A DNA stretch of 40,291 nt, from the NCBI GenBank assembly GCA_903868145.1, contig CAIPTY010000040.1, forward strand, positions 1 to 40,291, read 5' to 3'. This DNA is from an uncultured Desulfuromonadales bacterium (GTDB lineage: Bacteria > Desulfobacterota > Desulfuromonadia > Geobacterales > Pseudopelobacteraceae). The translations under genes and the position numbers were made by a program. The notes beneath the pieces are model-generated. The model made no database searches. It worked only from the letters and a program-made list of their open reading frames with translations, and was not told the origin of the DNA. Shown piece after piece: positions 1-40,291 of the stretch; the stretch's first letter is position 1, and the number at the start of each line of letters is the position of its first letter.

Positions 1-242
1 CACTCGGCTTTATGTACGGTAATGGTAGCGGTGTATTAAAAGACGAGGCTGAAGCGGTCAGGTGGTATCGCAAGGCAGCGGAGCAGGGACATGCCCGGGC
101 ACAATATAATCTCGGCGTTATGTACGCTAATGGTAGCGGCGTAACAAAAGACGAGGCTGAAGCGGTCAGGTGGTATCGCAAGGCGGCAGAGCAGGGATAT
201 GCTAACGCTATTACGGAATTAAAAAAACGAGGGCTACTGTGA
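1..242 (+). CDS. Sel1-like repeat protein, C-terminal end (5' cut by window edge)
   Basis: The frame is open from base 3, so the gene begins outside the window; the ATG at 12 is internal to a repeat. What remains is two Sel1-like (TPR-related, 36-residue) repeats with the usual LGxMYxxGxGVxxDxxEAVxWYRKAAEQG pattern spread over each unit, then a short tail ending KKRGLL. Sel1 proteins are alpha-solenoid scaffolds for protein-protein contacts; the partner cannot be told from this fragment. The two units are almost identical at DNA level with a 108-bp period (12-119 and 120-227), which points to recent duplication or gene conversion. A signal peptide, if any, lies upstream. Confidence 0.85.
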   Translation, partial: LGFMYGNGSGVLKDEAEAVRWYRKAAEQGHARAQYNLGVMYANGSGVTKDEAEAVRWYRKAAEQGYANAITELKKRGLL

Positions 243-514
243 TGGGAAATATGCAAAAATGGAAGGGTAACAATTACTGATCAGTCAGGGCTTATTTCAA
301 CATGTCGGGATGAGATACAGTCCACGGATCAAAGGATAATCGGGGATTGCGCGGGGTGTATGGCGCAACAGAGTTTTGCATGACACACCTGCCGGAAGTG
401 TTTTATGCGTAAGGTGTGCCGGGGAATTATGGATAAAAAAACGAGGGAAGATAACAGCGAGTTCCAACCATCGGCACGACCAGACCAAAAGCTGGTAGCT
501 CAGCCCCAGCCCCG

Positions 515-1747
515 TTATACAGCCCTCTTCAACGGAATCACTTTTGCCCCAACCTTCAATCCATCCAGATAATCTGCCCAAACCTGCATCATCTTCTTGC
601 GTCCTGCCAGGTGCTGTGTCCGGTTATATGCCCTGCCAAGCCGGTCCGGTACAGCATGAGCAAGCTGAGCTTCTATGGCGTCCGGCGGAAACTGCAATAT
701 CTCATGCAGCATAGTCCTGGCTGTAGCCCGAAAACCGTGTGCTGTAACTTCCGATTTTTCAAAACCCATCCGACGAAGAGCGGCATTGATCGCGTTATCT
801 GACATACAACGCAACGGAGTACGATGACACGGAAATACATATAAACTATGACCTGTTAGAGGCTTTATTTCATTCAATACATGAAGTGCCTGTGTTGGGA
901 GTGGGACAATATGAGCCTGCTTCATTTTCATCTTTACTGCGGGAATGTTCCATTGTGCAGCATCTAAATCAAGTTCTGTCCATTCCATATGTCGTAACTC
1001 CCCTGGACGGACAAACAGCATCGGTAGCAACTGCATGGCACATTTGACAACAAACGAGCCTTGATACCCTTCAACCGCCCTCAGTAAAGGTGCAAGGTCT
1101 TTCGGGTCTGTGAATGCCGCCCTGTTTCCAAAATTGACCGGTGGCAATGCTCCTTGTAAATCCCTGGAAGGGTCACGATCCGCCCGCCCGGTGGCTATGG
1201 CATACCGGAACACCTGCCCGCAATGGTTACGAATTCTGTGAGCTGTATCAAGTGCACCACGCGTTTCTACTCTCCGAAGTACAGCCAATAATTCAGGTGC
1301 CTTGATCTCTGCTACAGGCTTTGCGCCCAAGTAGGGGAAAACGTCCTTTTCCAAGCGGTCTTTTATCGTGGTTGTATGCACCTGTGACCATTGGCCGGAG
1401 AATTTCGTAATCCATTCTCGGGCTACAATCTCGAAAGAGTTTTCTACAAGTTCAACTGTTGCCTGTTTAAGGGCTTTTTTCATCTCGCCGGGGTCAACAC
1501 CATTGGCCAGCAGTTTCTTTGCATCCTCACGACGAACTCTGGCGTCTGCAAGAGTGATTGCAGGGTAAGCGCCTAACGTCATTTTTTTTGCCTTATTTTG
1601 ATGGCGATATTTGAATCGCCATAACTTTCCGCCCGAAGGCGTAACCAGCAGATGCAGCCCCCCACCATCAAAAAGAGTGATTTCCTTTTCTTGTGGTTTT
1701 ACGTTCTTAACCTGAATGTCAGTAAGCGGCGCAATCCTTTTAGGCAT
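515..1747 (-). CDS. P4-type tyrosine integrase (DUF4102 family)
   Basis: This is a site-specific recombinase of about 410 aa that would integrate and excise an element at a tRNA gene. The N-terminal ~90 residues are the DUF4102 arm-binding domain (LTDIQVKNVKP, then FDGGGLHLLV and WRFKYR), followed by a SAM-like core-binding domain and the catalytic domain. The Arg (FVRPGELR), the HGFR motif (His and Arg), the second His (LAHAV) and the Tyr (RAYNR) are all present, so it appears intact. I chose the ATG at 1747 because AAGGAG lies just upstream and the family begins here; longer readings to 2017 would run through the tRNA fragment. It lies 3' of the tRNA-Leu half, the usual position of such a gene, and the TGTACC boxes upstream are probable binding sites. 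Confidence 0.93.
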   Translation of the reverse strand: MPKRIAPLTDIQVKNVKPQEKEITLFDGGGLHLLVTPSGGKLWRFKYRHQNKAKKMTLGAYPAITLADARVRREDAKKLLANGVDPGEMKKALKQATVELVENSFEIVAREWITKFSGQWSQVHTTTIKDRLEKDVFPYLGAKPVAEIKAPELLAVLRRVETRGALDTAHRIRNHCGQVFRYAIATGRADRDPSRDLQGALPPVNFGNRAAFTDPKDLAPLLRAVEGYQGSFVVKCAMQLLPMLFVRPGELRHMEWTELDLDAAQWNIPAVKMKMKQAHIVPLPTQALHVLNEIKPLTGHSLYVFPCHRTPLRCMSDNAINAALRRMGFEKSEVTAHGFRATARTMLHEILQFPPDAIEAQLAHAVPDRLGRAYNRTQHLAGRKKMMQVWADYLDGLKVGAKVIPLKRAV

Positions 1748-1764
1748 GGTGTTTTCTCCTTTTT

Positions 1765-1816
1765 GGGTACATCCTGTTTTTGTATATGGGAACGTGTACC
1801 ATAAGATGTACCCAAA
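1765..1816. repeat. TGTACC boxes upstream of integrase 1 (probable integrase arm or operator sites)
   Basis: A perfect inverted repeat GGGTACATC (1765-1773) / GATGTACCC (1805-1813) encloses a third related box, GTGTACC (1794-1800). Read on one strand the boxes are TGTACCCAAAA, TGTACCATAA and TGTACCCAAAA. The related sequence TGTACTAAAT occurs twice on the other side of the tRNA-Leu half. The repeats are seen directly; the role as integrase arm sites (or integrase autoregulation) is inference. Confidence 0.6.
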
Positions 1817-1864
1817 ACCATTGGATTCTGCTATACCAGATAAGACCACATAAGACAATAGATA

Positions 1865-1893
1865 ATAAAAAAGCCCCTTTTTCCAGGGGCTTA
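1865..1893 (-). terminator. Rho-independent terminator behind the tRNA-Leu half
   Basis: On the minus strand an AAGCCCCT / AGGGGCTT stem closes a short loop and is followed by a T run. It lies about 30 bp downstream of the CCA end of the tRNA-Leu fragment, as expected for a tRNA terminator, and just upstream of the integrase control region. Confidence 0.85.
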
Positions 1894-1925
1894 AATGCTT
1901 CACAATACTTATTTGGACTATCCTA

Positions 1926-1983
1926 TGGTACCGAAGGTCGGACTCGAACCAACATGAGCTTGCGCTCGGCAGATTTTGAGTCT
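1926..1983 (-). pseudogene. 3' half of tRNA-Leu(CAA), attachment site
   Basis: Reading the minus strand from 1983 to 1926 gives the anticodon loop CTCAAAA (anticodon CAA), its 3' stem, a class II variable arm (GAGCGCAAGCTC), a T arm with TTCGAGT, the 3' acceptor strand CTTCGGT, A and encoded CCA. No D arm or matching 5' acceptor strand precedes it: sequence before the anticodon loop cannot form the stem. The break in the anticodon loop is typical of integrases that cross over there. tRNA-Leu(CAA) (leuX) is a classical target of P4-type integrases, which fits the neighbouring gene. Confidence 0.85.
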
Positions 1984-2367
1984 TGCACCATAAGGCAGTT
2001 TTATCTTTATAAATCAAATAGTTACAGGTTGTTGCTGCGTTTAATGGGTGCTTATAACTATTGATGATTATTGCATTTTGTTGTTCAGTATTGCGCTAGG
2101 TGTACTAAATCTGTACTAAATTTGCAACTACATTTCCAGCACCATCCCACAACCCTGTTACCTACTCCCTACCCGGCTGCACCGTATCCTATTGGTATCA
2201 TTCAAGTGAATTTATATACCCTTTCGATCTGGCTGGAACAAACCGCTGATATTGTTCTGGATAGCACATACTCCGTGTCAACTTAGTTGATAAGCTTTAT
2301 ATATCAATTACTTATAAAATTATTTACTTGACAGCACAACAATACAAGACCATATTCCCCGCCGGAA
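1984..2367. other. Non-coding stretch inside the island
   Basis: No convincing gene. It holds the TGTACTAAAT direct repeats (2101-2121), an AT-rich dyad TTGATA / TATCAA (2287-2292 and 2302-2307) that could be an operator, and otherwise nothing I can assign. A 71-codon open frame at 2071-2286 has no ribosome site and no recognisable composition. Confidence 0.5.
2101..2121. repeat. Tandem decamer TGTACTAAAT at 11-bp spacing (probable arm sites)
   Basis: TGTACTAAAT occurs at 2101-2110 and 2112-2121, separated by one base, so both lie on the same helix face. They are about 120 bp inside the tRNA-Leu half. Paired arm-type sites spaced by one helical turn are common in att regions of tyrosine integrases. 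The assignment to integrase 1 rests on the shared TGTAC core with the boxes upstream of that gene. Confidence 0.6.
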
Positions 2368-2406
2368 ATAAAAAAGCCCCCCACCTGTTCGAGCAAGTGA
2401 AGGGCA
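2368..2406 (-). terminator. Terminator of the AlpA-like operon
   Basis: On the minus strand GCCCTTCACTTG pairs with CAGGTGGGGGGC through G-C and G-T pairs around a CTCGAA loop and is followed by six T. It lies about 220 bp below the last recognisable gene of the minus-strand run that starts at 3774, and probably ends that transcript. Confidence 0.8.
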
Positions 2407-2628
2407 GACCACTATCAAGGGGGGTGCGGTGTGAATGAATATGATAGGCTATTCCAGAGTTTCCCGGTATACGCCCGCTACAGCAAGCCCGTGGAAGGCC
2501 TTTCGTCAAGCGGCCCATAGTCAGCTATACCCCTAAAACCCGCCATGCTGTAGCCACCAACAGAAAGACCGCCCCCGGATATTATCAGGAACGGTCTAGC
2601 TGCGGTGCCGGTGTTATGTGGAGGCGGC

Positions 2629-3168
2629 TCATGTCAATCGGCACGCTACCCGCCCACCATGACCAACCCCCCGCCTGCTTCCATTGGCGGGACTGGTACA
2701 ATACCGCGCATATACAGGGAAGGCTTGCAGAATAACCGGCTGCTGGCAGTTTGATGCAAAATCTCCCCACGTTATAAGCTGGGCCGCTGGGTGGTTGTTG
2801 GATACGTTGCTGATAAAACTGAGAGTAATAGGCTGTTCATAATAATCGCTGACGACCGGCGGCAACTCCGGGCCAGTGTCAACCATGGCATCGGGTTCTG
2901 GTGCGGATACCGCCTCCGGCACAATAACCGGAATATCGGTAATTGGATCAGAGACCGGCTCCGTATTATTCAGAATAATAAACGGAAAAGGGTCTGGCAT
3001 CGGCTTACCACGGCTGGACATAAGCTCCGGCATCCGTGATGTAAGTATGGTCTTGCGGTCAATGAGCAGGTTGCACTCTGCCGCTGTCCAACTCTGAGCA
3101 GGTGATGATTTCGGCATCCCTGCGGCCTTCAATATTGCGCTGGCGCGGTTCTGGCTGGGGTTACCCAT
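2629..3168 (-). CDS. Unknown protein, last gene of AlpA-like operon
   Basis: An open frame of 179 aa beginning MGNPSQNR. I do not recognise the family. The first 60 residues are polar and helix-like; the middle (about 60-120) is rich in Pro, Val and acidic residues (PDPFPFIILNN, DIPVIVPEA); the C-terminus is basic. The ATG at 3168 overlaps the stop of the 40-aa gene upstream by eight bases, which supports translational coupling; a TTG at 3189 preceded by AGGA is the alternative start. Below it (2430-2770) other frames on the same strand give Gly-rich peptide stretches, so the 3' part could be frameshifted or decayed. Confidence 0.5.
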   Translation of the reverse strand: MGNPSQNRASAILKAAGMPKSSPAQSWTAAECNLLIDRKTILTSRMPELMSSRGKPMPDPFPFIILNNTEPVSDPITDIPVIVPEAVSAPEPDAMVDTGPELPPVVSDYYEQPITLSFISNVSNNHPAAQLITWGDFASNCQQPVILQAFPVYARYCTSPANGSRRGVGHGGRVACRLT

Positions 3169-3283
3169 GATATGCCCCCAGCAGAGCAAACGTTCCTAAA
3201 ATGCTAATCAGTGTGATGGTGGCGTTCTCAATGCGGCGAACTATCCAGCGGCGGACGGATGGCGTGATGGTAATAGTTTTCAT
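3161..3283 (-). CDS. Small membrane protein (40 aa)
   Basis: A short gene preceded by GAGGTGA. Its product begins MKTITITPSVRRW, has a basic stretch (RRWIVRRIEN) and then one hydrophobic segment of about 18 residues (residues 21-38), consistent with a single-span inner-membrane peptide with the basic part in the cytoplasm. Its ATG overlaps the TGA of the preceding 82-aa gene (ATGA), and its TAA overlaps the next gene, so it sits tightly inside the operon. No homology recognised. Phage and satellite operons often hold such one-span peptides, but no function is assigned. Confidence 0.6.
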   Translation of the reverse strand: MKTITITPSVRRWIVRRIENATITLISILGTFALLGAYHG

Positions 3284-3528
3284 CGCTTCACCTCACGGAC
3301 TTTGCGGTACAGGTAGCTGCGGGCTTTTTCATACGCTACCGCATTAACCATGAGCTTGCCGGTTGCCAGCGCCATGACAATGTTGTCAATCTCTATGTCA
3401 TTCTTGAATTCAAATACAACCAAATCGGCACCGTCAATGTGCAGTACGTTTGGTATTCTTTGAGTGCGCTCCATGATCGACGCTGCGGTGGGGATTTCTT
3501 TAAACTCGATGCTCTCGGGTCGATTCAT
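3280..3528 (-). CDS. Unknown 82-aa protein of AlpA-like operon
   Basis: The product starts MNRPESIEFKEIP and ends in a basic tail, RKVREVKR. The middle has alternating hydrophobic residues (ADLVVFEFKNDIEIDNIV) suggesting beta strands followed by a helix. I recognise no family. The gene starts three bases after the AlpA-like stop with GGAGGG upstream and overlaps the next start by four bases. It is likely translated, co-expressed with the regulator, and peculiar to this kind of element. Confidence 0.65.
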   Translation of the reverse strand: MNRPESIEFKEIPTAASIMERTQRIPNVLHIDGADLVVFEFKNDIEIDNIVMALATGKLMVNAVAYEKARSYLYRKVREVKR

Positions 3529-3531
3529 GGT

Positions 3532-3774
3532 CTAGGCCCTCCCGACGACTGAAGGCTTGCGACCACGTTTGGCACCTGGGGCCACGGTCTGAATATTTGC
3601 TGCGGTTACTACTGGCAGGGCCTTGACGTATTCCTCGATCTCTGCCCGTAACCATGCGACACTGTTTTCACCCAGCTTGCGGGGCTGTGGCAATCTTCCG
3701 TCCTGAACCATCCGCCATACTGTTGCGGGTGATATGTCCAGCTCTTTGCAAAGTGTTCTCTTCCGGATTAACAT
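3532..3774 (-). CDS. AlpA-like excisionase/regulator (MerR-type HTH)
   Basis: The 80-aa protein starts MLIRKRTLCKELDIS at an ATG preceded by AAGGAG; an upstream reading to 3831 lacks a ribosome site. Residues 1-50 form the short winged helix of the AlpA/MerR HTH_17 type: a helix with TLCKELDISPATVWRM, then GRLPQPRKLGENSVAW and a helix ending the domain. The last 25 residues form a basic tail (GAKRGRKPS). AlpA of the CP4-57 prophage activates the excisionase of its element, so this protein likely controls excision or the downstream operon. It heads a four-gene run ending at the terminator at 2368. Confidence 0.85.
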   Translation of the reverse strand: MLIRKRTLCKELDISPATVWRMVQDGRLPQPRKLGENSVAWLRAEIEEYVKALPVVTAANIQTVAPGAKRGRKPSVVGRA

Positions 3775-3803
3775 GCTGGCTCCTTTCGAGCGAACAAACA
3801 GAA

Positions 3804-3862
3804 AAGCCTGCGACAAAACGACCGTGAACATTTAAATGCTCTGGCTGTTCCATCGCAGGCTT
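3804..3862. repeat. Long-arm inverted repeat upstream of the AlpA-like gene
   Basis: AAGCCTGCGA (3804-3813) is matched by TCGCAGGCTT (3853-3862). Between them lies a perfect palindrome, CATTTAAATG (3830-3839). The repeat is in the leader/promoter region of the AlpA-like operon and has no T run, so it may be an operator or leader hairpin rather than a terminator. Confidence 0.55.
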
Positions 3863-3913
3863 CCTGAATAGTCCGAACAATCGGGATCAGTATCTGCTGT
3901 TATGTGTTTGTAC

Positions 3914-3969
3914 CGCAGCGGTTCGGTTCGTCAACGTGGGTGCCAGCGCTATCCCCCCCCACCGCTGCG
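3914..3969. repeat. Inverted repeat between the 107-aa gene and the AlpA-like operon
   Basis: CGCAGCGGT (3914-3922) and ACCGCTGCG (3961-3969) are perfect arms separated by 38 bases that include an eight-C run. The right arm abuts the stop codon of the 107-aa gene. No T tract follows on either strand, so a standard terminator is unlikely; an RNA structure or protein site is possible. Confidence 0.5.
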
Positions 3970-4293
3970 TTAGGTGATTAAGCCTCTCGGTACAAAGCGT
4001 AATTCGTTTAAAATTGTGCCATTTTCGATAAATTGAATGTGGCCGGAAAACGGTGTCGGCATGTCGGGGAATAGTCTTTCAATCTCCCGCATGTCCTTTT
4101 TGAAGCGCGCCTTGACCCGATCTGATACCAAGGTATTGCGAATGCCATAATTTTCGAGTACGGCAATCATCTTTGTCTTGAGGTGACCGGTTCCCCAGTG
4201 TTGCCTAAGCTCTCGCTGAATCAGCCAAAAGGCCGGAAACGTGGTACGACTTACCGGCCCTTTATTTGACAATTTCAGACTAAATGATTTCAT
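3970..4293 (-). CDS. Unknown 107-aa protein with leaderless-type start
   Basis: The product starts MKSFSLKLSNKGPVSRTTFPAFWLIQRELRQ-like (basic N-terminus, then helix) and has a charged middle (RVKARFKKDMREIERLF) and a beta-rich end (GHIQFIENGTILNELRFV). I recognise no family. No Shine-Dalgarno is visible before the ATG at 4293; instead a good promoter ends six bases upstream, so the mRNA probably begins at or very near the start codon. The gene has its own promoter, between the AlpA-like operon and the RHH-like gene, all on the same strand. It may be an element regulator or defence factor, but that is speculation. Confidence 0.6.
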   Translation of the reverse strand: MKSFSLKLSNKGPVSRTTFPAFWLIQRELRQHWGTGHLKTKMIAVLENYGIRNTLVSDRVKARFKKDMREIERLFPDMPTPFSGHIQFIENGTILNELRFVPRGLIT

Positions 4294-4329
4294 GTGAATT
4301 TTATATCACAGGAATTTATTGCGCGTCAA
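4294..4329 (-). promoter_or_regulatory. Sigma70-type promoter with overlapping dyad, leaderless transcript
   Basis: On the minus strand, TTGACG (4329-4324) and TATAAA (4305-4300) are separated by 18 bases. Six bases then separate the -10 box from the ATG at 4293, leaving no room for a leader. An imperfect dyad, TGTGA-N8-TCACA (4293-4310), covers the -10 region. The spacing is eight, not the six of a CRP site, so a local repressor is more likely. Confidence 0.6.
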
Positions 4330-4355
4330 CCTGATTCACTTCCTACAATATTATA

Positions 4356-4541
4356 TCAACAAAATTCAGGTGTTCCGTGTTTTACTCTAGTGCGCCGGTC
4401 AATTTCATTTTGTATGGCGACACGGACAAACCCTGTCAATCCAAGTCCAGCAGGCCGATAATCTTCCATGTTGTCACAACAAGTCTTTGCCGCTGCCCGT
4501 AGTAGCTTGCCATGAACACTTACTGATAGCTGTCTATACAT
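4356..4541 (-). CDS. Small ribbon-helix-helix-like protein
   Basis: A 61-aa product starting MYRQLSVSVHGKLLRAAAK. The opening strand followed by two helices (LLRAAAKTCCDN and LTGFVRVAIQNEIDRR) resembles the CopG/RHH pattern of small plasmid and phage repressors and antitoxins; the identification is from pattern only. The ATG at 4541 has GGAGG upstream, which makes it a better start than the ATG at 4601. It follows integrase 2 by 67 bases on the same strand, so it may be co-transcribed and could autoregulate or repress the integrase or the promoter at 4294-4329. Confidence 0.55.
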   Translation of the reverse strand: MYRQLSVSVHGKLLRAAAKTCCDNMEDYRPAGLGLTGFVRVAIQNEIDRRTRVKHGTPEFC

Positions 4542-4608
4542 TTCCTGCCTCCATGGTGCGCCCGTGGGCGCGTTTATTTGGTGCTGCCTATGGTAAGCCA
4601 TGGCTTTA

Positions 4609-5904
4609 TTATGCCGCCTTGCGGGTGATAGGTATCACATTGCTAGTAGAGCACGAGAGGATCGCGGTCAGCTTGCGCTCCCATGATTCAAGAGCTTGCT
4701 GAATTTCCTTTTCGTAACGATTAACATTGTAGGTGCGGATGATTCCCTGCTTGGTGTGATTCAGGACGGCATCAATAATTTCATCCATGAAACCAATCTT
4801 TGACAGGAATGTTGCGCACGTTCTGCGTAGGTCATGCGGTGTGAAGTCAGAGACGCCCAACAAGTTCTCCGTGACCGGCTGGCCCTTCCTATCGAATACC
4901 GGCTTTCCCTTGAACATGACAGGAACAGACATATTCCGGCGTATCACTTGTGCCGGGACAGTATTTTCTATGTGCTGGATTTTAGCCGAATGTGGACATG
5001 GAAATATAAAACCCTTTGGCTTTACCTTTTTGGTTTGCTCGTCCAGCACTTGTAATGGGCCGATCAGTTCCAGCGCTGTCTTGGTCAGATACACTCGGTG
5101 CTCCCGTTTGTTCTTGGCCCGGCTGGCCGGTATCGTCCAGATATTGCCGTCAATCTCGCTGCTGCTCATGCCGATCACTTCGCCGGGACGCTGGCCTGTC
5201 AGAAGGATCAACCGCAATGCCCGGCGCACCTCGTTGGATGCGTGGCAGGTATCAAGGTTCGTCCAGAAAGTTTTGATCTCTTCCTCGTTGAGAAAACGAT
5301 CCTTGCGGATTAACGGCGCTGGCATCGAAACACCGATACACGGAGATGTTTTCAGGATGTCACGCTGGACGGCAAAGCTGAACATTCTGCGTATGATTTT
5401 AAAGTTGTTGTTGGCGCTTCCCGGTGCTCCTCTTTTGACGATCCCTTCGAGGAGGAGAACAACATCTCTCTTGGAAATATCTGCAGCTTTACGCTTCCCC
5501 CATGCTGGCAGGGCATCATATTCAAGTATGCGTTTATCTTCCTTCCACCCCCTCTTGTGCGGCATGGCATGCTTTTCAATGTACTCGGTTATCAGGTCGG
5601 AAATGGTATCAGCATTGAGGCGATCTTCCTTTTGCTGCTCTTTGAGCGATACAGGATCTACTCCATTCCGTACCTGCCGCCGGGCATCCTCAAACTTTGT
5701 GCGGGCCGTTTCCAGAGTAACATCTGGATAACTACCCAAGTTCATTTTGCGGCGCTTACCATCGAAAGCGTACAGGTACAGCCACGTCTTGACGCCTGAC
5801 GGCATGACCCGGACTGTAAACCCGTTGCCTTCGCTCCTGCAATAGTCGGAAGGTTCCGGCTTCAATCTCTTAATCATGGTGTCAGTAAAGAGGGATTTTT
5901 TCAT
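4609..5904 (-). CDS. Tyrosine integrase 2 (DUF4102 family)
   Basis: A 431-aa recombinase. An N-terminal DUF4102 arm-binding domain (residues ~1-90: FTDTMIKRLKP, GFTVRVMPSG, WLYLYAFDGKRRKMNLG) is followed by a core-binding region (~95-190) and a catalytic domain. Catalytic residues are present: Arg (TGQRPGEV), HDLRR (His and Arg), LNH (His) and the Tyr in RTYNVNRY. The ATG at 5904 has AAGGAG at the right distance. It shares only family-level resemblance with integrase 1, so the two are unlikely to be recent copies. It lies 200 bp inside the tRNA-Arg half with repeated decamers between, so it is the likely enzyme for that site. Confidence 0.93.
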   Translation of the reverse strand: MKKSLFTDTMIKRLKPEPSDYCRSEGNGFTVRVMPSGVKTWLYLYAFDGKRRKMNLGSYPDVTLETARTKFEDARRQVRNGVDPVSLKEQQKEDRLNADTISDLITEYIEKHAMPHKRGWKEDKRILEYDALPAWGKRKAADISKRDVVLLLEGIVKRGAPGSANNNFKIIRRMFSFAVQRDILKTSPCIGVSMPAPLIRKDRFLNEEEIKTFWTNLDTCHASNEVRRALRLILLTGQRPGEVIGMSSSEIDGNIWTIPASRAKNKREHRVYLTKTALELIGPLQVLDEQTKKVKPKGFIFPCPHSAKIQHIENTVPAQVIRRNMSVPVMFKGKPVFDRKGQPVTENLLGVSDFTPHDLRRTCATFLSKIGFMDEIIDAVLNHTKQGIIRTYNVNRYEKEIQQALESWERKLTAILSCSTSNVIPITRKAA

Positions 5905-5925
5905 GGCAGCTCCTTGGTGCTGGTT

Positions 5926-5968
5926 TATTACACCAGTAAAACGTCCGTGGTGTAATAGTGGTGTAATA
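5926..5968. repeat. TGGTGTAATA decamers (probable arm sites of integrase 2)
   Basis: TGGTGTAATA occurs at 5948-5957 and 5959-5968 (11-bp period), and its exact reverse complement TATTACACCA at 5926-5935. They lie between the integrase 2 start and the tRNA-Arg half. The first overlaps the likely integrase leader, so they could both bind integrase or Xis and repress its own gene. Confidence 0.65.
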
Positions 5969-6098
5969 GAATTGAGAGATAGAGAGATTCACAAAGAAAT
6001 GCTATGGGGGAAAATATCAGATAAACAACTAATATGTCAAGGTCTTTTTTATGGTTTATAAATATAATGAATTGCTATGAGATAGGTGTATAAGCTTA

Positions 6099-6143
6099 CT
6101 TCTAAGCCGTAGGCCACAGGTTCGAATCCTGTAGGGCGCGCCA
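6099..6143 (+). pseudogene. 3' half of tRNA-Arg(UCU), right attachment site
   Basis: From the first base of the anticodon loop CTTCTAA (6099-6105, anticodon TCT) the sequence continues with the 3' stem GCCGT, variable bases AGGC, a T arm with TTCGAAT, a 3' acceptor strand ending GGCGCG and encoded CCA (6141-6143). The five bases before the loop (GCTTA) cannot pair with GCCGT and no D arm is present, so only the part duplicated by integration remains. The intact gene should lie at the other end of the element, outside the window. Confidence 0.88.
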
Positions 6144-6151
6144 ATAAAAAT

Positions 6152-6184
6152 AAAGGGTTACAGAGAAAATCTGTAGCCCTTTTT
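6152..6184 (+). terminator. Terminator behind the tRNA-Arg half (probably bidirectional)
   Basis: AAAGGGTTACAGA pairs with TCTGTAGCCCTTT around GAAAA, with one G-T pair, and is followed by a T run. A matching A run on the other side would let it also stop the sensor-kinase transcript coming from the right. Confidence 0.85.
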
Positions 6185-6241
6185 CTTGGTTTTTCTTCCA
6201 TAGGGTCAATACTGCCGTGGTACGGAGTCCTCTTTTCTCTA

Positions 6242-8899
6242 TCACCCTGCATCTGGCCGCAAATCAGTTTCGATGTTCAGCCATTTCTCCAACATCTCAG
6301 CCACGGTATCCTTTCTGACCGGTTTAGCCAGATAATCATTCATCCCGGCTTCAATGCAACGCTCCCGGTCGCCCTTCATGGCGTTGGCGGTCATGGCGAT
6401 TATCGGCAACGAATGGTTGCGTACCTTTGATTGAGAATCCCGAATGACTGCCGTGGCTTCATAACCGTCCATCTCGGGCATCAGACAATCCATCAGCACC
6501 AGATCGTAGTCAATCAGTTCCAGTGCTCGCACCGCCTCACGTCCGTTAGCCACCGCATCTGATTTGTAACCCAGTTTATTAAGAATTTGTTGTGCAACTT
6601 TCTGGTTGATGGCGTTGTCTTCGACCAGGAGTATCCGTGTGCCCCGGTCGGCCATCTCTGCGATAGTGTGCCGTGTTACGATACCTTGCGGTGGCAGGGA
6701 AACAGTCGGGACGGTCAATTTCCCGGAAGGCTGCAATGATCTCCCCAGTACCAAGGCAATGCATTCATGCAGTTCATTTTGGCGCACCGGCTTCGCCAGG
6801 TAGCCTGAAAAACCGATAAGTTTCAGGAGAGTAACGTCGCCTCTCTGGCCTACCGAGGTTACCATGATCATCTGGGTTGCCGCTAGGCGGTGGTCGGCCT
6901 TGATCCTCCGGCTAAGTTCCAGACCGTCTATTTCCGGCATTTCCTGATCCAACAATACAAGGTTGAAGGGGTCATCCAGTTGTACCGCTTCAAGCAGCAG
7001 TGCCAGACCAGTCACACCATCGGCAACTTCGGCGTGACGACATCCCCAGTGTTTCAAAAGAGTCGTCAGTAGCAGACGATTGGCGGCGTTATCATCGACG
7101 ATTAAGATTCTAGTACCGGAGATGTCAGCCCGCTTTAGCGCCCCAGCGGTTGAGCAATCTTCGTTATTGTGCCTGCCGAATTTTGCGGTGAACCAGAACG
7201 TGGTGCCGGCCCCTTCCACACTCCTGACCCCAATATCGCCCCCCATCAACTTCACCAGTTGTTTGCAGATGGCAAGCCCAAGGCCAGTGCCGCCGTATTT
7301 GCGGGTGGTGGAGTTGTCCACCTGGGTGAAGGGGGCAAATAGTGAGTCGATTCTGCTTTGCGGTATGCCAATGCCGGTATCGTTGATTTCAAACAGGATG
7401 GTGACTGACTCTGCCCCTTCAGACGCGAGCGAGGTGCTGATGACGACTTCCCCCTGATGGGTGAATTTGATGGCGTTACCTATCAGGTTTGTGATGATCT
7501 GGCGGAGTCTGCCGGGATCACCCTGCAGGTGCGAGGGCACAGTCGGATCGATGTGGCAGATGAGTTCCAGATTCTTTTCTGAGGCCTGTATGCAAAGGAA
7601 TTCAGTGATGTCTTCCACGGTGGTGCGCAGGTCAAAATCGAGTATCTCCAGATCCATTTTACCGGCTTCAATTTTTGAAAAATCGAGGATTTCGTTGATC
7701 AGTGTCAGCAGGTGCTCGCCGCTTTTGCGGACGATTCCGGCAAACTCACGCTGTTCTGAGGTGAGATCAGTGTCCAGCAGCAGGCTTGTCATGCCTATAA
7801 CGCCGTTCATGGGGGTGCGGATCTCGTGGCTCATAGTGGCCAGGAAGGAGCTCTTAACCTGATTAGCCGCTTCGGCGGTGTCTCGGGCAATCTCTAGTTC
7901 ATGTTCAGCGAAAATTCGTGCATCGATGTCACGTTGGAGCTGTTCCTGCGCCTGGATAAGCCTGGTTCTCTCTCTCATAAACAGCCAGCCTATCCAATTT
8001 GTGATTACGATAATGAAGAATACAACGCAACTGACAACCTTGACCTCCCTGTACCAGTTGGCGAGAATATCGTCACGGCCAAAGCCGACGATTATTATGA
8101 ACGGATATGGGTTGGTGCGGACAAAGGTGTTAATTCTCTCCTTTTTGTCGGTTGGTGCGTACACCAGGCTCGTGCCTGTTGCTGCTCCGGTTTCGATGAT
8201 TTTTTGCAACTCTTTGGAAATATTTTTCTTTCCAACGTAAGTATCGCTTTCAGAGGTATCGGGAAAACGCGTTAAGAAACCCATCTCGGCATCACGCAAC
8301 ACGACAACGCCGCTATTACCGATCTTCAGCCGTAAGAATTTGTTTTGGAAGCTTTCTAGCAGATAACCGGCATAAGTAATTCCCGCGAATGAACCGTCAG
8401 CATTATCAAGGCGTCGTGCAAGATAAATCGTCCATTTCTTCGTGATTTTGCCTCGCAGTGGTTTGGAAAAAACGAGGCCTGCTGAGGGATCGTTTTTCAG
8501 TTTGTTGAAAAACTCACGATCATTGATATTAAGCCCAGTACTCTTCGGAGCTCCGTATATTATGTTGCCCTGCGCATCTGCAACACGCAGTACATCAACC
8601 GAAATGCGCGACTTCTGCTTTTCCAGATAATCATCAATATTTCTCTGCGCCAAAATTTCATCTGTTCCGTGATGTGCGAACTCATCAACGATATTTTGCA
8701 GTGTGATATTAACAATATCGATATCGCTGACAATGTCTTCCTTCATTGCCTGTGCGAGATTCTGTGAAGCGATGCGCGCCAATTCCTCAGCATATTGTTT
8801 ACTTGCCACCATGTGGTATGTAACGGAGGCAACAATCAGAATATTAAGCGATACGAGAACATAGAGAATTTTGAGATTATTTTTGATGTGTTGAATCAT
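6242..8899 (-). CDS. Hybrid sensor histidine kinase with two receiver domains
   Basis: An inner-membrane signalling kinase of 885 aa. TM1 is about 9-30, the periplasmic sensor (Cache-like, about 35-280) has [12 protein letters not shown] and the following REFF motif, and TM2 is about 286-307. A coiled coil leads to HisKA with [10 protein letters not shown] (His358). HATPase_c motifs are N475 (N box), DTGIGIP (507-513) and GGTGLGL (536-542). REC1 has DD602-603, phospho-Asp651 and Lys703; REC2 has E760-D761, Asp804 and Lys859. There is no Hpt domain, so onward phosphotransfer needs a separate protein. The ATG at 8899 has AAGG upstream. It stands alone on its strand; no response regulator is adjacent. 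Confidence 0.93.
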
Positions 8900-9165
8900 G
8901 GAAGCCTTCGTTCACCGAGAGAATCCTGAATTTTGTTTAAATGGAATTTACAGTGTGATTAGTGGTAGTTGTGCGCGCAACTATCTCTACCTATTCATAC
9001 TCGCCAAAATGGCATCCTCAGGCATACTTCAAGCTGTCGGTGTTCGCCAACCTGAGGTTTCTTGAGTAAAATGTCTATTGTCATATGTTACCCAAATACA
9101 CGCACATTCTGCGCGGGAATCATATGCTCAAGATTATCGGATGTCTATATCGAATGAAGGATTTG
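8900..9165. other. Non-coding region upstream of the sensor kinase
   Basis: Nothing gene-like is seen. It should hold the kinase promoter, and it contains the palindrome at 8966-8983. Confidence 0.5.
8966..8983. promoter_or_regulatory. 18-bp dyad upstream of the sensor kinase
   Basis: TAGTTG-TGCGCG-CAACTA has perfect outer arms, 67 bp upstream of the kinase start. Position and symmetry suggest an operator for a dimeric regulator, but no regulator is known. Confidence 0.4.
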
Positions 9166-9405
9166 TCACGAGCACATGATATGTCCGTACGTGTAGCTAA
9201 TAATCTGTCCGGTTTCATAATGCAGCATGAAGTGCCGTATGAGAGCGGTATTATGGCTACAGGAGACGTGGCGCATGCAGAACGTAATGTTTTGTCCTAG
9301 CAATACCTTCGTTCCAATGATCAGGACTATCATCAACAGCGACTTTACTATGAAAGCCTGTTCAGGATGCTGCTCAAGTTTTTCTGTTATTGTATCGAGG
9401 TTCAA
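9166..9405 (-). CDS. Possible small membrane protein or gene remnant
   Basis: A frame of 79 codons starts TTG at 9405, with AGGA eight bases upstream, nine bases below the stop of the DMT gene. The first 40 residues look coding: a charged helix (TITEKLEQHPEQAF) then a hydrophobic segment (SLLMIVLIIGTKVLLG). The second half is rich in His and Cys and looks random. It may be a real short one-span protein, or the 5' end of a gene whose 3' part has decayed. Low confidence. Confidence 0.25.
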   Translation of the reverse strand: MNLDTITEKLEQHPEQAFIVKSLLMIVLIIGTKVLLGQNITFCMRHVSCSHNTALIRHFMLHYETGQIISYTYGHIMCS

Positions 9406-9414
9406 AGCCGGTTC

Positions 9415-9852
9415 CTATTTCCGAATGACCAGACCAACTCCGATGCAGAGCAGCAGGATACCGACACCACGCACAGGAGTCAAAGGTATTTGTCGCAAGC
9501 CGAACACACCATACTGATCGAGCAATGCGGCGGTTGTCAGTTGCCCGGCAATAATAATGGACATCACTGCCAAGGTTCCCAGCCTTGGGACTGCGATGAT
9601 GGTCATGGTCACAAAATATGCTCCCATTAATCCCCCTGTCAGCTCCCACCACGAGGCATCTGCCACATTGCGAAGGTTGCCGCGTCCAGCGATCATAACC
9701 ATGACAAACATTGCCAGCGTACCCACGGCAAAGGAAATCATTGAGCTTTCATAACTTCCCACCTTCTGTGCAAGTCGGGCGTTGATTGATGGCTGTATAG
9801 CCACTGCCAATCCTCCACACGCCATCAACAAAACCAGAAGCATGTTGTTCAT
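9415..9852 (-). CDS. Half-size DMT transporter (DUF606/YdcZ-like)
   Basis: A 145-aa inner-membrane protein with five hydrophobic segments, beginning MNNMLLVLLMACGGLAVAIQ. The PSINARLA motif after the first segment, the SSMISFAVGT segment and GGLMGAYFV are typical of DUF606 proteins, a short branch of the drug/metabolite transporter superfamily; length is normal for it. These usually work as dimers or as pairs of half genes, and no second half is adjacent. The ATG at 9852 has AGAGGTG upstream; an ORF extension to 9972 is not needed. The substrate is unknown. Confidence 0.8.
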   Translation of the reverse strand: MNNMLLVLLMACGGLAVAIQPSINARLAQKVGSYESSMISFAVGTLAMFVMVMIAGRGNLRNVADASWWELTGGLMGAYFVTMTIIAVPRLGTLAVMSIIIAGQLTTAALLDQYGVFGLRQIPLTPVRGVGILLLCIGVGLVIRK

Positions 9853-10067
9853 ATCATCACCTCTACGTATTAATTTAGTTATGAGAAACAGCAGGCTGGT
9901 ACTCAAGTAAATGGATAGTTTTTCGAGCCTGCAGTTATTACCAGTTCTACTCCGTCCACGACCATCTTCCATTGATCACGCTACAGTTTTATTGTACTCT
10001 GAAATTTTAGTAATTCAATCAAAGAGGATTTCATATTTTAAAGTAACTTTTATGAGGAGGAAACTGT

Positions 10068-10421
10068 ATGATTGAATCCTTGGAGTCCCTGCGGGACCGC
10101 TTGCGAGAGTTTGCAAAAGAGAGAGACTGGGATCAGTACCACACCCCAAAGAATCTTTCCATGGCTCTGATCGCAGAGGCAGCAGAGCTGGTGGAACACT
10201 TCCAGTGGGTAGAGGGTGATCAAAGTCACCTTCTTGAAGACAAGACGCGTCAGTCCGTCGAAGAGGAACTGGCTGACATCCTGATCTACCTCGTCAGAAT
10301 TTCCGACAAGTTGGAAGTCAACCTTTTAGAGGCTGCCGAGCGGAAAATTGCCATCAACGAAAAGAAATATCCAGCTGAGTTAGTGAGAGGGAGTGCAAAG
10401 AAATACACGGAGTATGAATGA
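10068..10421 (+). CDS. MazG-like nucleotide pyrophosphohydrolase (dCTPase type)
   Basis: A 117-aa cytosolic all-alpha NTP pyrophosphatase that would hydrolyse a (d)NTP to (d)NMP and PPi and so clean the nucleotide pool. The metal-binding EAAELVEHFQW (EExxE-like) and EEELADILIYL (ExxxD) motifs are intact, and the opening LRDRLREFAKERDWDQYHTP is typical of the DCTPP1/RS21-C6 subgroup. A strong GAGGAGG precedes the ATG. It is followed after 70 bp by the Old Yellow Enzyme gene on the same strand; a functional link is not obvious. Confidence 0.9.
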   Translation: MIESLESLRDRLREFAKERDWDQYHTPKNLSMALIAEAAELVEHFQWVEGDQSHLLEDKTRQSVEEELADILIYLVRISDKLEVNLLEAAERKIAINEKKYPAELVRGSAKKYTEYE

Positions 10422-10491
10422 CCAGCATTTTGAGCATGTTAATCGACACATCGACATCAGACAAAATCCTGTCTATGGAAGGAATATGACC

Positions 10492-11580
10492 ATGAAACTT
10501 TTTTCGTCTTACGAACTTTGCAATACCGAGCTTCAAAATCGCATTGTTATGGCTCCCATGACTCGTTCACGCTGTCCCGGCAACGTACCAAACAGCTTGG
10601 TTGCTAAGTATTATGGCCAACGTTCCAGTGCCGGACTGATAATTACCGAAGGTACCTCACCATCACCCAACGGACTTGGTTATGCCAGAATCCCCGGCAT
10701 TTTTTCCAAAGAGCAGACAGACTCATGGAGGTTGACTGCCGAAGCAGTCCACGCCGGTGGAGCCCGCATCTTTATGCAGCTGATGCATTGCGGTCGTGTG
10801 GGTGGCGTCTTGAACCTTCCGGTTGGAGCTGAACTGCTGGCCCCGTCTGCAGTGCCCATGTCCGGGGTGATCTGGACTGATAGCCAGGGGGAGCAGCCAT
10901 ACGGCCAACCTCGAGAGATGAGCCTCGCAGAGGTGCAACGTGTCATAGCAGAATATGCCCAGGCAGCGCGCAATGCCATTGAAGCAGGCTTCGATGGCAT
11001 TGAAGTGCATGGTGCCAACGGCTACCTGATCACCCAGTTTTTGGATCCAGGTTCCAATCAACGCACTGACATCTACGGTGGTGACGCCGGGAAGCGTAAT
11101 CGTTTTGCCGTGGATGTTGTTGCAGCCGTGGTAGCTGAGGTCGGGGCACAGCGGGTGGGTATCCGGCTTTCACCCTACGGAGTTTTCAACGAAATGGGCG
11201 GTTCCTATGCGGGAATTGCGGAACAGTATGGTGCTCTGACTGCAGCTGTAGGTAGTTTGGGACTTGCCTACCTGCATCTGGTTGATCATTCCGCCATGGG
11301 TGCGCCTAAACCTGAACCAGCCACAGTACAAGGCATGTGCCAGGCATTTAAGACTGCTGGCGGAGGCTTGGTAATCCTCTCCGGTGGCTACGATCGTGAG
11401 CGGGCTGAAGTTGACCTGCAAAGCGGTGCAGCAGACTTGATTGCCTTTGGTCGGTCCTTTATTTCAAATCCGGATCTGGTGGAGCGGCTCAAGGCAGGTT
11501 CTCCTCTGGCTGAAGCGGATCAGTCGACCTTCTACTCACCGGGGGCAGAAGGCTATACCGACTATCAGAAAGGAGTATAG
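10492..11580 (+). CDS. Old Yellow Enzyme-family alkene reductase (NemA-like)
   Basis: A 362-aa FMN-dependent TIM-barrel ene-reductase that uses NAD(P)H to reduce activated C=C bonds or nitro-compounds. HGANGYL gives the substrate-binding His173 and Asn176 and the proton-donor Tyr178. FMN contacts are suggested by APMTRSR (21-27), Gln96, Arg225, the SGGY turn (297-300) and GRSF (320-323). I chose the ATG at 10492: the AAGGA stands eight bases before it and the product then aligns with the family N-terminus; an upstream frame from 10393 would overlap the MazG-like gene. The next gene begins four bases after its stop, so the reductase and the aldo-keto reductase are surely one operon. Confidence 0.93.
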   Translation: MKLFSSYELCNTELQNRIVMAPMTRSRCPGNVPNSLVAKYYGQRSSAGLIITEGTSPSPNGLGYARIPGIFSKEQTDSWRLTAEAVHAGGARIFMQLMHCGRVGGVLNLPVGAELLAPSAVPMSGVIWTDSQGEQPYGQPREMSLAEVQRVIAEYAQAARNAIEAGFDGIEVHGANGYLITQFLDPGSNQRTDIYGGDAGKRNRFAVDVVAAVVAEVGAQRVGIRLSPYGVFNEMGGSYAGIAEQYGALTAAVGSLGLAYLHLVDHSAMGAPKPEPATVQGMCQAFKTAGGGLVILSGGYDRERAEVDLQSGAADLIAFGRSFISNPDLVERLKAGSPLAEADQSTFYSPGAEGYTDYQKGV

Positions 11581-11583
11581 CAG

Positions 11584-12762
11584 ATGGAATCCACCGAAAT
11601 GAAGGGCATGAACCGCAGGGCCTTTATCAAGGCCGGAATGGTGGGCACCGCATCAGCACTGATCGCCCCGCCTGCTCTTGCAGAGACCTTGCAACGCCTG
11701 GCCGCATCTGAACCGTCCACCTCTCCCAAGCTGGCCTATCGCACCCTGGGCCGCACCGGACTCAAGATCACCGAGGTCAGTTTCGGCGCCATGCTGACGC
11801 CCGAGCCGGAAGTGATTCGCGCTGCCATAGATCAGGGAATCAACTATATCAACACCGCCCGCAAATACATGGGCGGCAAGAACGAGGAGACCGTCGGCAG
11901 GGCCGTTAAAGGGGTACGCGACAAGGTTTATATTGCCACCAAGGTGCTGTCGGAATCGAGGACAAGGGCAGAGATCGTCAGGGACGTAGAAATCAGCCTG
12001 AAGACACTGGGTACCGACTACATAGATGTCATCCAGCTGCACGACCTTACCGGCGTGGAAAAGCTGAATGTCGCCGAAACACGTGAAGCCCTGACTCAAC
12101 TCAAAAAGCAGGGCAAAGTGCGTTTCTGCGGTGTGACCACCCACCAGAATGAAGTCGCGGTGCTGAATGCACTGGCGGATGATCCCGACCGGTTCTTCGA
12201 CACCTGCCTTGTAAAGTACAACTTCAAATCTGACAGGGCCGTTACAACTGCCATTGCCCGGGCCGCAGCGGTCGGCATCGGGATCATTGCCATGAAGACC
12301 CAGATCGGGGGGTATGACGTCTCAGACCTGGGCAAGATCACTCCTCACCAGGCAGCCCTCAAATGGGTACTCAAGAATTTGAATGTTGCAGCGGCTATTC
12401 CAGGCATGAAGGATTTGAAAGAGCTGAAAGAAAACACCGCCGTCATGGGGACGCCGTTCAAGTATGCCGACTTACGTCGTCTCGACCATTACGCAGAGGC
12501 AATCGCACCCTTCTACTGCAGCTTTTGCGGCACCTGCGAGGCCGGATGCCCACGAGGAGTTGAAATCTCGACCATCAACCGCAGTCTCATGTACGCCGAA
12601 GGAGGCTATCGGGATCTATCCCTGGCACGCACGACCTATGCTAAATTGCCGCAGCAGGCAACAGCGGCGGCCTGTATCGACTGCATTGGGTGCAGCACCC
12701 GCTGTGTCAATGGACTCAACATTGCCGACAAGATGGCTCGTGCCAGGACGGTGCTGACTTAA
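11584..12762 (+). CDS. Tat-exported aldo-keto reductase with two 4Fe-4S motifs
   Basis: A 392-aa protein. The N-terminus MNRRAFIKAGMVG to about ALA33 is a twin-arginine signal, so it is probably exported folded. Residues 50-300 are an aldo-keto reductase barrel (LGRTGLKITEVSFG). Of the catalytic tetrad, Tyr95, Lys120 and His153 are present but the Asp is Asn90 (YINTARKY). The C-terminal part carries two cysteine sets, C312/315/318/322 and C364/367/370/374, each CxxCxxCxxxC, for 4Fe-4S clusters. AAGGAG precedes the ATG at 11584. Coupled to the OYE upstream. NADPH is scarce outside the cytoplasm, so the clusters may deliver electrons. Confidence 0.9.
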   Translation: MESTEMKGMNRRAFIKAGMVGTASALIAPPALAETLQRLAASEPSTSPKLAYRTLGRTGLKITEVSFGAMLTPEPEVIRAAIDQGINYINTARKYMGGKNEETVGRAVKGVRDKVYIATKVLSESRTRAEIVRDVEISLKTLGTDYIDVIQLHDLTGVEKLNVAETREALTQLKKQGKVRFCGVTTHQNEVAVLNALADDPDRFFDTCLVKYNFKSDRAVTTAIARAAAVGIGIIAMKTQIGGYDVSDLGKITPHQAALKWVLKNLNVAAAIPGMKDLKELKENTAVMGTPFKYADLRRLDHYAEAIAPFYCSFCGTCEAGCPRGVEISTINRSLMYAEGGYRDLSLARTTYAKLPQQATAAACIDCIGCSTRCVNGLNIADKMARARTVLT

Positions 12763-12879
12763 ATGCTTACCTCTGCAAACAGCCGACGTTCCGTTTTCTC
12801 GCCGTTCTCACTGCAGCCTCAATGGTCGGACTTCAGGGCTATCCAGTAGCCAAATCAGGCTGAAAGACACGCGCGGCTC

Positions 12880-13089
12880 CTAGCCATTCTTTTGAACGGC
12901 ATAATCGTAAGCCATATATGCAGATACTACATGGCAAATCCAGCCTAAAAAACCACCACTGCCAATCCAGAGGCCTGGTGTGATAATTAGCCAGATGATG
13001 CCAGGTAAAAACCTGCCGTTATAGAACTGCCCGGCTCCTGGGAGAACCAGGCTCAAAACTGCCGCTACGCCCGGGGTGTGACTTGTCAT
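12880..13089 (-). CDS. Small TM2-like membrane protein
   Basis: A 69-aa protein with two or three hydrophobic segments. LSLVLPGAGQFYNG followed by a second segment resembles the TM2/DUF5683-like pattern (a short hairpin membrane domain). GGAG precedes the ATG at 13089. It is the last gene of a minus-strand run that starts with the ABC ATPase at 15428. Function unknown. Confidence 0.7.
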   Translation of the reverse strand: MTSHTPGVAAVLSLVLPGAGQFYNGRFLPGIIWLIITPGLWIGSGGFLGWICHVVSAYMAYDYAVQKNG

Positions 13090-13154
13090 ATTTGTCTCCG
13101 AACATTTAAATTTTGGATATTCTTCTTTTATGACTAAAGATTGTTGTCTGGTTC

Positions 13155-13790
13155 TCAGTGAATAAAGCTGAAGAAGGTTTTTGATTCTCGTTCTGGCGGG
13201 GTAATCGCACCTTTGCCATACTCAACCAGTTTCATCAGCCAGGCCATATTTTTCCCCAATACCCGCATTATTTGTACTCCCTCGATGTCCTGGCTCACTT
13301 CTCCCGGCGCTCTGCCGTGAATCACGTTCCAATAGTTTGAGGTTGGAATCAGCATTTCTGCATAGTTCAAGAAGTGGTTGAGCTGGTCAAACGTCGGTAA
13401 GCCACCGGATCGTCGTACTGCTACCACGGCCGCACCTGCTTTGTGGCGTAGCATGCTGTCATTAACACCGGTCACAAAGAAAGCTCGATCCAGAAACGAT
13501 TTCATCGTTCCACCAATGGCTGAGTAATGCACCGGGGAACCCAGGATTATTCCGTCTGCCTGTTTCATCTTCTGAATCCACTGGTTAACCTCGTCACCGG
13601 GCAATACGCATTGCTCATTCTTATTCTTCACGCATTGGTAGCAAGCAGCACAGCCTCTGATTGCCTTGTTACCGACATGCACAATCTCGGTTTCGATCCC
13701 TTCGTTTTCCAACTCAGCGGTCACCATCCCCAGTGCCTGCCAAGTATTGCCTTCCCTGTTAGGACTGCCGTTGAATGCCACGACTTTCAT
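13155..13790 (-). CDS. Flavodoxin-fold NAD(P)H/FMN oxidoreductase with Isf-type cysteines
   Basis: A 211-aa protein of the NADPH-dependent FMN reductase family. The FMN phosphate loop is NGSPNREGNTW (7-17) and a second contact is GSPVHYSAIG. Cys47, Cys50, Cys53 and Cys61 form CxxCxxCx7C, close to the CxxCxxCx5C cluster ligands of methanogen iron-sulfur flavoprotein (Isf), so a 4Fe-4S cluster is likely. It would be a cytosolic electron carrier or oxidant-detoxifying reductase. AGGAG stands before the ATG. It lies 83 bp below the ABC permease in the same direction. Confidence 0.85.
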   Translation of the reverse strand: MKVVAFNGSPNREGNTWQALGMVTAELENEGIETEIVHVGNKAIRGCAACYQCVKNKNEQCVLPGDEVNQWIQKMKQADGIILGSPVHYSAIGGTMKSFLDRAFFVTGVNDSMLRHKAGAAVVAVRRSGGLPTFDQLNHFLNYAEMLIPTSNYWNVIHGRAPGEVSQDIEGVQIMRVLGKNMAWLMKLVEYGKGAITPPERESKTFFSFIH

Positions 13791-13873
13791 AAATTCTCCT
13801 TTGCTGAGTGATCTTATCAGAATATATACTTTTTTTTGAAATTATCAGAGCTATCATTCTCCATAGGTATCCG

Positions 13874-14722
13874 TTAGACAATATCTTCATTCCTGAATCG
13901 CTTGAAAAGCAATGCGCCAAGGATAAGGCAGTATGCAAGAACATTGATGAGTGGATAGATAGGGCCGAATCCATTGGATGATCCGCTCTCAATCAATGAA
14001 GATGCCAACTGTTGAACTCCCAAGAGCTTCGGCCATACAACATACACAACTTTCCACCATGTAAGGTCTGACTGTGACTGGCCGGTCGGTTGCTGCAGAA
14101 TCGCCTGTGCTATCTGACTGTGGCTGGCAGCAGCTATGCCATCGGCCACAAAACCAACGATACCAACGCCAAGAACACAAAGAAAAGCGACAATGTCGGG
14201 CATCAGGAGCGATAAAAGAAGCACCGCAATAACCACAAAGAGCAGGTTGATAGAACAGATCAGTGAGGCTGCGAGGTATTCCGGCATGAAAACCTTCAGG
14301 CTGATGGATGTGATCAAAAAGATAATGCTATGCAAGATGAACATGAAGAGTGCCGATAATACCCATAATCCAAGGATCTTACCAATAACATACTGCCACC
14401 GGGCTATCGGTTTGGACAAAATACACGATTGCATACCCTCGTTCCGTTCGCGCCTGAATATGCGCATCGAAAGTAAAGCCGCTATGACCATTACGCCAGC
14501 ACCAATAACGTGGAAGGTCGCTTTCGATAAAGTTCGGACAATGGTACCGGCGTCAAGAGCTTGTCCGTTCACCATGTAACTGCCTTGAAAACAACCACGA
14601 AGGAGAAATACGCAGAGTGCGCAGATAAGGAACATGACGATAAAACTTCTCTGCTGAACTTCGTCAATAAGCGTATATTTCGTAATCCTTGCTATGGGTG
14701 GAAGTGATTTTGAAGTTTTCAT
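13874..14722 (-). CDS. ABC-2 type transporter permease
   Basis: A 282-aa inner-membrane protein with about six hydrophobic segments (first at about 28-44, last near 260-275) and the cytoplasmic RREERNEG-like loop RRERNEGMQSC after segment two, typical of ABC-2 export permeases (gliding/NatB/bacteriocin type). Its ATG follows the stop of the ATPase gene by one base, so the two form a single exporter. The substrate is not evident. Confidence 0.88.
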   Translation of the reverse strand: MKTSKSLPPIARITKYTLIDEVQQRSFIVMFLICALCVFLLRGCFQGSYMVNGQALDAGTIVRTLSKATFHVIGAGVMVIAALLSMRIFRRERNEGMQSCILSKPIARWQYVIGKILGLWVLSALFMFILHSIIFLITSISLKVFMPEYLAASLICSINLLFVVIAVLLLSLLMPDIVAFLCVLGVGIVGFVADGIAAASHSQIAQAILQQPTGQSQSDLTWWKVVYVVWPKLLGVQQLASSLIESGSSNGFGPIYPLINVLAYCLILGALLFKRFRNEDIV

Positions 14723-14723
14723 G

Positions 14724-15428
14724 TTAACCTTTCACCAGTCTGACAAACACATCTTCCAGCGTTTCACCGTCTTTGACAATGGCGGAAATTGAGTCTTTTA
14801 CCAAGAGCTTTCCACGGTTGATTATTGCTGCGGTATCGCAGATTTTTTCAACTTCCGACAGCAGGTGTGAATTCAGGAAGATAGTCATGCCTTCACCTTT
14901 AAGCGACTCCAGGAGCTGGCGTATTTCCCTGATACCGATGGGGTCTAAACCGGAGGTGGGCTCATCTAGAATTAACAGCTTTGGATTTCCCATGAGTGCT
15001 GCGCCCAATCCAAACCGTTGAACCATACCCTTCGAATACGTGCCAACTTTTGTACTCTCCCTGCCCTGCATTCCAATAAGCTCGACAATGCGCCTGCATT
15101 GATCTGTAGCCTCGGACCGGTTCATATCCAATAACTCGGCACAGCGAAGAAGGTATTGCCAGCCTGAAAGAGATGGTGGAATATGATTATTTTCAGCAAG
15201 ATAACCGATTGATCGTCGGCACTCGGCTTGTGAACTCGGAGTGCCGTTTAATGATAAGCTTCCCGATGTCGGTCGTGTAAAGTCGAGCAGCATCTTGACA
15301 ATAGTCGTCTTCCCGGCACCATTGGGTCCAAGCAAAGCAAAATACTCACCAGTCTTGACAGAGAAGGAGACATCGTCAACAGCCGCTAGCGATTCGTATC
15401 GTTTGATAACGTTTTTCAATTCAATCAT
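14724..15428 (-). CDS. ABC transporter ATP-binding protein
   Basis: A 234-aa ATPase with Walker A GPNGAGKTT, Q-loop region GYLAENN, a signature-type YSKGMVQR (Ser-Lys-Gly in place of the usual SGGQ), Walker B LLILDEPTSGLD and the H-switch SHLLSEVE. It powers the permease encoded one base downstream. The start lacks a strong ribosome site. The class (CcmA-like, NatA-like) is that of exporters of lipids, peptides or antibiotics. Confidence 0.9.
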   Translation of the reverse strand: MIELKNVIKRYESLAAVDDVSFSVKTGEYFALLGPNGAGKTTIVKMLLDFTRPTSGSLSLNGTPSSQAECRRSIGYLAENNHIPPSLSGWQYLLRCAELLDMNRSEATDQCRRIVELIGMQGRESTKVGTYSKGMVQRFGLGAALMGNPKLLILDEPTSGLDPIGIREIRQLLESLKGEGMTIFLNSHLLSEVEKICDTAAIINRGKLLVKDSISAIVKDGETLEDVFVRLVKG

Positions 15429-15849
15429 ATAATGGACTCTTATCAGATTTCTGGAGAGGTATAATTATACCAACTGCACCATTCGACTGACCATTAACCG
15501 GTACAAGGCATTTTGTTGTTTTCGCATTACTATGCACATCGTCAAAATAAATCTTTGCCAATGCGAATGTTTTCTGAATGGGCATTTGATCATCACTTTC
15601 TGATAAGTTTTTTTATAGACTTGCGAATAGTACGATTTATTCAGGTGAAATACAATCAGAGAAGGTGCGCCGGAAAAATCATAGCAAAGTGGATTTATCA
15701 GTAATGGAAAAACGGGGGGGACTAACCATCTATGTGCATAAACACATGGTTAAGCTGCCAAATTTGACCACCAGAGCATTTACTAGAAGCACCCCATTCA
15801 TTCCCCTGATTACGGGATGATAACGGAGAGGGATCAAATAAATTTCTCG
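15429..15849. other. Gene-poor stretch between the ABC genes and tRNA-Val
   Basis: No supported gene in 420 bases. A hairpin-forming stretch (TAACCA / GGTTA, 15723-15752 area, with inner ATGTG / CACAT) is visible without a T run. It may be debris of an element that used the tRNA-Val site. Confidence 0.4.
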
Positions 15850-15868
15850 TGCCGCATATTTGCCGCAT
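15850..15868. repeat. TGCCGCAT direct repeat at 11-bp spacing beside tRNA-Val
   Basis: TGCCGCAT occurs at 15850-15857 and 15861-15868, exactly one helical turn apart, 57 bp beyond the 3' end of tRNA-Val. The layout (tRNA, terminator, paired boxes) matches that of the tRNA-Leu half and integrase 1, but there is no integrase here. A relic arm site is the favoured reading; chance is not excluded. Confidence 0.45.
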
Positions 15869-15886
15869 GGAAATTAATTGCAAAAC

Positions 15887-15918
15887 AAAAGGGCTTAGCC
15901 TTAACAGCTAAACCCTTT
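15887..15918 (-). terminator. Terminator of tRNA-Val
   Basis: On the minus strand AAAGGGTTTAGC pairs with GCTAAGCCCTTTT around TGTTAAG, followed by T-rich sequence. Confidence 0.85.
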
Positions 15919-15924
15919 ATTTTA

Positions 15925-15999
15925 TGGTGGGCGCTACTGGGTTCGAACCAGTGACCCCTGCCGTGTGAAGGCAGTGCTCTCCCGCTGAGCTAAGCGCCC
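15925..15999 (-). tRNA. tRNA-Val(CAC)
   Basis: A complete 75-nt cloverleaf with encoded CCA. The acceptor strands are GGGCGCT and AGCGCCC. The D arm is GCTC/GAGC, the anticodon stem CTGCC/GGCAG encloses TTCACAC (anticodon CAC), and the T arm ACTGG/CCAGT encloses TTCGAAC. All stems pair, so it is functional. Confidence 0.97.
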
Positions 16000-16263
16000 G
16001 AATTCTCTACAACTGCCATAACTGCGAAAAACATTTTTCAGATGGCATCCAGTCCCTTAACGCTGGCTACTCTAATATAAATCGTCTGTGTCCGCAATAC
16101 AATTTGACAGATATTTGTTCCTATGTCCGACACCATAAACATTTTGAACACCGTCAGCTGGCGTCAAATTTTTTGAATTGAAAATAGTGCGGTGGGTGGC
16201 CGACAGTTGTCAGATGATACAGACCCGACAGGTTTGATCAATACGACCCATCCAAATAAAACA
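16000..16263. other. Non-coding stretch upstream of the zinc-ribbon gene
   Basis: No gene or recognisable RNA family seen. It should hold the tRNA-Val promoter (leftward) and a rightward promoter whose transcript meets the terminator-like hairpin at 16264-16296. Confidence 0.4.
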
Positions 16264-16296
16264 GGGAGTTAGGCAATCTGCCCGGCTCCTTTTTTA
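16264..16296 (+). terminator. Terminator-like hairpin ahead of the zinc-ribbon gene
   Basis: GGAG-TTA-GGCA pairs with TGCC-CGG-CTCC around ATC (an internal loop of three on each side), followed by six T. No gene lies before it on this strand, so it either ends a short untranslated RNA or acts as an attenuator 83 bp ahead of the ATG at 16379. Confidence 0.7.
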
Positions 16297-16378
16297 ATTG
16301 ACTGTCAATGCAGGAGTGTTATTATCCAGACTCGGTTCAAGTAGCTCGGTTTTCAATAATCGACTGAGGGAGTTGCGT

Positions 16379-17173
16379 ATGAAATTTGACTGTCCGAAAT
16401 GCGGAAGAACTGATTCCATCGAGGATATTAACGTGCCTGATTCAGGGACGTACACAATTTGCCCCGCCTGCAAGGAGCGTTTTCTTATCAAAAAGACACC
16501 TGAACTTCCGCCGCCACTGCCAACCACACCTGACGCCGCTGCTGCTGAACCTGCGAGCGTTCCATCACCGGAAATCCCGCCCTATCCGAACCACAACAAA
16601 AGAAATATTGGAATCGTGGCAGGTCTGGTCTGCCTGCTCCTGGTTGCAGTATCCGGGCTTGGATACTACTATTTTTCAGAAAAGATTGCTGCTCTTTCAG
16701 GCAGCGCTCCTGCGCCGTCCGCAAAACTCCCCGACATTCCCGCCACAAAACCGCCTGCGACAATAACCGATCCCGGTACGTTGAAAAACATGTCTACCGC
16801 CCAGCAAAAGCCCGGGCAGGAAAAACCTCAGGCCGAAGCTCCGCCGACCGCACAACCGCAGAACCAGCCTCAGGCTGATACTCAGAAGAAACCTAAAAAG
16901 CAGGTTCGGAGATCCGAGTATCAAAGACGTCCACTGGATGATGATATGCGTTACGAACAGGATATGGAGACTGAGTATCAGAGGAAACAGGAATTTTATG
17001 CCCGACAAGAGGCACACATCAGGAAACAGAGGGACAGGGAAGAGAGACGCCTCTATCAGCGCCACCAGAGTTATGAAAACTGCAGGAATCAGTGGTGCAA
17101 CGGCGACGCTCCGGGGGTATCACCTGCAACGGCTGCACGGTATTGCAGTAACTGTGAAAAACTTCTCAGATAA
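16379..17173 (+). CDS. Zinc-ribbon, single-span envelope protein with C-terminal Cys pairs
   Basis: A 264-aa protein of unknown function. Residues 1-37 are an MJ0042-type zinc ribbon (Cys5, Cys8, Cys28, Cys31). A Pro-rich linker (41-70) leads to one TM segment (77-99). The outer part is Pro/Gln-rich (105-175) and then a strongly charged Arg/Glu helix (180-230), ending with four cysteines at 235, 240, 256 and 259. Cytoplasmic ribbon and periplasmic tail are inferred from the single span. GGGAG precedes the ATG at 16379. The secreted 166-aa protein follows after 48 bp, so the two may be co-expressed. Confidence 0.8.
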   Translation: MKFDCPKCGRTDSIEDINVPDSGTYTICPACKERFLIKKTPELPPPLPTTPDAAAAEPASVPSPEIPPYPNHNKRNIGIVAGLVCLLLVAVSGLGYYYFSEKIAALSGSAPAPSAKLPDIPATKPPATITDPGTLKNMSTAQQKPGQEKPQAEAPPTAQPQNQPQADTQKKPKKQVRRSEYQRRPLDDDMRYEQDMETEYQRKQEFYARQEAHIRKQRDREERRLYQRHQSYENCRNQWCNGDAPGVSPATAARYCSNCEKLLR

Positions 17174-17221
17174 CGTATCGTATCGCCGACCGGAGAACAA
17201 TATACTCACAAGGAGTGCATC

Positions 17222-17722
17222 ATGGTAAGAATTTACGCTGCTGTCATTGCAGTCATCATGTTCTGTCTTTCAGGCACCGCTCATTGTTTCAATGCTGAAA
17301 GAGAGTCCATGAAGATTATTCAGCTTATCAAGGACAATAATATTGAGGGCGTTTACAGGCTGTCGGAGACCCACCGGGAGGATGCAAAACAGCTCAGGGT
17401 ATTGAAATCCTTCCAGAGGGATCAGAAGCGTGAGGAGCAACTGGAGCTTTATCATTTCACACACAAAGCATATTTCGAGATAATCAATAGTCAAGCAACC
17501 ATACGTTTTATCGAACTGAACAAAAAGAGGCTGCGAAACGGTAAAGGGGATTATGTGGCATATTATGATTTAATGTACGATGACAGGGAGAGCGCCGGTA
17601 CGGACTACAACAGAAAAATCAGGAAATGTGTTATCGCGATCACCATACGAAATAATTTGTTCAGTTCTCTGTCAGTTTTGACCAATCCAACGCCTGATTA
17701 CTGGGAAAAAGAGACGGAGTAG
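17222..17722 (+). CDS. Secreted protein of unknown function (166 aa)
   Basis: A signal peptide is clear: MVRIYAAVIAVIMFCLSG with probable cleavage after TAHC or HCFN-region residues (about 21-23). The mature part is a mixed helix then beta region, with EGVYRLSETHRED and YVAYYDLMYDDRE. The shape recalls small periplasmic NTF2-like or DUF-type proteins but I cannot name a family. AAGGAG precedes the ATG. It follows the zinc-ribbon membrane protein and precedes prs, which has its own promoter. Confidence 0.75.
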   Translation: MVRIYAAVIAVIMFCLSGTAHCFNAERESMKIIQLIKDNNIEGVYRLSETHREDAKQLRVLKSFQRDQKREEQLELYHFTHKAYFEIINSQATIRFIELNKKRLRNGKGDYVAYYDLMYDDRESAGTDYNRKIRKCVIAITIRNNLFSSLSVLTNPTPDYWEKETE

Positions 17723-17746
17723 ACAACCACACTGGACTTTATCTGA

Positions 17747-17775
17747 TTGACTTTGCCGTGACAATATTGTAGAAA
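17747..17775 (+). promoter_or_regulatory. Probable promoter of the prs-rplY-pth-ychF cluster
   Basis: TTGACT (17747-17752) and TAGAAA (17770-17775) are separated by 17 bases, about 80 bp upstream of prs. The -35 box is strong, the -10 moderate. Confidence 0.45.
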
Positions 17776-17854
17776 GCTACTTTTGAGCGGGATTTATGTA
17801 GTCTGAATCAGGTGGAATCTAGCCCCTCACACTCAGAAAGGTAACTGAACCACA

Positions 17855-18799
17855 ATGCTCGACAAGATCAGGGTCTTTACCGGAAACTCCAATCTCGCAC
17901 TTGCCCAGAAAATCTGCGACAGCCTTCATGTGCCGCTCGGCGGCGCCCGTGTCCGCACCTTTTCCGACGGTGAGATCATGATCGAGATCACGGAAAACGT
18001 CCGTGGTCGTGATGTCTATGTCATTCAGTCTACCTGTGCCCCTACAAACAGCAACCTGATGGAGCTGCTGATAATGACGGATGCCCTCAAACGGGCTTCA
18101 GCTGCGACCATCACGGCAGTTATTCCCTACTACGGCTATGCCCGCCAGGATCGCAAGGCGTCGCCGCGCACTCCGATTACGGCCAAGCTGGTGGCAGACC
18201 TGATCACAACAGCCGGCGTTGACCGCGTTGTAACCGTCGATCTGCATGCCGGGCAGATCCAGGGATTCTTCAATATTCCGGTGGACAACCTCTATGCAGC
18301 GCCGGTCATTCTCGACTACCTGAAGGAGCGGTTTGACGGTGAAGAGATCGTCATGGTAACGCCTGATGCCGGCGGAACCGAACGGGCCCGCGCCTTTGCA
18401 AAACGTCTGAACTGTACGCTGGCGGTTATTGACAAGCGTCGTACAGGCCCCAATGTGGCCGAGGTCATGCACCTGATCGGTGACGTGCGAGACAAGATCG
18501 CAATTATTCTGGATGACATGATTGATACTGCCGGCACCCTGACTCAGGCTGCCACGGCGCTCAAAAATAACGGTGCCCGGGCCATCTTCGCCTGTGCGAC
18601 CCACGGCGTACTCTCCGGTCCTGCTATAGAACGCATCAACGACTCAGTAATAGAAGAAATTGTTCTGACCGATACCATCCCGCTTGGCGACAAAGATAAA
18701 CTGACCGGCAAGATACGCGTACTGTCGGTGGCGGATCTCCTGGCCGAAGCCATCAGGCGCATCCACGAGGATGAATCGGTCAGCTCGTTATTTGTCTAA
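17855..18799 (+). CDS. prs: Ribose-phosphate pyrophosphokinase
   Basis: A 314-aa cytosolic enzyme that makes PRPP from ribose-5-phosphate and ATP for nucleotide, His and Trp synthesis. The N-terminal [17 protein letters not shown], the flexible loop [15 protein letters not shown], the class I substrate-binding [12 protein letters not shown] and the PRPP loop [10 protein letters not shown] are all present; length is normal. AAGG precedes the ATG. It is followed by rplY and pth, a common bacterial order. Confidence 0.97.
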
Positions 18800-18854
18800 T
18801 ATCACTACCTGATTTTGGGGGAGAGATCCCGCCACTTCAATTGGAGGAACAACA

Positions 18855-19439
18855 ATGCAACAGAAACAGATGAACATTGAACTGAGATCAAAAACCGGCA
18901 AGGGAATCAGCCGCCAGTTGAGAAAGGCCGAGATGGTGCCCGGCGTTGTGTACGGCAAGGGGATGGATCCCATGCCTGTCAGCATCAAGTACCGTGAACT
19001 GCAGACCGCAATGGCAGGCGATGGGGGACAGAACAACCTGATCACCCTGATAGGCGGCGGGAATCTTGACCAGACCATGGCCATCATCGCCGATCTTCAG
19101 CGGGATGCCATCAGGGGGACGTTCAAGCATGTCGATCTGCACCGTGTCAATATGAGCGAAAAACTGCGCATCACGGTTCCGGTTGTTCTGAAAGGCACCG
19201 CTGCCGGCGTGAAAGAAGGGGGACTGCTTGATTTTGCCCACCATCAACTGCATGTGGAGTGCCTGCCGGGAAATATCCCCGATCACCTTGAAATAGACAT
19301 CTCCAGTCTCAAGATCGCCCAGTCGATACATGTCAATGAAATCAGGCTGCCCGAAGGCGTCAAGATCCTGGACAATCCGAAAACACCGGTCGTCAGTGTT
19401 CTTGGAAGGGCCAAGGAAGATGCTCCTGTCGCACCCTGA
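18855..19439 (+). CDS. rplY: 50S ribosomal protein bL25, Ctc form
   Basis: A 194-aa two-domain L25: the 5S-rRNA-binding domain (residues 1-~92, with [20 protein letters not shown]) and the TL5/Ctc beta domain (~95-190, with [19 protein letters not shown]). GGAGGA precedes the ATG. The long form is usual outside enterobacteria. Co-transcription with prs and pth is likely from spacing (55 and 20 bp). Confidence 0.95.
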
Positions 19440-19459
19440 TCCAACGGCTGACTCTTCCC

Positions 19460-20041
19460 ATGAAAACTTTTGTCTTAGCGGGGCTGGGTAATCCCGGCCC
19501 CGGCTATCAATGGACCCGCCACAACGCGGGTTTCCTTTTTTTGGATCGGCTGGCGGGTCTGGAAAATGCGACCATCTGCCGCTCATCATTTTCGGGGCTG
19601 GTCGGCGAGTGGAAGTATAATGACCACCGTCTGATCCTCCTCAAACCACAGACTTTCATGAATCTTTCGGGGCGTTCCGTCATGCAGGCGCTTCAGTTTT
19701 ACAAGCTTCCCCTGGCACACCTGATTGTTGTCCACGATGATCTTGACATAGCGTACGGAGCGGTTCGCCTCAAACAGGGGGGCGGTCACGGGGGACACAA
19801 CGGGCTGCGGTCGATCATGGAGCAGCTTGGCAAGGGTGATTTCATCCGTCTCCGCATCGGCATCGGCAGGCCACCCCACGGAGATACCACCAACTATGTG
19901 CTGGGCACCATACCGCCTGCCGAGATGGAAAGCCTGCCACGCGTCCTTGACGGTGGTCTTGATATGCTTGAGATGATGCTGGATGAAGGGATCTCCAAGG
20001 CCATGAGCATTCACCACAACAAGAATTTTCTGGAAGGATAA
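19460..20041 (+). CDS. pth: Peptidyl-tRNA hydrolase
   Basis: A 193-aa enzyme that frees tRNA from peptidyl-tRNA dropped by stalled ribosomes. The Pth motifs are visible: LGNPG, WTRHNAGF (catalytic His), KPQTFMNLSG, HDDLDI (Asp) and GGGHGGHNGLRS. No clear ribosome site precedes the ATG at 19460, so coupling to rplY 20 bases upstream is plausible. ychF starts three bases after the stop. Confidence 0.96.
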   Translation: MKTFVLAGLGNPGPGYQWTRHNAGFLFLDRLAGLENATICRSSFSGLVGEWKYNDHRLILLKPQTFMNLSGRSVMQALQFYKLPLAHLIVVHDDLDIAYGAVRLKQGGGHGGHNGLRSIMEQLGKGDFIRLRIGIGRPPHGDTTNYVLGTIPPAEMESLPRVLDGGLDMLEMMLDEGISKAMSIHHNKNFLEG

Positions 20042-20044
20042 CCC

Positions 20045-21139
20045 ATGGGCTTCAACTGCGGCATTGTAGGTCTGCCGAATGTAGGAAAATCAACCATCTT
20101 CAACGCCTTGACGTCTGCCGGTGCAGAATCAGCCAACTACCCGTTCTGCACCATCGACCCCAACGTGGGGATCGTACAGGTGCCTGATCCGCGCATGGAT
20201 CAACTGTCGGCGATCGTTAATCCTCAGAAAGTTCAACCCACAACCATAGAGTTTGTCGACATCGCCGGCCTGGTAAAAGGGGCCAGCTCGGGCGAGGGGC
20301 TCGGCAATCAGTTTCTCGGCCATATCCGCAGTACGGATGCGATCGTTCATGTTGTTCGCTGCTTTGACGACGACAATGTCGTTCATGTCAGTGGCCGGGT
20401 TTCTCCGGCGGATGACATCGAAGTCATCAATACCGAGCTGGCATTGGCTGACCTCGAAACCGTGGAGAAAAAGATCCTGCGGGCCGAAAAAATGGCGCGC
20501 AGCGGCGATAAGAAGGCAAAGGATGAGGTAGATTTCTATCAGCGCGTCAAGGCGCAACTTGAGCAGGTCAAGAAACTCACAGGCCTGGCGGAGAGCGAGG
20601 ACGAGCGCCTCTGGATGCGCGAGCTCCACCTGCTGTCAGACAAGCCGGTGTTGTATGTGGCCAACGTGGCTGAAGATGATCTGTCCGGCACGCACCCGTT
20701 TGTTGCCCAGGTACGGGCAATCGCTGCATCAGAAGGCGCTGGCGTGGTCGTGATCTGCGGCAAGCTGGAGGCGGAGATATCCGAACTCGACGGCAGTGAG
20801 AAACAGGCATTTCTTGAGGATATGGGGGTGGAGGAGGCAGGACTCGACCGTTTGATCCGCAGTGGCTATGAACTGCTGGGGTTGATCACCTACTTCACTG
20901 CCGGAGTCAAGGAAGTGCGCGCCTGGACCATCGCCAACGGGACCAAGGCGCCTGGGGCGGCCGGGGTCATACACTCCGATTTCGAGAAGGGTTTCATCCG
21001 GGCTGAGGTAATCGCATTCAATGATTTTATCGTCTGCAACGGCGAATCCGGTGCCAAGGAAAAAGGTCTGATGCGGCTGGAAGGCAAGGAGTACGTTGTA
21101 AAGGACGGAGACGTGATGCACTTTCGCTTCAATGTATAG
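20045..21139 (+). CDS. ychF: Ribosome-associated ATPase YchF (OLA1 family)
   Basis: A 364-aa Obg-related P-loop protein that prefers ATP. G1 is [10 protein letters not shown]3 is [10 protein letters not shown], and the G4 position reads NVAEDD rather than NKxD, the hallmark of the ATP-binding branch. A coiled-coil region (about 130-200) and a C-terminal TGS domain (about 280-364) follow. AAGGA stands before the ATG. The pth-ychF order is widely conserved. YchF is linked to translation start and oxidative stress responses. Confidence 0.96.
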
Positions 21140-21168
21140 TGCTTACCTGCGACACGGGAGAATGCAGG

Positions 21169-21203
21169 AAAGGCTGACCGGTCACTGACCATTCAGCCTT
21201 TTT
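21169..21203 (+). terminator. Terminator after ychF
   Basis: AAGGCTGA pairs with TCAGCCTT, enclosing a second perfect stem GGTCA-C-TGACC, followed by a T run. Confidence 0.88.
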
Positions 21204-21246
21204 GATACCGGTTACGTAACTATTTTTTCAGGGCAAGGAGCATCCA

Positions 21247-23910
21247 TTGTCTCGTCACCAATCAACCAGCCGCCTGTTCGCCTTCACGGCACAGCGCTCC
21301 CGCCTGATCCTCTGCCTGGCTCTGCTTCTTTCTGTCATTTCAGTCATATATACCATTAAAAATATTGAGTTTTTGACCGGCCGCGACGACCTGATGCCCA
21401 GAAATGCCCCTTTTCAGGTCGATCATCGTGCCTATCTGGCTGAATTCGGCGATCAGGAAGAGATTGTCGCCGTTATCGAGTCTGATGATGCCGACCGGTC
21501 AATCCGGGCGGCCGATGCCCTCTACGCCAGGTTGAACAAGAACCGTGTAAATTTCAGAGAGGTATTCTATCCGGGCGGTCTCCCCTATTTCCGCAAAAAC
21601 GGTCTGCTGTTCATGCCGCTGGAAGAAATCAGACAGCTTCGCTCCACCCTGAGCATGGCGGCTCCCGTCTTGAAAGACCTGGCAACTGCCCCCTCGGTGC
21701 AGACCCTTTTCACAAGTCTGACCCGCCAGATTGATGCATATCTGGCAGCACCTGATCCGACCGCCCTGAAAAGCCTGACCTTCATGCTGACGACCCTGGG
21801 GAAGGGTTTCAAAGGCTTTGACGGTAAGAACAGCGGCATGTCGATGGACTCCTTCCTCAAGGGGGGGGGGGACGGTAAACCATCCATGCTGGAAAATGCC
21901 GGCAAACAGCAGGTCATAACCATACTGCCGGTCAAGCAGCAGGGAAGCTTCGTGCCTGCTGAACAGGCCATCAAGGCAACCAGGGCGGCTTTAAACGATA
22001 TTCTTGCGCAACCGGAATTCAAAGGGGTCAAGGGCGGACTGACCGGAGTACCGGTGCTGGAGTACGAGGAGATGTCCACCGCACAGAAAGACATTGAGAT
22101 TGCCACCATACTGTCACTGTCGCTGACCGTTATCCTGCTGTTGTTTGCTTTCCGCGGGCTGCTGAACGTGATTGCCGCCATGGTTTCCCTGATTGTTGGC
22201 ATCTGCCTCTCATTCGGCTTCGCCACGGTTGCCATCGGGCACCTCAACATCCTCTCGATGGTCTTCGCCATCATGCTGATCGGCCTGGGGATAGAATATG
22301 GTATCCAGGTCGTACTGCGCTACCAGGAGGAACTTGGAAAGGGTATCACCGGTCTGGCTGCCATAGAAACAGGCCTGACGACAAACGTCCGCTCGATCAT
22401 CATGGCTGCCGCTACGGTGGCTCTCTCCTTTGCAACCTTTGCGTTTACGGACTTCAAGGGCATCGCCGAACTGGGCATCATTGCAGCCGGTGGCGTATTC
22501 ATCTGCGTTCTGGCAACCTTTACGGTCCTGCCCGCCATGCTGATCCTGCTGGAAGGCTTCAGAAAGTCAGCTCCCCGCCACCGGCCCAATCCTTCCGCCA
22601 AAAGAGAAAACGTATTTTTCATCAATCTCTTCGGAAAGCCGCGTGCTATCATTGCTGCCACGCTATTGCTGTCGCTGGCCTGTGTTTATCCTACTGTGCA
22701 GACACGGTTCGACTATAACCTGATGAATCTGCAGGCAGAGGGGTTGCAGTCGGTCGAGTACGCCTACAAGCTGATGCGCAGCAAGGAAAACTCCGGGTAT
22801 TTTGTCACCGTCACCGCCCGGGATGCGGCAGAGGCTCGCCAACTCACCGAACGGCTTGAAAAACTGCCCAGCGTGAATCATGTCGTCAGCCTGCCTGTGC
22901 TGGTGCCGGATCAACAGGAGGCCAAACTGGCTGAACTGGCCGCCCTGCGCAAGGTTATGGTTGAGGTCAAACCGGTTCCCTACGAGGAGAACCTGCGGGT
23001 GATGGAACTGCCGACTGTCTTCGAGAATTTCCGCGACCGCGTGGAGAAGCTGAGGATCGTATTGGAGGCCAGGAAGGCCGATGAAGTCAGACCGGTTGGT
23101 GATTTTCTGGCAATCCTGAACGGTTTTTTCACCTCTCTGGAGAAAGAGAAGGACAAAAACGCCCTGGGAATGCTGCGGGATTTTCAAGGTGGGATGTTTG
23201 CCGAGATGCCGGACAAACTGCGTATGTTGAAAGAATCTCTGGAGGCGGCACCGGTCGAAGAGGCGGACATACCGCCGCAGCTCAAGCGGCGTTTTGTCGG
23301 AAAAACCGGCAAGCTGCTGTTGCAGGTGGCTCCCCGGAAGGAAATATTCGAGCATGGGCCGCTCAGGGAGTTTGTCAGTCAGGTCAGGAGCGTCGCACCC
23401 AATGTCACCGGGGAGCCGGTGATGGTCTACGAATCCATGACCATCCTGCGTAACTCGTATCTCAAGGCATTCGGTTATGCATTCATCGGAATCGCCGTGA
23501 TCCTGATGATCAACTTCAGGAGCATCCGCTACGCCCTGCTCGGCTCGCTTCCGCTGGGCTCCGGATTGTTATTGATGGTTGGCGGCATGTGGCTTGCGGG
23601 TATCAGCTTCAATTCGGCCAATATCATCGTTCTGCCGTTGATCCTGGGGGTGGGTATCGATTCGGCCATCTATATCATCAACCGCTATCGCCAGGGGAGC
23701 GAGACCCCCGGTCAGGTGACTCTTTCAAGCGCCGGTATCGGCGTCTTTCTGAATGCCCTGACGATTCTGTTCAGCTTCGGAGCCCTGATGGTAGCCCATC
23801 ACAAGGGGGTCTTCAGCATCGGCGCTGTCATGTCACTGGGGATGATGGCCAGCGTGGCGGTTTTCATGATATTCCTGCCGGCGCTGCTGGAGCTGTGGGG
23901 AAAGCGGTAG
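21247..23910 (+). CDS. MMPL/RND-family exporter
   Basis: An 887-aa inner-membrane transporter of the MMPL (COG1033) group, made of two repeats. Each has one TM, a large periplasmic loop (about 40-270 and 495-740) and five TM segments (about 275-445 and 745-885). GIGIEYGIQVVLRYQEEL-like and GVGIDSAIYIINRYR motifs at the fourth helices are typical of proton-driven RND proteins. Substrates in the family are lipids, including hopanoids in HpnN; none is assigned here. The start is TTG at 21247 with AAGGAG six bases upstream. The stop lies two bases from the stop of lptG, converging with no terminator between. Confidence 0.88.
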   Translation: MSRHQSTSRLFAFTAQRSRLILCLALLLSVISVIYTIKNIEFLTGRDDLMPRNAPFQVDHRAYLAEFGDQEEIVAVIESDDADRSIRAADALYARLNKNRVNFREVFYPGGLPYFRKNGLLFMPLEEIRQLRSTLSMAAPVLKDLATAPSVQTLFTSLTRQIDAYLAAPDPTALKSLTFMLTTLGKGFKGFDGKNSGMSMDSFLKGGGDGKPSMLENAGKQQVITILPVKQQGSFVPAEQAIKATRAALNDILAQPEFKGVKGGLTGVPVLEYEEMSTAQKDIEIATILSLSLTVILLLFAFRGLLNVIAAMVSLIVGICLSFGFATVAIGHLNILSMVFAIMLIGLGIEYGIQVVLRYQEELGKGITGLAAIETGLTTNVRSIIMAAATVALSFATFAFTDFKGIAELGIIAAGGVFICVLATFTVLPAMLILLEGFRKSAPRHRPNPSAKRENVFFINLFGKPRAIIAATLLLSLACVYPTVQTRFDYNLMNLQAEGLQSVEYAYKLMRSKENSGYFVTVTARDAAEARQLTERLEKLPSVNHVVSLPVLVPDQQEAKLAELAALRKVMVEVKPVPYEENLRVMELPTVFENFRDRVEKLRIVLEARKADEVRPVGDFLAILNGFFTSLEKEKDKNALGMLRDFQGGMFAEMPDKLRMLKESLEAAPVEEADIPPQLKRRFVGKTGKLLLQVAPRKEIFEHGPLREFVSQVRSVAPNVTGEPVMVYESMTILRNSYLKAFGYAFIGIAVILMINFRSIRYALLGSLPLGSGLLLMVGGMWLAGISFNSANIIVLPLILGVGIDSAIYIINRYRQGSETPGQVTLSSAGIGVFLNALTILFSFGALMVAHHKGVFSIGAVMSLGMMASVAVFMIFLPALLELWGKR
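21861..21871 (+). repeat. G11 homopolymer inside the MMPL coding sequence
   Basis: Eleven consecutive G encode part of KGGGDG at about residue 205, in the first periplasmic loop. Gain or loss of one base would truncate the protein at about 210 residues. Long G tracts inside genes are classical slipped-strand hot spots. Confidence 0.9.
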
Positions 23911-23912
23911 AT

Positions 23913-24992
23913 TCAGTTCTTCACCGTCATGGACAGCCAGATTCCACCGGCGATAAAAATCAGGTTTGTCCCCCAGGCAGCCACCACCGGCGGCAAAACC
24001 CCGCTACGGCCATATGACAACAGCACGGCGTTGACGACAAAATAGGCAAAACCGATGGCGACACTGGCGCCGATTCCCAGAGCAATCCCGCCGGATCGAC
24101 TGTTTCTGAGGGCAAAAGGGATACCCAGAATTACCATTACAAAGGCTGCAAAGGGGGCGGACAGCTTGGCATGCATCAGGGTCAGGTAGCGGAAGGCCTG
24201 ATAGCCGCCACGGCGCAGATTATCGGCATACTCGCGCAGCTTGCGGAAACTCATATTGTCGGCATTGTTGTCCAGCACTTTCAGATCATCAATTTTCAGG
24301 TTCAGGGCAATATCCATGGTTGGGGCCTTGTGCATGGTAAAGCCCTGTCCTGAACTGAAATCCTTGACCGTTGCCTGCCTCAGCAACCAGTGATCCGTGC
24401 GGAACTCCGCGGATACGGCATCGATGCGGCTGATCGGATTCATGGAGGCATCCAGCGTCCAGACGATGACCCCTTTGAGCATCTTTTCGCGGGGCTCGAA
24501 CAGTTGAGCCTGAATGATCATCGCATCCGACCGGAACCAGATATTGTTTTTTCTGAATACGGCACTGACCCCCTGCTTCCTGATGGCTACCCGTTCGATC
24601 CATTCCATCCGCTCATAGCTGTTGGGAACAACCAGTTCCGTATTGATGAGCATCAGGAGACTCGTCAGAAAGCCCAGTACAAGCATGGGCAGCGAAATTG
24701 TTAACAGACTGATGCCGCAACTGCGCATGGCCGTGATCTCGCTGTTGCGGGAAAAAAGACCCAGCGTGAGCAGCGTAGCCATCAGGATCGAAAAAGAGGC
24801 GGTCTGGCCGATGATCTCCGGCAGCTTAAAGACGAAGAACATCAGTATGTCATGGGCGCTCCCCCCGGCACGTATGAAACGCGGAACCTTCTCCATCATG
24901 TCCAGCACGAGGTAGACCGCCACGAAGCTCCCCAGACAGAGGGCCAGAAGCCTCAGCCATGCGATTGCTATGTAACGGCTGAGTATGCTCAC
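23913..24992 (-). CDS. lptG: LPS export system permease LptG
   Basis: A 359-aa YjgP/YjgQ-family protein: six TM segments (three at the N-terminus, three at the C-terminus) flanking a periplasmic beta-jellyroll (about 135-260). MSILSRYIAIAWLR opens it. With LptF and the LptB ATPase it extracts LPS from the inner membrane. Its ATG overlaps the lptF stop by four bases. The LptG rather than LptF call rests on position (second gene) and on the N-terminus. Confidence 0.9.
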   Translation of the reverse strand: MSILSRYIAIAWLRLLALCLGSFVAVYLVLDMMEKVPRFIRAGGSAHDILMFFVFKLPEIIGQTASFSILMATLLTLGLFSRNSEITAMRSCGISLLTISLPMLVLGFLTSLLMLINTELVVPNSYERMEWIERVAIRKQGVSAVFRKNNIWFRSDAMIIQAQLFEPREKMLKGVIVWTLDASMNPISRIDAVSAEFRTDHWLLRQATVKDFSSGQGFTMHKAPTMDIALNLKIDDLKVLDNNADNMSFRKLREYADNLRRGGYQAFRYLTLMHAKLSAPFAAFVMVILGIPFALRNSRSGGIALGIGASVAIGFAYFVVNAVLLSYGRSGVLPPVVAAWGTNLIFIAGGIWLSMTVKN

Positions 24993-26143
24993 CGGTTAAC
25001 AACCTTCAGTTTCGGGTGTAACAGGGCAATGACTGAAGCGGGAGAGAAGCTCCGCTCCTGGGATGCCATCAGCAGCAGAAACCAGCCCAGACCCAGAAAG
25101 ATCATATTAGGCATCCAGAGAGCCAGCATGGGGGGGAGCGACCCTTTTTCTGCCAGGGTACGCAGCAGCGACAACACCACGTAATAGACCAGCAGGATGC
25201 CGATACTGCTGGCAAAGCCTGCAGATTTTCCCGAACGGCGGTTCTGCATCCCGAGCGGCACCGCCAGCACCGCAAATACCAGCGAGGCCAGCGGAAAGGC
25301 AAAACGGCTGTGGAGTTCGGACTGCATCTTGAGTCGGACCGGTCTGGATGTTGCTGTATCGGCTATCTGGTGTCTCAGGTCGGCGATGGTCATATCCTGC
25401 TCGTTCCTGGCGATACCGGGTGAGTTGACGGCTCCGCTGATGGTCATGATGTACTCACCGAAATTGATCAGCCGGTATTCATCGTCCCTGCCGGCGGCGT
25501 GGATACTCCCGTTGTTGAGAACCATCCTGATGTCCTGCCTCCCGGAACCGCCGCCAATGCGGCCATCTGCGGCAAAAATAGTCAGGGGGCGGGACTGTTC
25601 GCGACCATCATGGATAATCACACCCTTCAGGGCGCGGCGTTCTTCATCGTAATGATCGGCGTACATGACGATACCGGGAATGTCATCCCAGAAAATTTTT
25701 TCGCGGATGGTCGCCGAGACATTCTGCTTCACCACCTCGAAACTGAGACGCTTGAAGGCGCTGTTGCCCCAGGGAACACCTATGGTACTGGCGGCAAGCG
25801 TCAGCAGAACGGCACAGAGACCGCACAGGAGAACCGGTGGCATGAGCTGTGCCAGACTGATGCCGCCGGCCTTCATCACCGTGATCTCATTATCGGCAGA
25901 GAGCCTGCCAAAGGCCAGTAGAACCGACAGCAGAAAGGCCATCGGGATCGTAAACACAAGAAACGACGGCATCAGATAAAGGATCATCCGGCTGACATCC
26001 GCCAGCGGCACCCCGCGCGAGATGACCAGGTCGGTCAGCTTGAGCAGACGCCCCATCAGCAGAATCAGAGTGAATACGGCGATGCCGAGCAGAAACAGCG
26101 AAGCGATTTCCCGGATTATGTAGAGGTTGATAATGCGTTTCAT
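24989..26143 (-). CDS. lptF: LPS export system permease LptF
   Basis: A 384-aa YjgP/YjgQ-family protein, first gene of the pair. It opens MKRIINLYIIREIASLFLLG, has three N-terminal TMs to about residue 120, a jellyroll (about 130-280) and three C-terminal TMs (about 285-365). It is the heterodimer partner of LptG in the LptBFG exporter. No strong ribosome site is visible upstream. LptB is not in the window. Confidence 0.9.
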   Translation of the reverse strand: MKRIINLYIIREIASLFLLGIAVFTLILLMGRLLKLTDLVISRGVPLADVSRMILYLMPSFLVFTIPMAFLLSVLLAFGRLSADNEITVMKAGGISLAQLMPPVLLCGLCAVLLTLAASTIGVPWGNSAFKRLSFEVVKQNVSATIREKIFWDDIPGIVMYADHYDEERRALKGVIIHDGREQSRPLTIFAADGRIGGGSGRQDIRMVLNNGSIHAAGRDDEYRLINFGEYIMTISGAVNSPGIARNEQDMTIADLRHQIADTATSRPVRLKMQSELHSRFAFPLASLVFAVLAVPLGMQNRRSGKSAGFASSIGILLVYYVVLSLLRTLAEKGSLPPMLALWMPNMIFLGLGWFLLLMASQERSFSPASVIALLHPKLKVVNR

Positions 26144-26197
26144 CGGGGAGGATGATACATGACAACGATGGGGGTGTAAAGAGATGGGCGCGTCTCA

Positions 26198-26231
26198 CAA
26201 AAAAACCCGCCGGGAAAACCGACGGGCATTT
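26198..26231 (-). terminator. Terminator after dfx
   Basis: On the minus strand CCCGTCGG pairs with CCGGCGGG (one T-G pair) around TTTTC, followed by seven T. Confidence 0.88.
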
Positions 26232-26253
26232 TGAGAATATTACGTGCCAGTTG

Positions 26254-26634
26254 TCAGGCTTTCGCAGACCAGACACCATGAAGATTGCACAACTCACGAG
26301 CCGTTACGCTGGATGCTGTAACACAGAAAACAGCCTCTGCGATTTCGCCCGGATTGAGGAACTGACGATAGGCTTTCCCATCAGCAACCAGCTCGATCCA
26401 CTCGATGGAGTGTTTTTCTTCCATCGGATGTGCCACGCTGCCAACGGTGACCTTGTAGCCGCCATCAACCTTTTCGATGACCGGCAGATGCTTTTCCTTG
26501 GCTGCATCCACGGTGTTTTCCGTCAACTGTGCCATTGCTTCACCGCAACAGGTGAGTGTTCCGCCGCCGGTGTGGACAACCTCAACTATGTTTCCGCACA
26601 GGGCACATTTGTAAACTTCGAGACATTTTGCCAT
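26254..26634 (-). CDS. dfx: Desulfoferrodoxin (superoxide reductase, two-iron)
   Basis: A 126-aa cytosolic enzyme that reduces superoxide to hydrogen peroxide without making oxygen, the preferred route in anaerobes. The N-terminal desulforedoxin iron site is Cys10, Cys13, Cys29, Cys30. The catalytic iron ligands are His49, His69, His75, Cys116 and His119, the canonical positions. Glu48 is replaced? The residue before His49 is Lys48 preceded by Glu47 (KEKHL), so the usual conserved Glu-Lys pair is present. AAAGGAG precedes the ATG. It follows rubrerythrin by 49 bases as second gene of an operon. Confidence 0.95.
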
Positions 26635-26683
26635 TGATCATTACTCCTTTGTGATGTAGTTGGCCTGGATTCAGGCGGTTAAA

Positions 26684-27262
26684 TTACCAGTTCTCTCCCA
26701 GCAGCTCAAAGTGAGCCTTGGGGTGGACACAGGCGATACAGACTTCCGGTGCGGACTTTCCGGTATGCAGGTATCCGCAGTTGCGACAACGCCAGACGAC
26801 CTCTTCCTCACGCCTGAATACCCGGTCGGCTTCAATGTTGGACAGAAGGTCACGATAACGTTTTTCATGCTGTTTTTCCGCAATGGAGACAGCATTCCAG
26901 ACAGCCGCAATGGCAGGAAAACCTTCCTCTTTTGCAATTGCTGCGAAAGCGGGATACAGCTCGGTGTGCTCCTCATGCTCGCCGTTGGCCGACGCCAGCA
27001 GATTTTCGGCTGTTGTGCCGACCTTGCCGGCCGGAAAACAGGCGGTTATTTCCAGATCGCCTCCTTCCAGAAACGAGAAGAAGCGCTTGGCATGTTCTTT
27101 TTCCTGGTTGGCAGTTTCTTCGAAGATGTCGGCAATCTGGACGAAACCTTCCTTTCGGGCAGCCCCGGCGAAGTAGGTGTAGCGGTTGCGAGCCTGGCTC
27201 TCCCCGGCAAAAGATTTGAGAAGATTCTGTTCCGTTTTACTGCCTTTGATGGATGAGCTCAT
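26684..27262 (-). CDS. rbr: Rubrerythrin
   Basis: A 192-aa peroxide reductase. The four-helix diiron domain (about 1-145) has the paired Glu/His motifs ESQARNRY, EKEH, EEHTE and EKQHEKRY. A C-terminal rubredoxin-like site (Cys159, Cys162, Cys175, Cys178) passes electrons in. It removes the peroxide made by the superoxide reductase encoded next, so the two form an oxygen-defence pair. GGAG precedes the ATG at 27262. Confidence 0.95.
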   Translation of the reverse strand: MSSSIKGSKTEQNLLKSFAGESQARNRYTYFAGAARKEGFVQIADIFEETANQEKEHAKRFFSFLEGGDLEITACFPAGKVGTTAENLLASANGEHEEHTELYPAFAAIAKEEGFPAIAAVWNAVSIAEKQHEKRYRDLLSNIEADRVFRREEEVVWRCRNCGYLHTGKSAPEVCIACVHPKAHFELLGENW

Positions 27263-27351
27263 GGGATCTCCGTTGAATGAAATAAAACTTTAAGACGACA
27301 AATACTATCCTTTTTATACCGTACTTTTATTTTTTTGCAAGGGAGAAAATC

Positions 27352-27383
27352 AAAAAAAATGGGGATACGTTGCCGTATCCCCA
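27352..27383 (-). terminator. Terminator after gltA
   Basis: ATGGGGATACG and CGTATCCCCAT form a perfect 11-bp stem around a four-base loop, followed on the minus strand by eight T. Confidence 0.95.
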
Positions 27384-27406
27384 TCGACCCGAAGGAAAGA
27401 AAACTA

Positions 27407-28735
27407 TCAGGAGAGTTGACGGCCACCTTCTGCAGCCCACTTCTCCAGCATCGGAGTAGTAACGGATTTAGGACGCTCGATGGCATAACCCAGACCGCGG
27501 TCCCAGGTAATATTGGCCATGCAGCCCAGGGCACGACCGACGCCGAACAGAACGGTGTAGTAATCGAATTCAGTCAAGCCGTAGTACATCTGGATAACGC
27601 CTGACTGTCCATCCACATTCGGCCACGGGTTCTTGACTTTACCAAGCCTTTCCAGCACAACGGGAGCTACTTCAAAAATCATGGAGACGACTTTGAAGAG
27701 TGCGTCATCCTTGAGGCCGGGGGTTTTGAGACAAAACTCGCGCTGTGAGATGTAGCGAGGATCAGTCTTGCGCAGAACGGCATGACCATAACCGGGGATA
27801 ACCTGACCGGCATTGAGTGTATCCAGGAGAGCAGCTTCGATCAAATCCGGAGTCGGATCGACGCCTTTGCAATATTTTTCCTGGAACTTGAGGGTCCAGT
27901 CGAGAACTTCCTGATTGGCGAGGCCATGCAGCGGCCCGGCAAGGCCGTTCAGACCGGCAGAGTATGCGTAGTAAGGGTCAGAAAGTGCGGAGTGAACCAA
28001 GTGAGTTGTGTGGGCCGATACGTTTCCTGACTCATGGTCGGAATGCAGAATGAAGTACATGCGGGCAACGTCTTTGTACTCTTCACTCTGACCGATCATG
28101 TGGGCAAAGTTGGCACCCATGTCGAGGGTCGGGTCGATGGCAATCTGCTTGTCGCCACGATATTTGAGGTTATAGATGAAAGCGGCAATAACCGGGATGC
28201 GTGCAACGATATCGCTGGCATCTTCATAGACGGATTCCCAGGCGGTCATCTTGTTGAACTTGCCGGAGTTATAACTCGCGGCAAATTTGGAGTCCTTCTG
28301 CAGAGTCAGAATTGCCACGGAGAGCATCACCATCGGGTGACTGTCACGCGGCAGGGCGCGAACGGCATCAAACACATACTGCGGAACAACCTGACGGGTT
28401 TTCCACTCGGCAACAACTTCGGCAACCTGAGCATCGGTAGGAACATCGCCGGTCAGCAGGAAATACCAGAAAGACTCGACAGTCGGATAGTCTGAGCCGG
28501 GAGCCTTTGGCAGTGCAGCAAATGTTTCAGGGATGTTCTTACCGCGGAAACGAATTCCTTCCTGGGGATCAAGGTAGGAGATGTCGGTTACCAGACTGCG
28601 GATGTCTCGGGCGCCACCGATACACTGGTCGATATTGACCTGATCGATGATAACCTTGCCGAACTCCTTCACAAGCCTGGTGATGCGGGGGCGGTGAGCC
28701 TCAATCTTCTCTTTAAGCGTCTCTTTCAGTGCCAT
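27407..28735 (-). CDS. gltA: Citrate synthase, eukaryote-like type
   Basis: A 442-aa enzyme joining acetyl-CoA and oxaloacetate, the entry to the TCA cycle. Active-site residues are His270 (GPLHGLAN), His318 (PGYGHAV) and Asp375 (NVDGQSG), and substrate-contact HSDHESGN is at 231-238. The length, the long N-terminal helical part (ALKETLKEKIEAHRP) and these motif contexts match the mitochondrial-type synthase known in Geobacter, not the NADH-inhibited hexameric enterobacterial type. It stands alone between terminators. It suits an organism that oxidises acetate, consistent with the acetate symporter at 39488. Confidence 0.95.
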   Translation of the reverse strand: MALKETLKEKIEAHRPRITRLVKEFGKVIIDQVNIDQCIGGARDIRSLVTDISYLDPQEGIRFRGKNIPETFAALPKAPGSDYPTVESFWYFLLTGDVPTDAQVAEVVAEWKTRQVVPQYVFDAVRALPRDSHPMVMLSVAILTLQKDSKFAASYNSGKFNKMTAWESVYEDASDIVARIPVIAAFIYNLKYRGDKQIAIDPTLDMGANFAHMIGQSEEYKDVARMYFILHSDHESGNVSAHTTHLVHSALSDPYYAYSAGLNGLAGPLHGLANQEVLDWTLKFQEKYCKGVDPTPDLIEAALLDTLNAGQVIPGYGHAVLRKTDPRYISQREFCLKTPGLKDDALFKVVSMIFEVAPVVLERLGKVKNPWPNVDGQSGVIQMYYGLTEFDYYTVLFGVGRALGCMANITWDRGLGYAIERPKSVTTPMLEKWAAEGGRQLS

Positions 28736-28823
28736 TGTGGTACTCTCCTTTCGTGGTGTTGGTAAAGTAGAACCAGCGGTGAACCAGACGTTTACATCCT
28801 TAAAACACTAGATCATAGGATAC

Positions 28824-28831
28824 TGTATACA
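28824..28831 (-). promoter_or_regulatory. TGTATACA palindrome in the gltA leader
   Basis: A short perfect palindrome 89 bp upstream of the gltA ATG, in the expected promoter area (TTGTATACAGT on the minus strand). Such sites often bind GntR-family dimers; the regulator is unknown. Confidence 0.3.
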
Positions 28832-28892
28832 ATTTCGTGCCGTAGTTATATTCAAAGCTTTGGTAAAATGCAACAAAAATGTTGCGGGAATT

Positions 28893-30089
28893 CTATCCCG
28901 CCAAAATCAGCAGTTCCTCGCAGGAATAGGTCAACTTCTTGAGGCCATCCTCGCTTATATAGAAGGTGTTTTCGATCCCCACCGCCCCTTCACCCGGAAA
29001 CACCAGTTTCGGCTCAAAAGCGAAGACCATTCCCACCTCCAGCCTTTTGTCGTTAAATCCGCGGGCAATAAAAGGGTATTCATCAAGCTCGATTCCAATG
29101 CCGTGTCCGATGAATGATACCTGCGCACCCCTGGCGCCCATGAAACTGTCGGCATATCCCCTGTCCACGGCCAGAGCCAGACATTGATCGTAGACATCTC
29201 CCCAGGTTGCGCCCGGCAATGCAGATTCGATCATACACTGCTGCACTTTCACCATATCCTCGTAGCCTCTCTGCAGACGATCCGATATGCCGCCGATGGC
29301 AAAGACGCGCGTCTGATCTACAATATAGCCGTCAGAACAGCCGCCGAAATCAACCATGACCGGTTCGTTGGCGGCGATACGCTTCAGGCCTGCTCCCTGC
29401 GCGAACGAGGTGTTAAGACCCATGCCCCCCAGGGGCGCGTCAAGGTAGGAAGGAACCGCGCTGTCGGCTCCGGAAAATATCTGGGCATAAAACAGTTCCG
29501 AATTGAATCCCCGCATCCGTATCAAACCCTGATGACCATCCTTTCGGGCCGTATACTCAAGCTCGGCGGCAATTTCAAGATCGGTGGCTCCCACCCTGAT
29601 GATCTCGGCTGCCCGCTGAAAGACCCGATCAACCTGATCGGCAGCATCTTTCAGTAAATGGATCTCATAGAGGGACTTGATCATCCGCACCTGGCGGATG
29701 ATTGGCGCGGCATCCACAAATTCTGCCTGCGGATATACCTTGCGGTAACGTTCGTACAGACTGACCGGAATCACATCCAGTTCCATTCCGATCCGCCCCG
29801 GCTCACGGTAATCATACTGTGCAAGTATACCTGGAATATCCTTCATGTTGCTGAAGGGGACAACCTCCCTGAGCCCCGACTCCATGCGCGCCCGCTGAAA
29901 GTCCTTGCGGGCCATGTAGATCGGCTGGCCATCGTTCGGCACATAGAGGCAGCCGCTCTGGATCGAGCCGGTAAAATAGAAGAGATCGGCGCTCTGGATG
30001 ATAAGTACGGCATCCAGACGTGATTGCTCCATCAGTTCCTGGAGTCGCTTGCAGCGGTGTTCGAGTTCAGTGGCAGGTGTCAGACGCAT
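28893..30089 (-). CDS. M24-family metallopeptidase (Xaa-Pro aminopeptidase type)
   Basis: A 398-aa pita-bread-fold enzyme. An N-terminal creatinase-like domain (about 1-150, with LEHRCKRLQELMEQ) precedes the catalytic domain with metal ligands in VMVDFGG (Asp), IVDQTRVF (Asp), FIGHGIGIELDE (His), AFEPKLV (Glu) and GIENTF (Glu). It would cut X-Pro bonds or a related amide in the cytosol. The start is 11 bases after the stop of the zinc-ribbon gene, so it is the last gene of the five-gene run, or simply a passenger in it. Confidence 0.9.
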   Translation of the reverse strand: MRLTPATELEHRCKRLQELMEQSRLDAVLIIQSADLFYFTGSIQSGCLYVPNDGQPIYMARKDFQRARMESGLREVVPFSNMKDIPGILAQYDYREPGRIGMELDVIPVSLYERYRKVYPQAEFVDAAPIIRQVRMIKSLYEIHLLKDAADQVDRVFQRAAEIIRVGATDLEIAAELEYTARKDGHQGLIRMRGFNSELFYAQIFSGADSAVPSYLDAPLGGMGLNTSFAQGAGLKRIAANEPVMVDFGGCSDGYIVDQTRVFAIGGISDRLQRGYEDMVKVQQCMIESALPGATWGDVYDQCLALAVDRGYADSFMGARGAQVSFIGHGIGIELDEYPFIARGFNDKRLEVGMVFAFEPKLVFPGEGAVGIENTFYISEDGLKKLTYSCEELLILAG

Positions 30090-30100
30090 GGAAAAATTCC

Positions 30101-31225
30101 TTATCGTATTGATTTCATAATTATTGCAATCAGCAACAGGGCAAACAGTACGGCAATAACCGACAGGGCGATTTTTGCAACGGAGTACGGCCTTTCGCCC
30201 TGTACCTGACCGGTACGGGCATTGATAATGAATCGGAAGGTCTTGTCCCGGTAGCGGTAGGCGCTGATCCAGACCGGCAGGAGGACGTGTTTGAAGGTGA
30301 TGTCATCATACTGGCTTCTCGCGGCAGTGATCTGCTGGTGGTTGCCGCCGATATCCCGTTCGATGGAGCGGCGGACACTGCCGTCCATCAGAGCCTTGGC
30401 CTGTTCAAATCCGGCGCCGAGATCAACCTGGTAGGCCTCGGCCTGGAAGCCGCTCAGATATTCGTCCGAATAGGTGACCAGATTTTTGAGATCCCAGGGT
30501 TCAAGTGACGCAATGATTTCAGCAGGCAGTGAACATCCCGCCAGCACCAGAATATCATCAAAAATGTTCTGAACGGAACCGCTGGCCGGGTACCAGCGGG
30601 TGCGGGTGATCGTACGGCTCCTGGTGACTGTTTCGCCGTTCTGATCCTCCTCGTCATAATATTCGGTCTCATGATAATCCTCGCCGCGCTGCCCGTCGTA
30701 CTGGGTGGTAACCCGCGAATCATATGTCCAGCAGGGAATATACATGCCCTTGATGCCACCGGTGGTACTGGCAAAGTTCTTGAGTTCGCCCGGAGCGAAC
30801 CAGAGACCGGACAGCCATTTCCGGAAATCATCGGCCGCTGTAGCACGGGTGACCTTGAACGGCAGCACGGCGCCCGGTTTTATAAGGCGGCTGGCCTTTG
30901 CCTGCGCTGTCAGGCGCGAACCGCAGAACGGGCAGGTACTCAGGGATATGTTCGGGTCAACGGTCGAGACCGCGCTGCATGACGCGCATTTGACGGTCTG
31001 CTTCTCTTCCGATTCGCCCTGCTCCGACGCCCGCGCGAAAAATTCATAAAAATCCAGTTCCCTGACCTGCTCAACCTGCTGCTCAATTTTGTTCTCTGCG
31101 CCACAGTAGGGGCATTTTAGGACTGATTTCCCCGGAGCAAATTCCAGTTTTGCTCCGCAGGCGGTACAGGGGAAATTCTTGCCATGCGTTTCTGTGTTGA
31201 GTTGGGGTTTTGCACTATCCGCCAT
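30101..31225 (-). CDS. TFIIB-type zinc-ribbon protein with C-terminal membrane anchor
   Basis: A 374-aa protein starting MADSAKPQ at an ATG with GGAGG upstream; a longer reading to 31273 is unsupported. Two zinc ribbons stand near the N-terminus (CTACGAKLEF with CPYCG, and CASCSAVSTV with CPFCG). A beta-rich middle has YIPCWTYDSRVTTQY and the Arg-rich RSRTITRTRWYPASG, followed by a single C-terminal TM (about 350-370). It resembles the YdjG-type proteins that accompany YdjI-type SPFH proteins in Bacillus. Likely tail-anchored with the ribbons in the cytoplasm. Confidence 0.85.
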   Translation of the reverse strand: MADSAKPQLNTETHGKNFPCTACGAKLEFAPGKSVLKCPYCGAENKIEQQVEQVRELDFYEFFARASEQGESEEKQTVKCASCSAVSTVDPNISLSTCPFCGSRLTAQAKASRLIKPGAVLPFKVTRATAADDFRKWLSGLWFAPGELKNFASTTGGIKGMYIPCWTYDSRVTTQYDGQRGEDYHETEYYDEEDQNGETVTRSRTITRTRWYPASGSVQNIFDDILVLAGCSLPAEIIASLEPWDLKNLVTYSDEYLSGFQAEAYQVDLGAGFEQAKALMDGSVRRSIERDIGGNHQQITAARSQYDDITFKHVLLPVWISAYRYRDKTFRFIINARTGQVQGERPYSVAKIALSVIAVLFALLLIAIIMKSIR

Positions 31226-31286
31226 AGATTGTTTCCTCCGTAATCGATACATGCAACCTGCCGGGTCTGGCACCCGGAAAACGAGT

Positions 31287-34253
31287 CTACCTCTTCATAG
31301 CCAGCGGGAAGTCCGGAACCGTCTGCGGTTTGGTGGTGGTTGGCGTCTGTTTTCCACCGGTTAACCTTTTGACCTCCTCGGACAGATACAGATCCAGGCC
31401 GTTGATGGTTATTCTTCCATTTTTCATCACATCCGCACCGCCATCCAGTCCCGCCACCAAAGCCTTGGTAAACGCCCCGTTACCCCACGCATCGTCCTCA
31501 AGCGAATACTGTCGACCCGTGGATGAGGCAAAAACCACCACGCCGTTCTCGGCGCTGGAGAGTTCATTAACCACGGAATTGATGTCGCTCAGGGCGCGCC
31601 TGCCCCCCATTACGTTGCCGCTGTGACAGGTATCCATAAAGAGAATCGCTTTGCCCGGCAGAGAGGTCAGGGTATTCTTGATGTCGGTGTTTGCTATGCC
31701 GGTTCGTTTGAGTTTTTCAGGATCCGTATTGTGAGGCAGGTAGTAGAATACACCGGTGGAGTCGTTCACCCCATGTCCCGCTATGAAGACAATTGCGATG
31801 TCCCGGCTGGTGGTCTCTTTCTGCAGCCAGTCAAGGCCGTCCATTATGTCGTCGCGGGTAGCCTGCCTATCGGTCAGCACCTTCACGACGACATCGCGGT
31901 ACAGTCCGTTTTTCTGTCTCAGCAGCGCCTGGGCAAAGTCCCGGGCATCCTTGGCGGCAAATTTAAGGGTAAGGTCTTTCTGTGCGTACTCGCTCACCCC
32001 CACCACCAGGGCATAGAGTTTCGGCTTGATGAGGGATTCGTCTATTGCGGTTCCTCCCCAGATAAGTCTGATGGAGGAGGGTACGGACGACCCGTGACGG
32101 TTTTCGGCGACCAGGGAAATCTCGGAATCCTTTTCGGGCACGGTGATAGTTATGGTCTGGGCTCCGTTTTTCCGCTTCTTGTCAACGGCTTTAAGACTGC
32201 GGGATGCGGTCGAGGAGGGTCGACCGTCAATCAGTACCCTGATTCCGGTCACGGGACTATCGCCGGGGGACGTGGCTTCATAGTCGACCACGATGGTGGC
32301 AGTGCTGATTCTGGAGCCTTCCTGCGGCGAGATGATCGTTATGACTGGCGGAAGTTTGCCGGAGATTTCTTTTGAAGAAACGTCATCATCGGCCTGCTGG
32401 GCTATTGCCGTGTCTACCGCCTGAATCTGCGGCTTCGTCGCGGGCCTCAACTTGTTCAGGTTGAAATCTTCGATAAAGCTGGAGATAAGCTCAGGCCTGT
32501 ACTTTTCCTTCCTGAAACGGGAAGCGGGAAAGAAATCGGCCGCCTTGTCCTTGCCGTTGTTGATGTGCCAGCCGATCAGATCCTCCCCCCCCGGTGAGGC
32601 ATCATAGTAGCCGTAGGGAGTCCAGAGCACCCAGCGCTGATTGTCCTTGATAAACACCAGCGAAATCAGCCAGGCGCCATCCTTCATATTGAACCATGCC
32701 AATGTGCCGCTGGCGTTTGCAAAAATTGCCACACGACCGTCCTCGGAGATGGCCAGGTCGGAAGCGGTCTGGGGAGACGACTTCGACCAGAGAATCTTGC
32801 CCGCACGATCCACGCAGTATATTATAAAGTTGGTCGCAACCAGGGCTGACTCGCCATCCGCCGAAACCACATGGTAGCGGTACGCGCTGTTGCTCGCCAG
32901 CTTGATGGTCTTGCCGTTAACGCTGAATTCAGCCTTTCCCTTCTCGATCTTGAAGTTCTCATGGTTGTAGATCTGCCTGCCGAAACCGTCGCCACCCTGG
33001 GCGGGGGAAACGGTTGTCAGCATGCGATCTCCCAAAGAGAAGAGCAGCCGTTTTGGTATTGAAGCTTTGTGCGGGTCATGCTCCTGCATGGCGAGCAGCA
33101 CCGTCAACCCGTCCCGCGATACCTTCAGCTTTTCCTTGACGTTTGCAAACGTGAGTTGTGTGGGGTATTTTTCAAAAAGCAGTTCACCGGTTCGCGAATA
33201 GACGACAATCCCCGGGGTATCGGACGTGGCGATTATGCGACCGTCCGACAGAACGGCGAGGCTCGTGATATATCCGGAGAAAGGGTTTTTGTAACGGGTA
33301 ATTCTTAAATTTTCATCAAACTGAAGAATCGATTTAACGCCCGCAAAGGCAATGGTGCCGGCAGCATAGAGACGAACACCGTCCGGCGCCCAGGCTACGA
33401 CCGCATTGGAATTGGCGCTCAACGGACGTGTATCCAGCACCGAAAGGTCGGAGGCATCCAGAATATCTATGCGCGCAGCGGCGGAATAGCCCACCGCAAG
33501 CTTCTTCCCGTCGGGGGAGATTGAAAGCGACGACTTCATGATTGGGTCCCGGGATGAGTCGCGAATGGCGCTTTGGGAGAGCGAGCCGGTGGGGGAGACG
33601 TCATAGCGCTTGATTACCCCATCAAAACCGGCTGAAAAAAGAACCCTGCCGTCAGGCGAGAACTTCGTCGCCGCAAGTCTCACCGTCTTATCGTGTGGTT
33701 CGTCCGATGCCGCTGTCGCAGAGATGCCGTCATGCCCGGAACGTATCCGGTATGTCCGCATCCCTCCCTGATAACCGACCGCCAGCAGCGTACCGTCCGG
33801 TGAGAAGTCCAAGGTGTCAATGACACTCGGAAGTCCCGATATCCGTTTCAGCATTTTACCGCTGGAACGGGAGAAAAAATAGACGTTGTACCCATCCTCG
33901 GGTTTTCCCGGCTTGCCTCCGGAAAAAGAGGTTAATCCGCCACAGGCGACCAGCGAACCATCGGCAGTTATCGCCACCGTATACAGCAATGACTCATTCC
34001 CGCTCCCCAGCGGAGGCCTCATCACCTTCAAAAGTTTTCCATCCCTCAGGCTCCAGATGCGAATGGACTTGTCAAACCCGGCAGTTGCCATTACCGAACC
34101 GATTCTGTCAGTTGCCACGGAGCGGATGTTCTGAGTATGCATCCCGGTTTCAATCCGGAGAGCCGGGTCTTTGAAGGGTTCTGCAGCTCGCGAAGGTGAC
34201 ACTGCTGCGAGGCACAGAACAACAGCAACCGAAAAAATACGATGAAAAATCAT
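31287..34253 (-). CDS. Exported WD40-propeller caspase-family peptidase
   Basis: A 988-aa protein beginning MIFHRIFSVAVVL (signal peptide, cleavage near SRAAEP, about 20-24) at an ATG with GGAGG upstream. WD40-type repeats fill about 30-560 (SVATDRIGSVMATAGFDKSI, DTLDFSPDGTLLAVG, KFSPDGRVLFSAGFDGVI). An Ig-like segment (about 635-725, PVITIISPQEGSR) leads to a C14 caspase domain (746-960). The catalytic dyad is complete: His827 in FIAGHGV and Cys876 in MDTCHSG. It is probably periplasmic or surface-bound. The 143-bp gap upstream contains a palindrome and no terminator. It sits between an SPFH gene and a zinc-ribbon gene, all on one strand. Confidence 0.92.
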   Translation of the reverse strand: MIFHRIFSVAVVLCLAAVSPSRAAEPFKDPALRIETGMHTQNIRSVATDRIGSVMATAGFDKSIRIWSLRDGKLLKVMRPPLGSGNESLLYTVAITADGSLVACGGLTSFSGGKPGKPEDGYNVYFFSRSSGKMLKRISGLPSVIDTLDFSPDGTLLAVGYQGGMRTYRIRSGHDGISATAASDEPHDKTVRLAATKFSPDGRVLFSAGFDGVIKRYDVSPTGSLSQSAIRDSSRDPIMKSSLSISPDGKKLAVGYSAAARIDILDASDLSVLDTRPLSANSNAVVAWAPDGVRLYAAGTIAFAGVKSILQFDENLRITRYKNPFSGYITSLAVLSDGRIIATSDTPGIVVYSRTGELLFEKYPTQLTFANVKEKLKVSRDGLTVLLAMQEHDPHKASIPKRLLFSLGDRMLTTVSPAQGGDGFGRQIYNHENFKIEKGKAEFSVNGKTIKLASNSAYRYHVVSADGESALVATNFIIYCVDRAGKILWSKSSPQTASDLAISEDGRVAIFANASGTLAWFNMKDGAWLISLVFIKDNQRWVLWTPYGYYDASPGGEDLIGWHINNGKDKAADFFPASRFRKEKYRPELISSFIEDFNLNKLRPATKPQIQAVDTAIAQQADDDVSSKEISGKLPPVITIISPQEGSRISTATIVVDYEATSPGDSPVTGIRVLIDGRPSSTASRSLKAVDKKRKNGAQTITITVPEKDSEISLVAENRHGSSVPSSIRLIWGGTAIDESLIKPKLYALVVGVSEYAQKDLTLKFAAKDARDFAQALLRQKNGLYRDVVVKVLTDRQATRDDIMDGLDWLQKETTSRDIAIVFIAGHGVNDSTGVFYYLPHNTDPEKLKRTGIANTDIKNTLTSLPGKAILFMDTCHSGNVMGGRRALSDINSVVNELSSAENGVVVFASSTGRQYSLEDDAWGNGAFTKALVAGLDGGADVMKNGRITINGLDLYLSEEVKRLTGGKQTPTTTKPQTVPDFPLAMKR

Positions 34254-34338
34254 TGGAAGCCTCCCCGAAAGTGCCCGACTGACAATATAACTTGTGGCAT
34301 GCCGATTTCTATAAAAACTCTGTGTTCTCAATCTCCCG

Positions 34339-34351
34339 GTGTTTCAAACAC
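34339..34351. promoter_or_regulatory. 13-bp palindrome ahead of the caspase gene
   Basis: GTGTTTCAAACAC is a perfect palindrome around a central base, in the only long gap (143 bp) of the five-gene run. It may be an operator giving the caspase gene separate control. Confidence 0.35.
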
Positions 34352-34396
34352 TTTATTACAGGTCACATCAGATCTGTCTCGAAGACGAGGGGGACG

Positions 34397-35515
34397 TCAC
34401 CCCGGGGGCAGTGGCGGCGGAGCAGCAGCGAACAGTCCCGACACCTCGGAAACCTGCCCGGCGGGGCTCCATGCCGCCATTCCCTGTTTCCAGACCAGCG
34501 ATTCACGGGTAATCTGCCCGGCAGATACCATCTGCTGCAGGACGCTCATGTCAAACGGGCCGGACTGCTGTCCGTTAACCGCCACAAAAAACTGCGTCTG
34601 CGGCGGCAACGGCGGTGGAGCAACGCCGCCCGCGGCGGCCTGGGGCTGCCCCGCAAAGACTCCGCCCATTGCACCTGCCACCTGCGCGCCCATGCCGAAC
34701 CCCATGCCAACCCCGACACCGGCAGCGGCCAGTCCCCCCGGATTGTTTGCCGCGTCGTGAATGGAATTGGCTGTCTCATACTGGGTGAACTGCTGCATGT
34801 TGCCGATGGCCCTCATGGCGCCGGCCTTGTCGATGGCGCGTTCCACCTCCTCCGGCAGGCCGATGTCCTGCACCTGTACCTCGGTCAGTTCAATACCCAG
34901 GGCTTCGATAGCCGGTGCGATCCTGGTCTTCATGGTCTCGCCCAACTGGACAACCTTGCTCTCCAGATCGATGATCGGAATACCCGCGTCCGGCATGACT
35001 TCCTTGATGCGCATGCCGATCTTGCCGCGCAGGTTGTCCTCGATAGATTCTGTCGTGAAATTGCCATCGGTTCCGACGATCTCACGGATAAAGACCGCAG
35101 GATCCTTGAGCTTTATGGAATAGATGCCGTAGGCGGTCACGCGGACAGCCCCGAATTCGGGATCGCGCATGGTAACCGGGCCGGGCGTTCCCCATTTCAG
35201 GTTGGTGAACTGGCGGGTCGAACAGAAATAGACCTCAGCCTTGAAAGGGCTTTCAAAACCGTATTTCCAGCCTTTCAGTGTTGCCAGCACCGGCAGGTTT
35301 TGGGTCTCCAGCGTGTAGGTGCCGGGCTTGAACACATCGGCCAGTTGACCTTCATTGATAAAGGCGGCAAGCTGCCCCTCACGTACCACAAGTTTTGCGC
35401 CGTACTTGATTTCGTTGCCGTAGCGCTCAAACCGGTAGACCAGCGTGTCCTTCGTATCATCCAGCCATTGGACGATATCAATCAGTTCACCTTTTAATTT
35501 GTCCCATAATCCCAT
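34397..35515 (-). CDS. SPFH-domain (YdjI-like) protein with GYF_2 domain
   Basis: A 372-aa protein starting MGLWDKLKGELIDIVQW. The SPFH/virion-core-protein domain fills about 1-245 (TLVYRFERYGNEIKYGAKLVV, GTYTLETQNLPVL). A Gly/Ala/Met-rich linker (about 258-295) leads to a GYF_2 domain (about 305-355; GQQSGPFDMSVLQQMV and SLVWKQGMAAW) that would bind a Pro-rich peptide. The end itself is Pro-rich (PPPLPPG), so self-assembly is possible. SPFH proteins form rings or membrane-associated microdomains. AGGAGG stands before the ATG. The kinase gene upstream ends 61 bases away. Confidence 0.9.
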   Translation of the reverse strand: MGLWDKLKGELIDIVQWLDDTKDTLVYRFERYGNEIKYGAKLVVREGQLAAFINEGQLADVFKPGTYTLETQNLPVLATLKGWKYGFESPFKAEVYFCSTRQFTNLKWGTPGPVTMRDPEFGAVRVTAYGIYSIKLKDPAVFIREIVGTDGNFTTESIEDNLRGKIGMRIKEVMPDAGIPIIDLESKVVQLGETMKTRIAPAIEALGIELTEVQVQDIGLPEEVERAIDKAGAMRAIGNMQQFTQYETANSIHDAANNPGGLAAAGVGVGMGFGMGAQVAGAMGGVFAGQPQAAAGGVAPPPLPPQTQFFVAVNGQQSGPFDMSVLQQMVSAGQITRESLVWKQGMAAWSPAGQVSEVSGLFAAAPPPLPPG

Positions 35516-35576
35516 GATAGAGCCTCCTCAATTGTTTTTTTGCTGAACCGTCATAAAGTTTCATGGATTGCCGGTG

Positions 35577-37763
35577 TTACGGCTGCTGAAAACCCGGATC
35601 GGGTGCGAGAGTGAAAAAGAACGTTGCGCCGCAGCCCGTCTCCGCTTCGGCCCAGATTCTGCCGCCATGGCGGGTGATAATCCGCTGGGCGGTTGCCAGC
35701 CCGATCCCGCTGCCGCTAAACTGGGATTGGTCATGAAGCCGTGTGAAAACACGGAAAAGGCTCCCGGCATCCTTCATATCAAAACCTGCGCCATTGTCAC
35801 TGACAAAAAAGACCGGCGGCCCGTCATTTCGGCTAACGCCGAATTCTATGCGGGCCATCACGGCGGCGGCGCTGTACTTCCAGGCATTGCCGATGAGATT
35901 CGTCAGGAGAATCTTGAGCAGAGCCGCGTCACCGGTTGTCGTAACCCCTTGCGCCACAATCGTTTCAGCCGATCTTTCGGGCTCAGCCTGAACGAGTTCG
36001 TGCAGCACCTGATCCACGAGCTCCGACAGATCAACCGGAGTCGGGATATACTCCATCCTGGTCAGTCGGGAGAGCTTGAGCATGCCCTCAATCATTTCAT
36101 CAAGCCAGAGGCAGGATTCGTAGATCCTCGAAATATAGGTGCGCAGATGAGGTTCGAGAACCTCGTCATCAAGCACCAGTTGGCAGTACCCCGAAATACG
36201 GGTCAGGGGCCCCCGTAAATCATGTGACACAGAATAATTGAACGATTCAAGCTCTTTATTGGCGGCCTCACGCTTTTTTGCCTGGTCAGCCAGTTCCGAG
36301 TTAAGGTGCCGTATCCGCTCAAGGTACATCCGATCGTTCTCTTCGGTCAACTTGCGTGACGTTATGTCGCGATCAAAACCGAGTATGTAGTTTCGCCCCG
36401 CCAGCCTGATAAGACCGGCATGAATCTCCAGCGGCAGGCGGGAGCCGTCTTTCCTGACATGCCAGACCTCCTGAGCCACCCACTCGCCCGATATGATACG
36501 ATCGATCAGGTCTGCCGCAAACGCATTGGTTTCGGGGGCATTGAGATCCTGTATGTGCATCGCACGGAGTTCCTGAAGGGTAAATCCGTGCTGGGAACAG
36601 GCCGCATCATTGGCATCCACAATCCGCCCCGCCTCAGCCCCCTCTGTGCCGATGATGAAAATTGAATCCGGAGCACGCTCAAACAGGGTGCGGTAACGCC
36701 CCTCGCTTTCCCTGATGGCCGACTCGGAAGATTCCAGAGAAGCGAGCATGCTGTTGATAGAGTCGGCCAGTCTCTCAAGCTCATCCTCGCCCGTTACCTT
36801 GAGTCGGGCGGAGACGTCCCCGTTCCTGCTGATATCTCCGACCGTGGCGCTGAGCGCAGCCAGACGTTTCAGTACCGCTCCACGGATAAAGACCAGTATG
36901 ACACCGCAGAATACCGAACTGCTGAGAAGCAGCATCAGCAGGATGTACAGAATTGATGACGTCCCCTGTTTCATGAGAGAACGATTTTCCGTAATGCTGA
37001 CAAGATATGACGGCTGACCGGACAAATCCCTGAGATGGGCATAGCCTGACACGTTGGCTTCATCCAGGGTTTGAGAGAGCATCCCGCCGCTTGTCTTTAA
37101 TTCGTTATGAGCGCGAAGCGATTCATTTTTCAGAGAACCTGGAGCAAGCCCGGAAACCTGCGCAACCAGCCCCGTCACCTTGTTGATGTGCTTCAATTCA
37201 CGTTTGCCGAGGAAACAGCCGACCTGCAGAAGTCCCTGAGGCACTCCGTCACTTCCCGTAAGGCGCCGCGCAGAAAGCATGAAGGGTTCGCCTCCAATCT
37301 CCACGGTGCCCGTGTGGTTTTCACGGGTGTTTGTCACGAGCACGGAGGCAAGGGCATCCAGAGCCCGTTGTGTGCCGTGCCCTACGGGAATCTGCCTGCC
37401 GTCACCAGAGTCAATTTGCTGAACACGCATCAAGCCACCGGTGGTGTTGTACAGCGCCACCAAATCTATCCGGTGGCTCTTCAGGCTTATCTCGCTGAAA
37501 TGTCGCTGATGAATTGATGAGAGGCTCATCCCCGTACGAAGCCCCTCTGTCAACTCCTGCGAGAACTCTTGACACGCTGAATCAATCTGCCCAATCCTGG
37601 CGTCAATGTGGTTATAGACCTGCTGAATATGATCGACGACGGTTTTCTTTTCCAGCGTTCGGTAGCTGTTAAGAAGAATAAAATCGGAAATTCCCGCAAC
37701 AATAAAGAGCAGCGCGACGAACGTACAGATAATTACGAGAATTATTTTTCGGGAAAGATTCAT
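35577..37763 (-). CDS. Sensor histidine kinase (CHASE4-like, HAMP, PAS)
   Basis: A 728-aa inner-membrane kinase beginning MNLSRKIILVIICTF. TM1 is about 7-32; a CHASE4-like sensor region (about 35-265, with DHIQQVYNHIDARIGQIDSACQEFS); TM2 about 270-292; HAMP about 293-345; PAS about 350-470; a coiled coil; HisKA with SVSHDLRGPL (His514); HATPase with NLIGNAWKYS, SDNGAGFDM and GSGIGLA. I prefer the ATG at 37763 to the GTG at 37823. There is no receiver domain, and no response regulator is adjacent. It heads the same-strand run that includes the SPFH and caspase genes. Confidence 0.9.
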   Translation of the reverse strand: MNLSRKIILVIICTFVALLFIVAGISDFILLNSYRTLEKKTVVDHIQQVYNHIDARIGQIDSACQEFSQELTEGLRTGMSLSSIHQRHFSEISLKSHRIDLVALYNTTGGLMRVQQIDSGDGRQIPVGHGTQRALDALASVLVTNTRENHTGTVEIGGEPFMLSARRLTGSDGVPQGLLQVGCFLGKRELKHINKVTGLVAQVSGLAPGSLKNESLRAHNELKTSGGMLSQTLDEANVSGYAHLRDLSGQPSYLVSITENRSLMKQGTSSILYILLMLLLSSSVFCGVILVFIRGAVLKRLAALSATVGDISRNGDVSARLKVTGEDELERLADSINSMLASLESSESAIRESEGRYRTLFERAPDSIFIIGTEGAEAGRIVDANDAACSQHGFTLQELRAMHIQDLNAPETNAFAADLIDRIISGEWVAQEVWHVRKDGSRLPLEIHAGLIRLAGRNYILGFDRDITSRKLTEENDRMYLERIRHLNSELADQAKKREAANKELESFNYSVSHDLRGPLTRISGYCQLVLDDEVLEPHLRTYISRIYESCLWLDEMIEGMLKLSRLTRMEYIPTPVDLSELVDQVLHELVQAEPERSAETIVAQGVTTTGDAALLKILLTNLIGNAWKYSAAAVMARIEFGVSRNDGPPVFFVSDNGAGFDMKDAGSLFRVFTRLHDQSQFSGSGIGLATAQRIITRHGGRIWAEAETGCGATFFFTLAPDPGFQQP

Positions 37764-37941
37764 GGATACTCTGTACAACCCTGAAAAGTGCAACCGGAAC
37801 AGCCCCGAATGTAATGAAGCCACTTCAAACCAAATGGTTCATCGTGAAGCATCTGGAATATTACCCGAAATATTCCCGCCCGCAACAGTTAATTTACCTG
37901 CCACGTCCTGGTGCGGGTGAGGAATGGTGCGCGAGCCTGTA
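37764..37941. other. Non-coding spacer left of the structured repeat
   Basis: Holds the kinase leader; no gene or clear promoter box was recognised. Confidence 0.4.
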
Positions 37942-38066
37942 ATTCCAATTCCATATCAAGGCCCTATCTTCGTTGGCTCGTCTTCGGCAGCTCAACGTAC
38001 GAGAAAGTACGCCTCGCCCCCTCAATCCTCGCCGCCTTGATATCATCCTTGATCTGGAATTGGAAT
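37942..38066. repeat. Nested inverted-repeat element, about 125 bp
   Basis: ATTCCAATTCC (37942-37952) pairs with GGAATTGGAAT (38056-38066); directly inside, ATATCAAGGC (37953-37962) pairs with GCCTTGATAT (38034-38043); at the top CGTAC (37996-38000) pairs with GTACG (38007-38011). The arms are perfect. It lies between divergent genes and encodes nothing. It looks like a member of a dispersed repeat family (REP/MITE-like) or a structured RNA. Confidence 0.75.
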
Positions 38067-38188
38067 AATAGAACGGAAGTTATCTTAATATCCTCGCGGT
38101 ATTTTCATTTTAATGTAAGATGAATATTTTTTATACTACTGATTTGTATGATTTTTTATGGCAATTTTGTTTTAGTTTAAAATAAATG

Positions 38189-38217
38189 TTGACCTATTTA
38201 GAACATTGTATTACAAA
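38189..38217 (+). promoter_or_regulatory. Probable promoter of the IclR-family gene
   Basis: TTGACC (38189-38194) and TACAAA (38212-38217) are separated by 17 bases in an AT-rich region about 70 bp before the start codon. Confidence 0.5.
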
Positions 38218-38289
38218 GCTGAAAGAGACGCTTCCGAAGTCTGTAAAACGTCAGTTTCTGCGTATACAAATTTCAAACGGAGTCCTTCA

Positions 38290-39066
38290 ATGGACAAAGG
38301 CAGGGGGACATATTCGGTTCAGTCCGTACTCAAGGCGTTTGACCTCCTGGAATTTCTGGCGTCCGAGGAGACGAACGCTACAATCCCACTACTGGCGAGT
38401 CGACTTGAACTGAGCCGGAACAAGGTCTTTCGTCTGCTGGCAACGCTCGAAGATAAAGGTCTGATCGAGCGCGATGAAACCGCCGGTACCTTCCGTCTCG
38501 GCATCAGCGCGTTTGAAATGGCGCAGCATATTCTGAAGAGCGCCAGCCTGATCCGGTTGGCGCATCCGTTTCTGGAAGATCTGGCCCGGAGACACGACGA
38601 GGCGGTGTACATCACCGTAATGAGCAACGACGAGGTGCTGTTCCTGGACATGGTTGATTCTTTTCAGCAGATCAAGACCGCCGCCATGGTCGGGCGGCGT
38701 TTCCCCTTTTTCACCAATGCCGCTGGAAAGGCGATCAAGGCCATGAGTTCGTCCGATGTACTGGAGCGCCTGGGCAAACGCCGGGCAAGGCGGGACAGCA
38801 TACCGGATATCAAGAAACTCGAGTCCGAGTTGAGTGATATCCGACAGTCCGGCGTTGCCGTAGACTTCGGCGGACTGGGAGAAGGAATATGTGCGGTTGC
38901 CGTGGCGATCAGGGACTACGCCGGCAAGGTTGTTGGCGCTCTGACAATGCTGGCACCCTCTTTTCGTATGGTTCAGGAGCGGCTTGACGATGAAATCATA
39001 CCATCTATGCAGGAAAGCGCCGAACTGCTTTCCATGAAATTCGGCTATGCAAAGATACCCGTTTGA
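38290..39066 (+). CDS. IclR-family transcriptional regulator
   Basis: A 258-aa DNA-binding protein starting MDKGRGTYSVQSVLKAFDLLE at an ATG with GGAG upstream; a reading from 38206 is not needed. Residues 5-65 are the IclR winged helix (PLLASRLELSRNKVFRLLATLEDKGLI) and about 75-250 the effector-binding domain, with the GRRFPFFTNAAGKAIKA motif and the GLGEGICAVAVAI strand typical of the family. It sits 92 bp before DUF485-actP in the same direction, so control of acetate uptake is the simplest guess. The ligand is unknown. Confidence 0.92.
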   Translation: MDKGRGTYSVQSVLKAFDLLEFLASEETNATIPLLASRLELSRNKVFRLLATLEDKGLIERDETAGTFRLGISAFEMAQHILKSASLIRLAHPFLEDLARRHDEAVYITVMSNDEVLFLDMVDSFQQIKTAAMVGRRFPFFTNAAGKAIKAMSSSDVLERLGKRRARRDSIPDIKKLESELSDIRQSGVAVDFGGLGEGICAVAVAIRDYAGKVVGALTMLAPSFRMVQERLDDEIIPSMQESAELLSMKFGYAKIPV

Positions 39067-39158
39067 GACGTGCTATCAATCTTTGAAAGGAGGCTTTGTT
39101 CGTAATTCAGACAGCCTGCGCAGTTAACCACGACCACTTTTTACGAAAGGAGTAAACA

Positions 39159-39470
39159 ATGGCAGAAAAACAGTATGACTGGGCAACAATAGCCAAGAAT
39201 CCGAAGTTCGTTGAGCTTCACCACAAGAAGACGGCCTTCCTGTTCGGCTGGTGGATCTTCTCCACCGCCTACTACTTCCTGCTCCCCATCGGGGCAGCCT
39301 ACGCACCGGGCCTGTACAAGATCAAGGTTCTCGGGGCAATCAACTTCGGTTACGCCTTCGCCCTCTCCCAGTTCTTTGTTTCCTGGGCCCTGGCGCTCTA
39401 TTACGCCAAGGTCGCCAACGAGGATTTTGACCGGCTGACCAGAAATCTCATCGACGAATTACATCTCTAA
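39159..39470 (+). CDS. DUF485 membrane protein (YjcH-like), symporter partner
   Basis: A 103-aa inner-membrane protein with two hydrophobic segments (about 27-48 and 61-83) and the family's conserved [19 protein letters not shown] opening. DUF485 genes precede acetate/solute symporters (yjcH-actP in E. coli), as here: actP starts 17 bp after its stop. AAAGGAG precedes the ATG. Confidence 0.93.
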
Positions 39471-39487
39471 GCAAAGGAGGATACGAC

Positions 39488-40291
39488 ATGACATTTAAGA
39501 CCATTATCATCGCAGCCGGTTTGACCCTTTCCGTTGCCGCAGCCGCCTTTGCCGAGCCAGCCAAGGATGGCGCCGCCCCCGGCGCAGCCCCTGCTGCAAC
39601 TGCACCTGCGGCCACCGCCCCTGCTCCCGCCGGCGCCCCGACTGTCGCCGCCCCCGGCGCAGCCGCACCGACTCCGGCAGCCGCACCGGCCAAGAAGCGG
39701 GTGCTGAAGGCCAACAAGGCCATCACCCTCTCCATGTTTGCCGTCATCATCGGCATCACCCTGGGCGTTGTTATCTGGGCCGCCAGAAAGACCAAGACTG
39801 CGGCTGACTTCTACGCAGCCGGCGGCGGCATCACCGGCACCCAGAACGGCTGGGCGATTGCGGGCGACTACATGTCTGCCGCATCGTTCCTCGGTATTTC
39901 AGGGATGATCTCGCTCTACGGGTACGACGGCTTCATGTACTCGGTCGGCTGGCTGGTTGCCTACATCACCGTTCTGCTGATCATCGCCGAGCCGTGCCGC
40001 AACGCCGGCAAGTACACCCTGGGGGATATCCTCTCCTTCCGTACCGATCCCAAGCCGGTCCGCGCCGTGGCGGCCCTCTCCACCGTGGCCGTCTCCACCT
40101 TCTACCTGACCGCCCAGATGGTCGGCGCAGGCAAGCTGATGGCGCTGCTGGTCGGCGTTTCCTACAAACAGTCCATCATCGGCGTCGGTATCCTGATGAT
40201 CGGCTACGTCGTGTTCGGCGGCATGACCGCCACAACCTGGGTTCAGATCATCAAGGCCGGTCTGCTGATGTCAGGCGCCTTCCTGCTCTCC
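39488..40291 (+). CDS. actP: Cation/acetate symporter, N-terminal part (cut by window edge)
   Basis: A sodium/solute symporter-family gene that runs off the window; 268 codons are visible. The start at 39488 has AAAGGAGG ideally placed. An N-terminal signal-like segment (residues 1-22) is followed by an unusual Ala/Pro-rich stretch (about 23-75) and the first transporter TM (about 78-100). Then come [22 protein letters not shown]-type and FLGISGMI motifs of the ActP/SSS family and at least three more TMs. The product should import acetate with a cation. The Ala/Pro-rich leader is absent from the E. coli protein as I know it. Confidence 0.9.

What the first reader, a model, noticed from the sequence alone, without database searches (positions are those of the whole stretch)
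28893..37763. Five-gene run: sensor kinase, SPFH-GYF, exported WD40-caspase, zinc-ribbon anchor, M24 peptidase
All five genes lie on one strand with gaps of 61, 143, 61 and 11 bp and no terminator seen between them. SPFH (YdjI-like) and TFIIB-type zinc-ribbon (YdjG-like) proteins are known neighbours in the Bacillus pspA-ydjGHI envelope-stress locus. Here a 988-aa caspase with an intact His/Cys dyad sits between them. The SPFH protein ends in a GYF domain and a Pro-rich tail, and a CHASE4-like kinase leads the run. A plausible reading is an envelope-stress or phage-sensing device in which a membrane scaffold gates a death-like peptidase. The joint function is inference.
Basis: partly seen in the sequence, partly recalled or inferred. 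Interest (0 to 1): 0.75.

Follow-up and report, generated by a model that had tools for sequence, protein, structure and literature searches.

The report
Caspase gene lodged beside membrane-scaffold genes
Five neighbouring genes are really there, but only the membrane-scaffold and zinc-ribbon genes form a widely shared pair; the caspase-like protease between them comes from a common family of exported proteins and was apparently inserted once in this lineage, so the proposed scaffold-gated death device is not shown.

Summary
In detail: kinase, SPFH-GYF, exported WD40-caspase, zinc-ribbon anchor and M24 peptidase lie on the minus strand with gaps of exactly 61, 143, 61 and 11 bp. The interpretation splits. 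SPFH and zinc-ribbon genes do belong together: a zinc-ribbon relative lies directly downstream of SPFH in 54 of 74 loci examined from this order. The caspase is not part of that pair. Fourteen genomes of the order have SPFH then this zinc-ribbon gene with no caspase between; only the window and one contig of bin G139 have it, and their caspases and zinc-ribbon proteins are sisters, so one insertion explains both. In 80 loci of caspase relatives no SPFH or zinc-ribbon relative was found in the flanks held, though only 44 have 3 kb on both sides. The three sister species have no C14 match. About 0.14 such neighbours are expected by chance. The caspase has a signal-like N-terminus while SPFH-GYF has no membrane segment, so direct gating is unlikely. 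No PspA was found in the genome. Best reading: a PspA-free YdjI/YdjG-like envelope cassette that has picked up a periplasmic protease gene. Ordinary, with a few useful details.

The parts
35577..37763 (-). Membrane sensor histidine kinase: two membrane segments (7-25, 274-292), CHASE4-like domain, HAMP, PAS, HisKA, HATPase; no receiver domain matched and no response regulator in the run. Among the loci compared its cluster also holds the gene before SPFH in two sister species (G066, G068) and a gene about 3.2 kb upstream of SPFH on contig C54 of G139.
34397..35515 (-). SPFH protein, Band_7_1 type (PF13421; SPFH 34811-35440), with C-terminal GYF_2 domain (34445-34588) and a PPPLPPG tail; no membrane segment by hydropathy
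31287..34253 (-). Probably exported WD40-Ig-C14 protease, 988 aa: N-terminal signal-like segment, two beta-propellers, Ig-like domain, caspase domain
34182..34253 (-). Signal-like sequence, about residues 1-24 (cleavage site by eye)
   Evidence: hydrophobic segment 1-19, score 2.08; a hydrophobic N-terminal segment in 87 of 96 full-length family members, window included
33186..34145 (-). First beta-propeller (residues 37-356)
   Evidence: AlphaFold model, mean pLDDT 85; PDB 7bie, Z 36.5, rmsd 1.8 over 283 residues
32559..33185 (-). Second propeller-like region (about residues 357-565; limits by eye)
   Evidence: strand pattern of the model; double-propeller chains among the best matches
32058..32351 (-). 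Ig-like domain, Big_7 (about residues 635-732; Pfam 636-702)
31287..32021 (-). C14 caspase domain (about residues 745-988); His827 at 31773-31775 and Cys876 at 31626-31628
30101..31225 (-). Zinc-ribbon membrane protein: CxxC at residues 20, 38, 80, 98 and C-terminal membrane segment 352-370 (30116-30172)
28893..30089 (-). M24 (Xaa-Pro dipeptidase-like) peptidase; follows SPFH or zinc-ribbon in many close relatives
34254..34396 (.). 143-bp gap between SPFH and caspase; holds a weak sigma-70-like match (34311-34284, minus strand)
28884..28901 (-). Terminator-like hairpin overlapping the end of the M24 gene
   Evidence: such sites are not above chance in number

Best explanation
This is an SPFH and zinc-ribbon envelope cassette, in close relatives often followed by an M24 peptidase gene and citrate synthase, into which a gene for an exported WD40-Ig-caspase was inserted, apparently once. 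Likely working (inferred): the soluble SPFH-GYF protein assembles on the inner face of the inner membrane, anchored by the tail-anchored zinc-ribbon protein as YdjI depends on YdjG and YdjH in Bacillus, but without PspA. The GYF domain and the PPPLP tail may hold subunits or a partner together. The caspase goes through the membrane, binds a ligand or protein with its propellers, and cuts envelope or extracellular proteins with its His827/Cys876 pair. It shares at most transcription with its neighbours. Shown here: gene order, domains, conservation, sister relation of the two inserted copies, signal-like N-terminus, intact catalytic pair, fewer amino-acid than silent changes in the protease domain. 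Inferred: location, activity, ligand, regulation.
For: SPFH and this zinc-ribbon gene lie together with no C14 gene between in 14 of the 18 genomes with a zinc-ribbon match; a relative of one of two zinc-ribbon families lies directly downstream in 54 of 74 order loci. Sister species keep SPFH-M24-citrate synthase (G067) or kinase-SPFH-M24 (G068) without caspase. Caspase and zinc-ribbon proteins of the window and of G139 contig C79 are sister pairs. No SPFH or zinc-ribbon relative in 80 loci of caspase relatives. Of 100 fetched loci with an SPFH match, one has a C14 match, 6.7 kb away (L090). Chance expectation within three genes is 0.14. Signal-like N-terminus; pN 0.16 against saturated pS 0.81 for the window and G139 C14 domains. 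No PspA match.
Against: The insertion has survived in two lineages whose zinc-ribbon proteins are only 75-78% identical, with the same kinds of gene on both sides and different genes further downstream in G139, which is more than a passing accident would give. The chance figure for a C14 gene immediately downstream of SPFH is 0.024, so the place is mildly unusual. The zinc-ribbon gene is itself missing beside SPFH in 20 of 74 order loci, sister species included, so the pair is not strict. Many caspase loci have short flanks: 44 of 80 hold 3 kb or more on both sides, 30 of 80 hold 9 kb. Export rests on a hydropathy scan, not on a dedicated predictor.
Confidence: 0.72

Rival explanations
1. Coupled envelope-stress unit: one transcript makes an inside membrane-repair scaffold (SPFH plus zinc-ribbon) and an outside protease (caspase) that clears damaged envelope proteins; the kinase sets expression. 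The parts act in one response without touching.
For: Same strand, short gaps, no terminator-like site in the gaps; arrangement kept in two lineages; a kinase of the same cluster stands before SPFH in G066 and G068.
Against: Not found in the other relatives examined; no response regulator in the run; the three sister species lack both caspase and zinc-ribbon matches.
Confidence: 0.17
2. One reading: the SPFH scaffold gates the caspase as a death or anti-phage effector.
For: Intact catalytic pair; PADLOC generic caspase model matches at 2.6e-15 over positions 1-166 of 453; second lineage with the same order.
Against: Opposite sides of the membrane by signal-like N-terminus and hydropathy; no SPFH found in 80 loci of caspase relatives; no other protein of the run matches a PADLOC model; no PspA match.
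Confidence: 0.05
3. The SPFH-caspase-zinc-ribbon trio is a small mobile or repeatedly traded cassette, since G139 bears a caspase-free copy on contig C54 and the trio on contig C79 with different downstream genes.
For: Two arrangements in one bin; C54 SPFH groups with another genus, C79 zinc-ribbon with the window.
Against: Bin G139 may mix two organisms; no repeats or recombinase were sought at the edges; G+C of the caspase (0.551) equals most of its neighbours (0.546-0.593).
Confidence: 0.06

Closest known systems
Bacillus subtilis pspA-ydjGHI locus (SPFH protein YdjI, double zinc-ribbon protein YdjG); PMC8581546 and PMC11237479, passages seen by term search
   Same: Band_7_1-type SPFH gene beside a membrane protein with two zinc ribbons; B. 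subtilis is among the control genomes that ring for PF13421
   Different: No PspA match in the genome; the only TPM (YdjH-type) match is on another contig; GYF plus Pro-rich tail where PMC11237479 gives the Bacillus band-7 protein (named YdjL there) a C-terminal zinc ribbon; extra caspase, kinase and M24 genes
Prokaryotic metacaspases / orthocaspases (C14); PMC3501461, passages seen by term search
   Same: C14 domain with His/Cys pair; WD40 is the accompanying domain type named as most numerous in that survey, and N-terminal helices that may be signal peptides are noted there
   Different: Particular order signal-like segment - two propellers - Ig - C14, shared by the family found here; the terms SPFH and Band 7 do not occur in that paper's main text
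CHASE2-cyclase / FecR-TPR / transglutaminase neighbourhoods of the same caspase family in Geomonas and Geobacter
   Same: Same full-length caspase family, roughly 40-48% identical, including a second copy in the window's own genome (G000:C46) beside a CHASE2-cyclase
   Different: No SPFH or zinc-ribbon relative found there

Membership tests
PspA-YdjGHI envelope-stress system | SPFH protein of the Band_7_1 type | tested here: met
   PF13421 1e-103; control rings in 4 of 14 genomes, B. subtilis among them
PspA-YdjGHI envelope-stress system | Neighbouring membrane protein with two zinc ribbons | tested here: met
   Four CxxC, ribbon matches, C-terminal membrane segment; homology of the middle part to YdjG not tested
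PspA-YdjGHI envelope-stress system | PspA present | tested here: not met
   PF04012: no match in the 97%-complete genome, control rings in 9 of 14
PspA-YdjGHI envelope-stress system | YdjH (TPM domain) in the locus | tested here: not met
   PF04536 only on contig C26
PspA-YdjGHI envelope-stress system | C-terminal zinc ribbon on the SPFH protein | tested here: not met
   GYF_2 and PPPLPPG tail instead; no CxxC
C14 caspase-like peptidases | C14 domain over curated cut-off | tested here: met
   PF00656 64.1 bits, cut-off 21.4
C14 caspase-like peptidases | Catalytic His and Cys | tested here: met
   H827 and C876 invariant in 49 of 49 aligned sequences; that these are the dyad is by motif, recalled
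C14 caspase-like peptidases | Proteolysis after Arg/Lys | not testable with these tools
   needs purified protein
EACC1-associated caspases (NF047832) | Score over NCBI cut-off | tested here: not met
   93.5 bits against 140
Known anti-phage system | Partner genes of a described system in the run | tested here: not met
   Only the generic caspase model matches; the four other proteins match nothing in PADLOC-DB of 2023 at E up to 0.001

The most novel reading that the evidence does not exclude
In this lineage an exported propeller-caspase became the outside arm of a PspA-free SPFH and zinc-ribbon membrane-damage sensor, so that damage felt on the inner face is answered by proteolysis in the periplasm.
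Probability: 0.08. Interest if true: 0.6.

Novelty: new member of a known kind. Interest (0 to 1): 0.24.

Why it matters
It shows that the caspase neighbour, which made the run look striking, is most likely a single lineage-specific insertion, and puts the weight on the SPFH and zinc-ribbon pair. That pair stands here without a PspA gene, so it must do something of its own, and it can be tested alone. The GYF domain with a PPPLP tail, in the place where more distant relatives carry a zinc ribbon, gives a concrete handle. Many exported propeller-caspases, some with recurring cyclase/FecR neighbourhoods, look unstudied (inference) and are a better place to ask what such proteases do.

Tried and rejected
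Psp system: rejected, no PspA match. Defence island: PADLOC gave only a partial generic caspase match. Mobile origin of the caspase by composition: G+C 0.551 and GC3 0.654 lie in the range of its neighbours. Plasmid relatives are distant: 167 records match, 2 of them over at least 80% of the query, all under 60% identity. SPFH in phages: 4 records, none covered over 80%. Zinc-ribbon middle part: of 33 Pfam families at E up to 1 the best 25 are shown, and all 25 lie in residues 7-116, the ribbon part; no solved relative at E up to 0.1; the single-sequence model had pLDDT 41 and was not used. Whole-model fold search of the caspase was filled by propellers, so the C14 and Ig parts were not tested by fold. 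Remnants of caspase or zinc-ribbon genes in stretches of the three sister loci: none convincing. G129 keeps a 34-residue zinc-ribbon fragment beside SPFH.

Rows dropped or weak: of 18 genomes with a zinc-ribbon match, G018 looks spurious (E 3.4e-4, a stop inside), G129 is a fragment, G135 is split in two pieces and counted as adjacent, and in G138 the gap to SPFH is 635 bp. My simple ORF caller loses genes under longer antisense ORFs (for example SPFH in L034), so the searches were re-made with tblastn. Against a wide reading of the pair: by homology a zinc-ribbon relative is directly downstream in 54 of 97 SPFH loci with room to see it (3 more end too soon), that is 54 of 74 in the order but 0 of 23 elsewhere in the phylum; there the next gene often has four CxxC motifs, which is why a looser count gives 60 of 88. 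These loci were chosen by me from the hits, the best ones first, not at random. My crude GYF pattern matched 43 of 85 SPFH proteins. Several CHASE2-cyclase, FecR and similar labels are weak (as low as 21 bits), and some of the 80 loci are the same contigs as order genomes already seen (for example L114 and L053) or two loci of one genome. Chance estimate assumes 3000-4000 genes per genome and uses C14 counts typed in and the genome list. Comparing the places listed, the nearest other C14 genes on an SPFH contig are about 7 kb (G122) and 8 kb (G013, a distant second SPFH) away; contigs are short in many genomes. The C14 tree's bootstrap had not settled; window-G139 support is 80/93. The caspase list was cut by the tool; one search shows no such cut.

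Literature: searches listed no paper that joins SPFH and caspase genes (listings, plus passages of PMC7159879, where SPFH occurs once, in a reference title); searches gave nothing used here. The library is open-access only.
Full report
What is there. The five ORFs, their strand and their gaps (61, 143, 61, 11 bp) are as described, and Pfam confirms the domain names. The organism lies in the order of Geomonas and Geobacter: contigs of other order members (G044:C19, G039:C2, G008:C58) equal named Geomonas and Geobacter contigs in length, with identical C14 domains.

The SPFH and zinc-ribbon pair is the core. The 141 held genomes of the order were searched. SPFH matches 80 and this zinc-ribbon protein 18. 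In 14 of the 18 the zinc-ribbon gene follows SPFH with no C14 gene between (G083, G134, G126, G137, G138, G125, G131, G074, G101, G127, G100, G133, G124, G135). G129 keeps a fragment there, G018 is probably spurious, and G000 and G139 are the caspase cases. Many SPFH proteins about 50% identical are followed instead by a TFIIB-type zinc-ribbon protein of about 230 aa (PF13453 checked on one member). By tblastn with both zinc-ribbon families a relative lies directly downstream of SPFH in 54 of 74 order loci and in 0 of 23 loci from elsewhere in the phylum; 3 loci end too soon. By a looser measure, a same-strand next gene with two or more CxxC motifs, the count is 60 of 88 (14 same strand without, 14 opposite strand, 2 loci end). 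So the pair is common but not strict: several close relatives, the three sister species among them, have lost the zinc-ribbon gene. M24 and citrate synthase genes commonly follow in close relatives. The kinase is narrower: among the loci compared its cluster holds only the window, G066, G068 and G139.

The caspase is a guest. In the order only two places have it beside these genes: the window, and contig C79 of G139, which opens with what reads as the last 12 codons of an SPFH gene, then the caspase, then the zinc-ribbon gene. Contig C54 of the same bin has SPFH followed at once by what reads as the start of a zinc-ribbon gene. The C79 caspase is unbroken by stops apart from scaffold N gaps, at which the frame shifts. 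Its C14 domain is 74% identical to the window's over 245 residues and is its sister in the tree (80/93); the C79 zinc-ribbon protein is also sister to the window's (87/91), while the C54 SPFH groups with another genus (96/98). One insertion explains both: kept in two lineages, or seen in one lineage whose contig was binned into G139. The C14 domains differ far less in amino acids than in silent sites: pN 0.16, pS 0.81, the latter saturated. The three other genomes of the genus have no C14 match and no zinc-ribbon match.

From the caspase side, a profile of nine full-length relatives was used to scan one genome each of 84,980 species through two peptide patterns; 245 stretches encode a relative and the best 80 loci were kept (close relatives of the window may be left out by the tool). 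No SPFH or zinc-ribbon relative was found in them (hmmsearch; tblastn). Flanks are limited: 57 of 80 hold 1 kb or more on both sides, 44 hold 3 kb, 30 hold 9 kb, and 77 hold 1 kb on at least one side. Nine loci have a CHASE2-cyclase match, nine a FecR match and seven a transglutaminase match, some of them weak. The window's own genome has a second member, 48% identical, beside a CHASE2-cyclase, and eight C14 genes in all. From the SPFH side, 100 fetched loci have an SPFH match and one of these has a C14 match, L090, 6.7 kb away; the G139 contig L036 has the C14 match but only the SPFH tail. With 85 C14 genes in 37 of the 80 SPFH genomes, about 0.14 neighbours within three genes and 0.024 immediately downstream are expected by chance.

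Topology argues against gating. By hydropathy the kinase has two membrane segments; SPFH-GYF and M24 none; the caspase only its N-terminal one; the zinc-ribbon protein a strong one at the C-terminus and a weak one in the middle. A hydrophobic N-terminal segment precedes the first propeller in 87 of 96 full-length caspase-family members. The caspase model (mean pLDDT 85) shows a seven-bladed propeller at about 37-356 (Z 36.5 to 7bie, rmsd 1.8), a second propeller-like region, an Ig-like domain and the C14 domain. Hence the caspase most likely works outside the inner membrane and SPFH inside it (inference).

Comparison with the known. In Bacillus, YdjI and PspA need YdjG and YdjH for membrane localization, and PspA focus formation needs YdjI (PMC8581546, passages). 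The locus is described as PspA with a protein of band-7 plus C-terminal zinc ribbon (named YdjL there), double zinc-ribbon YdjG and TPM protein YdjH (PMC11237479, passages). Here no PspA was found in the genome and the TPM match is elsewhere, and the SPFH tail is GYF plus PPPLP. In 60 of 85 SPFH proteins a PP-P type motif lies in the last 25 residues; many of the rest, from more distant relatives, end in CxxC ribbons. This is a variant of the YdjI/YdjG pair, not a Psp system. A GYF domain binding a Pro-rich tail is recalled knowledge of GYF domains, not tested here.

Verdict. The run is real; the pair is common; the five-gene device is adjacency plus, most likely, one insertion. A shared response without contact remains possible (0.17), direct gating unlikely (0.05).

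Noticed in passing
window 34397-34620 and relatives: SPFH proteins of this order mostly end in a PPPLP-type tail, in the window after a GYF domain, whereas more distant relatives end in a zinc ribbon: a possible domain swap that may make a self-binding scaffold.
   Followed up: partly
L035 and L036 (G139 contigs C54 and C79): One bin holds both SPFH-zinc-ribbon and SPFH-caspase-zinc-ribbon arrangements, with different sequences; either two organisms or two loci.
   Followed up: partly
L051, L053-L056, L093, L098, L117, L118 (L114, L115, L119 are the same contigs as L053, L054, L055): Propeller-caspases near CHASE2-cyclases, often with FecR-TPR and transglutaminase genes: a recurring neighbourhood of unknown role.
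   Followed up: partly
L051 6423-8183 and 1265-6322: The window genome's second full-length caspase also neighbours a two-partner secretion transporter (ShlB/FhaC type) and a 1685-aa ORF not examined.
   Followed up: no
window 27407-28735: A citrate synthase that also matches the eukaryotic-type model (TIGR01793) below its cut-off follows the run and keeps that place in many close relatives.
   Followed up: no
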